A stretch of DNA of 64,000 bases from Christensenella massiliensis (GTDB lineage: Bacteria; Bacillota; Clostridia; Christensenellales; Christensenellaceae): NCBI GenBank assembly GCA_900155415.1, contig LT700187.1, positions 2,480,001 to 2,544,000 on the forward strand. The letters are read 5' to 3'. The notes under the pieces are model-generated. The model saw nothing but the letters and a program-made list of their open reading frames with translations. It did not search any database and had not been told where the DNA came from. The translations under genes and the position numbers were made by a program. Each line of letters opens with the position of its first letter. The stretch's first letter is position 1. Of the stretch, positions 1-64,000 are shown piece by piece.

Positions 1-665
1 TCCTGCGCCGCATGATACATGGCAAGGTCTGTTTCTTCGTTGGCAGGATGCAGCTTTCCTTCCTGTACCTCCCTGTACAGCGGAGTTCCCTCCTCTATTT
101 TCAGCGCATAAGCTGAGATATGCTCCGGCCTCTTTTCCAGAACAAAATCCAGCGTCTCCTGCCAGTCCTCCAGACTCTGCCCGGGAAGCGCATAGATCAT
201 ATCGATATTGATATTTTCAAACCCTGCTTCACGCGCAAGGCCGTACGCCCTTTCAAATCCTTCTTTCGTATGCTGCCTGCCAAGCATCGCAAGAAGCCTG
301 TCCTGCGCCGCCTGCAGTCCGATGCTGAGTCGATTGATTCCTGCTGCACGGTAGGCTGCAAGCTTCGGGCGGTCAAGCGTGCACGGGTTCGCTTCCAGAG
401 TGATTTCCGCATCTGCGCTGACATCGAACGCCTGCCGCAGCGCTTCCAGCAATCCTGTGATATATCGCGCCTCCGGCAGCGACGGCGTACCACCGCCGAA
501 GAAGACAGAATCCACTTTCCGGCTATACATTTTTCCTGTTGCTGCGATTTCGTTTTTCACAGCAGAAAAATACTGATCGATAAGCTCTCCGTGTTCGACG
601 GATACAAAATCGCAGTAATTGCATTTTTTGATACAGAATGGAATGTGCAGATAGATCCCCAGCAT
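1..665 (-). CDS. hemW: HemW-like radical SAM heme chaperone, 3' end missing
   Basis: The gene runs off the left edge; about the first 221 residues are present. The protein opens with MLGIYLHIPFC followed by a CxxxCxxC radical-SAM cluster motif (CIKKCNYC), the signature of HemW, the protein formerly annotated as oxygen-independent coproporphyrinogen oxidase and now known as a heme-delivery protein. The start at 665 is preferred over an ATG at 677 because GGAGAG lies just upstream of it. It follows lepA in the same direction after 57 bases; lepA-hemW is a common order in Firmicutes, where hrcA usually follows. Family identity is secure from the motif; the C-terminal HemW domain cannot be checked. 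Confidence 0.88.
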   Translation of the reverse strand, partial: MLGIYLHIPFCIKKCNYCDFVSVEHGELIDQYFSAVKNEIAATGKMYSRKVDSVFFGGGTPSLPEARYITGLLEALRQAFDVSADAEITLEANPCTLDRPKLAAYRAAGINRLSIGLQAAQDRLLAMLGRQHTKEGFERAYGLAREAGFENINIDMIYALPGQSLEDWQETLDFVLEKRPEHISAYALKIEEGTPLYREVQEGKLHPANEETDLAMYHAAQ

Positions 666-682
666 AACGCTCTCCATTTGAA

Positions 683-710
683 GCGGGGCGCCCGCCGCCG
701 GACGCCCCGC
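683..710. other. GC-rich hairpin between lepA and hemW
   Basis: GCGGGGCG (683-690) and CGCCCCGC (703-710) form a perfect 8-bp stem. The T-rich tail (713-718) lies on the plus strand, where no gene needs terminating. On the coding minus strand the stem sits just before the hemW ribosome binding site, so it may be an RNA processing or stability element. Confidence 0.5.
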
Positions 711-722
711 CCTATTTTTCTC

Positions 723-2528
723 TTATTTATCCATTTTCAGTACGCTCATAAAGGCTTCCGACGGAACTTCGACACTGCCTACCTGCCTCATGCGCTTTTT
801 CCCCTCTTTTTGCTTTTCAAGCAACTTTTTCTTCCGGGTGATATCTCCGCCATAACACTTCGCAAGCACATCTTTGCGCAGTGCTTTTACCGTCTCCCTT
901 GCGATGATCTTTCCGCCGATCGCCGCTTGTATCGGTATCTCGAACATCTGGCGGGGAATGACTTCCTTGAGCTTTTCGGCAATAGACCTTCCCCGTCCAT
1001 AAGCGCGGTCTCTGTGCACAATGATGGATAGGGCGTCGCACATCTCTCCGTTCAGCAGGATATCGAGCTTCACAAGATCGCTCTTTTCATATCCGCTGAC
1101 CTCATAATCCATAGAGGCATATCCTCTTGTTCTTGATTTCAGATTATCGAAAAAGTCGTATATGATCTCATTGAGCGGTATCTCGTAATGCAGCAGCACA
1201 CGGGTCGATTCAATATATTCCATATTCTTGAACGTTCCTCTTTTTTCCTGACAAAGCTCCATAACTGCGCCTACGTAGGTATCGGGTGTCATCACACTGA
1301 CCTTGGCGATCGGTTCCTCCATATATTCAATGGTAGACGGATCCGGAAGATTCGTAGGATTATCTATTTCCAATTCTTCTCCGCTCATCATGCGCACCCG
1401 GTAGGAAACGCTCGGAGCCGTCGTTACAAGATCAAGATCAAATTCCCGTTCTAACCGTTCCTGTATGATCTCCATGTGCAGCAGGCCGAGAAAGCCGCAC
1501 CGAAATCCAAATCCAAGCGCTGCGGAAACCTCCGGATCGTAGAGCAGAGATGCATCATTGAGCTGCAGTTTTTCGAGCGCATCCCGCAGGTCATCATATT
1601 TGGCCCCATCTGCCGGATAAATACCGCAGTATACCATTGGGGTGATCTTTTTATATCCCGGAAGCGCCTCTGCCGCCGGCTCCCGGTCATTTGTGACCGT
1701 ATCTCCCACGCGCGTATCCGCAACATTTTTGATGCTTGCCGCGATATATCCGACGTCTCCTGCTTTCAGCTCTTTCGTCGGTACAAACTCCGGCGAAAAA
1801 GCGCCGACCTCCGTCGTATCAAAGACCTTGCCCGATGCCATGAAGCGTATCTTCGTTCCCTCGGAAACCCGCCCGTCGATCAGCCGCACATAGCTGATCG
1901 CGCCCTTATAGTTATCATAATAGGAATCAAATACAAGCGCTTTCAACGGCCTGTTCTCATCTCCCGACGGAGCCGGGAGCTTATCCACGATCGCATCCAG
2001 CACCTGCTGCACATTTTCTCCGCTTTTCGCACTGATGCGCGGCGCATCGGAAGCGTCCAGTCCTAATACATCCTCGATCTCTTTTGCGATCTCATCCGGA
2101 CGTGCGCTCGGCAGGTCTACTTTATTGATGACCGGAATAATTTCAAGGTCGTTAGCCATCGCGAGATAAACGTTGGCAAGCGTCTGCGCTTCAATTCCCT
2201 GACTTGCGTCCACCACAAGGACAGCGCCCTCACACGCCGCGAGCGACCGGGAGACCTCATAGGTGAAGTCCACATGCCCGGGCGTATCTATCAGATTCAG
2301 CTCATATTCCTCGCCGTTCCGCTCATAGATCATGCGCACCGCCTGCGACTTGATCGTAATGCCGCGTTCCCGCTCAAGGTCCATCGTATCCAGAAGCTGA
2401 TCCTTGATGTCCCGCTGCGATACTGTTCCTGTCATCTCGATCAGCCGGTCTGCAAGCGTTGATTTTCCATGGTCTATATGTGCGATGATACAAAAATTCC
2501 GTATATTTTTCTGATAGTCGTTTTTCAT
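723..2528 (-). CDS. lepA: Elongation factor 4 (LepA), ribosomal back-translocase
   Basis: A 601-residue translational GTPase of normal LepA length. Near the N-terminus it has the P-loop AHIDHGKST, the G3 motif DTPGHVDF and the G4 motif NKVD, followed by EF-G-like domains and the LepA-specific C-terminal domain ending in a lysine-rich stretch and [14 protein letters not shown]. LepA binds stalled ribosomes and remodels their translocation state. The frame is open for 19 more residues upstream, but the start at 2528 has AGGAG at the right spacing and follows a matching promoter (TTGATT-17-TATCAT at 2557-2585), so the shorter form is chosen. It is the first gene of a unit that continues into hemW. 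Confidence 0.95.
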
Positions 2529-2556
2529 GTGTGCTCCTCGTATTGTTCTCCTCTCT

Positions 2557-2585
2557 ATGATACGCAAAGCGCATTCAAAAATCAA
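2557..2585 (-). promoter_or_regulatory. Promoter of lepA
   Basis: On the minus strand TTGATT (2580-2585) and TATCAT (2557-2562) are 17 bases apart, placing the start of transcription about 20-25 bases before the lepA ATG. Confidence 0.55.
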
Positions 2586-2671
2586 TAAAATAATCGGTAG
2601 CCCGCCGCGCTCTTGTGGTATATAATAAAGAATAAAGATTCCTTATTTCTGCGAAGAGGGAGAGCATTTTT

Positions 2672-3289
2672 ATGAACGAATATCAGGATCTGATCGACCT
2701 GCTGAACAGCAAGCGGTTCCATGCCGAATTTTTTGAAGATGCAAGTTCTGCAAAAAAACGCGTAATAGAGCTTATCGCCGATGCTGCGTCCGTCGGGATC
2801 GGCGGAAGCCAGACCATTATGGACACCGGACTTTTTGACGATATCGTTTCTACCGGAAAAACGGTTTATTCCGCAGTTCTTGAGCAGCAGAAGGAAAAGC
2901 CCGATAAAATGGCCGCATGGAAAAACGCTATGAGCGCGGACGTCTATCTTACATCCACCAACGCCCTTACCCGCGGCGGCGATCTCATCAATATCGATGG
3001 AAACGGCAACCGGGTGGCAGCCATGTTTTTCGGGCCGGATACCGTGATCGTATTATGCGGCGTCAACAAGATCGCAGGCAGTCCGCACGACGCGATTGAC
3101 CGGATCAAAAAGACGGCCTGTCCGCAGAATGCGCGGAGACTGAATCTCCCTACACCATGTGCCGTTGAGGGCGTATGCCGTGATTGCAGCCTGCCTGAAC
3201 GCATGTGTAATGTGACTGTGCGGCTTCAATATCCGCCGCGCGGAAAAGAAATCTATATTCTGCTCGTCAACGAAGCCTTAGGCTTTTAA
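2672..3289 (+). CDS. LUD-domain protein (LutC/YkgG-like, lactate-utilization family)
   Basis: A 205-residue single-domain protein of the LUD (formerly DUF162) family. The N-terminal part with ASSAKKRVIELI and the glycine-rich VGIGGSQTIMDTGLF are typical, as is the central NALTRGGDLINIDGNGNRVAAMFFGP segment, which is only paraphrased here by its key GGD and GNR residues. A cysteine-containing tail (CxxCSLPERMC) resembles clostridial stand-alone LUD proteins. In LutABC systems the relative acts in lactate oxidation, but no lutA or lutB is nearby, so the substrate is unknown. It is transcribed divergently from lepA; TATAAT at 2621-2626 may be its -10 box. It has a good RBS (GAGGGAGAG). Confidence 0.85.
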   Translation: MNEYQDLIDLLNSKRFHAEFFEDASSAKKRVIELIADAASVGIGGSQTIMDTGLFDDIVSTGKTVYSAVLEQQKEKPDKMAAWKNAMSADVYLTSTNALTRGGDLINIDGNGNRVAAMFFGPDTVIVLCGVNKIAGSPHDAIDRIKKTACPQNARRLNLPTPCAVEGVCRDCSLPERMCNVTVRLQYPPRGKEIYILLVNEALGF

Positions 3290-3360
3290 ACAACGCAGTA
3301 CCTTATAAAATACGCGTCCCGTAAATATTCGGGCCGCATCAAGCACGAGGAGGCACTCTC

Positions 3361-5082
3361 ATGACTTACCGGGAAACCTATGAAATTTGGAAAAATGCCC
3401 TAAAGGATACGGAATATGCGTCCGATCTGGACCGTATTGCAGATGACGAAGACCTGCTTCAGGATTCTTTTTATAAAGAAATGGAATTCGGCACCGCCGG
3501 GATGCGCGGCATCATCGGCATGGGCACAAACCGCATGAATGTATTTACGGTAAAGCGCGCTACCCAAGCGCTTGCCAACAATATCCTTGCACACGGCGAT
3601 CCTGTTGCCGGCGTTGCCGTCGCCTACGACACGCGTAAAAACAGCGACCTGTTTGCGCGCGAAACGGCAGGCGTTTTGTGTGCGAACGGTATCAATGTGT
3701 TTATGTATGACACGCCGCACAGCGTTCCCCAGCTTTCCTTTACGATCCTTGAGCTGAAAACGACGTCGGGGGTTGTCATCACAGCAAGCCATAATCCGCC
3801 CGAATATAACGGCTATAAAGTATATGGCAAGGACGGCGGACAGTGTCCCGTTGCGGATTCCGACCGCATCACGGAATACATTTCCCAAATAGACGACATG
3901 TTCCACATTGAATCCATGCCTCTTGATGAAGCAGAACGGAACGGGCTCTTGACCTATATCGGCCATGAGCTTGATGAGATCTATTTCAGCAAGGTAGAAG
4001 CGCTTTGTATCCACCCTGAGATCATGAAGCAGCAGGCGGATAAGCTGAATATTGTATACACGCCCCTCCACGGTACCGGAAACGTTCCCGTACGCCGCGT
4101 TCTCAAAGATCTCGGTATTCGCCGGCTGCACGTCGTTCCCGAGCAGGAACACCCCGATCCGGCATTTCCGACCGTCAAGGCGCCTAATCCGGAGGAAAGG
4201 CAAAGCTTCGATCTCGCAGTAGAGTTAGCAAACCGCGAAAACGCCAACCTGATCCTTGCGACGGATCCGGACAGCGACCGCCTCGGCGTTGCGGTCCGTA
4301 ATCCTGCGCATGAGTTCGTCATTTTGACCGGCAATCAAATCGGCTGCCTGCTTATGGATTATGTGCTGTCCCAAAAGCAAAGCACCTTTGTGGGCGACGA
4401 ATTTGTTGTAAAATCGATCGTCACCAGCGATATGGTCGATGTGATCGCCGGCCATTACGGTGTGGAGCTTCGCAGCGTATTCACCGGCTTTAAATTCATT
4501 GCAGAGCAGATCAAGCTGTCTGAACAGACCGGAAAAGGAAAATTCATCTTTGGTTTCGAAGAAAGCTATGGCTATTTGCAGGGAGCGTTTGTGCGTGATA
4601 AAGACGCGGTACAGGCGGCGATGATGATCGCCGAAGCCGCCTGTTGGTATCATTCCATGGGCCGGACTCTTTATGACGTCCTCGTCGGCCTGTATGAAAA
4701 GTACGGTTGGTTTGAAGACCTTGTCCTCTCGAAAACGCTCTATGGAAAGGAAGGGATCGAAAAGATCCAGAATGCCGTGCGCACTTTGCGTGAGAGCTAT
4801 CCCGGCCATATCGGCGCCTTCAAAGTGCTTGCGGTCCGCGATTATCTGAAGCAGGAGCGGCTCGATATGCTGACCGGAAAGACGGAGCCGATCGATATGG
4901 AGCGCTCCAACGTCCTCTACTTTGAACTTGAAGGCGGACGCTTCATTATTCGTCCTTCCGGTACGGAACCTAAATTGAAATCTTATCTTTCCGCCTCCGC
5001 TGCCGAAAAAACAGAAGCAGACTCGAAGCTTGCGCAGTTAAAAACTGCGGCGTCAGCGCTGATCGATCAACTTACAAAATAA
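3361..5082 (+). CDS. pgcA: Alpha-phosphoglucomutase/phosphomannomutase (PgcA type)
   Basis: A 573-residue phosphohexomutase, the usual length of the PgcA subfamily. It interconverts glucose-1-phosphate and glucose-6-phosphate through a phosphoserine. The catalytic loop TASHNP is at residues 141-146 (Ser143), the metal loop is DPDSDR, the sugar-binding loop is GFEESYGY, and the C-terminal phosphate-binding loop is RPSGTEPK. All four active-site regions are intact. GAGGAGG lies just before the ATG. The protein supplies UDP-glucose and glycogen precursors in related bacteria; which hexose it prefers cannot be read from the sequence. The small Dabb gene follows after 12 bases and is probably co-transcribed. 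Confidence 0.95.
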   Translation: MTYRETYEIWKNALKDTEYASDLDRIADDEDLLQDSFYKEMEFGTAGMRGIIGMGTNRMNVFTVKRATQALANNILAHGDPVAGVAVAYDTRKNSDLFARETAGVLCANGINVFMYDTPHSVPQLSFTILELKTTSGVVITASHNPPEYNGYKVYGKDGGQCPVADSDRITEYISQIDDMFHIESMPLDEAERNGLLTYIGHELDEIYFSKVEALCIHPEIMKQQADKLNIVYTPLHGTGNVPVRRVLKDLGIRRLHVVPEQEHPDPAFPTVKAPNPEERQSFDLAVELANRENANLILATDPDSDRLGVAVRNPAHEFVILTGNQIGCLLMDYVLSQKQSTFVGDEFVVKSIVTSDMVDVIAGHYGVELRSVFTGFKFIAEQIKLSEQTGKGKFIFGFEESYGYLQGAFVRDKDAVQAAMMIAEAACWYHSMGRTLYDVLVGLYEKYGWFEDLVLSKTLYGKEGIEKIQNAVRTLRESYPGHIGAFKVLAVRDYLKQERLDMLTGKTEPIDMERSNVLYFELEGGRFIIRPSGTEPKLKSYLSASAAEKTEADSKLAQLKTAASALIDQLTK

Positions 5083-5094
5083 AGGAGAAAGAAT

Positions 5095-5397
5095 ATGGAA
5101 GCTGCAATCAGACATATGGTAGTATTTAATCTGAAATATGATAAGGACGATCCCCGCGCAAAGGATTTTATTGCTACTGCCAAAAAAGTTTTCGCGGGTA
5201 TCCCTTTTGCGCAGAATGTCATGCAATGCTGGGAGGTAAGCCCTAAAAATGGTTATACCTATGGCTTTTCTTTTGATTTCATGAAACCTGAGGATTACGA
5301 AAGCTACAATAATCATCCGGAGCACTGTAAATTTGTGGAGGAACGGTGGAATACCGAAGTAACGGATTTCATGGAGATCGACTTTAAGGAGATATAA
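5095..5397 (+). CDS. Dabb (stress-responsive alpha/beta barrel) domain protein
   Basis: A 100-residue protein starting with IRHMVVFNLK and containing the YxFSFDFxxPEDYESYNNHPEH segment shared by Dabb proteins, a dimeric ferredoxin-like fold. The conserved HxPEH motif is present. The family's biochemical role is mostly unknown outside a few polyketide cyclases. It follows pgcA by 12 bases with AAAGGAGAAAG before the ATG and ends just before a strong terminator, so it is the last gene of the pgcA unit. Confidence 0.85.
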   Translation: MEAAIRHMVVFNLKYDKDDPRAKDFIATAKKVFAGIPFAQNVMQCWEVSPKNGYTYGFSFDFMKPEDYESYNNHPEHCKFVEERWNTEVTDFMEIDFKEI

Positions 5398-5401
5398 AAA
5401 T

Positions 5402-5440
5402 AAAAGGCAGCCAGTCCTTTTGCAGGGCTGACTGCCTTTT
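5402..5440. terminator. Bidirectional terminator between Dabb gene and aldolase gene
   Basis: AAAAGGCAG (5402-5410) pairs with CTGCCTTTT (5432-5440), giving A/T tails on both sides for the two convergent genes. Confidence 0.85.
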
Positions 5441-5449
5441 GATTCTGCA

Positions 5450-6256
5450 CTATTCCATCTGTTTCAGCTTTTCTACAACTCTCCGTGCAATTCGCTCAGT
5501 CAATTCATCAAGCGCAGTAAAATACGTCTCCACCGTTCCTGACTGCGGCATAAAGTCAGTATCGTTCGTTTCCCTTGCGCTGCACAGCGGCTCCCCTCCA
5601 CAGCGGTTCCCCATATTTTCCCGCGTCTTTAGAAGCGGCTCTATTTGTTTCTCGCTTAAATAATTGGCTTTCCCCAGAATATTTTCCGCATACATCGTTA
5701 TCATAGCATAGTATTCTACAGACTCCAACCGATAGAACGCCTGCAAAAGGTCTTTCCCCCATGTGAGCGCCCCATGGTTCGAAAGCAGCACCGCATTATG
5801 CGTCGTACAAAAGGGTGCAATAGAATCCGGCACTTCCACTGTTCCGGGTGTCGCATATTTTGCTACCGGTACGCTTCCGAGAAGCACGATCGGCTCAGTG
5901 AGCAGCGGCCTATCAAGCGGCAGTCCTGCGATCGCAAATGCTGTCGCTGCCGGAGGGTGCGCATGCGTCACCGCCATGATTTCCGGATTTTCCCGATAGG
6001 CGCGAATATGCATTTTTACTTCCGAAGACGGAGCGTAGGCCCCCTGCTTCAGGACTTCCCCGTCAAGCGTCATCTCCACCAGCATATCCGCATCCATAAA
6101 TCCCTTGGATACGCCTGTCGGAGTAGTCAATATCACATTGTCTGCGATCTTACAGCTGATATTTCCATCATTAGCGGCAACAAAACCTTTTTGATACATT
6201 CGCCTGCCAATGTCAAGTATCTGTTCTTTTGCTTTCTCTGCTGATAAATATGCCAT
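5450..6256 (-). CDS. Class II (zinc) aldolase, fuculose-phosphate/methylthioribulose-phosphate aldolase family
   Basis: A 268-residue class II aldolase/adducin-family enzyme. The catalytic glutamate is in SSEVKMH (Glu79); zinc-ligand histidines are His98 and His100 (THAHPP) and His161 (SNHGA). Members split sugar-1-phosphates into dihydroxyacetone phosphate and an aldehyde. Its ATG overlaps the stop of mtnA (TAATG), so the two are translationally coupled. From that context the likely substrate is 5-methylthioribulose-1-phosphate (DHAP shunt) or 5-deoxyribulose-1-phosphate, though fuculose-1-phosphate cannot be excluded. The protein is about 50 residues longer than typical FucA at the C-terminus; the tail contains paired cysteines (NRCGGEPLC) and ends in a charged helix. 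Family is sure; substrate is inference. Confidence 0.9.
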   Translation of the reverse strand: MAYLSAEKAKEQILDIGRRMYQKGFVAANDGNISCKIADNVILTTPTGVSKGFMDADMLVEMTLDGEVLKQGAYAPSSEVKMHIRAYRENPEIMAVTHAHPPAATAFAIAGLPLDRPLLTEPIVLLGSVPVAKYATPGTVEVPDSIAPFCTTHNAVLLSNHGALTWGKDLLQAFYRLESVEYYAMITMYAENILGKANYLSEKQIEPLLKTRENMGNRCGGEPLCSARETNDTDFMPQSGTVETYFTALDELTERIARRVVEKLKQME

Positions 6257-7335
6257 TATCGTTCCGCCTTTGCTTTTTGTTCAAAAATCTCTTTCAGCGA
6301 AACATCATACGGTGGATAGGCCACGCCATATTCCGTGATGATCGCTGTGATGAATTCGGCGTCCGTAACGTCAAAGCTGGGATTATAAACCTTCACGCCC
6401 TCCGGAGCCATACGTTTTTCGTACCACATTTCCGTCACTTCTTCCGCCGGACGCAGCTCAATATGAATATCCGCTCCCGTTTTGCAGGCCATATCGATCG
6501 TCGAGGTGGGCGCGCATACATAAAACGGAATGTGAAAATGCTTAGCCGCAAGCGCTACGTATGATGTGCCAATTTTATTTGCCGCATCTCCATTGGCAGC
6601 GACACGGTCACAGCCCACAAAAACAGCGTCTACCCACCCCTGCTTCATAACGGACGGCGCCATATTATCGCAGATCAGCGTCGTATCGATACCGGCCTCC
6701 TGCAATTCAAAAGCGGTCAGCCGTGCACCCTGAAGCAGCGGGCGCGTTTCATCGCAAAATACATGAAATCCATATCCACGTTCCTGCCCAAGATACATCG
6801 GCGCCGTTGCCGTTCCATATTTAGACGTGGCAAGCTGCCCGGCATTGCAATGGGTAAGAAGCCCCATGCCCGGCTTTAACAGCTTCAGCCCGTTTTCCCC
6901 AATCGAACAGCACACACGGATATCCTCCGCTTTGATCTCATTTGCCTCCCGAAGCAGCAGACTTTTGATCTCCGGCACCGTCTTTTCCCGGTTTTCACGC
7001 ACTACACTGTCCATACGCCGGAGCGCCCACGACAGATTGACCGCCGTCGGGCGCGCAGAGTCGAGATAATCCCGCGCCTCCTCAAACCGCTTATAGAAAT
7101 CGTCAAATGTGTCCTCATCTATCTCTTTGGCCGCTAAATAAATCCCAAATGCTGCCGCTACTCCGATCGCCGGGGCTCCGCGGACTTTCAGCAGATAGAT
7201 TGCATCCCAAATGCTCTTCTGATCTTTAAGGCGCAGTATTTCCCTGCGTCCTGGAAGCTGCGTCTGGTCGATAATCAAAAGGGCGCTGTCCTGATCGTCG
7301 AGCGCCACCGTCTCCATATCAAATATCGTTGCCAT
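6256..7335 (-). CDS. mtnA: S-methyl-5-thioribose-1-phosphate isomerase (MtnA/DrdI family)
   Basis: A 359-residue protein of full family length. It carries the signature THCNAG with catalytic Cys163 and [17 protein letters not shown] with catalytic Asp243, plus the [16 protein letters not shown] block. MtnA isomerises methylthioribose-1-phosphate to methylthioribulose-1-phosphate; close homologues (DrdI) act on 5-deoxyribose-1-phosphate. The start at 7335 has AGGAGA seven bases upstream and lies 13 bases after the upstream vertex-protein gene; an in-frame ATG 10 codons earlier would overlap that gene's end. The neighbouring aldolase, rather than mtnB/mtnW/mtnC, points to a DHAP-shunt or deoxyribose-disposal route. 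No nucleosidase, phosphorylase or kinase for making the substrate is in the window. Confidence 0.94.
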
Positions 7336-7348
7336 GATTTCTCCTGAA

Positions 7349-7927
7349 CTATTTTTTTCTTTCACTTCTATAACCTACGCGTGAATATCCTGTTTTTTTC
7401 TGCTTCGTTCCTTCTGCTGTCTCTGTTTTCTGCGCCGATGCATCCACCGGCTCAAAATCTGTCGTCAAGTACTTTGCATATTCCTCATAGGGAACGGCGT
7501 TGGTATTTTGTTTGGCCGCCTCATCGGCTGACAATCGGTCCAGCTCCTGATGAAGCGCCTTGAATTCAGCCGTAAGGCTCGATACTGGGTCAAATTCCTC
7601 CAAAGAGTCCTGCGGCGGAACGGGCTCCGGTTCTTCTATTATGTGCTCAACGGTTTGCCCGAACCTTTCTTCACCATTCCATATCAGACTTTCCGGGATT
7701 GCAACGACCATATTGATCGCAGTGTCGCCCTGCTGGAATGTGCATACTGCCGCACATACGACAAGCTGCCCCTCCTGCGCCCCCAGCTTATCCGCCACTA
7801 AAAACGGCTTCCCGGCTTCCTGCATAGTCTCCATATCGACCGGAACCGCGACAAGAAGCTCCGCTCCATATAGCTCATCGGATTTCGTGATGCTCTTTGC
7901 ATTTCCAATAATTTTGGCTAACTGCAT
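7349..7927 (-). CDS. EutN/CcmL-type microcompartment vertex protein with C-terminal extension
   Basis: Residues 1-83 match the EutN/CcmL pentamer family: the start [13 protein letters not shown], the [13 protein letters not shown] strand, [18 protein letters not shown] with the conserved GAxxGxxV turn, and a final VVAIPES strand. This family caps the vertices of bacterial microcompartment shells. Beyond the usual end (about 90 residues) lies an extra 100-residue tail: acidic and proline-rich at 98-112, a predicted amphipathic helix near 115-137, then a basic end (KQKK, RSERKK). The start at 7927 is chosen because GGGAGG precedes it and a TTGACA-17-TAATAT promoter lies just upstream. It heads an operon with mtnA and the aldolase. 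No BMC-H or BMC-T shell gene is visible in the window, so whether it builds a shell is unknown. Confidence 0.8.
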
Positions 7928-7970
7928 TCCGCACGCCTCCCATTCGCTAAAATGTTTTCTTCCGCTTTTC

Positions 7971-7999
7971 ATATTAATCGTTGCCGCCGCTAATGTCAA
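7971..7999 (-). promoter_or_regulatory. Promoter of the vertex protein-mtnA-aldolase operon
   Basis: TTGACA (7994-7999) and TAATAT (7971-7976), 17 bases apart on the minus strand, sit about 45 bases upstream of the chosen start and downstream of the phoR terminator, so the three genes form an independent unit. Confidence 0.7.
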
Positions 8000-8038
8000 C
8001 CGCAGGGAAACGTTGTGTCCTTTTTTCCTGCCATACAT

Positions 8039-8073
8039 AAAAAGGCAGACGCATTTTTTGCGTCTGCCTTTTT
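8039..8073. terminator. Terminator after phoR
   Basis: A 14-bp perfect stem (AAAAAGGCAGACGC with its complement) around a T-rich loop, followed by a T-run; it ends the pst-pho transcription unit. Confidence 0.9.
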
Positions 8074-8088
8074 ACACCAAACTGTTTT

Positions 8089-9816
8089 CTATTCTTTTTT
8101 CATGCGCACGGTAAACCGGCTTCCCTCTCCCTCACGGCTTTCCACCGTAAGCTCTCCTTCATATAAAGCGGCGATATGTTTCACAATCGCAAGGCCAAGG
8201 CCCGTGCCGTTCACCGTTGCTCCGCCTGAATTTTTCGCCCGGTAAAAGCGCTCGAAAATACGGTTGATCTCATTTTCCGGTATTCCGATCCCCGTATCCT
8301 GCACTTCTATTGCAGCATAACCATCTTTTTCCGAAAGACCGATAACGATCTTGCCATGGTCTTTATTATACTTTACGGCATTATCGCATAAATTCATCAC
8401 CAACTCGCGGATACGGTTCCGATTTGCTTTCATCTCCGCATTTCCAGTCACCTGTACGTCAAGATGGCGCTCTGCGATCTTGTCTTCCATCAGACGCAGA
8501 ACTTCTTCCGTAGTTTCCCGGATATCTACCTCTTCTATCGGTTCCTCTATACTGATCTGCTCCAGTTCAGACAGCATGAGCGTATCGTTGATAAGACCCA
8601 TCAGGCGGTCTGACTCTTCCGATATCCGCTTGGCATAAGCTTTGACACTTTCCGCATCTGCTGCCATTCCATTGGCTACAAGCTGTGCAAATCCATTGAT
8701 AGAGGTCAGCGGCGTTTTCAGCTCATGCGAGACATTTGCTGCAAAATCACGGCGTACACGTTCGGAAAGCTCGATATCCGTTACGTCGCTGATCAATACG
8801 AGCATGGCATAGCCGCCCTTTCCGTCCAAAAATGCCGGTTCATCCGCAATGCTGGTATAAAAACGATAGGTACGCCCCGTTTCTTCGCTGTGCATCTCAA
8901 ACTGCATGTTCTTTTTCTTCTTCAGTGACCGTTCCAGCTTCGATACGACATCCGGCCTGCGCACGTAGTGCAGAATATTTTCGTTTGCCGCTTCCCCGGT
9001 TATGCCAAATATTTTTTTCGCTGCCGTATTGATGAGCAGCACATCCTCCTTGCCGTCCATGATCATAAGCCCCTCGTTCAGGCTGTCAATAATAAGCGCG
9101 GTTTTGCGGCTTTCCAGCTTCACTTTTTCAATATACCGGTTCAGACGTTCAGACAGGCGGGAAAATGCTTGCGTCATATCGTCGAATTCCGGATAAGGAC
9201 TTTCGATACTGAGCGTCTTTTGCTTCCCTTCGATATACCCTTGAATAGAATCACGAAGCTGCCCGAACGGTCTCAAGGTATTGCTCACGATTTTTCCCGA
9301 AAGGAATATCGCCAAGATCACAAGCCCGATAAATACGATGATAATTACCGGCAGAGTTTGGTTTACGACAGCCGTTACATTGTCAAGCGGCATAGAATTT
9401 CGGACAATAAGCCCATCCGGCAGCTGTTTAGCCACATAAATCATATCTTTTCCGGTCGTTTCCGAATACCGGACCGCCGTTCCGAAGCCTCCGGCAAGCG
9501 CCTGCCGTACTTCCGGCCTTTCCAGATGATTCTCCGCTTCCTCCGAATCCGTCTGCGTATCCGCCAGCACTTCTCCATCTTTTCCGATCATTGTGATACG
9601 GTTATTCTGGCCAAATGCCTTTTGATATTCGTCTGCGAGCGCTTGATAATCCGTCCGCTCCCCGATAGAAAGCTCCAGCGCATTGATATTTCCTTTCAAT
9701 ACTGCAATCACATCGTTCGTGTATGTTCCTTTAAAACTTGCCATAGAGACCAATACCGCTACTGCAAGCGCCACGATCAACAGGCAGGTGGTCAATTGTA
9801 CTATTTTCTTTTTCAC
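8089..9816 (-). CDS. phoR: PhoR-type sensor histidine kinase
   Basis: A 575-residue membrane kinase. There are two membrane segments (about 5-27 and 155-175) enclosing a roughly 125-residue extracellular sensor, then a HAMP linker, a PAS domain (about 240-345), the HisKA dimerisation helix with phosphorylated His364 in NVSHELKTPLTS, and a HATPase_c domain with N, G1 (DTGIGI) and G2 (GTGLGLAI) boxes. It starts 3 bases after the stop of the response-regulator gene and is the last gene of the pst-pho cluster, which supports assignment as the phosphate sensor. The extracellular domain is consistent with PhoR, but ligand identity rests on context. Confidence 0.9.
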   Translation of the reverse strand: MKKKIVQLTTCLLIVALAVAVLVSMASFKGTYTNDVIAVLKGNINALELSIGERTDYQALADEYQKAFGQNNRITMIGKDGEVLADTQTDSEEAENHLERPEVRQALAGGFGTAVRYSETTGKDMIYVAKQLPDGLIVRNSMPLDNVTAVVNQTLPVIIIVFIGLVILAIFLSGKIVSNTLRPFGQLRDSIQGYIEGKQKTLSIESPYPEFDDMTQAFSRLSERLNRYIEKVKLESRKTALIIDSLNEGLMIMDGKEDVLLINTAAKKIFGITGEAANENILHYVRRPDVVSKLERSLKKKKNMQFEMHSEETGRTYRFYTSIADEPAFLDGKGGYAMLVLISDVTDIELSERVRRDFAANVSHELKTPLTSINGFAQLVANGMAADAESVKAYAKRISEESDRLMGLINDTLMLSELEQISIEEPIEEVDIRETTEEVLRLMEDKIAERHLDVQVTGNAEMKANRNRIRELVMNLCDNAVKYNKDHGKIVIGLSEKDGYAAIEVQDTGIGIPENEINRIFERFYRAKNSGGATVNGTGLGLAIVKHIAALYEGELTVESREGEGSRFTVRMKKE

Positions 9817-9819
9817 GCC

Positions 9820-10497
9820 TTATACCTCGAAACGATAGCCGACGCCGCGGACCGTTTTGATATATTCACCGCAGCTGCCTATCTTTTGTCGTAATGTTTT
9901 GATGTGCATATCAACCGTACGCGTTTCGATGTCCGTATCGATACCCCATATCTCGCCAAGAAGCATATCCCGCGTCAATACGATCCCCGGATTGCGCATG
10001 AAATAGCGCAGCATCTCAAACTCCTTGTATGTAAGCTCTGTCTTTTTCCCGCTTACATAAAGCGTATGAGCGGAAACATCCATACGCAGTGCGCCCCGTT
10101 CGATGGCCTGCTGCGGGCGCGCCGTCTTTTTCGAACGGCGGATCACGGCGTTTACCCGTGCGATCAGCTCCAATACTCCGAATGGCTTTGTAATATAATC
10201 GTCCGCACCAAGATTGAGGCCGGATACTTTATCTACTTCTGTTGTACGTGCCGTCAGAAAAATAACCGGAACATCAAAATCCCCCTGTGAGGATAATCTT
10301 CTGAACACTTCAAATCCGTCGATCCCGGGCAGCATGATATCGAGCAGCACCGCGTCCGGCACGTTCATCTCTTCATACCGCGCAAGGAGATCTTCTCCGC
10401 GTTCAAATGCGTCCACCTCAAATCCTGCCGATTTCAAAGTACATATAATAAGCTCCCGTACCGAAGCATCGTCTTCCACTACCGCAATATAAGCCAC
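9820..10497 (-). CDS. phoB: PhoB/PhoP-type response regulator
   Basis: A 225-residue OmpR-family regulator. The receiver has the acidic pair at residues 9-10, phosphorylated Asp53 in LLDIMLPG, and the conserved lysine in DYITKPFG. The C-terminal winged helix ends in the typical TVDMHIKTLRQKIG and VRGVGYRFEV block. It begins with GTG preceded by a GGTGGAG ribosome binding site. It lies 58 bases downstream of phoU and just upstream of phoR, and is expected to bind the direct repeats upstream of pstS. Confidence 0.92.
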   Translation of the reverse strand: MAYIAVVEDDASVRELIICTLKSAGFEVDAFERGEDLLARYEEMNVPDAVLLDIMLPGIDGFEVFRRLSSQGDFDVPVIFLTARTTEVDKVSGLNLGADDYITKPFGVLELIARVNAVIRRSKKTARPQQAIERGALRMDVSAHTLYVSGKKTELTYKEFEMLRYFMRNPGIVLTRDMLLGEIWGIDTDIETRTVDMHIKTLRQKIGSCGEYIKTVRGVGYRFEV

Positions 10498-10555
10498 TCA
10501 CTCCACCTCACACCGCATATCGTTGTTATGCACATATTATACCATAATGCAGCCG

Positions 10556-11212
10556 TCAAATAATACGGCTGTCCTTATGTACTCCTGTCTCCGAAAAAAT
10601 TGCCCAGTCCGCAATATTTTCCGCATGGTCACCGATACGCTCCAAATACTTTGCGATCATCAGGAAATCCACGATCTGATCGATCTTTTCCTTATCTTCT
10701 ATCGCAACGTTCAAAAGCTCGTTCTTTACGACGTCGTACAGGCGGTCCACCTCATTGTCCATTTCTTTTACTTCTTCCGCAAGTCCTACGTCACGATGCA
10801 CATAGGAGTCTACCGCCATGTGGACCATCTGCGCTGTTGTACGTCCCATTTTCGGAATATGCTGCGGCTTCTCTATCAGCAGATTCTTACAAACAGAAAG
10901 CGTAATCTCTGAAATATCTGCGGCCTGATCGCAAATGCGTTCAATGTCTGTTATCATTTTCAGTGCCGTCGATATCATTCTTAAGTCTTTTGCGACCGGC
11001 TGCTGCTTCATAATCAGCTTCATCGACCTGCTTTCGATCTGCCGCGCCATTGCGTCCACAAGGTCGTCGTCCTCAATGATCTCTTTTGCGCCCTCCGCAT
11101 CGCAGTTTTCGATCACCTTCACAACTTTCGTGATCGTCTGTTCCGCCCGGGCGCCCATGCGAATCAAATCCAAATTCAGGTCTTCCAACTCTACATCAAA
11201 TCTATTTCTCAT
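10556..11212 (-). CDS. phoU: PhoU, phosphate transport regulator
   Basis: A 218-residue all-helical protein with two PhoU three-helix repeats, including the metal-binding ExxxD patterns (for example DDDLVDAMARQIE and MDNEVDRLYDVV) and the closing ERIGDHAENIAD motif. PhoU couples the Pst transporter to the PhoR kinase and limits phosphate uptake. It begins 14 bases after pstB, so it belongs to the same transcript. Confidence 0.95.
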   Translation of the reverse strand: MRNRFDVELEDLNLDLIRMGARAEQTITKVVKVIENCDAEGAKEIIEDDDLVDAMARQIESRSMKLIMKQQPVAKDLRMISTALKMITDIERICDQAADISEITLSVCKNLLIEKPQHIPKMGRTTAQMVHMAVDSYVHRDVGLAEEVKEMDNEVDRLYDVVKNELLNVAIEDKEKIDQIVDFLMIAKYLERIGDHAENIADWAIFSETGVHKDSRII

Positions 11213-11226
11213 CCTTCTCTCCTTTC

Positions 11227-11982
11227 TCAGCCGAAGCGCCCGGTAATATAGTCTTCCGTCCGCTTATCCTGCGGCATACTGAACAGGTCTTCCGTTTTTC
11301 CAAACTCCACCATTTCGCCGAGCAGGAAAAATGCCGTCCGGTCTGAAATACGGACTGCCTGCTGCATATTGTGCGTCACGATAACGACTGTATATTGTTT
11401 CTTCAGCTCGCTCATCAGGTCTTCGATCTTTGTCGTCGAGATCGGGTCGAGGGCAGAAGTTGGCTCATCCATCAGGATCACCTCCGGCGATACCGCAATG
11501 GCACGCGCAATACACAGCCTCTGCTGCTGTCCGCCCGAAAGGCCAAGCGCACTCTTCTTCAGCCTGTCCCGCACTTCATCCCAAAGCGCCGCCCCTTTCA
11601 GACTGTTTTCTACGATCTCATCAAGATCACTGCGGTTTTTGATCCCATGGATCCGCGGTCCATACGCAATATTGTCATAGATGCTCATCGGAAACGGATT
11701 CGGTTTCTGGAATACCATGCCTACCTTTTTTCTAAGGATCGTCACATCTACCTTAGGATCATATATATTCTCGCCGTCAAGCTTGATCTCCCCTGTGATC
11801 TTTACGCCCTCGACGAGATCGTTCATGCGGTTAAGCGTCTTTAAATAGGTAGACTTTCCGCAGCCCGACGGGCCGATCAGAGCCGTTATTTTCCCCGCCT
11901 CAATATCGATATTGACATCTTTCAAGGCGTGGTTCTGCCCATAATATAAATCAAGATTCCTTGTCGTAATTTTTATATCCAA
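11227..11982 (-). CDS. pstB: Phosphate ABC transporter ATPase PstB
   Basis: A 251-residue ABC ATPase with Walker [11 protein letters not shown]-loop [15 protein letters not shown] (the PNPFPMS stretch is typical of PstB), signature LSGGQQQR, Walker B ILMDEP and the H-loop THNMQQA. It energises phosphate uptake through PstA and PstC at the cytoplasmic face. It follows pstA by 16 bases and precedes phoU. Confidence 0.97.
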
Positions 11983-11998
11983 GGTTTTTCCCCTTTCG

Positions 11999-12886
11999 TT
12001 ATTTATTTTTATTGCTGAACCGCTTGCTTAAGTAGTTCGTCAACAGATTGATGATCAATACGATAATGACCAGAACGGCCGCTATCCCGAAAGCAGGTTC
12101 GTTCTGTCCTTTTGCAGCATATGTATAGAGCTGAACAGTGAGTGTCGCTCCCGATTCCATTGCATGGCCAAAAAAGTTCGTCGGCATATTCGTTCCGATC
12201 CCTGAGGTGAAGAGCAATGCCGCCGATTCGCCTACGATCCGTCCGATCGCGAGGATCACGGCAGTAATGATACCCGGGAGCGCGCCGGGCAGTATGATCG
12301 TCCGTATCATATGCCATTTGGTAGTCCCAATCCCGAGCGCACCTTCGCGGTATTCATTCGGAACTGTTTTGAGCGCCTCCTGTGTCGTGCGGACGATGAT
12401 CGGCAATATCATCAGCACCAGCGTCAGCGCGCCGGCCAATATGGAATAACCAAGCTGCAGGGTGACGCCGAAGAACAGCGCTCCGAAAAGTCCATACAGG
12501 ACCGACGGTATACCCGCCAGCGTTTCAGTCGTAAATTCGATAACTTTTACGATCTTTCCGCGCTTTGCATACTCGTTCAGGAAAATTGCTGCTCCTACGC
12601 CGATCGGCGTAGCGATCAGCAGCGTGATCCCGATCATGTAAAGCGTATTGATGATACTCGGCAGGATACCCACCGTTTTATTAAGTGCCGACGGTTCTGT
12701 TGAAAGGAACTCCCATGTTACGTTCGGCAATCCCCGCACCATGATATAGATCAATAAATAAAACAGGATCACGACCGTAAGGATCGCGCACGCGTAGATA
12801 GCAAACTTTTGCGCCGAATCTTTGGGCCGGTGCTTTTTCTTCATCAGGCTGATGTCGTTGGAAAGCTTATCTATACTACTTTTCAT
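11999..12886 (-). CDS. pstA: Phosphate ABC transporter permease PstA
   Basis: A 295-residue inner-membrane permease with about six membrane segments and a cytoplasmic N-terminal basic stretch. The EAA-type loop ([22 protein letters not shown], key residues E and G) contacts PstB. Its start overlaps the end of pstC by 11 bases, the usual arrangement in pst operons. Confidence 0.95.
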
Positions 12887-13811
12887 TCGCTGCAGCCTCC
12901 TTCTTCAATACCGTATTAAGTACAATATTAATGATCATAATGAAAATAAAGAGTACGAGGCCGATGCTGAAAAGCGCTTCACGATGAAGCCCGGAAGCAT
13001 AGCTCATTTCCGAAACGATTCCCGTGGTAAGGAAACGCACACTATTAAAGAGCGCCGGCATATTCGCTACGTTTCCCGATACCAGAATGATTGCCATCGC
13101 TTCGCCGATCGCCCTGCCTATCCCGAGCACGACACCTGTGATGATGCCCGATTTTGCCGCCGGTATCTGCACCTTGAAAATCGTCTGCATTTTAGTTGCT
13201 CCCATCGCAAGCGACGCTTCCTTATATTCATTCGGCACGGCCTTTAGGGAAGTGATGCTGATATTGACTACGGTAGGCAGAATCATAATAGTCAGAACAA
13301 TGATACCGGAAAGCATATTTGCCCCGCCTGTGAACGTATGGCTTGGATCGTTTGCATACAAAAGCGCTTCCAGCTTTGATATCTGCGGAACGAGAATGAT
13401 CATTCCGAGCAGTCCATATACGACCGACGGGATTCCCGCTAAAAGCTCGATTGCCGGTTTTACGATCCCCGCTAATCTTTTATGCGCTACCTCCGAAACA
13501 AACACTGCCGCCATCAGCGCGATCGGAACACCTACGAGGATCGTAAGTCCAGTTCCCACCAATGATGTCAAAATCATGGGAAGTATCCCAAATTTAGGGT
13601 CGGCTGCCGTAGGCGCCCATTCTGTTCCGAACAGGAAATCTTTCAAGCCGATCGTAAACATCGCGGGCGCCCCGGAATAGATCATATAGATCGTAATGAC
13701 CAGTACTGCAACGATCGCAAATACGCCGCATACGATGAATATCCCTTTCATCGTTTTCTCAAGAGCCGTCTTGCTTTTCCTGCCGCCTATGATCGTCATA
13801 TTGGCATTCAT
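12876..13811 (-). CDS. pstC: Phosphate ABC transporter permease PstC
   Basis: A 311-residue permease with six predicted membrane segments and the EAA loop beginning VPNEYKEASLAMGATK. It pairs with PstA to form the phosphate channel. It starts 96 bases after pstS, beyond a hairpin that may reduce readthrough so that the binding protein is made in excess. Confidence 0.95.
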   Translation of the reverse strand: MNANMTIIGGRKSKTALEKTMKGIFIVCGVFAIVAVLVITIYMIYSGAPAMFTIGLKDFLFGTEWAPTAADPKFGILPMILTSLVGTGLTILVGVPIALMAAVFVSEVAHKRLAGIVKPAIELLAGIPSVVYGLLGMIILVPQISKLEALLYANDPSHTFTGGANMLSGIIVLTIMILPTVVNISITSLKAVPNEYKEASLAMGATKMQTIFKVQIPAAKSGIITGVVLGIGRAIGEAMAIILVSGNVANMPALFNSVRFLTTGIVSEMSYASGLHREALFSIGLVLFIFIMIINIVLNTVLKKEAAANEK

Positions 13812-13857
13812 ATATTCTCTCCTTCGGTTGATCGTTGTAAAATCCTCCTACTATGAA

Positions 13858-13887
13858 AGAGACGCGGATCTTTATCTCCGCGCCTCT
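13858..13887 (-). terminator. Stem-loop between pstS and pstC, probable partial terminator
   Basis: An 11-bp stem (13858-13868 with 13877-13887, one G-U pair) followed by only a short T-run in the minus-strand transcript, suggesting incomplete termination or 3'-end protection of the pstS message. Confidence 0.55.
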
Positions 13888-13907
13888 GTTCACTTTCAGA
13901 GGTAATA

Positions 13908-14798
13908 TTATGAAATCGTGATCAGGGAATTGTCGGCAACGATCGCCTGTCCCTCTTCACCCATTGCGAAGTCGAGGAATGCCTGCACCTCCGGACGCAG
14001 CTCCTCACCTTTCTTGGTCGCCATGATGAACGGTCTTGAAAGCGCATAGTCTCCCGCTTTGATCGCCTCTTCCGTTGGTTCTGCCCCGTCTACTTTCAAC
14101 GCCGTTACCGTATCGTCGAGTGCCTCAAGAGACACATATCCGATCGCACCCGGCGTAGAGGATACCGCTGTCTTTACGGCACCTGTTTCATTCAGCTCCT
14201 GTGCATATTTGCACTGGTCCTCGATCGCCAGAAGCTCTTCGAACGCCCCCCGCGTTCCCGAAGATGCTTCCCGTCCAATCACTACGATCGGCTGGTCTTC
14301 GCCGCCGAGCTCACTCCAATTGGTGATCTCGCCTGTATATACTTTTACCAGATCTTCCGATGTGATCTCGCTCACCGTGTTGCTCGGATGCACGATCACT
14401 GCGATCCCGTCGATCGCGATCGTATGTCCGTCGAGCACTGCCGCTTCCTCTTCTTTCATTTCGCGGGAAGCGTTTCCGATGTCCGATTTTCCGGATTCCG
14501 CATCCTGAAGCCCTACCGACGAACCGCCAAGCTGTACGTCTATCGTAACGTCAGGATTTTCTGCCATAAAAGCCTCTTTCAGAGCGTTTGCGATCTGTTC
14601 CATCGAAGTGGAGCCAGACATCGAGACCGTTCCGGAAAGCGCCTCTCCGGAGCTTTCCGCAGATGCGCTCGTTTCCGTGCTCGCTTCTGCGCTCTCGCTG
14701 GGAGCTGCGGAGGACTCCTCCGCCGGAGCCGACGCGCATCCAACGGCTGCAAATACCATGCAGACTATCAGTGCTGTGATCGTAACAAATTTCTTCAT
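13908..14798 (-). CDS. pstS: Phosphate-binding lipoprotein PstS
   Basis: A 296-residue secreted lipoprotein. A signal peptide of about 20 residues ends in a lipobox with the acylated cysteine in AAVGCASA, followed by a Ser/Ala/Glu-rich linker (about 25-55). The mature part has the phosphate-binding signatures SGSTSMEQI near the start and REASSGTRGAFEELL in the middle. It captures phosphate outside the cell for PstCAB. The start at 14798 is chosen because AAAGGAG is correctly spaced; an ATG two codons upstream would place the RBS too close. It is the first gene of the pst-pho operon. Confidence 0.95.
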   Translation of the reverse strand: MKKFVTITALIVCMVFAAVGCASAPAEESSAAPSESAEASTETSASAESSGEALSGTVSMSGSTSMEQIANALKEAFMAENPDVTIDVQLGGSSVGLQDAESGKSDIGNASREMKEEEAAVLDGHTIAIDGIAVIVHPSNTVSEITSEDLVKVYTGEITNWSELGGEDQPIVVIGREASSGTRGAFEELLAIEDQCKYAQELNETGAVKTAVSSTPGAIGYVSLEALDDTVTALKVDGAEPTEEAIKAGDYALSRPFIMATKKGEELRPEVQAFLDFAMGEEGQAIVADNSLITIS

Positions 14799-14845
14799 GT
14801 TCATTCTCCTTTGTTTCAATTATTCAAAATTTTTACGATGAGCAC

Positions 14846-14902
14846 ATTATAAAACCTCATTGTAAAATCAAGCGCGCATTTTTGTAAAATCCGTGTAAAA
14901 TC
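14846..14902 (-). promoter_or_regulatory. pst promoter with Pho-box direct repeats
   Basis: On the minus strand GATTTTACA occurs three times, at plus coordinates 14894-14902, 14883-14891 and 14861-14869, that is at spacings of 11 and 22 bases (one and two helical turns). TATAAT at 14846-14851 follows without a good -35 box. This is the layout expected for PhoB/PhoP activation. Confidence 0.75.
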
Positions 14903-14960
14903 CAGCCGGCCATTTCCTTTTAAAATAAAATTGGCTTTATATCGCCTTTTTTAGTGCAAA

Positions 14961-14991
14961 AAAATACCGCAGCAAACTGCTGCGGTATTTT
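14961..14991. terminator. Terminator after ppiB
   Basis: A 14-bp perfect stem (AAAATACCGCAGCA with its complement) around a three-base loop, ending in T/A runs on both strands. Confidence 0.9.
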
Positions 14992-15034
14992 ACTGCCGTT
15001 CCGGATCCGTTTAGAACCAACCTATATATGCTGC

Positions 15035-15511
15035 TCAGTCCTCTTCAAGCGTAACCGTTTCCATCACGATATCCACGACTGGCCGGTCGGAAAAATCGGT
15101 TTTCATGGAGGCGATCTCATCAACAACCTCCATGCCTTCCACCACTTTTCCAAACGCAGCATACTGTCCGTCAAGATGCGGAGCATCCGCATGCATAATA
15201 AAGAACTGCGAGCCTGCGGAATTCGGGTCCATGCTGCGCGCCATAGAGATCACGCCGCGCTTATGCTTCAGCGGGTTATCGTATCCGTTAGAAGAAAACT
15301 CCCCTTCAATACTATACCCGGGACCGCCGGTTCCCGTTCCTTTCGGGCACCCGCCTTGGATCATGAAGCCTTTGATGACGCGATGAAACGTCAGACCGTC
15401 ATAGAAGCCTTCCTTTACAAGCTTTTTAAAATTTTCTACCGTTTTTGGAGCAGCCTTCTCGTCGAGCTTAACCTTTATGGTGCCGCCGCCCTTCATTTTG
15501 ATAATAACCAT
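15035..15511 (-). CDS. ppiB: Cyclophilin-type peptidyl-prolyl isomerase
   Basis: A 158-residue cytoplasmic cyclophilin (no signal peptide). The catalytic block FHRVIKGFMIQGG, the SMARSMDPNSAGSQFFI segment and HLDGQYAAFGKV are all present. It accelerates proline isomerisation during folding. It lies 118 bases downstream of hydF in the same direction and ends at a strong terminator, so it could be transcribed with the maturase genes. Confidence 0.95.
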   Translation of the reverse strand: MVIIKMKGGGTIKVKLDEKAAPKTVENFKKLVKEGFYDGLTFHRVIKGFMIQGGCPKGTGTGGPGYSIEGEFSSNGYDNPLKHKRGVISMARSMDPNSAGSQFFIMHADAPHLDGQYAAFGKVVEGMEVVDEIASMKTDFSDRPVVDIVMETVTLEED

Positions 15512-15629
15512 TATCTGACTCTTCCTCCCGGTATACGGGCCGTATCACCGGCCGCTTTTTTGTATAGTATACTTGATTTCATCTTTTTTGTAAACAGTAC
15601 CTGCCCCGCAGCGGTCATTCATCTTCCAT

Positions 15630-16808
15630 TCAATAGACAACGCGGGAGAGCATACCGTTTAGAAATGCGATCGCTACGCCGAAATTCGTAATGGGCACTC
15701 CCGCGCTTTTGGCATGCTCTATTTTAGAGAGCATATTGCTGCGGTTTATCATGCAGCCGCCGCAATGTATGATGAGCCGGTAATCCTCTATGTCCTCCGG
15801 AAAACCATGTCCTGCTGTATTTTCGATCACAAGACCGCCTCCTGCATATCGGTTCAGCCATCCGGGCAGTTTTTCCCGTGCGATGTCGCCTTTCATGGCA
15901 TGATGCGTACACGATTCCGCAATCAATACTTTATCCCCGGACTTCAAATCAGCAATTGCCCGCGCTCCTCTTACAAACTCGTCGATATCCCCCTTGTTCT
16001 TTGCCATCAGCATCGAAAAGGAGGTCAGCGGTATCGTCTTGTCGAGATGCTCATTCACATATTGAAACACCTGAGAATCTGTGATCACAAGACGAGGCGG
16101 GGTCTTTAGCTCTCCCAGCATCGGGACCATATCTTCTGTTTTGACGGAAACGATACGGCAGCCTTTATCCAAAAGATCGCGCATTACCTGTACCTGCGGC
16201 AGGATCAACCGTCCTTTTGGCGCTTGGATGTCCTGCGGCATGATAAGCATCACAGTATCGCCTTTTCCGGCGAGCTTGCCTATGATACTGCACTCTTCTT
16301 GCCCCGGCGCATTTTCTATAAGCTTTTTCTTTAATTCTTCAATTCCCCGTCCGTCCTTTGCCCGAATGGTCACCACATTTTCACCGGAAAGTACGGCAGT
16401 TCCTTCCGGCGTTTCTTCAAAAACATTACAGGCAATAATGACAGGGATATTTTTCTCACGAAAACGCCCGATATACTCCTGCTCCCGCGCAAGTTCCTTA
16501 TCTGTACTGCGAATTACAATAACCGCGATATCCGTCTTGTCGACCACTTCTTCCGTTTTTTTGATGCGTGCTTTTCCAAGCGCACTCGTATCGTCGAGCC
16601 CAGCGGTGTCGATAAAGACCACCGGCCCGATCGGCAATAGCTCCATCGCCTTATAGACCGGATCTGTCGTCGTACCGGCCACATCCGAGACAAGAGCAAT
16701 CTCCTGACCGGTGATCGCATTGATCGTGCTGGATTTCCCCGCGTTTGTCTTTCCAAAAAACGCGATATGAAGCCGGTTTGCTCTCGGTGTCTCGTTCAAA
16801 TTCGACAT
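15630..16808 (-). CDS. hydF: [FeFe]-hydrogenase maturation GTPase HydF
   Basis: A 392-residue protein: an N-terminal Era/TrmE-like GTPase domain with P-loop GKTNAGKSS, switch TTTDP and DTAGLDD, then a dimerisation domain and a C-terminal [4Fe-4S] domain carrying CTHH and, about 50 residues later, HCGGC, the HydF cluster signature. It is the scaffold on which the di-iron subcluster is assembled before transfer to the hydrogenase. The start at 16808 has GGAGTG upstream; a longer reading would overlap hydG. It is the third gene of hydE-hydG-hydF. Confidence 0.96.
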   Translation of the reverse strand: MSNLNETPRANRLHIAFFGKTNAGKSSTINAITGQEIALVSDVAGTTTDPVYKAMELLPIGPVVFIDTAGLDDTSALGKARIKKTEEVVDKTDIAVIVIRSTDKELAREQEYIGRFREKNIPVIIACNVFEETPEGTAVLSGENVVTIRAKDGRGIEELKKKLIENAPGQEECSIIGKLAGKGDTVMLIMPQDIQAPKGRLILPQVQVMRDLLDKGCRIVSVKTEDMVPMLGELKTPPRLVITDSQVFQYVNEHLDKTIPLTSFSMLMAKNKGDIDEFVRGARAIADLKSGDKVLIAESCTHHAMKGDIAREKLPGWLNRYAGGGLVIENTAGHGFPEDIEDYRLIIHCGGCMINRSNMLSKIEHAKSAGVPITNFGVAIAFLNGMLSRVVY

Positions 16809-16842
16809 CAAATCACTCCTTCCGTTTTCCCGTCCTGTGCTG

Positions 16843-18246
16843 TCAGAAGCGGAAATCCCGTTCTCCGTTCTCGATCTTGGCAAGATATTCTTTCGCCTTT
16901 TCCCGCACTGTGTCGTTCGGTATCTCCTCTAACTGCCGGGCAATGAGCTTGTTTGCCATTGATTTAAATTCATCGTCGCCATAGTCCACTGCATACTCTT
17001 TTAAGGTAAGAAGCGCATTCGGCTGACAAATATTGCTGATCTGTCCGGTTTTTGCGAGCCGCATAAACCGGTCTCCCGTCCTCCCCTGACGGTAGCAGGC
17101 CGTGCAGAAGCTGGGGATATATCCGTCTTTGATCAGCTCTTTCGTCATCTCGATCGGCGTCCGGTGATCCTCGATCTCAAACTGCGGCTGCTGCGTTTTG
17201 ATCGTATAGCCTCCCACTCCCGTAGCGCTCCCCGCGCTTACCTGAGAGATGCCAAGCTCGATCACGCTGTCGCGGTATGCGCCGCCCTCGCGCGTCGAAA
17301 GTATCATACCCGTATACGGAACCGTCATGCGCATGATCGCAACGATCTTTTTGTAGTCGTCATCCGATACGGCATGCTTATAATCTGTTTTCTTCACATC
17401 TCCTGCATCGCGGATACGCAGCATAGAAATAGTATGCGGTCCTACACCGAACACCGCTTCCAAATGCTCCGCATGCATGATCTGTCCTACAAGGTCAAAA
17501 TGCCAGTCATAGAGGCCATACAGCACACCGAGCCCTACATCGTCTATTCCTGCCTCCATCGCGCGGTCGTGCGCAGTAGTATGATACTCATAATTGCTTT
17601 TCGGCCCTTTGGGATGCTGCTGCTCATAGGTCGGCTTATGATAAGTCTCCTGAAACAGGATATAAGTTCCGATCCCTGCCTCTTTGAGCCGCTTATAGTT
17701 CTCCACTGTCGTCGCCGCAATATTGACGTTCACACGGCGTATCGCACCATTATCAAAATGGATGGAATAGATGGTCTTGATGCTTTCCAGTACATAGTCG
17801 AGCGGACAGTTTTTCGGATCTTCCCCCGTTTCAAGCGCCAAACGTTTATGGCCCATCTTCTCGAGCGCCTTGACCTCCTGTACGATCTCTTCCTGCGTGA
17901 GCTTTTTTCTCTCCATGCAGGAAGAATGATGATAGCCGCAGTAGCGGCATTCGTTGACGCAGTAATCCGAGAGATAAAGCGGAGCGAACATTACGATACG
18001 GTTTCCATAGATATGCTTCTTGATCTGCTTTGCCGCAGCGAACATTTGTCCGATCAGCTCCTTATCCTCTACATAGCTCAAAACTCCTGCTTCCTCATGT
18101 GTCAGTCCGCCAAAACCGCTTGCTTTGTGGATAATGCGTTCCACCTCTTTTTTATCCTTTGCCCGTTCCTTTGCTGCTGCGAGCGCCCGCTCGATCTCAG
18201 CATTATCCATAAATTCAGCGGCTGTTTTTCCCATTACGTTATACAT
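16843..18246 (-). CDS. hydG: [FeFe]-hydrogenase maturase HydG (tyrosine lyase)
   Basis: A 467-residue radical-SAM enzyme. The N-terminal barrel has the CxxxCxxC motif CVNECRYC; the C-terminal extension has CTAC followed by a third cysteine 22 residues later (SNIC), which holds the auxiliary cluster that distinguishes HydG from ThiH. It cleaves tyrosine to give the CO and CN ligands of the H-cluster. AGGGGG precedes the ATG at 18246, 9 bases after hydE. Confidence 0.96.
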   Translation of the reverse strand: MYNVMGKTAAEFMDNAEIERALAAAKERAKDKKEVERIIHKASGFGGLTHEEAGVLSYVEDKELIGQMFAAAKQIKKHIYGNRIVMFAPLYLSDYCVNECRYCGYHHSSCMERKKLTQEEIVQEVKALEKMGHKRLALETGEDPKNCPLDYVLESIKTIYSIHFDNGAIRRVNVNIAATTVENYKRLKEAGIGTYILFQETYHKPTYEQQHPKGPKSNYEYHTTAHDRAMEAGIDDVGLGVLYGLYDWHFDLVGQIMHAEHLEAVFGVGPHTISMLRIRDAGDVKKTDYKHAVSDDDYKKIVAIMRMTVPYTGMILSTREGGAYRDSVIELGISQVSAGSATGVGGYTIKTQQPQFEIEDHRTPIEMTKELIKDGYIPSFCTACYRQGRTGDRFMRLAKTGQISNICQPNALLTLKEYAVDYGDDEFKSMANKLIARQLEEIPNDTVREKAKEYLAKIENGERDFRF

Positions 18247-18255
18247 ACTTTCCCC

Positions 18256-19251
18256 CTATTCTGCGGATAATCCAAGCTCCGCAAGTCCTTTCCTCAGTGT
18301 TTCATATTGTTCTTCAAGCGGCACCTCCCGCGCATCTCTGCCCGGATAAATGTCGTAAAGCTCCCGGTATGCAAAAGGCGTCGCCTTTTGCATGATTACG
18401 TCCGCGCCACAAAACAAAGCATTTTTCATGCCTCCCTTGACGTTTAAGGCCGTTGTGGAAGGCAAATGACAAGCCGGTAATAAAAGCCGCGCGAGCGCCA
18501 GCACCTTCAGCGTCTTATGGGGGTCTCCGTCCCGCGCCCCGGCGAGCTCCGTATCCGGATGAACGATGAATGGACCGATCCCCGCCATTTGGACTTTCTC
18601 GCGCACGAGTGTCAGCAAATCATCCGCAAGCGTCTCGTCTGTTTGTCCGGGCAGACCCACCATAAATCCGCCGCCCAGCTCAAATCCGAGCCCCCGAAGT
18701 CTCCGCTGTGCGTCAAGCCGGGTTTCAAGCGGAACCCCATGCAGCGCCTCATAAAGTACAGCGTTTGCCGTTTCATGCTTCAGCAAAAAACGATCTGCGC
18801 CTGCCTCCCGCATCATCCGGTATTCCTCCAAGGTGCGTTCGCCAATCGATAACGTGACTGCGCAATTTGCCTGCTTCTTGATACGCCGCACAATATCCGC
18901 AAGCATATCCGCAGTATAGAAGCGGTCCTCCCCGCTTTGCAGGATCACAGTACGATAAGTTTGGGCTGCATGAACAGCGGCATCCACCAAATCATCCGGC
19001 AGCATACGGTAACGCTTTATGCGCGTCATCCGTGCATTGATGCCGCAGTAAGCGCAGGTACATCGACAGTGATTGGAGAACTCTATAATTCCACGAATAA
19101 ATACTTTGTTCCCAAACTCTCTCGTTTTTACACAGTCGGCCACATGAAACAACTCTTCGTTAACAGTCTCGTCTTTCAGTAGTGCAACGAGAGTCTCCCG
19201 GTCCGGCTCCCGTAAATCAAGCGTATGATCTCCCAGTACATAAATCGCCAT
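18256..19251 (-). CDS. hydE: [FeFe]-hydrogenase maturase HydE
   Basis: A 331-residue radical-SAM protein of BioB/HydE type with GIIEFSNHCRCTCAYCG (cluster cysteines CxxxCxxC), LQSGED and the GLPGQT segment. HydE acts in building the dithiomethylamine bridge and Fe(I) precursor of the H-cluster. It is the first gene of hydE-hydG-hydF; the order and near-zero spacing indicate one transcript. The closest hydrogenase gene is at about 51 kb in this window. Confidence 0.94.
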   Translation of the reverse strand: MAIYVLGDHTLDLREPDRETLVALLKDETVNEELFHVADCVKTREFGNKVFIRGIIEFSNHCRCTCAYCGINARMTRIKRYRMLPDDLVDAAVHAAQTYRTVILQSGEDRFYTADMLADIVRRIKKQANCAVTLSIGERTLEEYRMMREAGADRFLLKHETANAVLYEALHGVPLETRLDAQRRLRGLGFELGGGFMVGLPGQTDETLADDLLTLVREKVQMAGIGPFIVHPDTELAGARDGDPHKTLKVLALARLLLPACHLPSTTALNVKGGMKNALFCGADVIMQKATPFAYRELYDIYPGRDAREVPLEEQYETLRKGLAELGLSAE

Positions 19252-19280
19252 ACTCTCTCCTGTTCTCTGCTAATCAAAAT

Positions 19281-19310
19281 AAGCTGTCTTCCCAAACGAA
19301 AAGACAGCTT
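19281..19310 (-). terminator. Hairpin downstream of hexokinase, 30 bases before hydE
   Basis: AAGCTGTCTT and AAGACAGCTT form a 10-bp stem with a 10-base loop; in the minus-strand transcript it is followed by ATTTTGATT. It can end the hexokinase message. It leaves only about 30 bases before the hydE ATG, so it may instead sit within a hydE leader. Confidence 0.65.
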
Positions 19311-19433
19311 ATAAAATATCGCTATTTTAAACGCCGTCCTCTCACTCAGATCTCTCCTTGTGGTCAGAAGCAAAATTCGATCTCTACTATTTATAAACAA
19401 CTAAAAGCAAAAATATACACTTTTATTTTTTCG

Positions 19434-20690
19434 TCACCGTGACAGCCCCGCTATTGCACACCCCTTCAGCACCGCCAACTCAACGCTGATCACGTCTGCC
19501 TTGATCCCAATAGAATCCAGATAGGTAAGCAACACGGTGAGCGCTTCTTTTTTCAGGCCATACATTTTTTCATAGGTCGTTCCTTCGATCGTCATGCACA
19601 CACGGTCGTTTTCTTTCGCGGCTTTTACTGCCACTGCAGCCATCTGCAGGGCAAGGAGCCTGCCCGCCCGAATCACGATATTGAGCAGGATCTCCCTTGC
19701 GGCTGCCATGTCATCCTCTGCTTGAAAATAGTCTCCTAAAACGCCTGCGCCGTCCGTCAGAAAGTCATTGACGTCGATGGTATCGATCGTCTTATCCGGC
19801 GCGAAGCCGTTTTGAAATACGCCTTCACGCGCCGCTGTCCGCAGCGTATGATCGCATAGGCCGCCAAGATAGCCGCCGCTTGTCATTTTCTCAAATACGC
19901 CGATGCCCGGATTCTGCATGCTGTTGTCATAGGCAATATCGATATCGCTGCGCGGAACCTTATCGTAGCTTCCCGCTTCGGTGTTGATCACCATAACTCC
20001 GTCGCCGCCCATACCAAGCTTGGGTATATTTCTCACATATTCGATATAACAGCTATTGCTTCCTGTTCCGAGGATCGTTCCCGTAAAGGAACCGTATCCG
20101 TCGTTCAGCCGTTCGGCTTTTCCTGCGAGCGCAGTCGCCACGGAATCGTTTATAACGATAATATTGCATCCCGGCGCTCCCTTTTTAGCAAGAGACGCGC
20201 AGACCTCTTTCCCGAGCTGCTTTCCTCCCGCATTCCTGACTTTGACCTCTTTTGTGATTTCTATGATCTCGCAGTCGATATTGGGCAGAATTTTTGCACG
20301 GTATGCAAACGAGATCACGATATCCTTCGTGATTCCGGTAAACGGCAAAATATAATCCGCAAGAATATCAAAAAACTCCTGCGCCTCCAGTTCCCGTTCA
20401 ACGCCCGGCATCAGATAGCGGCTGACCTTTTCCGTATGAAAAGTTCCATCCTCCGAAAATTTTGCTGCGGCTATGCGCAGATTCGTTCCGCCCGCATCGA
20501 CACAAATGACGCTTTTTTCTCTTTGTACTTCGCTTTTCAGCGTAATATAGGAGGGAACCATTAAAAGCGAGCTTTTCGCACCGCATAATCCCTTTTTCAT
20601 TTCATCGATATAGGTGTCCATTTCCGCTTTCACATCGATAGACGTGTATTCCATTTTATGTTTCCGAATAAATTCTTGTGCTGTCAGCAT
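19434..20690 (-). CDS. Hexokinase of the eukaryotic hexokinase family
   Basis: A 418-residue protein with the ASKHA fold and hexokinase-family (not ROK or Glk) motifs: phosphate-1 loop CVDAGGTNLRIAAAKF near residue 65, catalytic-loop VINDSVATALAG with its Asp, and GTILGTGSNSCYIE. The block INTEAGSYDK and the later NPGIGVFEKMTSGGYLGGL match the glucose-binding and small-domain parts of yeast and animal hexokinases. It would phosphorylate glucose or a related hexose with ATP. It is transcribed alone, divergently from the glycerol-1-phosphate dehydrogenase gene. A few bacteria carry this type; the sugar preference cannot be read from the sequence. Confidence 0.85.
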   Translation of the reverse strand: MLTAQEFIRKHKMEYTSIDVKAEMDTYIDEMKKGLCGAKSSLLMVPSYITLKSEVQREKSVICVDAGGTNLRIAAAKFSEDGTFHTEKVSRYLMPGVERELEAQEFFDILADYILPFTGITKDIVISFAYRAKILPNIDCEIIEITKEVKVRNAGGKQLGKEVCASLAKKGAPGCNIIVINDSVATALAGKAERLNDGYGSFTGTILGTGSNSCYIEYVRNIPKLGMGGDGVMVINTEAGSYDKVPRSDIDIAYDNSMQNPGIGVFEKMTSGGYLGGLCDHTLRTAAREGVFQNGFAPDKTIDTIDVNDFLTDGAGVLGDYFQAEDDMAAAREILLNIVIRAGRLLALQMAAVAVKAAKENDRVCMTIEGTTYEKMYGLKKEALTVLLTYLDSIGIKADVISVELAVLKGCAIAGLSR

Positions 20691-20840
20691 GAAATTCCCC
20701 TTTGCTACCGTTATATAGATCCTCTTACCTATTATACCGGAAAATCCCTTTTTTGCAATGCCGTTTGACGAATGATTCTTCCTGCCGTAAAATAAAATAA
20801 AGAATATTTTCGTTTTATATATTCAGGAGGATACGATTTT

Positions 20841-22133
20841 ATGTTCGAAGACATTTTAGACGTTGCAGCCTGCGCCTGCGGAAAGAACCATACGCTCCAA
20901 ACGCGCGAATATATCGTAGAAAAAGATGCGCTGCACAAGCTTCCCGCGCTGCTCGAAAAATCGTTCCCGGGCCTCAGCCCCCTTGCGGTGTTCGACCATA
21001 ATACCTATAAAGCGGCATGGTCTAAGCTGAGCGCTTCGCTCCCCGGGGTTCCGGCGCTTATTTTGGACGGCGAGGAGATCCATCCGGATGAAGAGCAGCT
21101 CGGCCGCGTCACAAAGGAACTGCAAGAGGGAAAGTACGGCATTCTCCTCGCGGTCGGCTCCGGCGTGATTTGCGATATCGTCCGGTATGTCGCTTTTAAG
21201 CAGGACGTTCCGTTTATTGCGGTGCCTACCGCGGCCAGCGTGGACGGATTTGTATCTGATTCCGCTGCGCTTACACTGAACGGCGCTAAGATCACGCTTC
21301 CTGCCAAAGCGCCTAATGCGGTAGTCGCCGATCTTGCAATCATTGCCGCTGCTCCGAAAAAAATGACTGCCTCCGGCGTAGGAGATATGCTCAGTAAATA
21401 TATCAGTATCGCAGATTGGAAAATCGGCCATCTGATCACCGGAGAGTATTTTTGTCCTTTTGTTTCTGATCTCACACTTGAGGCAGTGGATATGATCGTC
21501 CAGAATATCGAAAAGATCAACGCAGGCGATATCGAAAGCTTCGGCATTCTGATGAAGGGACTCCTGCTTTCAGGCGTTGCTATGCAGATGGTCGGGATCA
21601 CACGCCCTGCGTCCAGCTTCGAACATCATGTCTCGCACTATCTCGAGATCGTTCCGGTTCCGGGAGTAGACCACAGTGCGCTTCACGGTGAAAAGGTAGG
21701 GATCGCGACGATTCAGGCTGCAAAATATTATCCCGTTTTTGCCCGTCGTCTAAAACGTATTTACGAGGAAAATATTCCAAACCGTTTCGATATCGAACGG
21801 GTCAAGGCCTATTATGCTCCTTATTCCGACGGGATCGTCGCTGCCGTTGAGAAGGAAAACACTCCTACGGTCACTTCCCGTCTTGATCCTGCTCTGCTCA
21901 GGCAAAACTATGCGGAGGTGATCAAAATCGCCGATGCGGTCCCCAGCCCGGAAAAGCTGACGGAGGTACTTAATACAGTCGGCGGCTATACGACTTTCCG
22001 CGATATCAATATGACGGACGAACAATTCAAGGAAACCATGAAAATCTGCTGTTATATCCGGAACCGCTTTACGATGCTGCGGCTTATGTGTGATTTCGAA
22101 CTGTTCGATTTCGACCGCGAGCTCGAGGTCTGA
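20841..22133 (+). CDS. egsA: sn-glycerol-1-phosphate dehydrogenase (EgsA/AraM family)
   Basis: A 430-residue member of the iron/zinc-dependent dehydroquinate synthase/G1PDH superfamily. NAD-binding AVGSGVICDIVRY and the PTAASVDGFVS block are typical of AraM/EgsA; metal ligands are probably Asp in the GVGDMLSK region and the histidines in FEHHVSH and ALHGEKVG. The enzyme reduces DHAP to sn-glycerol-1-phosphate, the stereoisomer used in archaeal lipids. In Bacillus AraM feeds heptaprenylglyceryl phosphate synthesis with PcrB; no pcrB homologue is visible here. AGGAGG precedes the ATG, and a strong terminator follows. Confidence 0.88.
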   Translation: MFEDILDVAACACGKNHTLQTREYIVEKDALHKLPALLEKSFPGLSPLAVFDHNTYKAAWSKLSASLPGVPALILDGEEIHPDEEQLGRVTKELQEGKYGILLAVGSGVICDIVRYVAFKQDVPFIAVPTAASVDGFVSDSAALTLNGAKITLPAKAPNAVVADLAIIAAAPKKMTASGVGDMLSKYISIADWKIGHLITGEYFCPFVSDLTLEAVDMIVQNIEKINAGDIESFGILMKGLLLSGVAMQMVGITRPASSFEHHVSHYLEIVPVPGVDHSALHGEKVGIATIQAAKYYPVFARRLKRIYEENIPNRFDIERVKAYYAPYSDGIVAAVEKENTPTVTSRLDPALLRQNYAEVIKIADAVPSPEKLTEVLNTVGGYTTFRDINMTDEQFKETMKICCYIRNRFTMLRLMCDFELFDFDRELEV

Positions 22134-22140
22134 GCCTATA

Positions 22141-22172
22141 AAAAAAGAGCAGTATCAGGTCTGCTCTTTTTT
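22141..22172 (+). terminator. Terminator after egsA
   Basis: AAAAAAGAGCAG pairs perfectly with CTGCTCTTTTTT across an 8-base loop. Confidence 0.9.
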
Positions 22173-22192
22173 GTTTTCCTCCGTCTGAAATA

Positions 22193-22221
22193 TTGTATGG
22201 AGGCGCCCGCTCTGTTATAAT
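22193..22221 (+). promoter_or_regulatory. Promoter of the CofE-like gene
   Basis: TTGTAT (22193-22198) and TATAAT (22216-22221) are 17 bases apart, placing the transcript start about 45 bases before the chosen ATG. Confidence 0.7.
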
Positions 22222-22275
22222 AGACAGGCATTTTGATGTCACAGCATGAATAAATCTATTTCGAGGTATAAATTT

Positions 22276-23472
22276 ATGTCTAGATGTGTTGGAACAGTTT
22301 CACGTGGGATCAGGACTCCTATCATACGCGAGGGCGACGACCTTGCCTCTATCGTTGTTTCGAGCGTGCTTGAGGCTTCGAAAGAAGACGGCTTTACTTT
22401 GAATGACCGCGATGTGATCGCCGTTACGGAAGCAGTCGTAGCCCGTGCACAGGGTAATTACGCTTCTGTCGACGATATCGCGGGCGATATCCGTTCTAAA
22501 TTCGGAGACGATACGGTCGGCGTTATTTTCCCTATATTATCCCGCAATCGTTTTGCGGTCTGCCTGCGCGGGATCGCCCGCGGAGCGAAAAAGATCGTCC
22601 TCATGCTCTCCTATCCGTCCGACGAGGTAGGCAATCATTTGGTATCTTTAGATCAGGTGGAGGAAAGAGGCGTCAATCCGTGGAGCGACGTGCTCACGCT
22701 TGAGCGCTACCGTGAGCTTTTCGGTGTGAATCTCCATCCTTTCACAGGGGTAGATTATGTGGAATATTACGAGGGGCTTATCCATGAGGAAGGCGCTGAT
22801 GTAGAAATTATTTTTGCAAACGACCCATGCGCGATCCTGCCCTATACCGATCATATATTATGCTGCGATATCCATACGCGCGAACGCTCTAAGCGCAAAC
22901 TCATTGATGCAGGTGCAAAGACCGTTTATACGCTTGACGATATCATGTCCCGCCCTATCAACGGAAGCGGTTTTAATGCCGAATATGGCATTTTGGGCTC
23001 CAACAAGTCCACAGAGGACAAGGTGAAGCTTTTTCCTCAGCCGCAGGCCTGCGAAGAATTTGTGGCGGCAGTGCAGCGCATGATCTTGGAAAAGACCGGC
23101 AAAACGGTAGAGGCTATGGTCTACGGTGACGGCGCTTTTAAAGATCCTGTCGGCAAAATCTGGGAGCTTGCCGATCCGGTCGTGTCTCCCGCGCATACCG
23201 CCGGGCTCATAGGTACGCCCAACGAGCTAAAGCTGAAATATCTCGCAGATAATCAATTTGCCGAACTGGAGGGTGAAGAGCTTCAGGCCGCGATTCGCCA
23301 GTCTATCAAAGCAAAGGACGGAGACCTCAAGGGCTCCATGGCATCGCAGGGCACGACGCCCCGCCGTCTGACCGACCTGATCGGTTCACTGTGCGATCTG
23401 ACTTCCGGAAGCGGTGATAAGGGAACTCCCGTTGTTCTCGTGCAGGGATACTTTGATAATTATGCAGATTGA
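22276..23472 (+). CDS. CofE-like gamma-glutamyl ligase (F420-0:glutamate ligase family)
   Basis: A 398-residue protein with CofE features: an N-terminal RGIRTPIIREGDDL, then DRDVIAVTEAVVARAQGN and later DPxGKxWELADPxVSPAHTAGLIG blocks containing the acidic GDGAFKDP motif. CofE adds glutamate to F420-0. The protein is much longer than stand-alone CofE (about 250 residues), matching a clostridial subgroup of unknown substrate. The start at 22276 has CGAGGT upstream; an ATG 10 codons earlier has none. It is a single-gene unit with its own promoter and terminator. No other F420 biosynthesis gene is seen, so the true substrate is open. Confidence 0.75.
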   Translation: MSRCVGTVSRGIRTPIIREGDDLASIVVSSVLEASKEDGFTLNDRDVIAVTEAVVARAQGNYASVDDIAGDIRSKFGDDTVGVIFPILSRNRFAVCLRGIARGAKKIVLMLSYPSDEVGNHLVSLDQVEERGVNPWSDVLTLERYRELFGVNLHPFTGVDYVEYYEGLIHEEGADVEIIFANDPCAILPYTDHILCCDIHTRERSKRKLIDAGAKTVYTLDDIMSRPINGSGFNAEYGILGSNKSTEDKVKLFPQPQACEEFVAAVQRMILEKTGKTVEAMVYGDGAFKDPVGKIWELADPVVSPAHTAGLIGTPNELKLKYLADNQFAELEGEELQAAIRQSIKAKDGDLKGSMASQGTTPRRLTDLIGSLCDLTSGSGDKGTPVVLVQGYFDNYAD

Positions 23473-23485
23473 TATAAGAGCCGAT

Positions 23486-23518
23486 AAAAGCCGCTGCTGA
23501 AGCAGCGGCTTTTATTTT
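23486..23518 (+). terminator. Terminator after CofE-like gene
   Basis: AAAAGCCGCTGC pairs perfectly with GCAGCGGCTTTT over a four-base loop, followed by ATTTT. Confidence 0.92.
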
Positions 23519-23561
23519 AGAATATTCCCCCACATTTTGCAGCATTCCGTCAAGTTATCCC

Positions 23562-23590
23562 TTTACTAATTTACCACGATGAATTATAAT
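23562..23590 (+). promoter_or_regulatory. Promoter of the amino-acid ABC operon
   Basis: TTTACT (23562-23567) and TATAAT (23585-23590) with a 17-base spacer, 41 bases before the binding-protein ATG. Confidence 0.6.
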
Positions 23591-23631
23591 AACATGGTGA
23601 CCAAAAATTATGACACAAGGAGAATGAAGAA

Positions 23632-24498
23632 ATGAAAAAATTTTTATTGCTTGCTCTCGCCGTTGTATTTGCAGCGGCGCTGTTCGTTGGCTGCGCGCCT
23701 GCCGGAGAAGAAACGTCTTCCGCTCCGTCTGAAAGCGCCTCCGCACAAACGGATACCGATTCGCAGTCTTCTGCGGAGGACGATTCCCTGCAGAAAATCA
23801 TGGATAAGGGTGAATTTATCATGGGGATGGACGTCAGTTTCCCGCCCATGGGTTTTAAGGATGAAGAGGGCAATCTGACTGGATTTGACGTGGAACTGGC
23901 GCAGGCCGTTGCCGAGCACATGGGCGTCAAGGTGAACCTTCAGGCCATCGACTGGAACGCCAAGGAAATGGAGCTTAATACCGGAACGATAGACGTGATC
24001 TGGAATGGGTATACCATCACGCCGGAGCGTCAGGAACAGGTCCTGATGAGCGAGCCCTATATGGAAAATGCGCAGGTCATCGTTGTCCGTGCGGATTCAG
24101 ATATCAATTCCCTTGCGGATGTTGCCGGGAAAACACTCGGTGTACAGGATGGCTCTTCTGCTGAAGAAGCAGTAAATGCCGATGAAGAATTTGCTTCTTC
24201 GATCGGGAAAACGGTCAAGTTCGATAATAATGTAATGGCACTGATGGACCTTGCCAACGGTCAGGTGGACGCTGTTGCAGTCGACTCTGTCGTTGCAGAT
24301 TATTATTCCGCACAGACACCGGATACATACAAGATCCTTGATGAGACGCTGGCTCCCGAGGAGTATGGCATTGGTTTCCGCAAAGGAGACGAAGCTTTTA
24401 TGAATGCCGTTATGGATGCTCTTAAGGAAATGAAAGAGGATGGAACCGCCGCTGAGATCAGCAACAAATGGTTCGGCCGCGACGTGACCACTTTCTAA
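23632..24498 (+). CDS. Polar amino-acid ABC transporter substrate-binding lipoprotein
   Basis: A 288-residue family 3 solute-binding protein. The signal peptide ends in a lipobox (ALFVGCAPA); a Ser/Glu-rich linker follows. The mature part starts with a helix ending in GEFIMGMDVSFPPMGF and contains GFDVELAQAVAEHMG, the ligand contact MSEPYMENAQVIVVR and GKTLGVQDGSSAEE. It delivers an amino acid (cystine-, glutamine- or basic-type cannot be told apart) to the permease encoded next. A hairpin separates it from the permease gene. Confidence 0.92.
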   Translation: MKKFLLLALAVVFAAALFVGCAPAGEETSSAPSESASAQTDTDSQSSAEDDSLQKIMDKGEFIMGMDVSFPPMGFKDEEGNLTGFDVELAQAVAEHMGVKVNLQAIDWNAKEMELNTGTIDVIWNGYTITPERQEQVLMSEPYMENAQVIVVRADSDINSLADVAGKTLGVQDGSSAEEAVNADEEFASSIGKTVKFDNNVMALMDLANGQVDAVAVDSVVADYYSAQTPDTYKILDETLAPEEYGIGFRKGDEAFMNAVMDALKEMKEDGTAAEISNKWFGRDVTTF

Positions 24499-24518
24499 AC
24501 CTCTCCATTGAAAATATG

Positions 24519-24554
24519 AAAATCGGGCAGTATAATAATACTGTCCGATTTTTT
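24519..24554 (+). terminator. Terminator-like hairpin between binding protein and permease
   Basis: AAAATCGG(G)CAGTAT pairs with ATACTG(T)CCGATTTT around a short AATA loop and is followed by a T-run. As the permease and ATPase follow without a visible new promoter, it probably lowers their expression relative to the binding protein. Confidence 0.75.
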
Positions 24555-24587
24555 CACGAAATAGATCGAATTGAGGAGTATGTTTGA

Positions 24588-25259
24588 ATGGAAAGCTTTT
24601 TTCGTTTTTTTCCCGAGCTTGTAAACGGCCTTGGTTTAACGCTCTCGCTTTTTGTACTGACGCTTGTTTGCTCTATTCCGCTCGGCTTCCTGTGCTCACA
24701 GGCCGGTCTTTCCAAAAATAAAGTTGGGCGCGGGGTCTATCTTGCCTACGTAACGATCATGCGTGGCACGCCGCTTATTTTGCAGGTATGCTTCCTATAT
24801 TTCGGCATCAATCTCCTGCTGACCACCTTGGGCGTTCCTGCCGATGTTTTTCGTCTCGACCGTTTTGTCGGCGCATTTATTGCCTTTGTGCTCAACTATA
24901 CCGCTTATTTCAGCGAAATCTTCCGCGGCGGGATCCAGTCCATCAACCGCGGGCAGTATGAAGCCGCATCCGTTCTCGGGCTGTCCAAGAGCCTCACTAT
25001 GCGCAAAATCGTGATCCCTCAGGTGTTCAAGATCGTAATGCCCTCCATCGGGAATGAAGTGATCAATCTTGTAAAAGATACCGCCCTTGTCAGTCTGATT
25101 GCGATCGAGGATCTTATGATGCTTGCATGGTCGGCTACGAACCGTGAGGCTTCCGTTATGCCGCTTATTGTTGCAATGGTGTTCTATCTGGCCATCAATG
25201 CTGTTGTAACACTCGTATTGCGCAAAATCGAAAAACGTATGAGCTATTATAGGATTTAA
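24588..25259 (+). CDS. Polar amino-acid ABC transporter permease
   Basis: A 223-residue HisM/GlnP-type permease. It has the N-terminal GLGLTLSLFVLTLVCSIPLG segment (first helix), the TIMRGTPLILQVCFLYFG block diagnostic of this family, and the EAA loop GQYEAASVLGLSKSLTMRKIVIPQ. About five membrane helices are predicted. It forms a homodimer channel served by the ATPase 12 bases downstream. Confidence 0.94.
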   Translation: MESFFRFFPELVNGLGLTLSLFVLTLVCSIPLGFLCSQAGLSKNKVGRGVYLAYVTIMRGTPLILQVCFLYFGINLLLTTLGVPADVFRLDRFVGAFIAFVLNYTAYFSEIFRGGIQSINRGQYEAASVLGLSKSLTMRKIVIPQVFKIVMPSIGNEVINLVKDTALVSLIAIEDLMMLAWSATNREASVMPLIVAMVFYLAINAVVTLVLRKIEKRMSYYRI

Positions 25260-25271
25260 GGTGGGCAAATC

Positions 25272-26033
25272 ATGAGTATACTTGAAGTAAAAAAGCTGAA
25301 TAAAAGTTTTGGCAGCACACATATTCTAAAGGATATCGACCTCTCTCTTGAAAAGGGCGATACTATGGCGATCATCGGCCCGTCCGGAAGCGGAAAATCG
25401 ACCCTGCTTCGCTGCATCAACTGCCTTGAACGCGCGGAAAAGGGAACTATCATTCTCAATGGGATCACAATCGCGGAAGAAAAAGAGAACGGTATGGAAT
25501 ATTTGAAAGACGATGAGCTTCGCATGGCGCGGCTTCATTTAGGAATGGTGTTCCAAAATTTCAACCTGTTTCCACATCTCACCGTTTTGGAGAATCTGAC
25601 GCTCGCTCCCATGAATGTGGATAAGAAATCTCAGACTGAGGCGGAAAAAACTGCGCGTGAGCTGCTTGCCAAGGTCGGGCTTTCAGATAAATCCGATTCC
25701 TATCCCTGTGAGCTTTCCGGCGGTCAAAGCCAGCGTGTGGCGATCGCCCGTGCACTCGCGATGGATCCGGATATTCTCTGCTTCGACGAACCAACCTCCG
25801 CTCTTGACCCGGAGCTTACCGGAGAGGTATTGCAAGTCATTAAGGAATTGGCCGCGGAACACATGACGATGCTGATCGTCACTCATGAGATGGGATTTGC
25901 GAAAGAGGTCGCCAGTCAGGTCGTATTCATGGATGACGGGCGCATCACCGGGCGCGGAACGCCTGAAGAGCTTCTCGTCAATCCTAAGGAAGAACGAATA
26001 CGCGCTTTCCTCAACAAGCTTCTCAGCGTCTGA
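25272..26033 (+). CDS. Polar amino-acid ABC transporter ATPase (GlnQ type)
   Basis: A 253-residue ABC ATPase with Walker [11 protein letters not shown]-loop [13 protein letters not shown], signature LSGGQSQR, Walker [16 protein letters not shown] and H-loop [10 protein letters not shown], the GlnQ/HisP pattern. It powers the import system formed with the two preceding genes. Confidence 0.95.
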
Positions 26034-26141
26034 ATATCTATCGGGTAGGGCTTCCCCTGCCCTTTTGTTTTGCTTTTCTTTTTTCAGGGGAAGTGTTAGT
26101 ATAAAAGAGAACAGGATTTTTGCAGCTTTTGGAGTAATCGA

Positions 26142-26885
26142 ATGGATATTACAAAACTGGAACAAAATTATACGATTCGGGCATACGATGTCGATACGAA
26201 AGGAAAATGGCGGCCATCCGCTATCCTTTCCCGTATGCAGGAGATCGCGGAAGACCATGCTATTCTTGCTCACTGCGGCAGAAAAGAGCTTGTGGAAGAA
26301 CGCGGTATCGCATGGATGCTCACCCGGCTCCATCTTGAGATGAAGCGTTATCCAGACTTGATGGATGAAATCAGGGTCGTTACGTGGCCGGGAAAACCTA
26401 CCCGCCTTTTTTTCGTCCGTCACACCATGTTTTTCGATGCGCAGGGCAATGAGCTCGGCCGCGCTACTTCTCTATGGGTTCTTTTTGATATCAAGGGCCG
26501 TTTTTTATGCCGCACCGGAGATATCGCGGAGAATTATCCATACGATCTCTCTCATGGTACTGCGCTGCCCGACCCGGGAAAGATCCGGCTGCCCGACCCG
26601 ATGGAATATAAAACTTCCCGAACAGTAGCATATAGCGAAGTAGACATGAACCGCCACCTGAACAATGCAAAATATGCAGACTGGGTCTGCGAGCTTTTCG
26701 ATTCGGAAACATTAAAAAAAGATTCTATTCGGGATTTCCGAATCAATTTTATTGCCGAGGCCTATATGGGACAGACGGTCGACCTCTATCGCAGGGATAT
26801 TGACGGTATATCCTATATCTGCGGTAAAACGGGAGATAAAACAGTATTTGATGCTTCCGTAATTTGGGAAAGCGAGGCAAATTAG
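26142..26885 (+). CDS. Acyl-ACP thioesterase
   Basis: A 247-residue FatA/FatB-like thioesterase built of two hotdog domains: the first carries the REWMLTRLHLEMKRYP-type segment (here GIAWMLTRLHLEM) and the second the catalytic region VDMNRHLNNAKYADWV with Asn and His. It releases fatty acids from acyl carrier protein at the end of synthesis. It is followed after 4 bases by pfkA, so the two genes appear co-transcribed, an unusual pairing of lipid and glycolytic functions. Confidence 0.9.
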   Translation: MDITKLEQNYTIRAYDVDTKGKWRPSAILSRMQEIAEDHAILAHCGRKELVEERGIAWMLTRLHLEMKRYPDLMDEIRVVTWPGKPTRLFFVRHTMFFDAQGNELGRATSLWVLFDIKGRFLCRTGDIAENYPYDLSHGTALPDPGKIRLPDPMEYKTSRTVAYSEVDMNRHLNNAKYADWVCELFDSETLKKDSIRDFRINFIAEAYMGQTVDLYRRDIDGISYICGKTGDKTVFDASVIWESEAN

Positions 26886-26889
26886 CAGT

Positions 26890-27966
26890 ATGACAAAACG
26901 AATTGGTATCCTCACAAGCGGAGGTGATTGCCCCGGCTTAAATGCAGCGATCCGCGGCGTTGCCCGGGCCGCCTATGACAGAATGGAGGGCGTTGAGATC
27001 ATTGGCATCGCAGACGGCTATTCCGGCCTTATCAAGGGCGATTACCGCGTGATGGAGCAGCGCGAATTTTCAGGCATCCTGACGTTGGGTGGAACGATAC
27101 TCGGAACCGCTCGCACTCCATTTAAGGATATGCGCAAGATCGGTGACGACAATATTGATAAAGTGTCGAGTATGGTCAAAAACTATGAAAAAATGAAACT
27201 TGATTGCCTGTGCACACTCGGGGGAAACGGCACGCATAAAACGGCCAATCTTCTTGCAGAGGAAGGACTGAATGTGATCGGGCTTCCGAAAACGATCGAT
27301 AACGACATTTGGGGAACGGATGTAACGTTCGGCTTTCATACCGCCGTCGATATTGCTACAGACGTGATAGACCGTGTCCATACGACTGCAGCAAGCCACG
27401 GCCGCGTTATGGTCGTAGAGCTTATGGGGAACAAGGCCGGCTGGCTCACCATCTATGCAGGCGTTGCGGGCGGCGCGGATGTAATCTTGATCCCGGAGAT
27501 CCCTTTTGACCGCGAAACGGTGATCGAGGCGGTCAGAAAACGTGCGGAGCACGGAAAAGCCTTTTCCATCGTTGCTGTTGCAGAGGGCGCCATCCGCACT
27601 GATGAAGCCGGCCTGAAGCGAAAAGAAATTCGTGAAAAACGTGCGGCAGAGGGTTTTTCATCCGTTTCCACCCGTTTGGCTCATGCTATCGAGGCAACGA
27701 CAGGAATCGAAACGCGGGTCGTTGTTCCCGGGCATATCCAACGCGGGGGCAGTCCCAGTGCGTACGACCGCGTCCTTTCTACCAAATTCGGTGTGCAGGC
27801 CGCTGAATTGATCTATCAGAATAAATTCGGCTATACGGTCGCCAAACAAAAAGACCGTTTGACGCAAAACAAGCTGTCGGAGATTGCCGGAAAGCCTAAA
27901 CCAGTCACCCCGGACAGCGATATCGTCCGTGCGGCAAGACATATCGGCATTTGCCTCGGAGATTAA
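26890..27966 (+). CDS. pfkA: 6-phosphofructokinase, PPi/ATP 'mixed-substrate' type
   Basis: A 358-residue PFK-A family enzyme. It has the N-terminal ILTSGGDCPGLNA, the phosphoryl-donor loop GGNGT where ATP enzymes read GGDGS, the catalytic PKTIDNDI with Lys where most ATP-PFKs have Gly (GTIDND), and the sugar-binding VELMGNKAGW and PGHIQRGG. Gly at the second loop position suggests ATP use while the Lys is typical of PPi and group III enzymes; the Asn replacing Asp is noted as unusual. It starts 4 bases after the thioesterase gene. Donor specificity is inference. Confidence 0.9.
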   Translation: MTKRIGILTSGGDCPGLNAAIRGVARAAYDRMEGVEIIGIADGYSGLIKGDYRVMEQREFSGILTLGGTILGTARTPFKDMRKIGDDNIDKVSSMVKNYEKMKLDCLCTLGGNGTHKTANLLAEEGLNVIGLPKTIDNDIWGTDVTFGFHTAVDIATDVIDRVHTTAASHGRVMVVELMGNKAGWLTIYAGVAGGADVILIPEIPFDRETVIEAVRKRAEHGKAFSIVAVAEGAIRTDEAGLKRKEIREKRAAEGFSSVSTRLAHAIEATTGIETRVVVPGHIQRGGSPSAYDRVLSTKFGVQAAELIYQNKFGYTVAKQKDRLTQNKLSEIAGKPKPVTPDSDIVRAARHIGICLGD

Positions 27967-27984
27967 GCGTAATAAAAAAACAGA

Positions 27985-28020
27985 AAGCGCCGGATAGGAA
28001 TCCGGCGCTTCTTGTTTTTT
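27985..28020. terminator. Terminator between pfkA and the methyltransferase gene
   Basis: AAGCGCCGGAT pairs with ATCCGGCGCTT; T-rich tail on the plus strand and A-rich flank serving the convergent gene. Confidence 0.9.
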
Positions 28021-28023
28021 CTG

Positions 28024-29286
28024 TTATCGTTCGACGCCCACTGCTCCATAAAGCTCTGTAAGGCCCTGTTTTGCATCCTGCATGATCCCCGCTCTGCCCG
28101 CATAATACCGTAGGAAGCCCTGTATGAGCTCCGGCGTTCCGCCTTTTACGATCACGGGCTTTTTCACGAACATTCCCAGTGTAGCTGTAAAGCTCCACAT
28201 ATCGAAAAATAGTTCCATCTGTCCAAAATCCAGAACGACTGCGTCCGCTTCTCCTGCATCCATCGGAATAGCATCCATCAGGCAATAATAATCCCCGTTC
28301 CTTAAGCCATCCAAGACAGACTGTATATCGAGCCTCATTTCCGCCGTTTTGACAGCTTCGATCTCTACCGCCTCATACGCGGAAGCGATCACCGCTTTGT
28401 CCGGCCATCTATCCTGCGGTCTCTGCAGACGGTCGACGGCAGCCCGCAGCGCTTTGATATGCTCCGGTCCGCTGCCGCAGCAGCCGCCTATCAGCCGCAC
28501 GCCGCTTTCAGCGAACTCCGGAACGAGCCGCGAAAAATCTTCCGGCTTCTGTTTGAATACGGCAACGCCGTCCTCCATCTCAGGAAGCCCCGCATTTGGT
28601 TTTACAGACAGCGGCAAAGAAATCGTTTCATGCATATTGCGTATCGGCTCAAGCAGGCTCTCCGGTCCTCCGGAACAGTTTGCTCCCATGAGCGAAACTC
28701 CCATGCCCGCGCAAACGGCAGCACAGGCGGCAGGTGTATTGCCCGACATCGTTCGCTCTCCGTCGAACGTCATACTGGCAATGACCTCAAATCCTCCTGT
28801 TTCCCGTGCTGCCACGATCGCTGCCCGCATTTCGTTTAAATCTGTAAAGGTCTCAAAGTTGACGATCGATATCCCCGCATCCCGCAAGGGTTTGAGCTGC
28901 TGCCGGAATACTGCGGACATAGATTCAAAGGTCATGTCTCCCGCCGGTTCAAAAAACAGTCCGGTCGGACCTACGGAAGCGGCAACCATCACATTTTCCT
29001 TCGCGCAGTCAAGCGCTAATTTCGCTCCCTCATAGTTGATTTCATATAGCTTATCTTCCAGTCCATGGTTTTTAAGCGACGGAGCATTGGCGCAAAAAGT
29101 ATTCGTCTGTATAATATCTGCGCCCGCTTCAATATATTCCCTGTGCACCTCGCTTACCTTGTCTGCATGGGAAAGATTCCATTCTTCTGCGCTGTCTCCG
29201 CCGGAAAGCCCTTTCATTTGCAGCATAACTCCCTTGGAGCCGTCGTATACTAATATTCTGTCTGCACATCTTTCCAGTAAATTCAT
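28024..29286 (-). CDS. Homocysteine S-methyltransferase-domain protein with extra C-terminal domain
   Basis: A 420-residue protein. Residues 1 to about 290 are a homocysteine methyltransferase barrel: ILVYDGSKGVMLQ, the ADIIQTNTF block, and the zinc cysteines in GANCSGG and GGCCGS. Such domains activate homocysteine in MetH, BhmT and MmuM. The remaining 130 residues are a separate domain; it resembles a shortened pterin-binding-like half barrel in its IQSVLDGLRNGDYYCLMDAIP opening but lacks a recognisable B12-binding module. It is transcribed alone. Methyl donor is unknown; methylcobalamin from a partner protein or a methylated thiol are both possible. Confidence 0.82.
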   Translation of the reverse strand: MNLLERCADRILVYDGSKGVMLQMKGLSGGDSAEEWNLSHADKVSEVHREYIEAGADIIQTNTFCANAPSLKNHGLEDKLYEINYEGAKLALDCAKENVMVAASVGPTGLFFEPAGDMTFESMSAVFRQQLKPLRDAGISIVNFETFTDLNEMRAAIVAARETGGFEVIASMTFDGERTMSGNTPAACAAVCAGMGVSLMGANCSGGPESLLEPIRNMHETISLPLSVKPNAGLPEMEDGVAVFKQKPEDFSRLVPEFAESGVRLIGGCCGSGPEHIKALRAAVDRLQRPQDRWPDKAVIASAYEAVEIEAVKTAEMRLDIQSVLDGLRNGDYYCLMDAIPMDAGEADAVVLDFGQMELFFDMWSFTATLGMFVKKPVIVKGGTPELIQGFLRYYAGRAGIMQDAKQGLTELYGAVGVER

Positions 29287-29418
29287 TCAAAATTCCTTTC
29301 TGATATTTGATTTCTCGTTTTATTATACTGCATTCTACCCCTTGTTTGAACTGCAAAATGCATATTCAGGAAAAACTTGGGTATTATAATTTCATAAAAT
29401 CCGGGAGGATAGCTTACT

Positions 29419-29973
29419 ATGGAACTTAAAAATACATCATTGAAACCTCGTCTGCTTCGTTGGGAAATCTTCGGTGCGATCATCGTCTGTGTCCTTGCCC
29501 CGCTGTTTCACTTTCTGTTCGAGTGGTCCGGCGAAAACGCATTCGTCGGGATATTTGCAGCAGTGAATGAAAGCGTATGGGAGCATACTAAGATCGTCTA
29601 TTTTCCGTTTCTGTTTTTTGCTGTTTTCGAGTATTTTATTGTAAAACCGGAGGCCCGCCGTTTCTTTGTAGCAAAAGCAGTCTCTATGGGCTTGATTTTA
29701 CTGATCATGATTACATTTTTTTATACATACTCCGGTATGTTTGGAACAGAAAGTCTTGCTGTAGATATCATCTTCACATTTGTCCTTACGTTCTTTGCGT
29801 TCTTCATTTCCTACCGTCTATACATTTCTCCCCGCCTTATCGAATTATATATTGTTCCGGCATCGGTCCTGTTCGCAGCTGTCCTGCTCATGGAACTGTT
29901 GTTCACTGCATTCCCGCCTCATATCCCACTTTTTCAGGATACGGGAAGCGGCTTATTCGGGTTCCCGGTATAA
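29419..29973 (+). CDS. Polytopic membrane protein, possibly DUF6512 family
   Basis: A 184-residue integral membrane protein with about five hydrophobic helices. A conserved-looking FAAVNESVWEHTKIVYFPF segment between helices 1 and 2 (charged E, H and K in a membrane-proximal loop) recalls the DUF6512 family, which is my recollection rather than a verified match. Function is unknown. GGGAGGA precedes the ATG and a terminator follows, so it is a single-gene unit divergent from the methyltransferase gene. Confidence 0.75.
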   Translation: MELKNTSLKPRLLRWEIFGAIIVCVLAPLFHFLFEWSGENAFVGIFAAVNESVWEHTKIVYFPFLFFAVFEYFIVKPEARRFFVAKAVSMGLILLIMITFFYTYSGMFGTESLAVDIIFTFVLTFFAFFISYRLYISPRLIELYIVPASVLFAAVLLMELLFTAFPPHIPLFQDTGSGLFGFPV

Positions 29974-30023
29974 AATACAGGAACAGGCCATGACCATTGT
30001 GTAAGCCGATGGACCCGGATACC

Positions 30024-30059
30024 GGCAGTCCTTTAAGGGACTGCCTTATTTTTATTTTT
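30024..30059 (+). terminator. Terminator after the membrane protein gene
   Basis: GGCAGTCC pairs with GGACTGCC over a short loop, followed by a long T-rich tail. The remaining bases up to 30221 show no gene or recognisable element. Confidence 0.85.
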
Positions 30060-30221
30060 GCTTGTCGGCTCTTCTGTAAACAGTCTTTATTTATTCTTTC
30101 AGGTTCATTTAGCCTGCGGATGCAGTTGGCTACACGGTTTCCATATTAGTTTTTCCTTACAGCTACAGTTTTTTATTCCCCGCATATTCCAGTCCGTTTT
30201 TTTACGCTTAGGCACACATAC

Positions 30222-30246
30222 AAAAAAACCGGCTTTGATAGCCGGC
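30222..30246 (-). terminator. Terminator after desulfoferrodoxin gene
   Basis: CCGGCT and AGCCGG flank a TTGAT loop; the minus-strand transcript ends in a run of seven T. Confidence 0.85.
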
Positions 30247-30260
30247 CTTTTGCTTTCCTG

Positions 30261-30641
30261 TTACGATTCGTTTTTCCATAATCCATGAAGATTGCAATAC
30301 TCAAAGATCCTGAATTCATCGGAATCGATTTGAAATTCCGCCTTCGGCGCTTCTCCCGGCCTTAAAACACGGCGCTGGATACGGTCTGGTGTTTCTACTG
30401 CGATCCACTCGATATAATGCTCTTCCGTCATTGGGTGCTCTACGCTGCCCACCTGTACGGAAAGAATGTTCCCTTTTTTCTCATATACGGGCACATGCTT
30501 TTCCTGCGCTGCGTCGACTGTATTCGGCTCAAGCTTTTTCATCGGCTTTCCGCAGCATACCAACTCGCCGCCGCCATCTTTTATGAGTTCGACGATATTT
30601 CCGCACATCTCACATCTGTAAAAAATTACCTTTTCTTTCAT
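30261..30641 (-). CDS. dfx: Desulfoferrodoxin (2Fe superoxide reductase)
   Basis: A 126-residue protein of exact family length. The N-terminal desulforedoxin-like centre I has CEMC and CC (C-x2-C, CC). Centre II, the active site, has His in KHVP, VEHPM and EEHYIEW and the final Cys-x2-His in CNLHGLW; the neighbouring Glu/Lys of QEKH are present. It reduces superoxide to peroxide without releasing oxygen, a defence typical of strict anaerobes. It follows the HD-domain gene by 79 bases. Confidence 0.97.
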   Translation of the reverse strand: MKEKVIFYRCEMCGNIVELIKDGGGELVCCGKPMKKLEPNTVDAAQEKHVPVYEKKGNILSVQVGSVEHPMTEEHYIEWIAVETPDRIQRRVLRPGEAPKAEFQIDSDEFRIFEYCNLHGLWKNES

Positions 30642-30720
30642 GATAATTCCCCTTACTTCAAAAATTCAGACGCTTCCATCTGTTGCCCTTTTAATAAACC
30701 ATTCAACTCCCGTCTAAACC

Positions 30721-31968
30721 TCAGGAACGCTTTTGTCCGGAAAAATAAGAAATATATTTAAGCTTCGGTCCCTCCGGAAACAGCATGGCATGTAAATCTA
30801 AAAAATAGTCATCCGTCATACTTGCGATATAATCCACAACGACCTGATTCGGTTCTTCCTTCAGGTAAGCTTCCTTCAAGCCCTCTGCCCGCGAAAACCC
30901 ACGGTATATATGGTTGATATGATGTCTGAAAACAGGCGAAGCCTCATCCTGTTTTATAAAGTCGTCCAGAAGCTTTTCATATACGCGTGCAAACATCTCA
31001 CGAATTGTCGGATAGGGCTCGTTCCTGTCCTGCGGCTCATAAATACGCTTGAAATTTACCTGCTTTTCATAGGCGAGCGCATCTGCATATTTCTCATCCA
31101 GCTTGATATAAGGTCGTCCATAGCTGTTTGATACTACATTTGTAATAATATTGTTGATAAAGTCGGAGTTTGTAGAGCCCAATACATCGTTTTTAGAAAA
31201 AGGCTCCTGCATGCCGATTTTCAGGATCTGTGCATCCTGCCTGTCTTTTCCCAAATAGGCAATGACATCCGCAAGACGTACAACGCAGCCCTCCAGCGTA
31301 GACGGAACCAGCCTGCCAACCGCGTCCTCCTGTGTGTAGCATTCCTCCATCTGGCGCTCAAACTCTGCGAAAACTCCCGCTGCATCCTGAGAATGATATT
31401 CGCGCGGGCGATATTCACCGCTCACCTTTTCCCCGTTATGGCATAATATGCCGTTCAGCACCTGAAGACTGAGGTTCAGCGACAACACCTTGTCTAAAAT
31501 GCGCGCGCTGTGTACATTATGATTAAAATACCGTCCTGTGCCCGCATGATAGAGCCGCGAAAGAAAGCGTTCCCCCGCATGCCCAAAGGGCGTATGTCCA
31601 AGATCGTGCCCAAGGGCGATCGCTTCGATCAAATCGAGATTCAGATTCAGCATACGGCCAATATTGCGGGCTATCCGTGAAACAAGCTGCACATGCAGGA
31701 TCCGGCGCGTGATATCATCGTTTTTATAAAGAGAAAACACCTGCGTCTTATCTGCGTAACGGTTAAAATAACGGCAGTAAAGTATCCGCTCGCTGTCCTT
31801 TGCAAAATTGGGGCGCTGTACGCGGAATCGTTCTTCTTCCCTCCGTATGGAACGGTCGTCCCGCGTTGCATATTCGTACATTTCATCCTGCCTGTGCTTC
31901 AGGTCTGCGTAGACCGCATCCCGTACTTTTGGCTCAAGCTCCAAATATTTTTTCTCTCTTTTTTCCAT
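30721..31968 (-). CDS. dgt: dGTPase-like HD-domain phosphohydrolase
   Basis: A 415-residue HD-superfamily protein. The catalytic metal motif is ALGHDLGHTPFGHAGE (HD pair), preceded by the RILHVQLVSRIARNIGRML helix with the upstream His, and followed by LADVIAYLGKD with the fourth ligand Asp. Relatives hydrolyse dGTP or other dNTPs to nucleoside plus triphosphate. The N-terminal 60 residues, rich in charged residues and including SIRREEERFR, match the clostridial dGTPase subtype. Whether it is a true dGTPase is not determinable here. Confidence 0.88.
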   Translation of the reverse strand: MEKREKKYLELEPKVRDAVYADLKHRQDEMYEYATRDDRSIRREEERFRVQRPNFAKDSERILYCRYFNRYADKTQVFSLYKNDDITRRILHVQLVSRIARNIGRMLNLNLDLIEAIALGHDLGHTPFGHAGERFLSRLYHAGTGRYFNHNVHSARILDKVLSLNLSLQVLNGILCHNGEKVSGEYRPREYHSQDAAGVFAEFERQMEECYTQEDAVGRLVPSTLEGCVVRLADVIAYLGKDRQDAQILKIGMQEPFSKNDVLGSTNSDFINNIITNVVSNSYGRPYIKLDEKYADALAYEKQVNFKRIYEPQDRNEPYPTIREMFARVYEKLLDDFIKQDEASPVFRHHINHIYRGFSRAEGLKEAYLKEEPNQVVVDYIASMTDDYFLDLHAMLFPEGPKLKYISYFSGQKRS

Positions 31969-32108
31969 ACGCTTACTCCTCGCGGTTCCATTATAACACA
32001 GATCGTCTTGCCCGTCTTTTGTAAATTTATTTGAAATAATTACGCTTTTCGTTTGCTATAGGGGGTGTCCGTGTATTAATATAAAAACGAATATTGGAGG
32101 AATTTATA

Positions 32109-32789
32109 ATGAAGAAGCTTTTATTGGGGGCCTTAGCCCTTACAGTATGTTCCCTGTTTCTTTTTGCCGGCTGCGCTCCATCATCTGCACCGTCCGATAC
32201 AGACGAAGAGCTTACGCTTACGGCGGCAGGAACTGTCACAGATATCGTATCCTCGGAAGATGGAACTGCCAGTATAACGGTTGACGGCAGCGGTATGGAA
32301 TCGGATGCGGTTTACCAGTCTATGATCCTTCATGTCGCCAACGGGACTGTCGTTGAAGCGGATGGAAAGACCGATACATATAGAGACGGTATGATAAAGG
32401 TCGGCGATACGGTGGAGGCATATTTTCTCCCTACCGCACCTGTAACAGCTTCTGAGCCGCCGCAGGGAACACCGGAAAAAATCGTAGTGACTGCATCCGG
32501 TTCGTCCTCCGATGTACAGCGGGAGTTTCAGGGTACGATAACCGAAATCGATAAAGATAACGATTATCTGCTTGTTTACGTGCAAAGCGGGGAGGACAGC
32601 GAGCCTGCCGACGATCTTCGCGCCGTCGTATCGTCTGATACTGTGATCACCTCTGAAAGCGCACCCGAGCAGGCCCTCTCTATGGATGATCTTGCTGTTG
32701 GGCAGGCCGTTACCGTAACGACCGATGGACGTATGACCTTTTCTATTCCGCCGCAGGCCAATGCGCTGAGTATTGTATTGCATTCATGA
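32109..32789 (+). CDS. Lipoprotein with two tandem related beta domains
   Basis: A 226-residue lipoprotein: signal peptide with lipobox LFAGCAPS, a short acidic linker, then two domains of about 95 residues that look like copies of each other. Each begins GT(V/I)T(D/E)I, has a strand pair, an acidic segment, then (K/A)VG(D/Q)xV and a proline-containing end before an aliphatic strand (PEKIVV, ALSIVL). This layout resembles OB-like DUF3221-type extracellular domains. I do not recognise a function. AGGAGG is well placed before the ATG. It is monocistronic, divergent from dgt. Confidence 0.8.
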   Translation: MKKLLLGALALTVCSLFLFAGCAPSSAPSDTDEELTLTAAGTVTDIVSSEDGTASITVDGSGMESDAVYQSMILHVANGTVVEADGKTDTYRDGMIKVGDTVEAYFLPTAPVTASEPPQGTPEKIVVTASGSSSDVQREFQGTITEIDKDNDYLLVYVQSGEDSEPADDLRAVVSSDTVITSESAPEQALSMDDLAVGQAVTVTTDGRMTFSIPPQANALSIVLHS

Positions 32790-32858
32790 CATGCCTTTTA
32801 AAATGACCCGGACTTTCGATAGACCCATATTATTACGGATGATCAGGCGTTTTTTCTA

Positions 32859-32982
32859 AGTTGCTCATTTGCGGACAAGGAAAGCGCACCCGCAGACCCG
32901 CTCATATAGCAGTTTTATGGCCGTGCGCTCTGCGTAGAATAAAACCGCCGCAACTCGACCGCCCGTTCGCGGGCGGTCTTTA
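32859..32982 (+). ncRNA. Candidate structured RNA ending in a terminator
   Basis: No coding frame is convincing here, yet several complementary segments occur: AGTTGC (32859-32864) with GCAACT (32950-32955); TTGCGG (32869-32874) with CCGCAA (32948-32953); AGCGCAC (32883-32889) with GTGCGCT (32923-32929); CGCAGA (32891-32896) with TCTGCG (32929-32934). The last two interleave, as in a pseudoknot or a switch. A textbook terminator follows (32957-32982). I cannot match it to a named RNA family. Confidence 0.4.
32957..32982 (+). terminator. Strong intrinsic terminator closing the candidate RNA
   Basis: GACCGCCCG and CGGGCGGTC pair across a TTCG tetraloop, followed by TTTAT; it lies 170 bases beyond the lipoprotein gene. 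Confidence 0.85.
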
Positions 32983-32993
32983 TGTTCCCTTCA

Positions 32994-33025
32994 TAAAAAA
33001 TATCCGACCCTAAAAGAGCCGGATA
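32994..33025 (-). terminator. Terminator after aldehyde dehydrogenase gene
   Basis: In the minus-strand transcript TATCCG and CGGATA form a stem followed by six T residues. Confidence 0.75.
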
Positions 33026-33047
33026 CTGTTATGTGAACACGGGATTT

Positions 33048-34520
33048 TCAATAGAGTCCCGCAGGTCGCTCTGATAAATTGATCAGAATATTTTTTGTCT
33101 GGGTATAATGCTCAAGGATCGCTTTATGTGTTTCCCGGCCAATTCCCGATTCCTTATATCCGCCGAATGGCGCGCCCGCAGGAAATGAATTATAGGTATT
33201 GACCCACATCCGCCCTGTTTTTACACCGCGCGCCACACGAATGGCACGGTTCAGGTCTTTTGTCCAAACGCCGCCGCCCAGTCCGTATACGCTATCGTTT
33301 GCCATACGTATCGCTTCCTCTTCTGTCTTGAATTTTATAACGGCTCCGACCGGTCCAAATATTTCTTCCTGTGCCACGCGCATATCATTTGTCACATCCC
33401 CGAGCAACGTCGGCCTCATAAAGCAGCCTCTCCCTAATTCTCCGTCCGTTATTCTTGAACCGCCGCAGATCACTTTTGCTCCCTCCTGCTTTCCAATTTC
33501 GATATACTTCAATATTTTTTTCAGCTGCTTCTCCGATATTTGCGCGCCCATCTGTGTGCTTTCCTTCCATGGTACATCTACAATTACCTTATCAAAGCGC
33601 TTTGCAGCTTCGTCTATGAACCGGTCATAGATCGTTTCCTGCACAAATATGCGTGAACCCGCACTGCACACCTGCCCCTGATTAAATAATATCCCAAGCT
33701 GGACGCCCTCCATTGCCATTTCCCAATCGCAGTCTTCAAAAAAGATATTTGCTGATTTTCCTCCCAGTTCTAAAGTTGCCGGTATCAGTTTTTCAGCAGC
33801 CGCCTGCGCAACAGACAGGCCGACCTCCGTAGATCCGGTAAAGGCAAGTTTAGAAAAGCCCTTATGCTGCAGAATGTATTCTCCGGACTTTGATCCTTTC
33901 CCTGTAATAACATTAAATACACCGGGCGGAAGCACCTCTCTTGTTAATTCTGCAAGCTCTAAAACGGAGAGCGGAGTGCTGCTGGAAGGCTTTAGGATCG
34001 TGCAGCAGCCTGCCGCCAGAACAGGCGCTAGCTTCCATACAGCCATCAAAAAAGGAAAATTCCATGGAACGATTTGCCCTACAACGCCGATCGGCTCGTG
34101 CAGGATCAGGTTCAGCGTGTTCTTGTCGAGCATCACCGCCTCCCCCTCTCCAGTTCGTACTGCTCCCGCAAAATATCTAAAATGGTCGGCTGCCAGCGGG
34201 ATATCTGCATTCAGCGTCTCGCGGATCGGTTTTCCGTTATCGAGCATCTCTATCTCTGCGAGCCGTTCCCTGTTTTCATCGATGATCTCTGCGACCCGGA
34301 ATAGGAGCTTTTGCCTTTCTTCCGGGCTCACATCCTTCCATGTTTCCCACGCTGTCCAAGCTGCTTCCGCCGCATCCTCTACATCCTGCTGCGTCGCCTC
34401 CGCGCAAACAGCGAGCCTCTGCCCATTTGCAGGACAAAAGGTGTCGAATGTACCTCCGTCTGATGCCTCACGCCATTCTCCATCAATAAACAGGCCGTAT
34501 TTTTCTGCTATGTGTTCCAT
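33048..34520 (-). CDS. NAD(P)-dependent aldehyde dehydrogenase
   Basis: A 490-residue ALDH-superfamily enzyme of standard length. The Rossmann entry IVPWNFPFLMAVWKLAPVLAAGC, the general-base glutamate in ATLELGGKS, the catalytic cysteine in NQGQVCSAGSR, and EEIFGPV are all intact. It oxidises an aldehyde to the acid; the closest remembered groups are broad-range or betaine-aldehyde-type enzymes, so the substrate is not assignable. It is a single-gene unit between two terminators and not adjacent to the microcompartment-type operon. Confidence 0.92.
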   Translation of the reverse strand: MEHIAEKYGLFIDGEWREASDGGTFDTFCPANGQRLAVCAEATQQDVEDAAEAAWTAWETWKDVSPEERQKLLFRVAEIIDENRERLAEIEMLDNGKPIRETLNADIPLAADHFRYFAGAVRTGEGEAVMLDKNTLNLILHEPIGVVGQIVPWNFPFLMAVWKLAPVLAAGCCTILKPSSSTPLSVLELAELTREVLPPGVFNVITGKGSKSGEYILQHKGFSKLAFTGSTEVGLSVAQAAAEKLIPATLELGGKSANIFFEDCDWEMAMEGVQLGILFNQGQVCSAGSRIFVQETIYDRFIDEAAKRFDKVIVDVPWKESTQMGAQISEKQLKKILKYIEIGKQEGAKVICGGSRITDGELGRGCFMRPTLLGDVTNDMRVAQEEIFGPVGAVIKFKTEEEAIRMANDSVYGLGGGVWTKDLNRAIRVARGVKTGRMWVNTYNSFPAGAPFGGYKESGIGRETHKAILEHYTQTKNILINLSERPAGLY

Positions 34521-34590
34521 TTTTATTTTCCTTTCAAGGATTTTGATTTGTCTTTAAACATTGTTAAACCATACAGGAAAATAAAACATT

Positions 34591-34614
34591 AAAAAAACGG
34601 GCAACGTCTGCCCG
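34591..34614 (-). terminator. Terminator after argF
   Basis: CGGGCA and TGCCCG form the stem; seven T residues follow in the minus-strand RNA. Confidence 0.85.
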
Positions 34615-34633
34615 CTTTTATTTTTATTTCTCT

Positions 34634-35542
34634 CTATTTGCCGCCCATGACCTTCACCATAACTGCTTTCTGCGCATGGAGCCTATTTTCCGCTTCATCA
34701 AAAATCTCCTGTGCATGCTCTTCAAAAATCTCTGCGGTTATCTCTTCTCCGCGGTGTGCCGGCAGACAATGCTGAACCATCGCGTCCGGCTTTGCGACAG
34801 CCATCACATCACGATTGATTTGTATCCCCTGAAATGCCTGCCTCCGTTCCTCTGCCTGTGCCTCCTGCCCCATAGAGGCCCATACGTCTGTAAAGAGCAC
34901 ATCTGCATCTTTGGCCGCGGCATAGATATCCTCTGAGATAGAGAATTTAGGATGGTCTTTTGCAAATTCCAATACAGATGCATCCGGCTGGTAGTCCTTT
35001 GGCGTCGCGCACGCGACTTCCATTCCAACCGTAAGCCCGCCGACGATAAGGGAATTTGCCATATTGTTTCCATCGCCAATATAGGCCATTTTCAAGCCAT
35101 CAAAGTCCTTTTTATGTTCGCGGATCGTCTGCAGATCCGCCAACACCTGACAGGGATGCGCAAAGTCTGTCAGCCCATTGATGACCGGTATGCTGCCATA
35201 TTGTGCCAAATCTTCAACTTCCTTTTGCGCATAAGTACGAATCATAATACCATCCAGATAACGTGACAATACGCGCGCAGTATCTTCCACAGGCTCGCCT
35301 CTGCCGATCTGCAGATCATTTGAAGAAAGAAAAAGCGGATAGCCGCCGAGCTGATACATACCGACCTCGAACGATACGCGCGTACGCGTCGAGGATTTCT
35401 GAAAAATCATGCCAAGCGTCTTTCCGGCAAGAAGCGGATGCTTTATCCCCGCTTTATTTTCCGCTTTCAGCTTATCTGCCAAATCAAGCAGTTCTATGAT
35501 CTGTTCTTTATTCAGGTCTCCCATTTTGAGTAAGTGCTTCAT
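34634..35542 (-). CDS. argF: Ornithine carbamoyltransferase
   Basis: A 302-residue OTCase. It binds carbamoyl phosphate through SSTRTR and HPCQ and ornithine through the DVWASMG and HCLPAHRG motifs, making citrulline in arginine synthesis or working in reverse in the arginine deiminase pathway. The start at 35542 is chosen for its GAGG-containing RBS; an in-frame ATG 8 codons earlier lies in the -10 to +1 region. The promoter carries an ARG-box-like sequence, favouring a biosynthetic role. It lies downstream of pyrBI but has its own promoter. Confidence 0.95.
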   Translation of the reverse strand: MKHLLKMGDLNKEQIIELLDLADKLKAENKAGIKHPLLAGKTLGMIFQKSSTRTRVSFEVGMYQLGGYPLFLSSNDLQIGRGEPVEDTARVLSRYLDGIMIRTYAQKEVEDLAQYGSIPVINGLTDFAHPCQVLADLQTIREHKKDFDGLKMAYIGDGNNMANSLIVGGLTVGMEVACATPKDYQPDASVLEFAKDHPKFSISEDIYAAAKDADVLFTDVWASMGQEAQAEERRQAFQGIQINRDVMAVAKPDAMVQHCLPAHRGEEITAEIFEEHAQEIFDEAENRLHAQKAVMVKVMGGK

Positions 35543-35573
35543 TCCAATTACCTCGCTTCGATTCAATAGAATG

Positions 35574-35602
35574 ATTATACATCAAAATGAATATTTATGC
35601 AA
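35574..35602 (-). promoter_or_regulatory. argF promoter with overlapping ArgR-box-like site
   Basis: On the minus strand TTGCAT (35597-35602) and TATAAT (35574-35579) are 17 bases apart. The plus-strand sequence TGAATATTTATGCA (35588-35601) matches the ArgR consensus TGAATWWWWATTCA at 13 of 14 positions and covers the -35 box. Confidence 0.65.
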
Positions 35603-35608
35603 ATATTT

Positions 35609-36031
35609 TTAATGTTCTGCCTGCTGCTCACAATAGGCGCACCGATAGACCTTGCGCTCCGGGTCGGTCAGCTTGAATACATGCGGCAGTTCCTGCTCCA
35701 CCGAGGTGATACAGCGCGGGTTTTTACATTTGATGATATTCACGATCTTATCCGGCAGCGTAATATTCATCTTTTTGATGATCGTTCCGCCGTCAATGAT
35801 ATTCACTGTAATATTGGTGTCGATAAAACCAAGCATGTGGAGATCTGTCTCGATCTCGTCCTCAATTTTGATGATATCCTTTTTCCCCATGCGGTTGCTT
35901 TTGACATTCTTAATGATCGCAACGCTGCATTCAAGCTTATCAAGGCCAAGATAATTATAAATCTCCATCGCCTTTCCGGCCTCGATATGGTCGATCACCA
36001 CGCCCCGCTCCAAGCTATCTATGCTTAGCAT
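35609..36031 (-). CDS. pyrI: Aspartate carbamoyltransferase regulatory chain PyrI
   Basis: A 140-residue PyrI. The N-terminal allosteric domain includes RGVVIDHIEAGKAM; the C-terminal zinc domain has the four cysteines in CKNPRC and CAYC. It binds nucleotides and joins PyrB catalytic trimers. Its ATG overlaps the pyrB stop by one base, giving translational coupling. Confidence 0.96.
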   Translation of the reverse strand: MLSIDSLERGVVIDHIEAGKAMEIYNYLGLDKLECSVAIIKNVKSNRMGKKDIIKIEDEIETDLHMLGFIDTNITVNIIDGGTIIKKMNITLPDKIVNIIKCKNPRCITSVEQELPHVFKLTDPERKVYRCAYCEQQAEH

Positions 36032-36951
36032 TACGCATTCACCCCCAGCATCGTCATAATGAGCGCCATTCTTACATATTTGCCAAATAAGGTCTGTTTA
36101 AAATATGCGGCGCGCGGGTCTTTATCTACCTCTACAGAAATCTCGTTCACCCTCGGCAGCGGATGCATCACGATCATGTCGTCCTTAGCCAGCTTCATTT
36201 TTTCCGTATCCAGAATATAACTGTCGCGCAGCCGGATATAATCCTCTTCGTTAAAAAAACGCTCGCGCTGTACGCGCGTCATATACAGGATATCAAGCTC
36301 TGCTATGATCTCTTCAAGGCGTTCATACTGCACATAGGTAACATTTTCATTATTTTTCAGCACATCCTCTTTTACATACCGCGGCACTTTCAATTCCTTG
36401 GGAGAAATAAGGACAAATTTGATATTGCTGTACCGTGAGAGCGCACGGATCAGCGAATGTACCGTCCGCCCGAATTTCAGGTCTCCGCACATGCCGATCG
36501 TAAGATGATCGAGCCTTCCCTTGAGGGAACGTATGGTGAGAAGGTCCGTCAGCGTCTGCGTCGGGTGCTGATGCCCACCGTCCCCTGCATTGATGATTGG
36601 AATATTTACGTTTTGGGAAGCGACCAGCGCCGCCCCCTCTTTGGGGTGGCGCATAGCGATTATATCAGCATAGCATTCTACGGTGCGCACCGTATCCGCC
36701 ACGCTTTCCCCCTTGGATGCCGAGCTATTGTCCGCTCCGGCAAAACCGATCACATCGCCGCCAAGCTCATGCATCGCCGCTTCAAAACTCAGACGAGTAC
36801 GTGTGGATGGCTCAAAAAAAAGTGTTGCAAGCTTCTTATACCTGCACACTTCCCGATACTTTTCCGGTTCTTCCATAATGTTGTCCGCGAGGTCTAAAAG
36901 CTCGTCTATCTCCTCCACCGAGATATCCATAGGGTCAAGTAAATGCTTCAT
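36031..36951 (-). CDS. pyrB: Aspartate carbamoyltransferase catalytic chain PyrB
   Basis: A 306-residue ATCase with the carbamoyl-phosphate loop FEPSTRTR, the swinging loop [14 protein letters not shown] and the aspartate-binding [10 protein letters not shown]. It commits carbamoyl phosphate to pyrimidines. The start at 36951 follows AGGAGGAG; a longer reading has no RBS. Upstream is a 180-base leader with a PyrR-binding loop and a terminator, so expression should fall when UMP is high. Confidence 0.96.
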
Positions 36952-37004
36952 TATGCTCCTCCTGTGCCGAAGCCCCAACCGGTACTGTCCGTTCCTCAGA
37001 AAGC

Positions 37005-37140
37005 AAAAAATGCCTTCCCTAACAGAAAGACACCGAGCTCATACAAGAAAAATGTATCAAACCTTATCAGCCTCTCTGTACCAATTTAAAGGTCTTCTTA
37101 TCGCTTATCATATTTTACTACACAGTGTCTTAAATGGCAA
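37005..37140 (-). promoter_or_regulatory. pyrBI promoter and PyrR attenuation leader
   Basis: Promoter TTGCCA (37135-37140) and TAAAAT (37112-37117) with 17-base spacing. The leader then contains GTACAGAGAGGCTGATAAGG (within 37062-37082), close to the PyrR-binding loop consensus with its CAGAGAGGCU core, preceded by TTTAAA. Downstream TGTCTTTC and GGAAGGCA (37011-37032) pair and are followed by six T, an intrinsic terminator about 50 bases before pyrB. Confidence 0.75.
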
Positions 37141-37220
37141 GACATGAAATTTTCATGTTTGTATGGCAGTAAATGCGTCCATTATTAAATCAGAACAGCT
37201 TGGAAAGGAAGTGAAAAATT

Positions 37221-37394
37221 ATGGCGCATGCTCTGGCGGTAAAATTTATTGCAGTTATGGCTGTGATCATCGTTGGTCTCACAATGATACTTATGGCGCT
37301 TCCTTCCAATCCACTCCCGTTTCAAAGCTTGGCGGAGAACCCGTCTTCAGGAGCTCCGATACAGGCCGAAACGGTATCTGTTCCAACTAAATGA
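37221..37394 (+). CDS. Small single-pass membrane protein (57 residues)
   Basis: The open frame starts MAHALAVKFIAVMAVIIVGL and continues as one hydrophobic helix to about residue 29, followed by a polar, proline-rich tail ending VSVPTK. GGAAAGGAAG lies upstream of the ATG and a terminator follows 25 bases after the stop, so it has a complete gene layout. An alternative longer reading in another frame from 37163 lacks an RBS. I do not recognise the family. Confidence 0.6.
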   Translation: MAHALAVKFIAVMAVIIVGLTMILMALPSNPLPFQSLAENPSSGAPIQAETVSVPTK

Positions 37395-37418
37395 TTTTCT
37401 CTCCTCTTATTTTTACAG

Positions 37419-37454
37419 AAAAGGCACGGAGCTATGCTCATTTCCGTGCCTTTT
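37419..37454. terminator. Bidirectional terminator between small membrane protein and MscS gene
   Basis: AAAAGGCACGGA pairs perfectly with TCCGTGCCTTTT; it overlaps the last codons of the MscS-type gene. Confidence 0.85.
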
Positions 37455-38376
37455 CCTTTTCCTGCAAAATGATATTTTGGTAAGGATATGGGATCTCTAT
37501 CCCGTTTCTATCAAATTCTTTTTTGACAGCATACCGTAGGTCTGACATTACAGCGAAACTGGTAGAGGTATCCTGTGTCCAAACAAAGGCCCGTACCTTA
37601 ACGGCATAATCGCCTAATTCCTGCACGCGTACCGTGACGGGAGGAACACCCTGTGCTTTTTCCTCTTCTGTCCGCACATCCAGTGTTCCCTCATGCGCTT
37701 CCACAAGCTTTGCCATCAGTTCCATTGCAAGGTCTATATCGCTTCCATACGATATCCCAACGTCAAGGAATGTGCATACGTTACTTTTCTCCGCCATGCG
37801 GACTACCCGTATCATTTCCTTGTCGATCACACTGTTAGGAATTACAATGCTCTTATTGGATGGGTCTAGGATCGTCGTATGCCGCAGGCCGATATCTTTC
37901 ACAATCCCTGTGATCGGCGGCGTAATATTTAATATCTCAATATATTCTCCTACTTCAAACGGCTTTGCTGCGCTGATCGATATGCCGCTGAACACATTTC
38001 CCAAAGTCTGCTGTGCTGCAAGACCGATCACAACGCCGGCAATTCCCGAGCTTGCCAAAAGCGCAGTTCCGAGGCTGCTTAAAGGCTTGATCGTCATTAC
38101 GACGCACATGACCGCGATCACAATAATAATGATATAGATCAAACGGTAAAAGATCCGCGCATTGCCCGTTAATTTCCGTGCAAGAAAATGCTGGATCAAT
38201 TTAATGATCACAAATGTGGCCGCACCTACGACCGCCGCATAGATAAGCGTATTGACAAAGCCAAGCGAAAAGATGCTGTCCTCTATCTGCCGCATCGCGT
38301 CTCCCGCAGACTGCGCTCCTCCGTTTTGTACTGTTGAATCCGCAAGTACGCGGATACCTGTATCCTCTACTATCAT
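37438..38376 (-). CDS. MscS-family mechanosensitive channel
   Basis: A 312-residue membrane protein. Three N-terminal helices are followed by the pore helix TALLASSGIAGVVIGLAAQQTLGNVFSGI, and then the cytoplasmic beta and alpha/beta domains (KPFEVGEYIEI, IPNSVI). It releases solutes on osmotic downshock or acts as a small-conductance channel. It follows the cardiolipin synthase gene by 36 bases in the same direction, so both envelope genes are probably co-expressed. Confidence 0.92.
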   Translation of the reverse strand: MIVEDTGIRVLADSTVQNGGAQSAGDAMRQIEDSIFSLGFVNTLIYAAVVGAATFVIIKLIQHFLARKLTGNARIFYRLIYIIIIVIAVMCVVMTIKPLSSLGTALLASSGIAGVVIGLAAQQTLGNVFSGISISAAKPFEVGEYIEILNITPPITGIVKDIGLRHTTILDPSNKSIVIPNSVIDKEMIRVVRMAEKSNVCTFLDVGISYGSDIDLAMELMAKLVEAHEGTLDVRTEEEKAQGVPPVTVRVQELGDYAVKVRAFVWTQDTSTSFAVMSDLRYAVKKEFDRNGIEIPYPYQNIILQEKEKARK

Positions 38377-38412
38377 ATTTCCTCTCCCGTGCCTTCCATC
38401 CAGTTCCTGCGG

Positions 38413-39948
38413 TCACATCATCGGAGCGAATACGCGGAGAACCGCCTGCATCAGGCGGATATACCACGGCCGGCGGCACACTTCTTCGCAGGTTATCTCC
38501 TGACAAACCGCAAGCGTCTTTTCATAATCCTCTTTCAACTGACCGATCGTCTTAGCCTGATATAACCATACCCCGCATTCATAATGCAGAAACAGACTGC
38601 GATAATCCAGATTGATCGTCCCGATGATGCCGAATTCATCATCACAAACAAATGTCTTAGTATGGATAAAGCCGGGCGTATACTCATAGATGCGTACTCC
38701 CGCTTTCAGAAGCGCTTCATAATGCGCCTGCGTTAGAAGAAACACCATTTTTTTATCCGGTATATGAGGCGTAGTGATACGTACGTCCACACCGCTTTTC
38801 GCTGCGTTCTGCAGAGCCGTCATAAATTCATTATCCAGAATCAGATAGGGTGTGTTGATGTATAGATACCGTTTTGCCCTCCCTACCATATTCATATAGG
38901 TATTTTCGCTGACATATTCGTCATCCATAGGGTCGTCTGTAAACGGCTGCACATATCCGTCAGACGAAATTCCATCCAATTCCTGTACTTTCGGCCGGAA
39001 TATGGAGTAGTCGTCATCCTCCGGCCGCATAAAATTCCATGCCTGCAAAAACATAACGGCGAATGCCCATGCCCCCATCCCTTTCAGCATAACCGCCCCG
39101 TCTTTCCAGTGCCCAAACCGTTCGATGGCATTGATATATTCATCTGCAAGGTTCGCACCGCTGCAAAAAGCCGTATGACCGTCGACCACCGTTACCTTGC
39201 GATGGTTCCGGTTATTGAAGATAGAGGAGAGCTCCGGCCGCAGCGGATTAAAGACCGCCGCTTTGATACCCATCGCTTCCAGTTGTTTATAGTAACGGAA
39301 AGGGAGGGTTCGTGCGCATCCCATATCGTCATACATAAACCGTACGTCCACTCCTGCCTCCGCTTTTCGTTTTAATATGTCGAGGATACTGTTCCACATC
39401 GTGCCGGCCTGCACAATAAAGTATTCCATAAAAATATAGCGTTCTGCTTTTTCCAGTTCTTCTTTCAGTTGTTCAAAGAAAGCTTCTCCGCTCGAAAAAT
39501 ATTCCGTCTCAGTTCTATCATACACCGGAAACATGCTGGCTTTGCGGATGTAATCGGTTTGTCTGAGCGCATCCATGCTTTTTTGTTCCAGTTCGTGCGT
39601 TATCCTGCGGTCCTGCCCCAAAAACGGTTCCGACTTTTCTATCTCCCGTTCCGCTTTGCGCCGCAGCCAGCGAGTCAGGCGCCGCTGGCTGAAGAAGATA
39701 TACATCAGCACACCAAAAACGGGCAGAACGAGGATCACGATGATCCATGCCAGCTTATAGGATGGATTTTGCCGCTTGTTGACGATATAGAGCGCCATCA
39801 CAAGACTTGCGATCCAAAAAAACATCCGTATCGTTTGGGATTGATCGTCAAAGTATACAAAAATACTGATCAGGAGCCATGCTTGAATCCCAATAAGGGC
39901 AAAAACAATAAACATCCTGCTGATAAAGAAACTGAATAATTTTTTCAT
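38413..39948 (-). CDS. cls: Cardiolipin synthase
   Basis: A 511-residue phospholipase D-family protein. Two membrane segments lie in the first 65 residues, then two HKD motifs: HRKVTVVDGHTAFCSG in the first half and HTKTFVCDDEFGIIGTINLD in the second. It joins phosphatidylglycerol molecules into cardiolipin. Length and topology match bacterial Cls. It is followed by the MscS-type channel gene. Confidence 0.94.
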   Translation of the reverse strand: MKKLFSFFISRMFIVFALIGIQAWLLISIFVYFDDQSQTIRMFFWIASLVMALYIVNKRQNPSYKLAWIIVILVLPVFGVLMYIFFSQRRLTRWLRRKAEREIEKSEPFLGQDRRITHELEQKSMDALRQTDYIRKASMFPVYDRTETEYFSSGEAFFEQLKEELEKAERYIFMEYFIVQAGTMWNSILDILKRKAEAGVDVRFMYDDMGCARTLPFRYYKQLEAMGIKAAVFNPLRPELSSIFNNRNHRKVTVVDGHTAFCSGANLADEYINAIERFGHWKDGAVMLKGMGAWAFAVMFLQAWNFMRPEDDDYSIFRPKVQELDGISSDGYVQPFTDDPMDDEYVSENTYMNMVGRAKRYLYINTPYLILDNEFMTALQNAAKSGVDVRITTPHIPDKKMVFLLTQAHYEALLKAGVRIYEYTPGFIHTKTFVCDDEFGIIGTINLDYRSLFLHYECGVWLYQAKTIGQLKEDYEKTLAVCQEITCEEVCRRPWYIRLMQAVLRVFAPMM

Positions 39949-40149
39949 GTCAGGCTCCGTTCCATTATAGTATTATTATTTTACGCCATAATCATTTTTT
40001 GCGCAACTTGCGTCTATTCTCCCGATTTATGCCATATTTCATTTTCCGGAAAAGGCCGGCTGTACATCCTCCTTTTTTCGGCTATACCGGTATATTTTAT
40101 TTCAGTAATCAGAGTACTTCTACCCTCTGCGCCTCGCACGGAGATAGAT

Positions 40150-40185
40150 AAAAAAGCGGCGTAACCACGAGGGCCGCCGCTTTTT
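40150..40185 (-). terminator. Terminator after trpB2
   Basis: GCGGCG (40156-40161) pairs with CGCCGC (40175-40180), with runs of A and T at both sides. Confidence 0.8.
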
Positions 40186-40195
40186 GGATTTTATT

Positions 40196-41563
40196 TTACG
40201 GTATTTGGGGCAGACTATCGAATCCTTTCTGGAGCTCTTCGTCCGTCGGAATATAATCGCTCATCCTGCCCTCATGATATGCTTCATAGGCTGTCATATC
40301 GAAATATCCTGTTCCCGTGAGTCCGAAAAGGATCGTCTTCTTTTCGCCCGATTCTTTACAGCGCAGCGCTTCATCGATCGCTGCGCGGATCGCATGAGCA
40401 GATTCCGGCGCAGGCAGAATCGTCTCTTTTTTAGCAAACAGCACCGCTGCCTCAAAGACTTTGCTCTGCTCGACTGCTACAGCTTCCATATATTTATCAT
40501 GGTAGAGCTTAGACAAAATCGGTGACATTCCATGATAACGCAGGCCGCCTGCATGATTTGCAGAGGGAATGAATCCACTTCCGAGCGTGTACATCTTGGC
40601 CATCGGCGTGATCTTGCCCGTATCGCAGAAATCATACGCATATTTCCCCCGCGTAAAGGACGGACAGGAGGCCGGTTCTACCGCTACGATACGCGGATCC
40701 GCCTTACCTGTAAGCTTATCCTGCATAAACGGAGCGATCAGGCCTCCGAGGTTAGAACCGCCTCCCGCGCAGCCGATCACTACGTCCGGATATTCATCCA
40801 GCTTCTCCATCGCTATTTTGGACTCAAGTCCGATGATCGACTGGTGGAGCAGTACCTGATTCAGTACTGAACCGAGAACATACCGGTATCCCTCCGAGCT
40901 CACCGCTTTTTCTACCGCTTCTGAGATTGCGCATCCGAGGCTTCCCGTCGTGTTTGGGTCCTCCGCTAAAATCTTGCGTCCGATCTGCGTCGTATCGCTT
41001 GGGCTTGCAATCACCTCAGCGTCAAAGGTCTGCATGACCGCCTTGCGGAAAGGCTTCTGCTGATAGGATACCTTAACCATGAACACCGTGAGCGGGAGTC
41101 CAAAATATGAGCACGCTTCTGCAAGCGCCGTTCCCCACTGGCCGGCCCCTGTTTCCGTCGTGAGGCCTTTCAGGCCCTGATCTTTTGCGTAATAGGCCTG
41201 CGCAATAGCGGAATTGAGCTTATGGCTGCCCGACGTATTGTTTCCCTCAAACTTGTAGTAGATCTTTGCCGGAGTATCGAGCGCCTTTTCCAAATTGAAT
41301 GCGCGAATAAGCGGAGACGGACGGTATATCTTATACATCTCGAGTATCTCGTCCGGGATATCGACGTATCTCGTCTCATTATCCATTTCCTGATGCGCTA
41401 ATTTCTTGCAGAATACCGGATAGAGGTCCTCCTCCGCCGCCGGCTTCATCGTTGCCGGATTGATCATCGGGTCAGGCAACTCTTTCATATCTGCACGCAT
41501 GTTATACCACTGCTTCGGCATCTCATCTTCAGTTAAATAGAGTCTATGCGGAATTTTTACCAT
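40196..41563 (-). CDS. trpB: Tryptophan synthase beta chain, TrpB2 type
   Basis: A 455-residue PLP enzyme, about 55 residues longer than classical TrpB. The N-terminal LTEDEMPKQWYNMRADM and internal insertions are typical of TrpB2. The PLP lysine is Lys115 in GSHKLN; the phosphate-binding loop is CAGGGSN. It condenses indole and serine into tryptophan, often without a TrpA partner. A tryptophan-type T-box leader precedes it, confirming a tryptophan role. It is not linked to trpA, whose end appears at the right edge of the window. Confidence 0.92.
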   Translation of the reverse strand: MVKIPHRLYLTEDEMPKQWYNMRADMKELPDPMINPATMKPAAEEDLYPVFCKKLAHQEMDNETRYVDIPDEILEMYKIYRPSPLIRAFNLEKALDTPAKIYYKFEGNNTSGSHKLNSAIAQAYYAKDQGLKGLTTETGAGQWGTALAEACSYFGLPLTVFMVKVSYQQKPFRKAVMQTFDAEVIASPSDTTQIGRKILAEDPNTTGSLGCAISEAVEKAVSSEGYRYVLGSVLNQVLLHQSIIGLESKIAMEKLDEYPDVVIGCAGGGSNLGGLIAPFMQDKLTGKADPRIVAVEPASCPSFTRGKYAYDFCDTGKITPMAKMYTLGSGFIPSANHAGGLRYHGMSPILSKLYHDKYMEAVAVEQSKVFEAAVLFAKKETILPAPESAHAIRAAIDEALRCKESGEKKTILFGLTGTGYFDMTAYEAYHEGRMSDYIPTDEELQKGFDSLPQIP

Positions 41564-41594
41564 TGCTTGTTTCTCCCTTCAAAGATATTTTTAA

Positions 41595-41880
41595 ATAAAA
41601 AAGCTTCTGTCCCCTGCTCTGGGACAAAAGCTTTCAATAAACTTCTGCGGTGCCACCCGGATTGACGTAAAACGCCCTCTCTGCCACAATCAAACAATTG
41701 CGTTTCCATGATAACGGTTGGAATCTCCGTCAGGTATTACTAAACTTTCGCTGTTCTTCCTGCCCTCATCAGTCCATTCGCCGAAATTCCTGTGCCTGCG
41801 ATGATCTCACCATCCATCGCTCTCTTGGAAGCGGTTTTCCCGGTTACTCTTCTGAATCACTGGTTTCTTTATTTATGATT
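41595..41880 (-). promoter_or_regulatory. Tryptophan-type T-box leader of trpB2
   Basis: The transcribed leader contains the T-box core GGGTGGCACCGC (within 41646-41658) followed by a terminator (AAGCTT..TGTCCC with its complement, 41601-41633) and T-run. In Stem I, CAGT (41859-41862) pairs with ACTG (41770-41773), and the triplet directly before ACTG is TGG (41774-41776) followed by A, the expected specifier position, reading tryptophan. Uncharged tRNA-Trp would switch the gene on. Confidence 0.85.
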
Positions 41881-41884
41881 ATTA

Positions 41885-41913
41885 ATCATAACAGCCTTCG
41901 TAAAACATGTCAA
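41885..41913 (-). promoter_or_regulatory. Promoter of the T-box/trpB2 transcript
   Basis: TTGACA (41908-41913) and TATGAT (41885-41890) with 17-base spacing, immediately after the end of apgM. Confidence 0.8.
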
Positions 41914-41921
41914 GCAAAAAT

Positions 41922-43085
41922 TTATCTTTGCGTCTCCGCCTGTCTCTGCATGTCTTTCAGTTCCGCCGCAGTAATCGTATATTTTTTATCGCGTCCGCTT
42001 TGCTCCGTAAATCTTCCAGTCTGTTTTTTCTCATGCCGGGAATCATAGAACAAAAACGGAACCGGTTCTCCCCCGTGCGCTCCTGTATCTGAGAACGTAA
42101 AATGATCGGATGCAACAGAAAGCGTAAAATCATCTCCGATGTTTTTCAGGAATTCTCCCAGAAAGACGCGGTCTATAGACTCTACTGCACGCATCTTTTC
42201 TATGGGCTGGAGCTCATGGGATAAATCGTCCGTCTCTTGGATATGTACGTAAATATCATCGTACTCTTCTACCGCTTTGACTGCTTTTTCCAGCTTTTCT
42301 TTCAGAAAGTCATCGAAAGAACGTCCCTCCCGGCGGGTTCCGATATTCGTCAGCCCTGCGATCGTCGTGATCCCATCCATCAGCAGTGTTTCGGAAAGGG
42401 CGACGCGGCCGCGCGTATCTCCTTTGATCTCAGGCATGATGGACGCGCCCCACATCCACATACCATTGGCAGGGATATTTTTCTTTTGCAGAAAATCATA
42501 GGACCTCTTCATCAGTTCAAAAAATTTCGCCTGTTTGCCCTCTGTGCGGATAAAGGGTGCGATATCCTGCCCAATGATATCGTGCGCAGGCATAAAATCG
42601 ACCGGATAAAGGGTTTTCCCGTTTTTCACGATCAGCGTACAGCGGAAAGAGCCGCAATAAACCAACTGGAATTCGTCGTCAAAGACCTTTGCGGCCAGTT
42701 CTTTTGCAACAGGCTCCGCGACCTCCGTCGCAATGTCATATGCGCTGTAGCTCTTGATTCGGCTCGTTTCAAAGGAATCTCCCTCGAACGTCACTAAGTT
42801 GCAGCGGATATATAAATCTTCCTCATTCATCGGAAGATGCAGGCCCGCCGCTTCTATGATCGATCTTCCACGATAGGTATGCGGATCAAACCCGAGCAAG
42901 CTTAAATTTGCTACTGCGCTTCCTACTTCAAGCCCGTCCGGTATCGTCAGGACCGTTCCGCCCAAAGCCTTTGCATAAAGCGCATCCAAATTCGGCGTCT
43001 TTGCATATTCAAGCGGCGTTTTATTACCCAGCGCGGCATTCGGCCTATCGGCAACGCCGTCTAAAACAAGCGTGATCTTTTTCAT
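41922..43085 (-). CDS. apgM: 2,3-bisphosphoglycerate-independent phosphoglycerate mutase, archaeal type
   Basis: A 387-residue alkaline-phosphatase-superfamily enzyme of the ApgM type rather than the larger GpmI type. It has the N-terminal metal site LDGVAD, nucleophile serine region GLEVGSAVANLSLLGFDP, and the C-terminal metal ligands SDH and HGGEPVP. It interconverts 3- and 2-phosphoglycerate in glycolysis; some bacterial relatives have been proposed to serve as phosphohomoserine mutases, which I cannot exclude. It is upstream of trpB2 but separated by that gene's promoter. Confidence 0.9.
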   Translation of the reverse strand: MKKITLVLDGVADRPNAALGNKTPLEYAKTPNLDALYAKALGGTVLTIPDGLEVGSAVANLSLLGFDPHTYRGRSIIEAAGLHLPMNEEDLYIRCNLVTFEGDSFETSRIKSYSAYDIATEVAEPVAKELAAKVFDDEFQLVYCGSFRCTLIVKNGKTLYPVDFMPAHDIIGQDIAPFIRTEGKQAKFFELMKRSYDFLQKKNIPANGMWMWGASIMPEIKGDTRGRVALSETLLMDGITTIAGLTNIGTRREGRSFDDFLKEKLEKAVKAVEEYDDIYVHIQETDDLSHELQPIEKMRAVESIDRVFLGEFLKNIGDDFTLSVASDHFTFSDTGAHGGEPVPFLFYDSRHEKKQTGRFTEQSGRDKKYTITAAELKDMQRQAETQR

Positions 43086-43183
43086 GTCCTTTCTCCTTTG
43101 CTGCGTTTCTTTTTCGTTCGCCTTTATTATACGTCATCCTATCTGCCGCTTCAATCTTCATCTATAAAAAAACGGCGCAACAT

Positions 43184-43216
43184 AAAAAACCATGCCGCTG
43201 TTCAATGCGCATGGCT
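43184..43216 (-). terminator. Terminator after the glucosaminidase-type gene
   Basis: AGCCATGC and GCATGGT form the stem in the minus-strand RNA, followed by six T residues. Confidence 0.75.
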
Positions 43217-43231
43217 TTTATTTCCAAAAAA

Positions 43232-43897
43232 TCAAGCTGCTTCTGCTCCGTTTTGTTCCCTCATTTCCTGTATTTTTCCAAAATTCCTTTTCATAAGGGA
43301 TTCTACCTGCGTATACCATGACTCAGAGCCCCCGCAATAATTCTGGCTCACATCCTTCGACGTCTTTCCCCGGTAATATTTTCCGTTTTCGTTCAGATAA
43401 TCATCCCGCAGGAGCGTGGCCTGATATTCTACGCAATCCTGTTTCGTCGGAAATTCCATATAGCCGTCATTTCCGTTTTTGATGCCGCCCAAGTTATTGC
43501 AGTTGCGCGCAAGACTGCTGTTTCCGAATCCGCTTTCAAGCTGAGCGACGCTGATCAGGAACAAAGCATTGATGCCGTGCGTCTGTTCTTTGTCCGCATA
43601 GTATGCGCCGAGTCCTTCGAGGCCCGAATCCTCGAGCAGGGTCTCCAGCTCCTCCGCCGTATATCCAGTAATGACCGTGAGATCCCCATAAGGGGCGTAC
43701 TCATACGGCGCGCTCAGCGCTTCGTCTGTAAATGTTTCAATAACAGCCTGCGTGATACTCTCTGCAAGCGCCTCCGCACTTTCCTGCATCTCCGTGCTTT
43801 CCGCCGCTGACGCATGCGGCAGAGCAGTAACGCCAATCGCAAGAACCAAAAAGCCAGTACATACAACTTGGCAGGCTTTCATGACTGCTTTTTTCAT
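43232..43897 (-). CDS. Secreted GH73-type glucosaminidase-domain protein
   Basis: A 221-residue exported protein. The signal peptide (basic start, hydrophobic core ending ASA near residue 31) precedes a variable region and then a glucosaminidase domain with HGINALFLISVAQLESGFGNS (catalytic Glu in LESG), ARNCNNLGGIK and the aromatic GYMEFPTKQDCVEYQ segment. It should cleave the peptidoglycan glycan chain between N-acetylglucosamine and muramic acid. No wall-binding repeats are attached, so it may be a free autolysin. Confidence 0.85.
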   Translation of the reverse strand: MKKAVMKACQVVCTGFLVLAIGVTALPHASAAESTEMQESAEALAESITQAVIETFTDEALSAPYEYAPYGDLTVITGYTAEELETLLEDSGLEGLGAYYADKEQTHGINALFLISVAQLESGFGNSSLARNCNNLGGIKNGNDGYMEFPTKQDCVEYQATLLRDDYLNENGKYYRGKTSKDVSQNYCGGSESWYTQVESLMKRNFGKIQEMREQNGAEAA

Positions 43898-44065
43898 ACT
43901 ACTTCCTTTCCCTTTTTAGGGGTGCCTTGCTATTATACCTCCGCTTTCTTTATTTTGCAAGTATTTTGCATTTTTTTAGGGAATCGGTTTATTAATCATT
44001 CATAAATGCTCTGTTGATTCCCCACATATTTAGGAGTACACTATGTCTTATAAAGGAGTGGTTCT

Positions 44066-44428
44066 ATGAAAGCAGAAAAAAGTTATTTTCCCGGCCTTAA
44101 GCTCGATCCCGCGCTGCACCGCAGTGTTCCGGAGGCCGGATGCGTTGTCAGCGACAGGATCTCTGTAGATGGATGTGAGATCGGCGTTATGTATCGGGAT
44201 ATTCCGGTTCCAAACACGCCCGATTCCGGTTGGGTTTTTCTCGCCGGAGACGAAGACGGCGTTTATATGAATACTCCCGGCAACAATACGGTGTTTCCTC
44301 TCGAAACGATATGCAGCTACGATCCCGACATCGTTCCTTTTCTTGATTCCGACGTTGAGACCGCGTTTATCCGGGACGAAAACGGCGGATTTGTATTGCA
44401 AAAGCATTTTTTCGACGAAGAGGATTAA
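44066..44428 (+). CDS. DUF2185 (Imm33-like) protein
   Basis: A 120-residue soluble acidic protein with AGCVVSDRISVDGCEIGVMYRD, SGWVFLAGDEDGVYMN and YDPDIVPFLD blocks, the pattern of DUF2185. That fold is also found among polymorphic-toxin immunity proteins, but no toxin gene is adjacent here, so an immunity role is not supported. It has its own RBS (AAAGGAG) and precedes a membrane-protein gene by 6 bases. Confidence 0.8.
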   Translation: MKAEKSYFPGLKLDPALHRSVPEAGCVVSDRISVDGCEIGVMYRDIPVPNTPDSGWVFLAGDEDGVYMNTPGNNTVFPLETICSYDPDIVPFLDSDVETAFIRDENGGFVLQKHFFDEED

Positions 44429-44434
44429 AGCGTT

Positions 44435-44902
44435 ATGCCGACCGGGAACCGTTCATGGCTGGAGCACAGCCCTCGCATTAATAAAAAGTATCTTCCCCTG
44501 CTTGCCGGGATCGTTTGGTGCATTGCGGGCACAGCCGTTCTTTCAATCGGGCTGCCTGCTTTACTCCGTCATTTAGATCCAATATGGCTCTCGCTCCCAG
44601 CCGCATGCATTGTTTTCTTTCTTTTTTTCAAATTTATTTTTTTCCGCCTGTTTCGAAAGCATACCGCCCGCATCGCGGCTTTCCCTCATAGGCAGGTATG
44701 CGCGTTTGCATTTTTCGATGTCAAGGGTTATATTATCATGGCCTGCATGATCAGCTTCGGCATCATTCTGCGCGCCTCGGGTCTCTTTCCGCCATTTGTG
44801 CTCGGTATATTGTATACAGGCATCGGTGCGGCTATGTATGGAGCAGTCCTCAATTTTATTGTTTATTTTATCCGCAGTCAGAAAAAATCTTCCGCTTTTT
44901 AA
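44435..44902 (+). CDS. Four-helix membrane protein of unknown function
   Basis: A 155-residue protein with a polar N-terminus (about 18 residues) and four hydrophobic segments: 21-44, 51-72, 95-117 and 120-146. It is clearly membrane-embedded with basic residues between helices 2 and 3. No enzymatic motif is visible. It overlaps functionally with the DUF2185 gene as the second gene of a two-gene unit that ends at a hairpin. Confidence 0.7.
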   Translation: MPTGNRSWLEHSPRINKKYLPLLAGIVWCIAGTAVLSIGLPALLRHLDPIWLSLPAACIVFFLFFKFIFFRLFRKHTARIAAFPHRQVCAFAFFDVKGYIIMACMISFGIILRASGLFPPFVLGILYTGIGAAMYGAVLNFIVYFIRSQKKSSAF

Positions 44903-44924
44903 CATATTTGCGGTCTGATTCCCG

Positions 44925-44957
44925 AAAAAAATACGGCCGTTAAAAGGGCCGCATTTT
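44925..44957. terminator. Bidirectional terminator between the membrane protein and yqeY
   Basis: ATACGGCC and GGCCGCAT pair with one mismatch; runs of A and T flank the stem for both convergent genes. Confidence 0.7.
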
Positions 44958-44971
44958 TGGCCAACTGTTTT

Positions 44972-45421
44972 CTACTTCATGGCTTCTCCTACCAGCCGGT
45001 TCACCATACCGCCGTCTGCCTTTCCTTTCACGAGCGGCATTAGGTTCTTCATGATGATGCCCTTATCCTTTGGCTCCGGTTTTTCTATCCCCAGCTTCTG
45101 CAGAACTTCAGCGATTATCTTTTGAATTTCCGCTTCTTCCATTTGCGCAGGAGCAAATTCAGAGAGAACCGCAATACGGCTCCGGTTCATTTCGATCAAA
45201 TCTGCACGGGCCGCTTTTTCGGCGCCTGCAAGGCTCTCCTCCGCTTGTTTGATCTCTTTCAGAATAATAGCGTCTTCCTCAGCTTCCAAAAGAGCCTCCT
45301 TTTTGTCTTTTGCCTTTGCCTTTAATGCAGCCAGCAAAAGCGAAAGCGATTCTTTCCGCTCCGCATCCCGCGCTTTCATTGCGGCAATCATTTCCTTTTG
45401 TACCAATTCCGTTTTACTCAT
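44972..45421 (-). CDS. yqeY: YqeY/GatB-like domain protein
   Basis: A 149-residue protein of the YqeY family: an N-terminal helical domain (MIAAMKARDAERKESLSLLLAALK) joined to a GatB/Asn-tRNA amidotransferase tail with MKNLMPLVKGKADGGMVNRLV. The tail is thought to contact tRNA, but the function of stand-alone YqeY is unproven. AAGGAGGAA precedes the start. Confidence 0.93.
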   Translation of the reverse strand: MSKTELVQKEMIAAMKARDAERKESLSLLLAALKAKAKDKKEALLEAEEDAIILKEIKQAEESLAGAEKAARADLIEMNRSRIAVLSEFAPAQMEEAEIQKIIAEVLQKLGIEKPEPKDKGIIMKNLMPLVKGKADGGMVNRLVGEAMK

Positions 45422-45453
45422 GTTCCATTCCTCCTTCCGGCAACCCCTGTGCG

Positions 45454-45624
45454 TTACGATCTCTTTTTCATACAGATAACTGCGTCATCCCTAATATGAT
45501 CCCATACTTTGGGCTCGTTCCATAGTCCTCGCCCGTATAGTTTGATACATCCCCATCCGGACGGCTGTTTTCCAAGGCAAATAATATCGCGTGAGCCTTT
45601 CTCCTCCGGCTGCCTTCTCGTCAT
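45454..45624 (-). CDS. Possible 56-residue protein, uncertain
   Basis: An open frame starting MTRRQPEEKG and ending CMKKRS lies between the DUF4015 gene and yqeY in the same direction. It holds a compact mix of Trp, Cys, Gly and Lys in the middle. Its ATG overlaps the stop of an upstream 15-codon frame but has no clear RBS. It could be chance. Confidence 0.3.
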   Translation of the reverse strand: MTRRQPEEKGSRDIICLGKQPSGWGCIKLYGRGLWNEPKVWDHIRDDAVICMKKRS

Positions 45625-45673
45625 TCAGAGAAGCCGAACACCGATAAACCCGGAAATATTTTCTCCATTCAAT

Positions 45674-47038
45674 TCACGGCAAAGTGTCTGAAACCGCTGA
45701 TCTATTGTTTTGACCATCTCTATTCGCACCGTTTTTTATTTCTTCCTCGTTTTCTGACGGCAAAAAAGCGTCTTCCGGGTAATGGCTTCCGGCATTCCAG
45801 AATATCCATTCCTTTGCTCCGCCGTCATAAACCGCATCGATCTGCGCCCTGAATTCTTCCGGACCGTATTCCAAATAGTTATCCAGCCATGTAGCCGTGA
45901 ATCCCTGCAGCCACGGGCGCACTTTAGCAACATGCCCCTGCTTGTTCGGTTCGGACAGCAGGCGGCCGGAGTCTGACATGAGCCCTGCTACCAATTCATA
46001 CGGGTGAGTATCCGGGTCGGTCAAATCGTATGCACCGTCTGTAATGTGCGAGGGATAATCCATCGGACAGATATAGTCGAGATATTTGGCCATTCCCGCG
46101 TAATCCTGCCCAATCAGAACACCGTCCGATTCATAAAGAACAATGACGCCATAAACATCCGCAGAAACAAACAGCCCCGTGGGGGCCAGCGCACGGTAAG
46201 CATATTCGACAAATTCATTTACGATCTCCTGCTTGGAAACGCTCTGCGCCTCTTCTCCAAAATCCACCTGCTTCATTCCATGGTCAGTAGAAAAACGGAT
46301 ATAATCAAATTGTATTTCATCGAAGCCATCCTTTGCCATCTGTTTTCCAATACCGACCAGATAGTCCCACAGCTCCCGGTCATACGGATTCACCCATGCA
46401 TTTCCGTCTTTATCCCGAAAAATAGACCCATCGCTATTTTTCAGACTGAACTCCGGACGTGCCTCTGCAAGGAACGGGTCCTTAAAGGCAACGACGCGGC
46501 CTATTACATAGATACCGTTTTCCTTCAGCTTTTTGATCAATGCTCCGATATCCGTAATATACGGTTGAACAGCTCCTATCTCCTGCACCATATCAATATC
46601 CATATCGTACGTGACGTGTCCGTCGTCTGTTTTAACGTTGATCACCATGGCATTCAGCTCAGTTTTCTTGAGAAGCGCAATCAGGGAATCAAGCTTATCT
46701 TCCGTCGATACGCTTCCATCACTTACATATATCCCCTTTGCTTCTATCGGAACACGCGGGTCATTTTCCCATATCTCCTCTGCCGTCATATCGGCAAGCT
46801 TTTTAGGCGTCGGGGAAGCAGAGGGAGACGGACTCGCCGTCTTTTGGGGGCTCGCAGATACAAAGACCGTTTCCTCCGCGGAAACATCGTCCGGTTCCCT
46901 ACCATTTACTTTTTGCTTCTGCTCCAAAGAACCCACGGCAAGAAAGACACAAGCAACAACACAAACAGCCGCAACTGTGCTGATTGCGATTCTTTTGCGG
47001 CGGTGCAGGCGCCGCTCACGCTCCGTTATCCTTGTCAT
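45674..47038 (-). CDS. DUF4015 putative glycoside hydrolase, membrane-anchored
   Basis: A 454-residue protein. A basic N-terminus and one membrane helix (about 17-37) are followed by a Ser/Pro/Thr-rich linker (about 60-78), then a TIM-barrel-like catalytic domain. That domain opens with AKGIYVSDGSVSTEDKLDSLI and includes DEIQFDYIRFSTDHGM, a metal/acid-rich strand typical of DUF4015, and ICPMDYPSH. It is presumed to act on a cell-surface polysaccharide outside the membrane; the substrate is unknown. Confidence 0.85.
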   Translation of the reverse strand: MTRITERERRLHRRKRIAISTVAAVCVVACVFLAVGSLEQKQKVNGREPDDVSAEETVFVSASPQKTASPSPSASPTPKKLADMTAEEIWENDPRVPIEAKGIYVSDGSVSTEDKLDSLIALLKKTELNAMVINVKTDDGHVTYDMDIDMVQEIGAVQPYITDIGALIKKLKENGIYVIGRVVAFKDPFLAEARPEFSLKNSDGSIFRDKDGNAWVNPYDRELWDYLVGIGKQMAKDGFDEIQFDYIRFSTDHGMKQVDFGEEAQSVSKQEIVNEFVEYAYRALAPTGLFVSADVYGVIVLYESDGVLIGQDYAGMAKYLDYICPMDYPSHITDGAYDLTDPDTHPYELVAGLMSDSGRLLSEPNKQGHVAKVRPWLQGFTATWLDNYLEYGPEEFRAQIDAVYDGGAKEWIFWNAGSHYPEDAFLPSENEEEIKNGANRDGQNNRSAVSDTLP

Positions 47039-47279
47039 GAAATCCCTCCGAAAAATATTGCAATATATTCCGTTTCTATTATAGCATACTGTGCAGCATC
47101 TGAAGAAATCGAATATTTTTCAATGCAGAAACACCGTACATTCCGCTATAGAAATTTGTCTTACCCGAACGTTCCGGCTGCCGCTTATTTTCCACCGCTC
47201 TAAGGGGCTTGGCCGTTATCTCCCCCAGCTCATCAACCGGGCAAAATAAAAATGCTGAAACCGTGGTTTTGTTTCATCG

Positions 47280-47360
47280 ATACAAAATAGCTTCAGGGAA
47301 AACGGAGCCTCCGCCGAACTTGAATGGCCCGCTCATCGAAATAAGTTCGGCAAAGAAGCG
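47280..47360. repeat. Repeat element copy A with 9-bp hairpin
   Basis: ATACAAAATAG (47280-47290), then AAAACGGA-CC, then GCCGAACTT (47313-47321) pairing perfectly with AAGTTCGGC (47343-47351), followed by AAAGAAGCGG. The same order recurs at 47598 with a different stem sequence. Confidence 0.55.
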
Positions 47361-47555
47361 GAAGATCAAGCTCCAGCACGGCAAAGATAGCTTTCTCTTC
47401 TTTCCGGCCGCGTTCGCATGAACTCCTCTCCCTCTTTCCAGCCGATAAAAAGTATGCGCTTCCGGCACAAACCGGGGCCTCAGCCGGCTCAAATACAGCG
47501 AGTCGTTTGGAAGCAATGCGAAACAGGTACGCATATATGGATTTTTCCGTATAAG

Positions 47556-47588
47556 AAAAATCGGAACAAGCGCGCTTTGTTCCGATTT
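47556..47588. terminator. Perfect hairpin, terminator-like in both directions
   Basis: AAATCGGAACAA and TTGTTCCGATTT flank a seven-base GC-rich loop. It sits 10 bases before repeat copy C. Confidence 0.6.
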
Positions 47589-47597
47589 GTGTCGTTC

Positions 47598-47671
47598 ATA
47601 CAAAATAGATGCAGCTAAAAACGGACCCCCGCGCGAGCCTATCGAAGCGGGTCGCGTGGGAAAAAGAAGCG
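47598..47671. repeat. Repeat element copy C with 9-bp hairpin
   Basis: ATACAAAATAG (47598-47608), AAAAACGGACC, then CCCGCGCGA (47628-47636) pairing with TCGCGTGGG (47652-47660, one G-U), followed by AAAAAGAAGCGG. The flanks match copy A while the stem differs on both sides. Confidence 0.55.
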
Positions 47672-47683
47672 GCAGTAGAGCAT

Positions 47684-47708
47684 AAAAAAACCCTCGCTTT
47701 TGCGAGGG
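47684..47708 (-). terminator. Terminator of the tRNA operon
   Basis: CCCTCGC and GCGAGGG pair around a TTTT/AAAA loop and are followed by seven T in the minus-strand RNA. Confidence 0.85.
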
Positions 47709-47736
47709 CTTTGGAATCGCGGAACTTGCCGCGACG

Positions 47737-47813
47737 TGGTGGGCCTTCAGGGACTCGAACCCTGGACACCCTGATTAAGAGTCAGGTGCTCTAGCCAACT
47801 GAGCTAAAGGCCC
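47737..47813 (-). tRNA. tRNA-Lys (CTT)
   Basis: Full cloverleaf of 77 nt including an encoded CCA. The anticodon loop is CTCTTAA, so the anticodon is CTT (codon AAG). The T-arm GGTTCGAGTCC and D-arm are regular. It is the last gene of the tRNA operon. Confidence 0.96.
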
Positions 47814-47835
47814 AAACCTGCATATTTGCAGAAGA

Positions 47836-47909
47836 TGGAGCGGGTGATGGGAATCGAACCCACGTATTCGGCTTGGAAGGCCGACGCTCTACCATTGAGC
47901 TACACCCGC
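47836..47909 (-). tRNA. tRNA-Gly (TCC)
   Basis: A 74-nt cloverleaf with encoded CCA. The anticodon loop CTTCCAA gives anticodon TCC, reading GGA and GGG. Confidence 0.96.
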
Positions 47910-47987
47910 ATATATTCTCTTTTCGTTCTGCCTCCTGCAAAACAAAATCCACTCATTCCACAGGCCGCTCCTCCGCAAAAGATGCTT

Positions 47988-48061
47988 TGGAGCGGGTGAT
48001 GGGAATCGAACCCACATAGCCGGCTTGGGAAGCCGGTGCTCTGCCACTGAGCTACACCCGC
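47988..48061 (-). tRNA. tRNA-Gly (CCC)
   Basis: A 74-nt cloverleaf with encoded CCA. The anticodon loop TTCCCAA gives anticodon CCC. It shares its acceptor and T-stems with the tRNA-Gly (TCC) downstream, suggesting duplication. Confidence 0.96.
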
Positions 48062-48121
48062 ATTTCATCTTTCCTAAAATGTACGTTCCCACCGCGCTGA
48101 TGGGAACGACATTTTATTTTG

Positions 48122-48196
48122 TGGAGCGGAAGACGAGATTCGAACTCGCGACATTCGCCTTGGCAAGGCGACGCTCTACCACTGAGCCACTCCCGC
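48122..48196 (-). tRNA. tRNA-Gly (GCC)
   Basis: A 75-nt cloverleaf with encoded CCA. The anticodon loop TTGCCAA gives anticodon GCC, reading GGC and GGT. Confidence 0.96.
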
Positions 48197-48207
48197 ATAT
48201 ATGAAAT

Positions 48208-48291
48208 TGGTGCGGGCGAAAGGACTCGAACCTTCACGCCTAAGGCACCAGATCCTAAGTCTGGCGCGTCTGCCAATTCCGCCACGCCCGC
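48208..48291 (-). tRNA. tRNA-Leu (TAG)
   Basis: An 84-nt class II tRNA with a long variable arm and encoded CCA. The anticodon loop CTTAGGA gives anticodon TAG, reading CTA and related codons. It is the first gene of the cluster. Confidence 0.95.
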
Positions 48292-48322
48292 GCTCTATAC
48301 GCGTCCGTCGCGCGCAAGAATT

Positions 48323-48352
48323 ATTATAATAGATAAGCATTCCTATTGTCAA
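48323..48352 (-). promoter_or_regulatory. Promoter of the tRNA cluster
   Basis: TTGACA (48347-48352) and TATAAT (48323-48328) with an 18-base spacer, about 30 bases upstream of tRNA-Leu. Confidence 0.75.
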
Positions 48353-48392
48353 GAGGATTTCTGCTTTTAAAATATGTTTTCTGTGGTTTTTC

Positions 48393-49094
48393 TTAAAACA
48401 TTCTTATTCCGGCACTTTCGCTCGCCAGGCGGCGCTTTCGTGCCTTCCAATCCGGCATATGATCTGTCAGGAATGTTTTAAAGTCTGCTCCATGGTCCGG
48501 ATAAAGCAGGTGTGCAAGCTCGTGGAGCACGACATATTCGATGCACTCAGGCGAAGCACACATCAAATAATAATTGAAACGAATGGTTCTTTGAACACTG
48601 GTACAGCTCCCCCACAGTGTCCTCATTTTTCGTATCTTGATCGTCGGTCTGTCTTCCTGCGGAAGTCCTAACACAGGGTACCATTTATCCACCGCTTCTT
48701 CCAAATAGGAATATGCCTGCCTTTCCCACCATTCCTGCAGTACTTTTTTATATTCCTCCGGGTTTCCGCAGAATACCGTCATGCTCCCGCCGCTTATGGC
48801 AACACCTGTCCTGCGGTCCTTTACAGCCTCCAGCGTATAGTCATTTCCCATAAACAGCACATGACCATCCTCCTGCTTCGCCGCCGTAAGACTTCTTATG
48901 TGTTCCTCGATCCATCCCTTTTTAGATGAGACAAATTCACGAATACGCCCGCTGTCTACACCAAAGGGTGCGCTTACGCAGGCCTTTCCGTCCCTGCAAA
49001 TGCGCAGACGTATATTCTTCATCGTTTTTCGCATAATACCGATGTTCAGCTCACTGCCGTCGGATAATTCGATTTTTATAAATTCACCGCTCAT
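48393..49094 (-). CDS. YgjP-like (DUF45) zinc metallopeptidase
   Basis: About 233 residues from the chosen start. The zinc motif HELAH with a third His in LLYPDHG lies near residue 190, preceded by the WGSCTSVQRTIRFNYYL block shared by the YgjP/SprT-like family. The substrate is unknown. I chose the ATG at 49094, since upstream codons run through the promoter region; no clear RBS is seen, and TATAAT lies only eight bases away (49102-49107). Confidence 0.85.
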   Translation of the reverse strand: MSGEFIKIELSDGSELNIGIMRKTMKNIRLRICRDGKACVSAPFGVDSGRIREFVSSKKGWIEEHIRSLTAAKQEDGHVLFMGNDYTLEAVKDRRTGVAISGGSMTVFCGNPEEYKKVLQEWWERQAYSYLEEAVDKWYPVLGLPQEDRPTIKIRKMRTLWGSCTSVQRTIRFNYYLMCASPECIEYVVLHELAHLLYPDHGADFKTFLTDHMPDWKARKRRLASESAGIRMF

Positions 49095-49139
49095 ATTGTT
49101 TATTATAGCACATCCATGGCAAAATAGCACGGCAAACGG

Positions 49140-49168
49140 TTGATAAACCGGCGCATATTCAGTATAAT
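49140..49168 (+). promoter_or_regulatory. Promoter of murC
   Basis: TTGATA (49140-49145) and TATAAT (49163-49168) with 17-base spacing, about 65 bases before the murC ATG. Confidence 0.7.
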
Positions 49169-49234
49169 AGAAAAGCATTTAAAGAACAGGCGTATACCGG
49201 CCCCGGAGGCCGTAATGAAAATCAGGAGAATCGG

Positions 49235-50617
49235 ATGGATACAAATATAACAATTCCCAGAGACAAGAAAGTCCATTTTATCGGGATAGGCGGCTGCTCT
49301 ATGAGCGGACTCGCGCAGATCATGCATGCGAACGGCTATCAGGTAACGGGCTCCGATATGAAAGAATCCGCGTTTACCCGGCAGTTGGCCAAAAAGGGAA
49401 TACCCGTCACATTCGGGCATGACGAAAAAAATGTCCGCGGAGCAGGTCTTGTCGTTTATACCGCAGCAATCAAGCCCTATAATCCGGAATATGCTTATGC
49501 TGCTGCTCATGATATCCCTATGCTCGAGCGCTCTAAGCTGCTCGGCCTCATTTCCCGGCACTATAAACGCGTGGCTTGTATTTCCGGCTGCCACGGCAAA
49601 ACGACGATCACGTCCATGCTCGCGCTCATCATGCAGCATTCCAGTGAAGACTGTACGGTACACGTCGGCGGGATGGTCGATTTTCTTTCGGGCGGCGTCA
49701 AGATCGGTACAAACGATGCATTCATTACGGAAGCATGCGAATATGTTCGTTCTTTTCTGACTCTGCACCCCACTCATATCCTTGTAAACAATATCGATGA
49801 CGACCATCTCGATTGCTATCGTGATATCGACGATATTTTCGATACTTTCGTCGAATTTATTCAGAAAGCGGATCAAAACGGGCTTTTGCTTCTCAATCAG
49901 TCGGACGAGCTTGCATACCGCTTAAAGGAGTATGCTTCCTGCCGCGTCGTGACCTATAACGCCGGTCCTGAAAGCGACTGGTATCTGGATTCTCCGACGT
50001 TCAACGATCTCGGCTGCGGCAAAGGAACCGTCGTATGTCATGGACAAAAGCTGGGCACGCTTGAGCTTACGGTTCCCGGTCTCCATAATCTGCGCAATGC
50101 GCTTGCTGCAACGGCGTTCGCAAATGAAGTATTTGGTGTAGACGTAAGGATTGCCATCGAGGCCCTCAAGCATTACAAACTGGCCGGACGGCGCTTTGAA
50201 CTGATCGGCGAGCGTGACGGTGTACGCATTTTTCACGACTATGCGCATCATCCGAGCGAGATCGCCGCGTGCCTTGAGGCGGCTTCCATGGTTCCCCACC
50301 GCAAATTGTGGGTCGTTTTTCAATGTAATTCCTACACCCGCGCCCGCACGCTGAAAGATAAATATGCGCAATGCTTCGGCAATGCAGATGAAGTTTTGAT
50401 GCCTGATATCTATCCGGGCCGCGACACAGATACGCAGGGTATCCACGCGCGCGACGTTGTGGCGGCAATCAACTCTAATTCCTCTTCGTGCCTGTATATC
50501 CCGACATTTCAGGAGATCAAGGACTATCTGCTGAAAAACTGGCAGCCCGGAGATATCGTGATGACTCTCGGCTCCGGAGATATCAACAAACAGCAGATGA
50601 TATTTTTCGAAAAGTGA
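49235..50617 (+). CDS. murC: UDP-N-acetylmuramate-L-alanine ligase MurC
   Basis: A 460-residue Mur ligase. The N-terminal Rossmann domain begins VHFIGIGGCSMSGLAQI; the ATP loop is GCHGKTT (Thr to Cys at the second position compared with the usual GTHGKTT); the metal and substrate region has EACEYVRSF and DDDHLD, and the C-terminal domain has FHDYAHHP. It adds alanine to UDP-MurNAc in peptidoglycan synthesis. The EACEY form is common among Clostridia. AGGAGA lies before the ATG. Confidence 0.94.
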   Translation: MDTNITIPRDKKVHFIGIGGCSMSGLAQIMHANGYQVTGSDMKESAFTRQLAKKGIPVTFGHDEKNVRGAGLVVYTAAIKPYNPEYAYAAAHDIPMLERSKLLGLISRHYKRVACISGCHGKTTITSMLALIMQHSSEDCTVHVGGMVDFLSGGVKIGTNDAFITEACEYVRSFLTLHPTHILVNNIDDDHLDCYRDIDDIFDTFVEFIQKADQNGLLLLNQSDELAYRLKEYASCRVVTYNAGPESDWYLDSPTFNDLGCGKGTVVCHGQKLGTLELTVPGLHNLRNALAATAFANEVFGVDVRIAIEALKHYKLAGRRFELIGERDGVRIFHDYAHHPSEIAACLEAASMVPHRKLWVVFQCNSYTRARTLKDKYAQCFGNADEVLMPDIYPGRDTDTQGIHARDVVAAINSNSSSCLYIPTFQEIKDYLLKNWQPGDIVMTLGSGDINKQQMIFFEK

Positions 50618-50619
50618 TG

Positions 50620-50650
50620 AAAAAGAGACGCCGCTGCAGCGTCTCTTTTT
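50620..50650. terminator. Bidirectional terminator between murC and the hydrogenase gene
   Basis: AAAAAGAGACGC pairs perfectly with GCGTCTCTTTTT. Confidence 0.9.
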
Positions 50651-51877
50651 CTATTCAAAGTTCCTCGTGAAAATATCGCTGTGCTCAAGCAGGCTTTCCA
50701 CCGTATCAAAGCCCAGTCTGTGCAGCAACTCGATCACATACGGATTATCGATCGGCGTCGGATAGTTTGCTCTTTCCCCATATTCATCAACATATTCCGC
50801 GCCCTGCTCTTTTTTTATGATCGCTTTAGGCCCTCCTACGCAGCCTCCTGCGCAGCCCATGCCCTCAAAAAAGTTTGCATCCGCTTCTCCTGCACGCAAG
50901 GCACTGAGCATTTCCTTACATGCGGGAACGCCGTCAGCCTGACGGGTGCGCACTGTGATCTCGCGTTCCGGATTCAAGCGGTCTACCGTTGCTTTGACCG
51001 CTTCGCTCACCCCTCCCTTACGCGCGTAAATGCGTCCCGCACGGGAAGAATGATCTTTATCGTCCTCCGGCAGCGCGGATGTTTCGATATCCATGGCTTC
51101 CAGAATATCCTTTGCTTCCTGAAACGTCAGTACATAATCGACCGCCCCCGCGACGTCTTTTTCCCTCGCCTCGGATTTTTTTGCAAGACACGGCCCGATA
51201 AATACGGTCAGCGCGTCCGGATAGAGAGATTTGACCGTTCTCCCGCAGGCCACCATTGGCGATACGGCCCCCGGCACATGCGGCATCAGCTCGTGATAGA
51301 CCTTGCGTATCATGGCGATCCACATGGGGCAGCAGCAGCTTGTAAGCTGATAGTCTGACTCCTTTTGGATATTCCGGTCAAATTCAAGCGCTTCCTTGAG
51401 CGTTAAGATATCCGCAAACAACGCGACCTCTATCATTCCGTCAAAGCCCACTTTTTTGAATGCGGTCCGCAGCTTTCCCGGCGTTACATCCGGCCCGAGC
51501 TGTCCGGTAAATGCCGGAGCGATCAAGGCGTAGGCAGGTCCCTTTTTTTCTTTCAGCGCATTTAAAACGGCGATCGCGTCACGGCTGCCCTCAAGCTTTC
51601 CTCTGTCGCACGCTTCTATGCAGGCTCCGCACCCGACGCATTCTTCTGCTGCGATTTCAATTCCGCCCTTTTCATTGGGCCGGATCGCATCAAATTCACA
51701 AACATTCCTGCACGCTTGCTGACGGCCGGGAGGACAGTCGCACTCTTCCCGCTTCCACACGACAGGATAATTCTGCGGCTGAAATAGGCAGTCAAGATCT
51801 TCCATATTATTTTCCACAGTTTCTCCCCGCGCAGATCTTTTCAATAAATTTTGGTATATTTTCTCAAAGGTCTCCAT
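50651..51877 (-). CDS. Monomeric [FeFe]-hydrogenase, group B-like
   Basis: A 408-residue protein. Two ferredoxin-type cysteine groups (CDCPPGRQQACRNVC and CVGCGACIEAC) are followed by the H-cluster domain. H-cluster motifs are TSCCCPMW (L1), GPCLAKKSE (L2, where catalytic group A enzymes read MPC) and EGMGCAGGCVGGP (L3). This motif set matches what I recall of clostridial group B enzymes (CpIII type); no PAS sensor domain is present. It would interconvert protons and H2, or sense redox. The start at 51877 has GGAGGAGAG; an upstream in-frame ATG lacks one. The maturases are 32 kb away. Confidence 0.88.
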   Translation of the reverse strand: METFEKIYQNLLKRSARGETVENNMEDLDCLFQPQNYPVVWKREECDCPPGRQQACRNVCEFDAIRPNEKGGIEIAAEECVGCGACIEACDRGKLEGSRDAIAVLNALKEKKGPAYALIAPAFTGQLGPDVTPGKLRTAFKKVGFDGMIEVALFADILTLKEALEFDRNIQKESDYQLTSCCCPMWIAMIRKVYHELMPHVPGAVSPMVACGRTVKSLYPDALTVFIGPCLAKKSEAREKDVAGAVDYVLTFQEAKDILEAMDIETSALPEDDKDHSSRAGRIYARKGGVSEAVKATVDRLNPEREITVRTRQADGVPACKEMLSALRAGEADANFFEGMGCAGGCVGGPKAIIKKEQGAEYVDEYGERANYPTPIDNPYVIELLHRLGFDTVESLLEHSDIFTRNFE

Positions 51878-51932
51878 TGCTCTCCTCCATAAGGCAGTCG
51901 TTTTATTTATCATACCACAAGCCCGCCATACG

Positions 51933-51962
51933 AAAACAGCGGGGAAGAAAACCCGCTGCTCT
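51933..51962 (-). terminator. Terminator after the glycosyltransferase gene
   Basis: CAGCGGG and CCCGCTG form the stem, with TTTTC after it in the minus-strand RNA. Confidence 0.75.
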
Positions 51963-51965
51963 TTT

Positions 51966-53207
51966 TTACGTTCCGGCGTCTACATCTTCAATTTTGTATT
52001 TGCTCTGATGCGCGATCGGCACCCATTCCGTCCGCGGTCTGAGCATTGCACCCAGCGCTATGAACATCATCGTCAGCAAAAAAATCGGGTAAAGCCATAT
52101 CCCGCGCGTCATAGGCCTTATTTTCCTGTGTTCAAGCCTCAGCGTTAGGAACGCTACAAGCATTGCAAGGCTCCAGTTAAATACACATAATATCCCTACA
52201 ATCAGCGCGGCAGACTGCGAAAATGCCGGCGTCAGAAACAACGTCAGCACAGCCGTCACATTCAGCGGTAAAGCCAAACCTGTTGCAGGAATAAACAGAA
52301 TATACCACGCAAGATCAAGCGCTTTCAGATTCCCGCGGAATACATTTTTCATAATTTTCGAAAAATACAGCGGTATACACTGCATCCCTCCCACCATCCA
52401 GCGGTATCTCTGCTTGACCGACACGCTGTAATCGGCGGGTTGTTCGTCATAAAATACAGCCTTGCGCGCAGGAATGATCGTGTGACCTTTTAATATCTGC
52501 TGGATCGAAAACTCTACGTCTTCCGTCAGGGAATAGGTCGTCCACCCCTCCTCACCCAAAGCGGAAAGCCTGAACGCAAATCCGGTTCCTCCCACCATAC
52601 TGGAAAAGCCGAGCGTATGGCGCGCCGTATAGTAAAACCGCTGCAGCATCAGCCAGTAGATCGAATAGACTTCGCTTACCCACGAATCATGGATATTTTT
52701 CGTATCCCGATAACCAAGCGCTACGTCGGCCCCGGCATTCAAGGCGCAGTTCATCTCCGTAAGAAAGGTAGGCGCCGCCAGATTATCTGCGTCGAATACG
52801 CATACTGCGTCATATTGGTCCGCATATTCGTTCAACAGGCGGTTGATCCCAAAATGAAGAGCATAGCCCTTTCCTTTCTTTTCCTCATTGAACCGCTCGA
52901 ATACCGTCGCGCCGCACGCTTGCGCAACACGCGCCGTTTGGTCCGTACAGTTATCCGCCACAACAAAAATATGATACTTTTGATAGTCCTGCTTCTTCAG
53001 GCTATCGATCAAATTTCCAATTACATTTTCTTCGTTGCGTGCACAAATCAGTACCGCAAAACGGTATTGTTCTTTTCCGGTCACACAAAGCGCGCGCGGT
53101 CTGCGCAGTCCGGCAAGCGTTGTGATTGCCAGCCATATCATGATTGGCATAGAATAGACCGACAGTATGATCGTGATCCATTTACAGATCTCAAGTGCGG
53201 GATTCAT
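51966..53207 (-). CDS. Family 2 membrane glycosyltransferase
   Basis: A 413-residue GT2 enzyme: one N-terminal membrane helix (10-32), the GT-A domain with VLICARNEENVIG, the metal-binding DAD in VFDADN, TEDVEF and the acceptor-site KQRYRW, then three C-terminal membrane helices. It resembles processive hyaluronan/cellulose-synthase-like enzymes and probably moves a sugar onto a lipid or growing polymer at the membrane. The product is unknown and no polysaccharide cluster surrounds it. Confidence 0.88.
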   Translation of the reverse strand: MNPALEICKWITIILSVYSMPIMIWLAITTLAGLRRPRALCVTGKEQYRFAVLICARNEENVIGNLIDSLKKQDYQKYHIFVVADNCTDQTARVAQACGATVFERFNEEKKGKGYALHFGINRLLNEYADQYDAVCVFDADNLAAPTFLTEMNCALNAGADVALGYRDTKNIHDSWVSEVYSIYWLMLQRFYYTARHTLGFSSMVGGTGFAFRLSALGEEGWTTYSLTEDVEFSIQQILKGHTIIPARKAVFYDEQPADYSVSVKQRYRWMVGGMQCIPLYFSKIMKNVFRGNLKALDLAWYILFIPATGLALPLNVTAVLTLFLTPAFSQSAALIVGILCVFNWSLAMLVAFLTLRLEHRKIRPMTRGIWLYPIFLLTMMFIALGAMLRPRTEWVPIAHQSKYKIEDVDAGT

Positions 53208-53315
53208 TCCCCAGTTCCCCCATTTTCCGCCCGAATCAGGCCTCTCGTTTCATTATATCACTTTTTTGCTAAGCCGTTTCTTAAGAACCGCTTAACAACT
53301 TTGAAATAAGCTTTC

Positions 53316-54245
53316 TCATTCGCAGAACAGCGGCGTACTGAAATAGCGTTCCGCTGTGTCGGGCAAAACGGTCACAACTGTTTTTTCCGGCCCAAGCCTG
53401 CGTGCAAGGCGCAGCGCTGCCGCCACATTCGTTCCGCTCGATATCCCGCACATAAGCCCCTCCATGCGCGCGAGATCTTTTGCGGTTTGGATCGCTTCAT
53501 CGTCGGTCACGATACAGATATCGTCATAAATTTTTGTGTTCAGATTTTCCGGAATAAGGCCGTCCCCGATCCCCATCTGCAAATGGGTCCCTATACTCCC
53601 CCCGGATAAGATAGCGGCGTTCTCCGGTTCGACCGCCCATATCGTCATATCAGGATTCTGCGCTTTCAGCACCTCTCCTATTCCGGTGATCGTTCCGCCG
53701 GTACCTACTCCGGAACAAAAACCGTGTATCGGCCCGGAGACCTGTTCCAATATTTCGAGTGCCGTATGATGCCTGTGCGCCATAGGATTCGCAGGATTCG
53801 CAAACTGCTGCGGCACAAAAACATGCGGATCCTCCCGCTGCATCTCAAGCGCCGTTTTCAGACATTCTTCTATGCATTCTCCGATATTTCCATCATCGTG
53901 TACAAGCTTTACTTCCGCACCATAGTGCTCCATCAGCTTTCTGCGTTCTTCGCTGACGGAATCGGGCATAATGATGACCGTTCGGTAGCCCCTTACCGCT
54001 CCGACGAGCGCAAGGCCGATCCCCTGATTGCCGCTTGTCGGCTCTACGATGATGGAATCCTGATCTAAAACGCCCTGCTTCTCCGCTTCCAAAATCATAT
54101 TATACGCCGTGCGCGTCTTGATCGAACCCCCGATGTTAAGCCCTTCATATTTTACAAGTACCTGTGCGCAGTCCTCTCCCGTCATGCGATTCAGCCGTAT
54201 CATGGGCGTATGCCCGACCGCCTCCAGAACATTATTGTAAATCAT
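53316..54245 (-). CDS. cysK: Cysteine synthase (O-acetylserine sulfhydrylase) family
   Basis: A 309-residue fold-type II PLP enzyme. The PLP lysine is in GGSIKTRTA, the substrate loop is EPTSGNQG, the phosphate loop is GVGTGGTITG and the closing serine is in SSGTN. CysK normally reads SVKDR at the PLP lysine, so SIKTR marks a clostridial subgroup. It joins sulfide and O-acetylserine to give cysteine; a beta-synthase on homocysteine is an alternative. It stands alone, with no cysE nearby. Confidence 0.88.
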   Translation of the reverse strand: MIYNNVLEAVGHTPMIRLNRMTGEDCAQVLVKYEGLNIGGSIKTRTAYNMILEAEKQGVLDQDSIIVEPTSGNQGIGLALVGAVRGYRTVIIMPDSVSEERRKLMEHYGAEVKLVHDDGNIGECIEECLKTALEMQREDPHVFVPQQFANPANPMAHRHHTALEILEQVSGPIHGFCSGVGTGGTITGIGEVLKAQNPDMTIWAVEPENAAILSGGSIGTHLQMGIGDGLIPENLNTKIYDDICIVTDDEAIQTAKDLARMEGLMCGISSGTNVAAALRLARRLGPEKTVVTVLPDTAERYFSTPLFCE

Positions 54246-54330
54246 CGAAAAATCCTCGCTTCCTAAGCATGCCTATATATTATATACCGTATGAACGGCT
54301 TTTGGAATAAATATTTTAATTCGCATCGTT

Positions 54331-54359
54331 TTGACACTTGTCTGCCGTCTTTCTATAAT
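54331..54359 (+). promoter_or_regulatory. Promoter of dinB
   Basis: TTGACA (54331-54336) and TATAAT (54354-54359), 17 bases apart, a near-perfect sigma-A promoter. I see no LexA-type operator over it. Confidence 0.8.
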
Positions 54360-54400
54360 AGAATATAACTATGCCAAAATCGTCGGAAAGGAGGAACGTT

Positions 54401-55657
54401 ATGGATAGGACTATTCTGCATTGTGACTGTAATGCATATTATGCTTCAGTCGAGTGTATTGCGCGTCCCGAACTACGCAGCGTTCCAATGGCCGTATGCG
54501 GCGATCCTGAAAGCCGGCGCGGTATCATCTTAGCAAAAAATGAGCTTGCTAAAGGTTACGGCATCGTGACGGCCGAAACCGTTTGGCAGGCAAAGCGCAA
54601 GTGTCCCGAACTTGTTTTAGTCGCTCCCCACCGGGAAGCATATAAAGAATATTGTCAAAAAATTAACAAAATATATGCCGAATATACCAGCAAAGTCGAA
54701 GCATTCAGCATTGACGAGTCGTGGCTCGACGTAACGGGGAGCCTGCATCTGTTCGGATCCGGAAAAGAGATCGCAGACGCGCTGCGCGCCCGCATACGCA
54801 GAGAACTGAATCTTACCGTTTCGGTCGGCGTATCTTTCAACAAGGTTTTCGCTAAATTGGGCAGCGATTATAAAAAGCCGGATGCCACAACCGTGATCAC
54901 GCGGGAAAATTTTAAAGACATCCTCTACCCCCTCCCCGTGACCGATATGCTGTTCGTTGGTCGGAAAACGGCTTCTGCCCTGCAAAAAATAGGCGTCACG
55001 ACCATTGGCGCGCTTGCCGCGCTGAAACGTACAGAAATCGCAAAGCTATTGGGGAAATCCGGCGAACTCATCTGGGAATATGCAAACGGTCTGGACGAAA
55101 GTCCGGTCCGCGAGATCGGTCAGGCCGATCCTGTCAAAAGTATCGGGAACAGCATCACCTTTCGGCGCAATCTCGTCGGTGAGCGGGATATCCGCTCCGG
55201 CGTATTGATGCTCGCAGACAGTGTAGGCGCACGCCTCCGCAAGGCCGGGCTTTACTGCCAAACTGTTCAGGTGCAGATCAAAGATCCCGGCTTCAGGGTG
55301 ATCTCCCGCCAGCAAACACTTGCACACCCGCTTCATCTGACAAAAGACCTTGCCGACGCAGGTATGGAAATTATTCTGCGGGCATGGGATATGGCAAATC
55401 CGATTCGTCTTATCTCACTTACCGCAACCGGCCTTACCCCGTCTTGTACAGGAGGACAGATAACATTCTTCGACGCGCCGCGGGAGCGTTCGGAAAAACA
55501 GGAAAAACTGGAAGATACGATCGACCGTATTCGCGGAAAATTCGGAAAGGATGCCGTTTCCTATGCCTCGATCCTCAAAACGGATATCGTTTCCGAAAAG
55601 AAAGCCGATATCCCTCTGCTTTCTGAGAGTAAGCCCGATTGGCCCACAAAGGAATAG
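54401..55657 (+). CDS. dinB: DNA polymerase IV (Y family)
   Basis: A 418-residue translesion polymerase. It begins with ILHCDCNAYYASVE (first metal Asp), has the catalytic SIDESWLDVTG (Asp-Glu pair) and the GVSFNKVFAKLGSDYKKP block, then little-finger domain. A C-terminal extension past residue 395 ends without a clear beta-clamp motif, although QITFFD near residue 360 could serve. The start at 54401 has AAAGGAGGA; an earlier ATG 10 codons upstream has no RBS. Confidence 0.94.
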   Translation: MDRTILHCDCNAYYASVECIARPELRSVPMAVCGDPESRRGIILAKNELAKGYGIVTAETVWQAKRKCPELVLVAPHREAYKEYCQKINKIYAEYTSKVEAFSIDESWLDVTGSLHLFGSGKEIADALRARIRRELNLTVSVGVSFNKVFAKLGSDYKKPDATTVITRENFKDILYPLPVTDMLFVGRKTASALQKIGVTTIGALAALKRTEIAKLLGKSGELIWEYANGLDESPVREIGQADPVKSIGNSITFRRNLVGERDIRSGVLMLADSVGARLRKAGLYCQTVQVQIKDPGFRVISRQQTLAHPLHLTKDLADAGMEIILRAWDMANPIRLISLTATGLTPSCTGGQITFFDAPRERSEKQEKLEDTIDRIRGKFGKDAVSYASILKTDIVSEKKADIPLLSESKPDWPTKE

Positions 55658-55695
55658 CCTTCATTTTATAACAAGATTTCCCTGCCTGTTGACAC

Positions 55696-55744
55696 AAAAA
55701 GCCTCCCGCCGCCAAAAAAGGATTTTTCCGGCTGGGGAGGCTTT
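55696..55744. terminator. Terminator between dinB and the metal ATPase gene
   Basis: GCCTCCC pairs with GGGAGGC, enclosing a second AAAAA/TTTTT stem; A- and T-rich flanks serve both convergent genes. Confidence 0.8.
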
Positions 55745-55755
55745 CTGTTTTTCTA

Positions 55756-57642
55756 TCACAGGTCATGCACCCGCAGCGCGCGGATCGCATTTAAGATCGC
55801 AATGATCATGACCCCTACATCCGCGAAAATTGCAAACCACATATTTGCGATGCCTACTACGCCAAGCCCAAGACAGGCAAATTTGATAATCAATGCAAAT
55901 ATGATATTCTGATACACGATCCGAATGCATTTCCGTGAAATTTTAATAGATTTCGCGATCTGCACCGGGTCGTCGTCCATCAGCACTACGTCTGCAGCTT
56001 CAATGGCAGCGTCGGAGCCCATCGCGCCCATGGCGATCCCGATATCTGCCCGCGATAATACAGGAGCATCGTTGATGCCGTCCCCAACGAACGCCAGCTT
56101 CGCATTTTTTTGCTTTCCGGACAAAAGCGCTTCCACCTTTTCCACTTTGCCGGCAGGAAGGAGCTCACTGTATACCTCGTCTATCCCCAATTCAGATGCC
56201 ACCCGGTCGGCCACTTTTTTGACGTCGCCGGTCAGCATGACCGTTTTTTCCACTCCCGCATGTTTCAGGGCAGCGACCGCTTCTTTGGAATGAGGCTTGA
56301 TGACGTCGGATATCACGATGTGCCCCGCATATTGCCCATCGATCGCTATATGAACGATCGTTCCGACGCTATGGCAGCTGTGATAGGAGATGCCCAGCTT
56401 TTCCATCAGCTTGTGGTTCCCTGCAGCGATAGGAACGCCATCCACCTTTGCCATAACGCCGTGCCCGCTGATCTCCTGAATATCTGATACGCGGCTCCGG
56501 TCTATTGGTTTTCCATAAGCTTTTTGCAGGCTTTTACTGATCGGGTGGGAGGATGCGCTTTCAGCGAGAGCCGCATATTCCAGAATTTTCGCTTCATCCA
56601 AGCTGTTGTGATGCACGGCATTGACTTCGAATACTCCCTGTGTCAGCGTTCCTGTCTTGTCAAATACGACATATTTTGTCTGCGACAGCGTTTCCAGATA
56701 GTTGGAGCCTTTGATCAAAATACCCTCTTTGCTCGCACCGCCGATCCCTGCAAAAAAGCTGAGCGGGATACTGATGACGAGCGCACACGGGCAGCTTATT
56801 ACGAGAAACGTAAGCGCCCGATAGATCCATACGTCCCATTCTGCGCCTGTATCCATAAACAACATACGGACCAAAGGCGGGAAGATCGCAACAGCTAAGG
56901 CTGCAAAGCAGACCGCCGGAGTATAGACTCTTGCAAATTTGGAGATAAAGTTTTCCGACCGCGATTTCCGCGAACTGGCATTTTCTACCAGATCCAGAAT
57001 TTTGGAAACTGTCGATTCCCCAAATTCCTTGGTCGTCCGTATTTTCAGAACGCCCGACAGATTCACACAGCCGCTGATGATCTCGCCGCCCTCCCGCACG
57101 TCGCGCGGCACGCTTTCCCCCGTCAGCGCACTGGTATTAAGGCTTGAGTGGCCGTCCACCACGATGCCATCCAACGGAACCTTCTCTCCGGGCTGTACCA
57201 CAATGATACTGCCGATCTTTACTTCATCCGGGTCGACCCGCTCTAATTTTCCATTCCGTTCCATATTGGCATAATCAGGACGTATATCCATAAGAGCACT
57301 GATATTCCGGCGGCTCTTTCCCACAGCATAGCTCTGAAACAGTTCTCCTACCTGATAAAAAAGCATGACTGCGATCGCTTCATTATAGTCTCCGTTCCGT
57401 TCATAGATAGCCAGTGCGAAAGCGCCGATCGTGGCGACAGTCATCAAAAAATTTTCGTCAAACACCTGATGGTTCAGGATCCCCTTGCCCGCCTTTCTTA
57501 AAATATCATAGCCGATGACCAAATAAGCCGCCAGATATAAGGCGAGCTGCGGGAGTCCTGTCACCGGGATAAAATGCAGCGCAAGCAGCATCGCAGCTGT
57601 GATAAGAATGCGCGTTAGCATTTTTTTCTGTTTCCTATTCAT
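55756..57642 (-). CDS. Heavy-metal P1B-type ATPase (Zn/Cd/Pb efflux type)
   Basis: A 628-residue P-type ATPase with SCPCALVISIP (transmembrane CPC metal site), DKTGTLT (phosphorylated Asp), HP motif SSHPIS, and GDGINDAPVL. The final helix has DVGVMIIAILNAIRAL with the Asp typical of zinc/cadmium exporters. It lacks an N-terminal HMA domain; a free HMA protein is encoded just upstream. With the ArsR regulator and matching operators it forms a metal-inducible efflux system. The exact metal is inference. Confidence 0.93.
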   Translation of the reverse strand: MNRKQKKMLTRILITAAMLLALHFIPVTGLPQLALYLAAYLVIGYDILRKAGKGILNHQVFDENFLMTVATIGAFALAIYERNGDYNEAIAVMLFYQVGELFQSYAVGKSRRNISALMDIRPDYANMERNGKLERVDPDEVKIGSIIVVQPGEKVPLDGIVVDGHSSLNTSALTGESVPRDVREGGEIISGCVNLSGVLKIRTTKEFGESTVSKILDLVENASSRKSRSENFISKFARVYTPAVCFAALAVAIFPPLVRMLFMDTGAEWDVWIYRALTFLVISCPCALVISIPLSFFAGIGGASKEGILIKGSNYLETLSQTKYVVFDKTGTLTQGVFEVNAVHHNSLDEAKILEYAALAESASSHPISKSLQKAYGKPIDRSRVSDIQEISGHGVMAKVDGVPIAAGNHKLMEKLGISYHSCHSVGTIVHIAIDGQYAGHIVISDVIKPHSKEAVAALKHAGVEKTVMLTGDVKKVADRVASELGIDEVYSELLPAGKVEKVEALLSGKQKNAKLAFVGDGINDAPVLSRADIGIAMGAMGSDAAIEAADVVLMDDDPVQIAKSIKISRKCIRIVYQNIIFALIIKFACLGLGVVGIANMWFAIFADVGVMIIAILNAIRALRVHDL

Positions 57643-57657
57643 TCCATGGCTCCTTTA

Positions 57658-57679
57658 CAATTAAACATTTGTTTAATTG
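57658..57679. promoter_or_regulatory. ArsR-type operator upstream of the ATPase gene
   Basis: A perfect inverted repeat: CAATTAAAC, ATTT, GTTTAATTG. It lies between the HMA gene and the ATPase start and resembles SmtB/CadC-family sites. Confidence 0.7.
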
Positions 57680-57735
57680 TTTGTTCTAAATATGCGCCCC
57701 TTTTCGTTCTGTCGTCCGGGGCGCTTGATACGTTT

Positions 57736-57957
57736 CTATGAAAGGGCTATCTCACAATCCGGCTCCACCTTTTTGCAGGCTTTCAAGACTGCCTTCATTA
57801 CTACGCCGGGCTCTTCCCCCTCTTCAAATTCTACAATCATTTTCTGCGTCATAAAATTGACTGTCGCATTTTTCACTCCATCTACTTTCCCTGCAGCTGT
57901 TTCCATCAAATTAGCGCAGTTGGCACAATCTACTTCAATAGCATAAGTCTTTTTCAT
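57736..57957 (-). CDS. HMA-domain metal chaperone
   Basis: A 73-residue ferredoxin-like HMA protein starting KKTYAIEVDCANCANLM, with a CxxC metal motif of the form DCANC. It would bind and pass metal to the P-type ATPase, which lacks its own HMA domain. The start at 57957 follows GAAAGGAG. An acidic EEGEEP loop distinguishes it from CopZ-type copper chaperones. Confidence 0.9.
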   Translation of the reverse strand: MKKTYAIEVDCANCANLMETAAGKVDGVKNATVNFMTQKMIVEFEEGEEPGVVMKAVLKACKKVEPDCEIALS

Positions 57958-57994
57958 AAGAATGCTCCTTTCGATATTCGCGCTTTGAATTTTA

Positions 57995-58055
57995 CAATTA
58001 AGCACTTGTTTAATTATTCTAACTGTAATATAATACAATCAAACGAAAAAGTCAA
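57995..58055. promoter_or_regulatory. Divergent promoters and operator of the metal-efflux system
   Basis: Operator: CAATTAAGC, ACTT, GTTTAATTA (57995-58016). Minus-strand promoter for the HMA and ATPase genes: TTGACT (58050-58055) and TATATT (58027-58032), spacer 17. Plus-strand promoter for the regulator: TTGTTT (58006-58011) and TATAAT (58029-58034), spacer 17, its -35 inside the operator. Repressor binding here would block both directions. Confidence 0.72.
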
Positions 58056-58125
58056 CGCTTTTCTTCCATACCTTTCCAAAAGAAAGAAAAGCATTGCCGC
58101 CCGGGCTAAAAAGGAGGAATCGGTT

Positions 58126-58491
58126 ATGCCGGATAGAACACTGCCCCATCATCACAACGAAGAAAAAATGATGAACCGTATGCGTACTGAATTGAATAAG
58201 GTCGACAATTTTCAGGCGGTCGCCGAAATTTTCAAGCAGCTCGGCGATCCGACCCGTGTCCGTATTTTTTGGCTGCTGTGCCACTGTGAGGAATGCGTCA
58301 TTAACATTTCCGCGATGCTGGAAATGTCCAGCCCTGCTGTTTCCCATCATCTCCGGCCCCTTCGCAACAGCGGTCTTGTTGTCAGCCGGCGCTCGGGAAA
58401 GGAAGTCTATTACCGTGCGTCTGATACAGAGCAGAGCCGGCTGCTCCACCAAATGATCGAGCAGGTCATGGCGATCACCTGTCCAAACTAA
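58126..58491 (+). CDS. ArsR/SmtB-family metal-sensing repressor
   Basis: A 121-residue winged-helix regulator. The recognition region is SAMLEMSSPAVSHHLRPLRNSGLV; a cysteine cluster CHCEEC at the start of the DNA-binding helix matches the alpha-3 metal site of CadC-like sensors, and an N-terminal HHH could add ligands. The start at 58126 has AAGGAGGAA. It is divergent from the efflux genes and separated by their operator. Confidence 0.92.
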   Translation: MPDRTLPHHHNEEKMMNRMRTELNKVDNFQAVAEIFKQLGDPTRVRIFWLLCHCEECVINISAMLEMSSPAVSHHLRPLRNSGLVVSRRSGKEVYYRASDTEQSRLLHQMIEQVMAITCPN

Positions 58492-58620
58492 ACAAGTCAG
58501 AAAAACAGTAAAAGCCGTACCTGAGCGGGCTCACATAAAAACCGGTCCGCTCCTTTCATGACCACATCTTCTCTATGCAGAAATCCAATCATCGCCGGAG
58601 CTTGTATTTTTTTGTATTAC

Positions 58621-58658
58621 AAAAGCGGCATGGCGATTCTTTATCCATGCCGCTTTTT
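58621..58658. terminator. Bidirectional terminator between the repressor and ACT genes
   Basis: AAAAGCGGCATGG pairs perfectly with CCATGCCGCTTTT. Confidence 0.9.
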
Positions 58659-58687
58659 ATGCTTCTGCTGCGTGTATCTTTTTTGTT

Positions 58688-59119
58688 TTACAGCTCGGTG
58701 AGGGCATCCTGACAAATCGGCCGTATGCCGTTCTTGGTCAGGACCTCTATGGCTTTTTCGTTGTCCTCTACGCGGAATATCATACATGCCGTGTCTCTTC
58801 TGCGTGTGATAAACGCATAAGTATATTCAAGGTTCACTCCGTTGTCTCCAAGAAGCGTAAGGAGCCTCGTGAGCCCGCCCGGCTCGTCCGGTATTTCCAC
58901 TGCGAGGACCGGAGTGATCGAGCAGATATACCCTGCGTCTTTCAGAACACAGGCCGTTTTATACGTATCATCCACAATAACGCGCAGGATCCCGAAATCC
59001 TTGGTGTCGGCAACGGACATTGCCCGCATATCGATCCTGTTTTCATTCAGCACTTTTACGAATTCCGCAAGCTGATTCGGTTTATTCTCCAAAAAAACGG
59101 AAATCTGTTTTACCGTCAT
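58688..59119 (-). CDS. Tandem ACT-domain protein
   Basis: A 143-residue protein with two ACT domains (about 1-65 and 68-143), each with the N-terminal strand and PG/N-containing ligand turn (NKPNQLAEF; DEPGGLTRL). Such proteins bind amino acids; the usual neighbours are phenylacetate-CoA ligase and indolepyruvate oxidoreductase genes. It starts 18 bases after paaK, so it may be an aromatic amino-acid sensor for that step. Confidence 0.9.
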   Translation of the reverse strand: MTVKQISVFLENKPNQLAEFVKVLNENRIDMRAMSVADTKDFGILRVIVDDTYKTACVLKDAGYICSITPVLAVEIPDEPGGLTRLLTLLGDNGVNLEYTYAFITRRRDTACMIFRVEDNEKAIEVLTKNGIRPICQDALTEL

Positions 59120-59137
59120 GCCAATTCCCTCCTCTTT

Positions 59138-60439
59138 TCAATAGAGATTACGTTTATCGATCACGCGTACCGCTTTTCCCTCGCTGCGTGCGATCGACTT
59201 CGGCGCGACAAGCTGTACCTGCGCATAAATACCAAGCATCGCCTTGAGCGCCGCTACCAGCTCTTCCTCACGCTTTGCAGTCTGTGCGAGCGAATCCGAG
59301 AACATCTCCGGCGTCATCTCGACCTGCACCTCCAGCTTATCGCTGTTATGCTCACGGCTGACCGTAATTTGATAGTTGGCCGGATATCCTTTGTTGAGAA
59401 GTACCGTTTCGATCTGCGACGGGAACACGTTCACGCCCTTAACAATCAGCATATCGTCGCTGCGTCCCATCGGCTTTGTCATTTTTACATGCGTTCTCCC
59501 GCACGGGCATTTTTCATGACTCAACACGCAGATATCCCGCGTACGGTAACGAATCAGCGGGAACGCCTCTTTTGTAATGCTCGTAAATACGAGCTCTCCT
59601 TTCTCTCCGTCCGGCAGCACCTCTCCCGTTGCAGGATCGATGATCTCCGCAATAAAGTGGTCCTCGTTGATGTGCATTCCGGTCTGCGCGCTGCATTCAA
59701 AGGATACGCCGGGACCCGATATTTCCGTCAGCCCGTAAATATCATAGGCCTTTATTCCAAGCTTATTCTGAATATCCTGCCGCATTTCCTCGCTCCAAGC
59801 CTCCGCGCCAAAGATACCTGCTTTCAGCTTGATCTGATCCTGCAGCCCGCGTTCACAGACCGTTTCCGCAAGATAAGCGGCATAGGAAGGCGTACAGCAT
59901 AAGATGGTAGAGCCTAAATCCACCATAAACTGTATTTGCCGGTCCGTATTTCCCGAAGACATAGGAAGCGTAAGCGAGCCTACCTTGTGCGAGCCGCCGT
60001 TCAGCCCGGGACCTCCGGTAAACAGGCCATATCCATAGCTGACATGCACCACATCGTCCTTTGTTCCCCCTGCCGCCATAATGGCGCGTGCACAGCAATC
60101 GTCCCACAAATCAAGGTCATGCTGCGTATAAAACGCTACGACGCGCCGTCCGGTCGTTCCGCTCGTAGACTGTATACGGACCGCATCGGACAGCGGTACG
60201 GCAAGCAGACCATAAGGATATGCATCTCTCAGGTCGTCTTTCGTCAGAAACGGAAGCTTGTGCAGATCGTCTATTGATTTGATATCCGCAGGCGTAACGC
60301 CTTTTTCTTCCATCATATTTCTGTAATAAGGTACATGCTCATAAACATGCTTCACCGTATGCACCAAACGCTCGTCCTGCCACTTGCGTATTTGCTCCCG
60401 CGAGGCGCATTCGATCTCCGGTTGATAATAGTGCTCCAT
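59138..60439 (-). CDS. paaK: Phenylacetate-CoA ligase family protein
   Basis: A 433-residue ANL-superfamily adenylating enzyme. The AMP-binding loop is STSGTTGRRV, the middle motif YGLTEI and the hinge region RSDDMLIVKGVNVFPSQIE. It would activate phenylacetate or an indole/aryl acetate to its CoA ester. In gut anaerobes this gene often sits with iorAB in aromatic amino-acid catabolism; iorAB is not in the window. The ACT-domain gene follows directly. Confidence 0.92.
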   Translation of the reverse strand: MEHYYQPEIECASREQIRKWQDERLVHTVKHVYEHVPYYRNMMEEKGVTPADIKSIDDLHKLPFLTKDDLRDAYPYGLLAVPLSDAVRIQSTSGTTGRRVVAFYTQHDLDLWDDCCARAIMAAGGTKDDVVHVSYGYGLFTGGPGLNGGSHKVGSLTLPMSSGNTDRQIQFMVDLGSTILCCTPSYAAYLAETVCERGLQDQIKLKAGIFGAEAWSEEMRQDIQNKLGIKAYDIYGLTEISGPGVSFECSAQTGMHINEDHFIAEIIDPATGEVLPDGEKGELVFTSITKEAFPLIRYRTRDICVLSHEKCPCGRTHVKMTKPMGRSDDMLIVKGVNVFPSQIETVLLNKGYPANYQITVSREHNSDKLEVQVEMTPEMFSDSLAQTAKREEELVAALKAMLGIYAQVQLVAPKSIARSEGKAVRVIDKRNLY

Positions 60440-60567
60440 TTTATCTCAGCCAATCCTTTCTTTTTCTACAAAAATATCCTCTTCTATGATACCATCTCTC
60501 TGTTTTTACGAAAAGTTTTTTTTGTCTCGTTTATTCCAATAGACAGTAAAATCTGATCTTTACTCGC

Positions 60568-61761
60568 TTATTTTTTCTGAAGCGCAGCTAATGCCGCCTG
60601 AAGCTGAACGTCCTCCGCCGGCACAAGCGGAGCATCCCGCTCCCGCGGAGGGTCCATTTCTACGGTAATGTCCGGTATCAGTCCGTTTCCTTGGATCGGA
60701 TAACCAGCCTTCGTGAAATAAGCCGTTGTCGTAAGCTTTATGACGCTTCCGTCTCCAAGCTGAAAGGTCTCCTGTACGATCCCTTTTCCAAAGGTAGCCG
60801 TTCCAACCAACTCTGCCCAGTCATAATCCCGCATAGCGCTTGCGAACACCTCCGCTGCGCTTGCAGAATTCTCATTCACCAGCACGGCCGAGGGAACTTC
60901 TATTTCATGACCGTCTTCTCCCATATAAGTGCTGCGCGTCGCGCCTTGTTTATCCGCCGTATAGACGATCAGCCCGTCCGGCAGAATATAATCCAATATA
61001 TCGACTGCACTGTTGAGGCTCCCGCCCATATTGCCGCGCACGTCATATATAAGCTGCCGGGCTCCATCCGCAAGCAGACTGTCTGCAGCTTCTTTAAATT
61101 GCTTGACTGTTTCTGCCTCGAACGCTGTGATTTGGATATATCCCGTTTCATCGTCCAGCATCTGATAGAATACAGTCTGCGATACGATCGGCTCCCGTAT
61201 GACCGTAAACGTATATTCTTTGCCATCCGACGGCCGCAGCACCTTCAGAGAAAGCTCACTCCCCTCCGGCCCTATCCCATAGGTTTCGATCAATTCATTC
61301 AGCTCCATCTGTGTAACATCGCTGCCATCCATTTCCAAAAATATATCGCCTGCTTGTACGCCTGCTTTTTCAGCAGGTCCCCCTGTTTCTACCGTTACGA
61401 CCGATGTTGCAAGCGTAGCAGGGTCCTGTGCGACCGTGGCTCCGATCCCGCAGTAATTTCCCTCCATCTTGCGTTTATACGCCGCATATTCATCCGTATC
61501 CATATAATAGGAATATTGATCTCCCAAGCCGGCCAGCATTCCCTGATAAATATAATATTCTTCCCGTTCTGCATCTTCACCGAAATAAAAATGCTCGTCT
61601 ATCAGGGCTTGTATCCTTTCCATCTTGTCAAAGACCGGATACAGATCTATTGTCTTTCCTGTATTTTGTGCCGCACTGCCGGATATTGTCGTCACAATAA
61701 AAACTGCAGCAAGAAATATAACGCCGCTCACAAAGCCCTTCCAATATCCTCTGCCCGCCAT
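60568..61761 (-). CDS. S41-family C-terminal processing protease
   Basis: A 397-residue CtpA-type protease. One N-terminal membrane helix (10-28), a PDZ domain (about 100-190), then the protease domain with IQITAFEAETVKQF, nucleophile Ser in NENSASAAE and catalytic Lys in FGKGIVQ. It acts outside the membrane on extracytoplasmic substrates. A C-terminal TITVEMDPPRER-type tail follows. Substrates are unknown. Confidence 0.94.
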   Translation of the reverse strand: MAGRGYWKGFVSGVIFLAAVFIVTTISGSAAQNTGKTIDLYPVFDKMERIQALIDEHFYFGEDAEREEYYIYQGMLAGLGDQYSYYMDTDEYAAYKRKMEGNYCGIGATVAQDPATLATSVVTVETGGPAEKAGVQAGDIFLEMDGSDVTQMELNELIETYGIGPEGSELSLKVLRPSDGKEYTFTVIREPIVSQTVFYQMLDDETGYIQITAFEAETVKQFKEAADSLLADGARQLIYDVRGNMGGSLNSAVDILDYILPDGLIVYTADKQGATRSTYMGEDGHEIEVPSAVLVNENSASAAEVFASAMRDYDWAELVGTATFGKGIVQETFQLGDGSVIKLTTTAYFTKAGYPIQGNGLIPDITVEMDPPRERDAPLVPAEDVQLQAALAALQKK

Positions 61762-61853
61762 GAACTCTTTCCTTTCTTCGGATATCCTTTTGCATCTCCC
61801 GCCTTATGGCTCTTCCGCCATAGCTCAATGACCCGCCCCAACCGCAGCTCGGT

Positions 61854-63254
61854 TCAGGTTTTGTTGTATGCCGCTGCCATTGTGGCCCGATATACTTTTT
61901 TTCGTATCGTAAAATAGGCAATGAGCGCAGCTGTACCGGTAATGATCCACGAGACCGGATATACGTTCATCAGCGCTTCAAAGCTGGTGTAATACTGACA
62001 TACTGTGTATACCCAAACGAGCCGGAATACGCAAGAGCCAAGAATCGTGATAACTGCGGGCGTCATGGAATATCCAAGCCCTCTCATTGCCGCGCCGCTG
62101 ATCTCATAGGTTCCCGTCAAAAACTCAAAAAGCAAAACATGCATCATACGAAAAGCTGCGTATTGGACGACCGCCTCATCTGCCGTATAAAAACGGATAA
62201 AAAGGTCTTTTCCCAAAACAAAGGTCAAGCTCAGCAGGCCACAAAAGAGCATCCCTGTAAACAGGTTGATCTGAAAGATTTTTTTGCACCGGTCAAGCCG
62301 CATTGCCCCATAGTTCTGACTGGTGAAGGTGACCGTAGCCTGACTAAATGCGCTAATAAGAAAATAGGTGAAATACTCAAAATTCAGCGCGGCCGCAGAG
62401 CCGGCCACTGCATCGGAGCCGAAGCTGTTGACTTCCGCCTGAATAAAGACATTCGCCAACGAAAAAACCATACTTTGGACCCCTGCCGGAACTCCTATCT
62501 TCAAAACGCGCTTCAAAATTTCCTTTTTGATCGAGAGCTTGCGGAAATAAATCCGTATCGGCTCTTTTTCATGCGTCAATATGCGAAGGATGATACCCGC
62601 GCTTACTACATTGGAAATAACGGTGGCAATCGCCACCCCCGCAACGCTCATGTGGAACACAATGACCAACAGCAGATTCAAGCCGGCGTTGACGACGCCC
62701 GCAATGATCAGGCAATATAACGGCCTTTTCGTATCTCCGATACTTCTTAGAATAGCCGAGCCGAAATTATAGACCATAAAAAATGGCATGCCCAAAAAAT
62801 AGATCCTCAAATAGAGCACGGCAAGATCTATGATATCCTCCGGCGTACTCATCGCCTCTAATATAGGCCGTGCTATCATAAGGCCTAAAAAAAGCAAAAA
62901 AATTCCGCTGATAAGCGCCACAACAAGCACAGTATGTACTGCGTTTTTGATTTTGTCTTTCTCCTGCTGCCCGATGTAGTTGGCAATGACGGCATTGGCC
63001 CCCACAGATATCCCAACAAAAAGATTGATCATCAGGCTGATCACGGAACTGTTGCTGCCCACGGCTGCAAGCGCCTGACTGCTTGCAAACCGCCCTACGA
63101 CCGCTACGTCTACCGAATTAAATAATTGCTGAAGGATACTGCTTGCCGCCAGCGGCAGGGCAAAAATCAATATCTTTTTAAATAAGGGGCCGTGCAGCAT
63201 ATCGATCTGCCCCGTGTGCCTGTTTGTCGTTTTCTCCTGTTCCGAAGCTTCCAT
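61854..63254 (-). CDS. MATE-family efflux transporter
   Basis: A 466-residue protein with 12 predicted membrane helices. The N-terminal GPLFKKILIFALPLAASSILQQLFNSVDVAVVGRF and the mirrored second half starting near ISAFSQATVTFTSQNYGA mark the MATE fold (NorM/MepA-like branch). It exports organic cations or drugs by Na+ or H+ exchange; the substrate is unknown. A promoter with a 150-base leader precedes it. Confidence 0.93.
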   Translation of the reverse strand: MEASEQEKTTNRHTGQIDMLHGPLFKKILIFALPLAASSILQQLFNSVDVAVVGRFASSQALAAVGSNSSVISLMINLFVGISVGANAVIANYIGQQEKDKIKNAVHTVLVVALISGIFLLFLGLMIARPILEAMSTPEDIIDLAVLYLRIYFLGMPFFMVYNFGSAILRSIGDTKRPLYCLIIAGVVNAGLNLLLVIVFHMSVAGVAIATVISNVVSAGIILRILTHEKEPIRIYFRKLSIKKEILKRVLKIGVPAGVQSMVFSLANVFIQAEVNSFGSDAVAGSAAALNFEYFTYFLISAFSQATVTFTSQNYGAMRLDRCKKIFQINLFTGMLFCGLLSLTFVLGKDLFIRFYTADEAVVQYAAFRMMHVLLFEFLTGTYEISGAAMRGLGYSMTPAVITILGSCVFRLVWVYTVCQYYTSFEALMNVYPVSWIITGTAALIAYFTIRKKVYRATMAAAYNKT

Positions 63255-63845
63255 TATTTTGTTTTCTCCTAAAACGCCGATGCTTTAACGGAAAAATCGG
63301 CAAAAATAACACTCCCGTTCGCAAACCTTCTATATATAATATAGACAGGCGAACAAAAACAATATCTTCGCCGCTGTTCAGCCTATAGTATAGGTCCTTT
63401 TTTACATTATACCCTATTTCCCGCTGCAAGTTAACTGGTTTTGAGCAGCAGCATCCCTTTCCAGTCTGCAATGATCGTCGTTCGCTTTTCTAATCTAATA
63501 CATAATTAAATATATACCTTTGTTCATTCATCAGCAAGCATGTATCGCCGTTTTATTTGATCATCCGGTAATGTAGCATTCTTTCATGGCTGCAGATTAG
63601 ATTATATTTATATTTTTCAGGCTAAGGCCCATATGTTGTTAAGTACACGTTGCTATTTCGCTTTCATTTTGTCCAAGCAGCTGATAGCCGGAACCAAATG
63701 CCGCCCCTTTCAGGACATGCTCCGCCGATATAAGCGCCTTGCTGCAAGGGCCCGAACGGTTCCCAAATATAAAACGCTGCACCGCCATCCTGTACAAAGA
63801 TAAGCATTGCAGCGTTTTGTATCACCAGTAAGATAGAGTGCAATG
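63255..63845. other. 590-base region upstream of the MATE gene
   Basis: It holds the MATE promoter, TTAACT (63429-63434) and TATAAT (63406-63411) with 17-base spacing on the minus strand, and a leader of about 150 bases. In the leader GTTCGC and GCGAAC pair, and GCCGA/TCGGC followed by GTTTT resembles a terminator just before the RBS. From 63480 to 63770 I see no gene or recognisable element. Confidence 0.5.
63771..63818 (-). terminator. Hairpin after trpA, probable terminator
   Basis: AAAACGCTGC and GCAGCGTTTT form a 10-bp stem with a 28-base loop, 28 bases beyond the trpA stop. Confidence 0.5.
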
Positions 63846-64000
63846 TTACCTTATAGCATCTTTCATAGCTTTTACGTACTCCCCTACATACTCAGGCGCT
63901 TTTTTGCCGTACTTTTCGAGCAGTTTTATGATAGCCGAGCCGACGATGACTCCATCGGAGATATCTGCCAGTCTTTTTGCTTGCTCGGGCGTGGAGATGC
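63846..64000 (-). CDS. trpA: Tryptophan synthase alpha chain, C-terminal end only
   Basis: The last 51 codons are present before the right edge. They read ISTPEQAKRLADISDGVIVGSAIIKLLEKYG and continue to MKDAIR, the C-terminal phosphate-binding helix region of TrpA (GVIVGSA). The rest of a trp operon is expected beyond the window. Upstream domains cannot be checked. Confidence 0.92.
   Translation of the reverse strand, partial: ISTPEQAKRLADISDGVIVGSAIIKLLEKYGKKAPEYVGEYVKAMKDAIR

Follow-up and report, generated by a model that had tools for sequence, protein, structure and literature searches.

The three-gene unit described here, in which the gene of an extended EutN/CcmL homologue (EutNx) precedes mtnA and a class II aldolase gene, is best read, with fair but modest confidence, as a descendant, now without a shell, of a DHAP-shunt microcompartment, with the former vertex protein EutNx having kept a selected role. 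The unit lies within a window of 64,000 nucleotides, the whole stretch of DNA that was analysed, which corresponds to bases 2480001-2544000 of a one-contig Christensenella genome (G000; 2,560,186 bases, 99.94% complete). If the reading is true, the unit would show, in nature, a shell protein that has outlived its organelle, and vertex-protein functions would become testable without a shell. New relative to the first reading of this DNA are the link to seven MtnK/MtnA/aldolase microcompartment loci and the recognition of EutNx as a derived, extended variant. The following features were located in the window:

7971..7999, minus strand: promoter-like TTGACA-17-TAATAT upstream of eutNx (pattern scan)
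7349..7927, minus strand: eutNx, from ATG 7927 to a stop at 7349, 192 aa (PF03319, congener alignment, dN/dS)
6256..7335, minus strand: mtnA, methylthioribose-1-phosphate isomerase family, from ATG 7335 to a stop at 6256 (TIGR00512)
5450..6256, minus strand: class II aldolase, core at about residues 1-216, from ATG 6256 to a stop at 5450 (PF00596, 166 bits)
5453..5533, minus strand: C-terminal tail of the aldolase, about residues 242-268, a putative encapsulation-peptide-like (EP-like) amphipathic stretch past a linker (alignment, and tails by eye)
5412..5438, plus strand: terminator-like hairpins between the aldolase gene and the convergent Dabb gene (hairpin scan)

The original prediction of an EutN/CcmL homologue heading an operon with mtnA and a class II aldolase was borne out in its positions, in the 13-base spacing between eutNx and mtnA, and in the TAATG overlap, in which the mtnA TAA and the aldolase ATG share one base. 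It had also placed the operon under one promoter; a TTGACA-17-TAATAT site does exist, but sites of this type were no commoner than chance in the region (5 versus 3.0, sd 1.5, in shuffles), so the site is no evidence by itself. Terminator-like hairpins numbered 2, versus 2.7 expected from shuffles. A PF03319 search of the N-terminal region of EutNx, set beforehand as the refuting test, gave a match of 43.4 bits (cut-off 25) at residues 1-60 from ATG 7927, which covered only positions 1-59 of the 83 in the profile; the protein is laid out as an EutN/CcmL domain at about residues 1-88 followed by a C-terminal extension some 104 residues long. MtnA scored 419.3 bits with TIGR00512 (cut-off 279) and 279.6 bits with PF01008, and its closest solved structure was 2yrf, named methylthioribose-1-phosphate isomerase (344.6 bits). 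The best solved relatives of the aldolase were 6voq and 6vop (aldolase) and 6btd (fuculose phosphate aldolase). CNAG and GCDR motifs were present in MtnA and HAH in the aldolase, and these are presumably the catalytic motifs. On the plus strand, the convergent neighbours at window positions 2672-5397 encode a LUD-domain protein, a phosphoglucomutase/phosphomannomutase, and a Dabb-domain protein, and all three are also present in Christensenella intestinihominis (G002).

The wider ancestry of the unit was examined with an aldolase search, which found matches at E <1e-40 in 44 of the 396 genomes of the order. Seventeen aldolase surroundings were inspected, and seven (G310, G093, G346, G073, G085, G120, and G254) were picked since they held the aldolase and an EutN on one contig. 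All seven loci (L099-L105) also contained MtnK, MtnA, PduL, PduP, and BMC-H within about 20 kb; EutN beside the aldolase was the selection criterion, and these five were not selected for. Genes for a pyridine-nucleotide oxidoreductase, a CoA-transferase subunit, and ABC transporters were present within the same distance. Judged by gene content, the seven loci likely encode a putative DHAP-shunt metabolosome for methylthioribose or 5-deoxyribose, which would probably recycle waste sugars of S-adenosylmethionine, and they offer MtnK-MtnA-aldolase as a concrete signature set for a metabolosome that would use either sugar. Methylthioribose excretion by E. coli is on record in the sections of PMC6079011 covered here.

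Less complete arrangements were found elsewhere. A transporter, MtnK, MtnA, the aldolase, and a BMC-H gene lie together in G005, separate from its main shell locus; the MtnK proteins of G085 and G005, the two tested, scored above the MTRK cut-off. MtnA, the aldolase, and the oxidoreductase are kept in G004. MtnA adjoins the aldolase with no EutN in G017, G006, and G157. G016 has a fragment of mtnA next to its aldolase, with no shell gene seen on the contig end examined. The aldolases of G108, G371, G107, and G082 have GRM-like surroundings; related aldolases are thus present in loci of GRM-like appearance. Taken together, these arrangements read as a series that runs from one integrated locus through a satellite to the unit without a shell seen in the window. 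When the class was searched with the G085 aldolase, matches at E <1e-60 were obtained in 67 of 391 genomes, and nine surroundings were inspected; MtnA stood beside the aldolase in G526, G588, G415, and G422, with MtnK too in the first two, and PF03319 had no match in these four genomes. Two loci from genomes without EutN, L160 (6862-9990) and L161 (7087-10206), carry mtnK-mtnA-aldolase operons in which the aldolase has an EP-like tail, and the genes upstream of them resemble, by eye only, those of cobalamin biosynthesis.

An MtnA-type isomerase likewise stands next to a class II aldolase in the published drd and DHAP-shunt clusters (DrdK-DrdI-DrdA; MtnK-MtnA-Ald2), as given in the portions of PMC6079011 and PMC10986504 covered; the window unit differs in being headed by EutN and in having no adjoining kinase or phosphorylase. 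The word 'microcompartment' has 0 occurrences in PMC10986504. According to the covered part of Sutter 2021 (PMC8217296), a PF00596 aldolase is found in PVM, GRM5, and ACI loci, with a C-terminal encapsulation peptide (EP) in ACI. As far as the survey passages covered go, the GRM5, PVM, and ACI text concerns fuculose and rhamnulose phosphates, SPU has a DeoC-type aldolase, and none of these was seen with MtnK and MtnA; 'thioribose' has 0 occurrences in the main text of Axen 2014 or Sutter 2021. A search of open-access PMC for microcompartment with 5-deoxyribose returned no paper, and one for microcompartment with methylthioribose returned only a glucan-enzyme review and a paper on Acetobacterium woodii. 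The latter, in the sections covered, describes a methylthioribose kinase gene directly downstream of pdu cluster 1, which its authors regard as unrelated to microcompartment function (PMC7593272); the likeness to the present loci is a methylthioribose kinase gene adjoining microcompartment genes. Within the open-access PMC literature and the survey passages covered, a microcompartment type with MtnK, MtnA, and aldolase was thus not met.

Trees were built for MtnA (20 rows, leaving out the G016 MtnA as too short), the aldolase (25 rows), and EutN (52 rows, 88 columns). Rows of the Christensenella family grouped with the seven loci at 93/89 in the MtnA tree and 87/88 in the aldolase tree, neither starred. 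The label 'genome with EutN' required 3 changes on each of these trees versus 6.6 and 8.7 in shuffles, with 0 of 500 shuffles as low; this label came from a profile built on EutNx, which missed ordinary EutN in the GRM-like G108, G371, and G107 and left G704 and G404 uncovered, and on the aldolase tree five GRM-like rows (G107 not included) formed a separate label though EutN is present in at least four of the genomes concerned. MtnA and the aldolase of the window are, by these trees, kin to those of the microcompartment loci. In the EutN tree, the EutNx clade (100/100) joined, at 98/97, the second EutN of G005 and those from five of the seven loci; its stem is long (1.43), so this position may be an artefact, and an origin of EutNx beside the seven loci appears less sure.

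No match to PF00936 (BMC-H/BMC-T) was found in the whole window genome, with matches obtained in the control genomes of E. coli and Synechococcus, and EutNx was the sole PF03319 match, with no second EutN. The remark that no BMC-H or BMC-T gene adjoins the operon therefore extends to the entire genome. The original prediction had offered two readings, a minimal satellite microcompartment locus or an EutN pentamer outside a shell; the first is wrong for the window genome, since there is no main locus, and the second is a live option. Among 18 family genomes, PF00936 was found in 6, with 4-8 matches each, namely the five congeners (C. hongkongensis, G001; C. intestinihominis, G002; and G003-G005) and G016 of another genus. 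Because all five congeners searched carry shell genes, the simplest reading is probably that the shell was lost in the window species. The best PduP matches had 66-73% identity in G001, G004, G005, and G016; G000, G002, and G003 had no close PduP homologue, their best matches being about 31% identical. The shell locus of G003 (L028, 2524-15929), which thus lies in a genome with no close PduP homologue found, holds, with names assigned by eye, two class II aldolases, an FGGY-like kinase, an RbsABC-like transporter, and an iron alcohol dehydrogenase, and the EutN of the G002 shell locus (L029) is 92% identical to that of G003.

Conservation of gene order in relatives, which had been put forward as a check, was found as the full trio in two congeners and as eutNx-mtnA in a third. 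The order eutNx-mtnA-aldolase is kept in G002 and G003 at identities of about 69-71, 89-90, and 91%, respectively (BLAST), where the unit is preceded by genes for an ABC sugar transporter, DUF4432, BtpA, a PfkB kinase, and a TIM-barrel protein. G001 has eutNx-mtnA only, at the same chromosomal place as in the window, with neither aldolase nor Dabb between mtnA and the mutase gene. An EutNx profile gave full-length matches in 4 of the 396 genomes of the order (at least 312 bits), the next match being an ordinary EutN at 83.7 bits, and a contig scan with EutNx, based on two short patterns, found two loci, both of Christensenella. Because EutNx adjoins mtnA in all four genomes, even in G001 where the aldolase is missing, MtnA would be its likelier partner.

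Satellites with BMC-P and an aldolase away from the main locus, e.g. HO satellites, have been described (Axen 2014, PMC4207490; Sutter 2021, PMC8217296, as far as covered). The eutNx genes of G001, G002, and G003 do appear to fit this wording because BMC-H genes are found elsewhere in those genomes; the window genome differs in that no main locus was found. It is conceivable on this ground, if unlikely, that EutNx is a satellite shell part that caps or modifies another microcompartment in the congeners and recruits MtnA and the aldolase, the window genome having lost its main locus. The coexistence of EutNx with shell genes elsewhere in those three genomes favours such a role, as do the printed satellite wording, which in the parts covered permits enzymes alongside shell parts, and the resemblance of the aldolase tail to an encapsulation peptide. 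However, G004 and G005 bear shells and have no EutNx, a loop usual in EutN (below) is lost with an adjoining gap in all four EutNx, and the constraint on EutNx in a shell-less genome is left unexplained.

The yardstick for the divergence of EutNx, which belongs to this analysis itself, was a set of 20 columns, each conserved in at least 80% of 48 ordinary EutN from relatives. EutNx of the window keeps 10 of these identical, with changes at V6, V10, V11, T13, K23, G51, G61, I74, and D79 and a missing loop D; V6I, I74V, and D79E are mild. The GS[SAP][SA]R (GSSAR) loop occurs in 32 of 48 ordinary EutN versus 0 of 4 EutNx, and the gap beside the lost loop spans five residues in three EutNx and two in G001. 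On this alignment, EutNx is a derived, extended EutN variant. G000 and G003 share 88% identity over the domain, which has a dN/dS of 0.062 versus G003 (codon bootstrap 0.02-0.13, 197 of 200 replicates), 0.042 versus G002, and about 0.05 on the G000 branch (three-way estimate); ordinary EutN gave 0.050 between the shell-bearing G002 and G003, all ratios being rough, with dS >1 or undefined in many comparisons. The domain is thus constrained like ordinary EutN of shell-bearing congeners. Values for the extension (residues 89-165) were 0.12-0.20 among G000, G002, and G003, and those for MtnA and the aldolase core were about 0.03 and 0.025. A better-kept extension than domain, considered for G001 versus G000, was rejected: identity is 58% over residues 89-165 yet 51% over the extension as a whole, no different from the 51% of the domain, gaps omitted. 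AlphaFold models were too poor to use, with mean pLDDT values of 42.5 for EutNx (3-row alignment) and 29.7 for the aldolase (2-row alignment).

These measurements bear on whether the trio is simply an ordinary DHAP-shunt pair with a passively inherited vertex gene, EutNx being without effect and disappearing after a recent loss of the shell. The absence of shell genes from the window genome versus their presence in its nearest congeners would agree with this, as would the differences at 10 of 20 conserved columns (V11, T13, K23, G51, and D79 among them) and the missing GSSAR loop, and dN/dS cannot tell very recent shell loss from kept function. We nevertheless regard it as quite unlikely: the reading frame is open and the spacing intact, domain dN/dS on the branch resembles that of ordinary EutN with shells, and, since the shell-bearing G002 and G003 show the same changes, shell loss did not precede them.

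With regard to chemistry, an MtnA-type isomerase with a class II aldolase constitutes the DHAP shunt, entered through a kinase or a phosphorylase and yielding DHAP and acetaldehyde or methylthioacetaldehyde (PMC6079011, PMC10986504, in the portions covered). This pairing is present in the window genome, and the DHAP-shunt chemistry originally suggested for it is likely. A genome search for nucleosidase, phosphorylase, and kinase genes, also proposed at the outset, returned no MtnK and no MTA/SAH nucleosidase in the window genome, the lone PF01048 protein being a PNP; this protein is of the inosine/guanosine kind (PRK08202, 338.4 bits, cut-off 218) and fell below every MTA-phosphorylase cut-off. 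Only one of the 18 family genomes (G005) matched the G085 MtnK. At about 2.02 Mb of the window contig (L126, 96-2622; G000:C1), a gene for an AhcY-type hydrolase is followed directly by one for an amidohydrolase resembling MTA/SAH/5'-deoxyadenosine deaminases, which scored below the cut-offs of all 25 models listed (335.5 of 522 bits for 5'-deoxyadenosine deaminase).

The PNP also raises the option that the substrate of the pair is ribose-1-phosphate from nucleosides, giving DHAP and glycolaldehyde, and not a 5-deoxy or methylthio sugar. The one PF01048 protein that the search returned is of the appropriate inosine/guanosine kind, and the ribulose-1-phosphate aldolase model NF053831 was among the aldolase matches, at 97.1 bits and below its cut-off of 300. 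This substrate is nonetheless improbable, given that MtnA scored above the methylthioribose-1-phosphate equivalog cut-off and below that of the ribose-1,5-bisphosphate isomerase model, and that MtnA is accompanied by MtnK in the seven homologous loci and in G005.

In the favoured reading of a shell-less DHAP-shunt descendant, MtnA would isomerise a 5-substituted ribose-1-phosphate, putatively methylthioribose- or 5-deoxyribose-1-phosphate, to the corresponding ribulose-1-phosphate, which the aldolase would cleave to DHAP and (methylthio)acetaldehyde. As MtnK was not found in the window genome, the sugar phosphate would most likely arise by a kinase-free route in which MTA or 5'-deoxyadenosine is deaminated by the product of the deaminase-like gene and phosphorolysed by the PNP; this entry would resemble a proposal for M. 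jannaschii with deaminase-and-phosphorylase entry, cited in the part of PMC6079011 covered. EutNx would be an ex-vertex protein that lost its shell and kept a selected role, most simply as a small oligomer that serves as scaffold or partner to MtnA, and perhaps to the tail of the aldolase as well, although we offer the scaffold role as a tentative guess. The fuller picture, in which MtnA and the EP-tailed aldolase are held together by EutNx oligomers and the reactive aldehyde is thereby passed on without a shell, as a step of organelle loss from an undescribed DHAP-shunt microcompartment, is possible but doubtful. Sutter 2021 (PMC8217296), in the part covered, found the number of BMC-P paralogs unexpected, only 12 pentamers being needed, and suspected an additional role.

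EP-like aldolase tails were recognised by eye in the seven loci, G000, G002-G005, and G016. They were likewise recognised in G526, G588, and G017, three of nine genomes without a PF03319 match; G157, G415, and G422 have no such tail, and that of G006 is long. The tail was rejected as proof of encapsulation or of a microcompartment history, given its presence without EutN in G526, G588, and G017. Since tails occur in genomes with no PF03319 match, the tail may serve a role without a shell, or merely persist. Its hydrophobic moment gave a mixed picture, being reached by 9, 6, 59, 165, and 217 of 1000 shuffles for G000, G003, G002, G005, and G085, respectively, and that of a control, the start of PduP, by 6 of 1000. 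For the extension of EutNx, the corresponding counts were 66 in G000, 32 in G003, and 111 in G001. An ordinary-looking EutN of G005 (L032, 9131-9649) carries a C-terminal extension with a basic tail resembling the end of EutNx, and represents a possible intermediate towards it.
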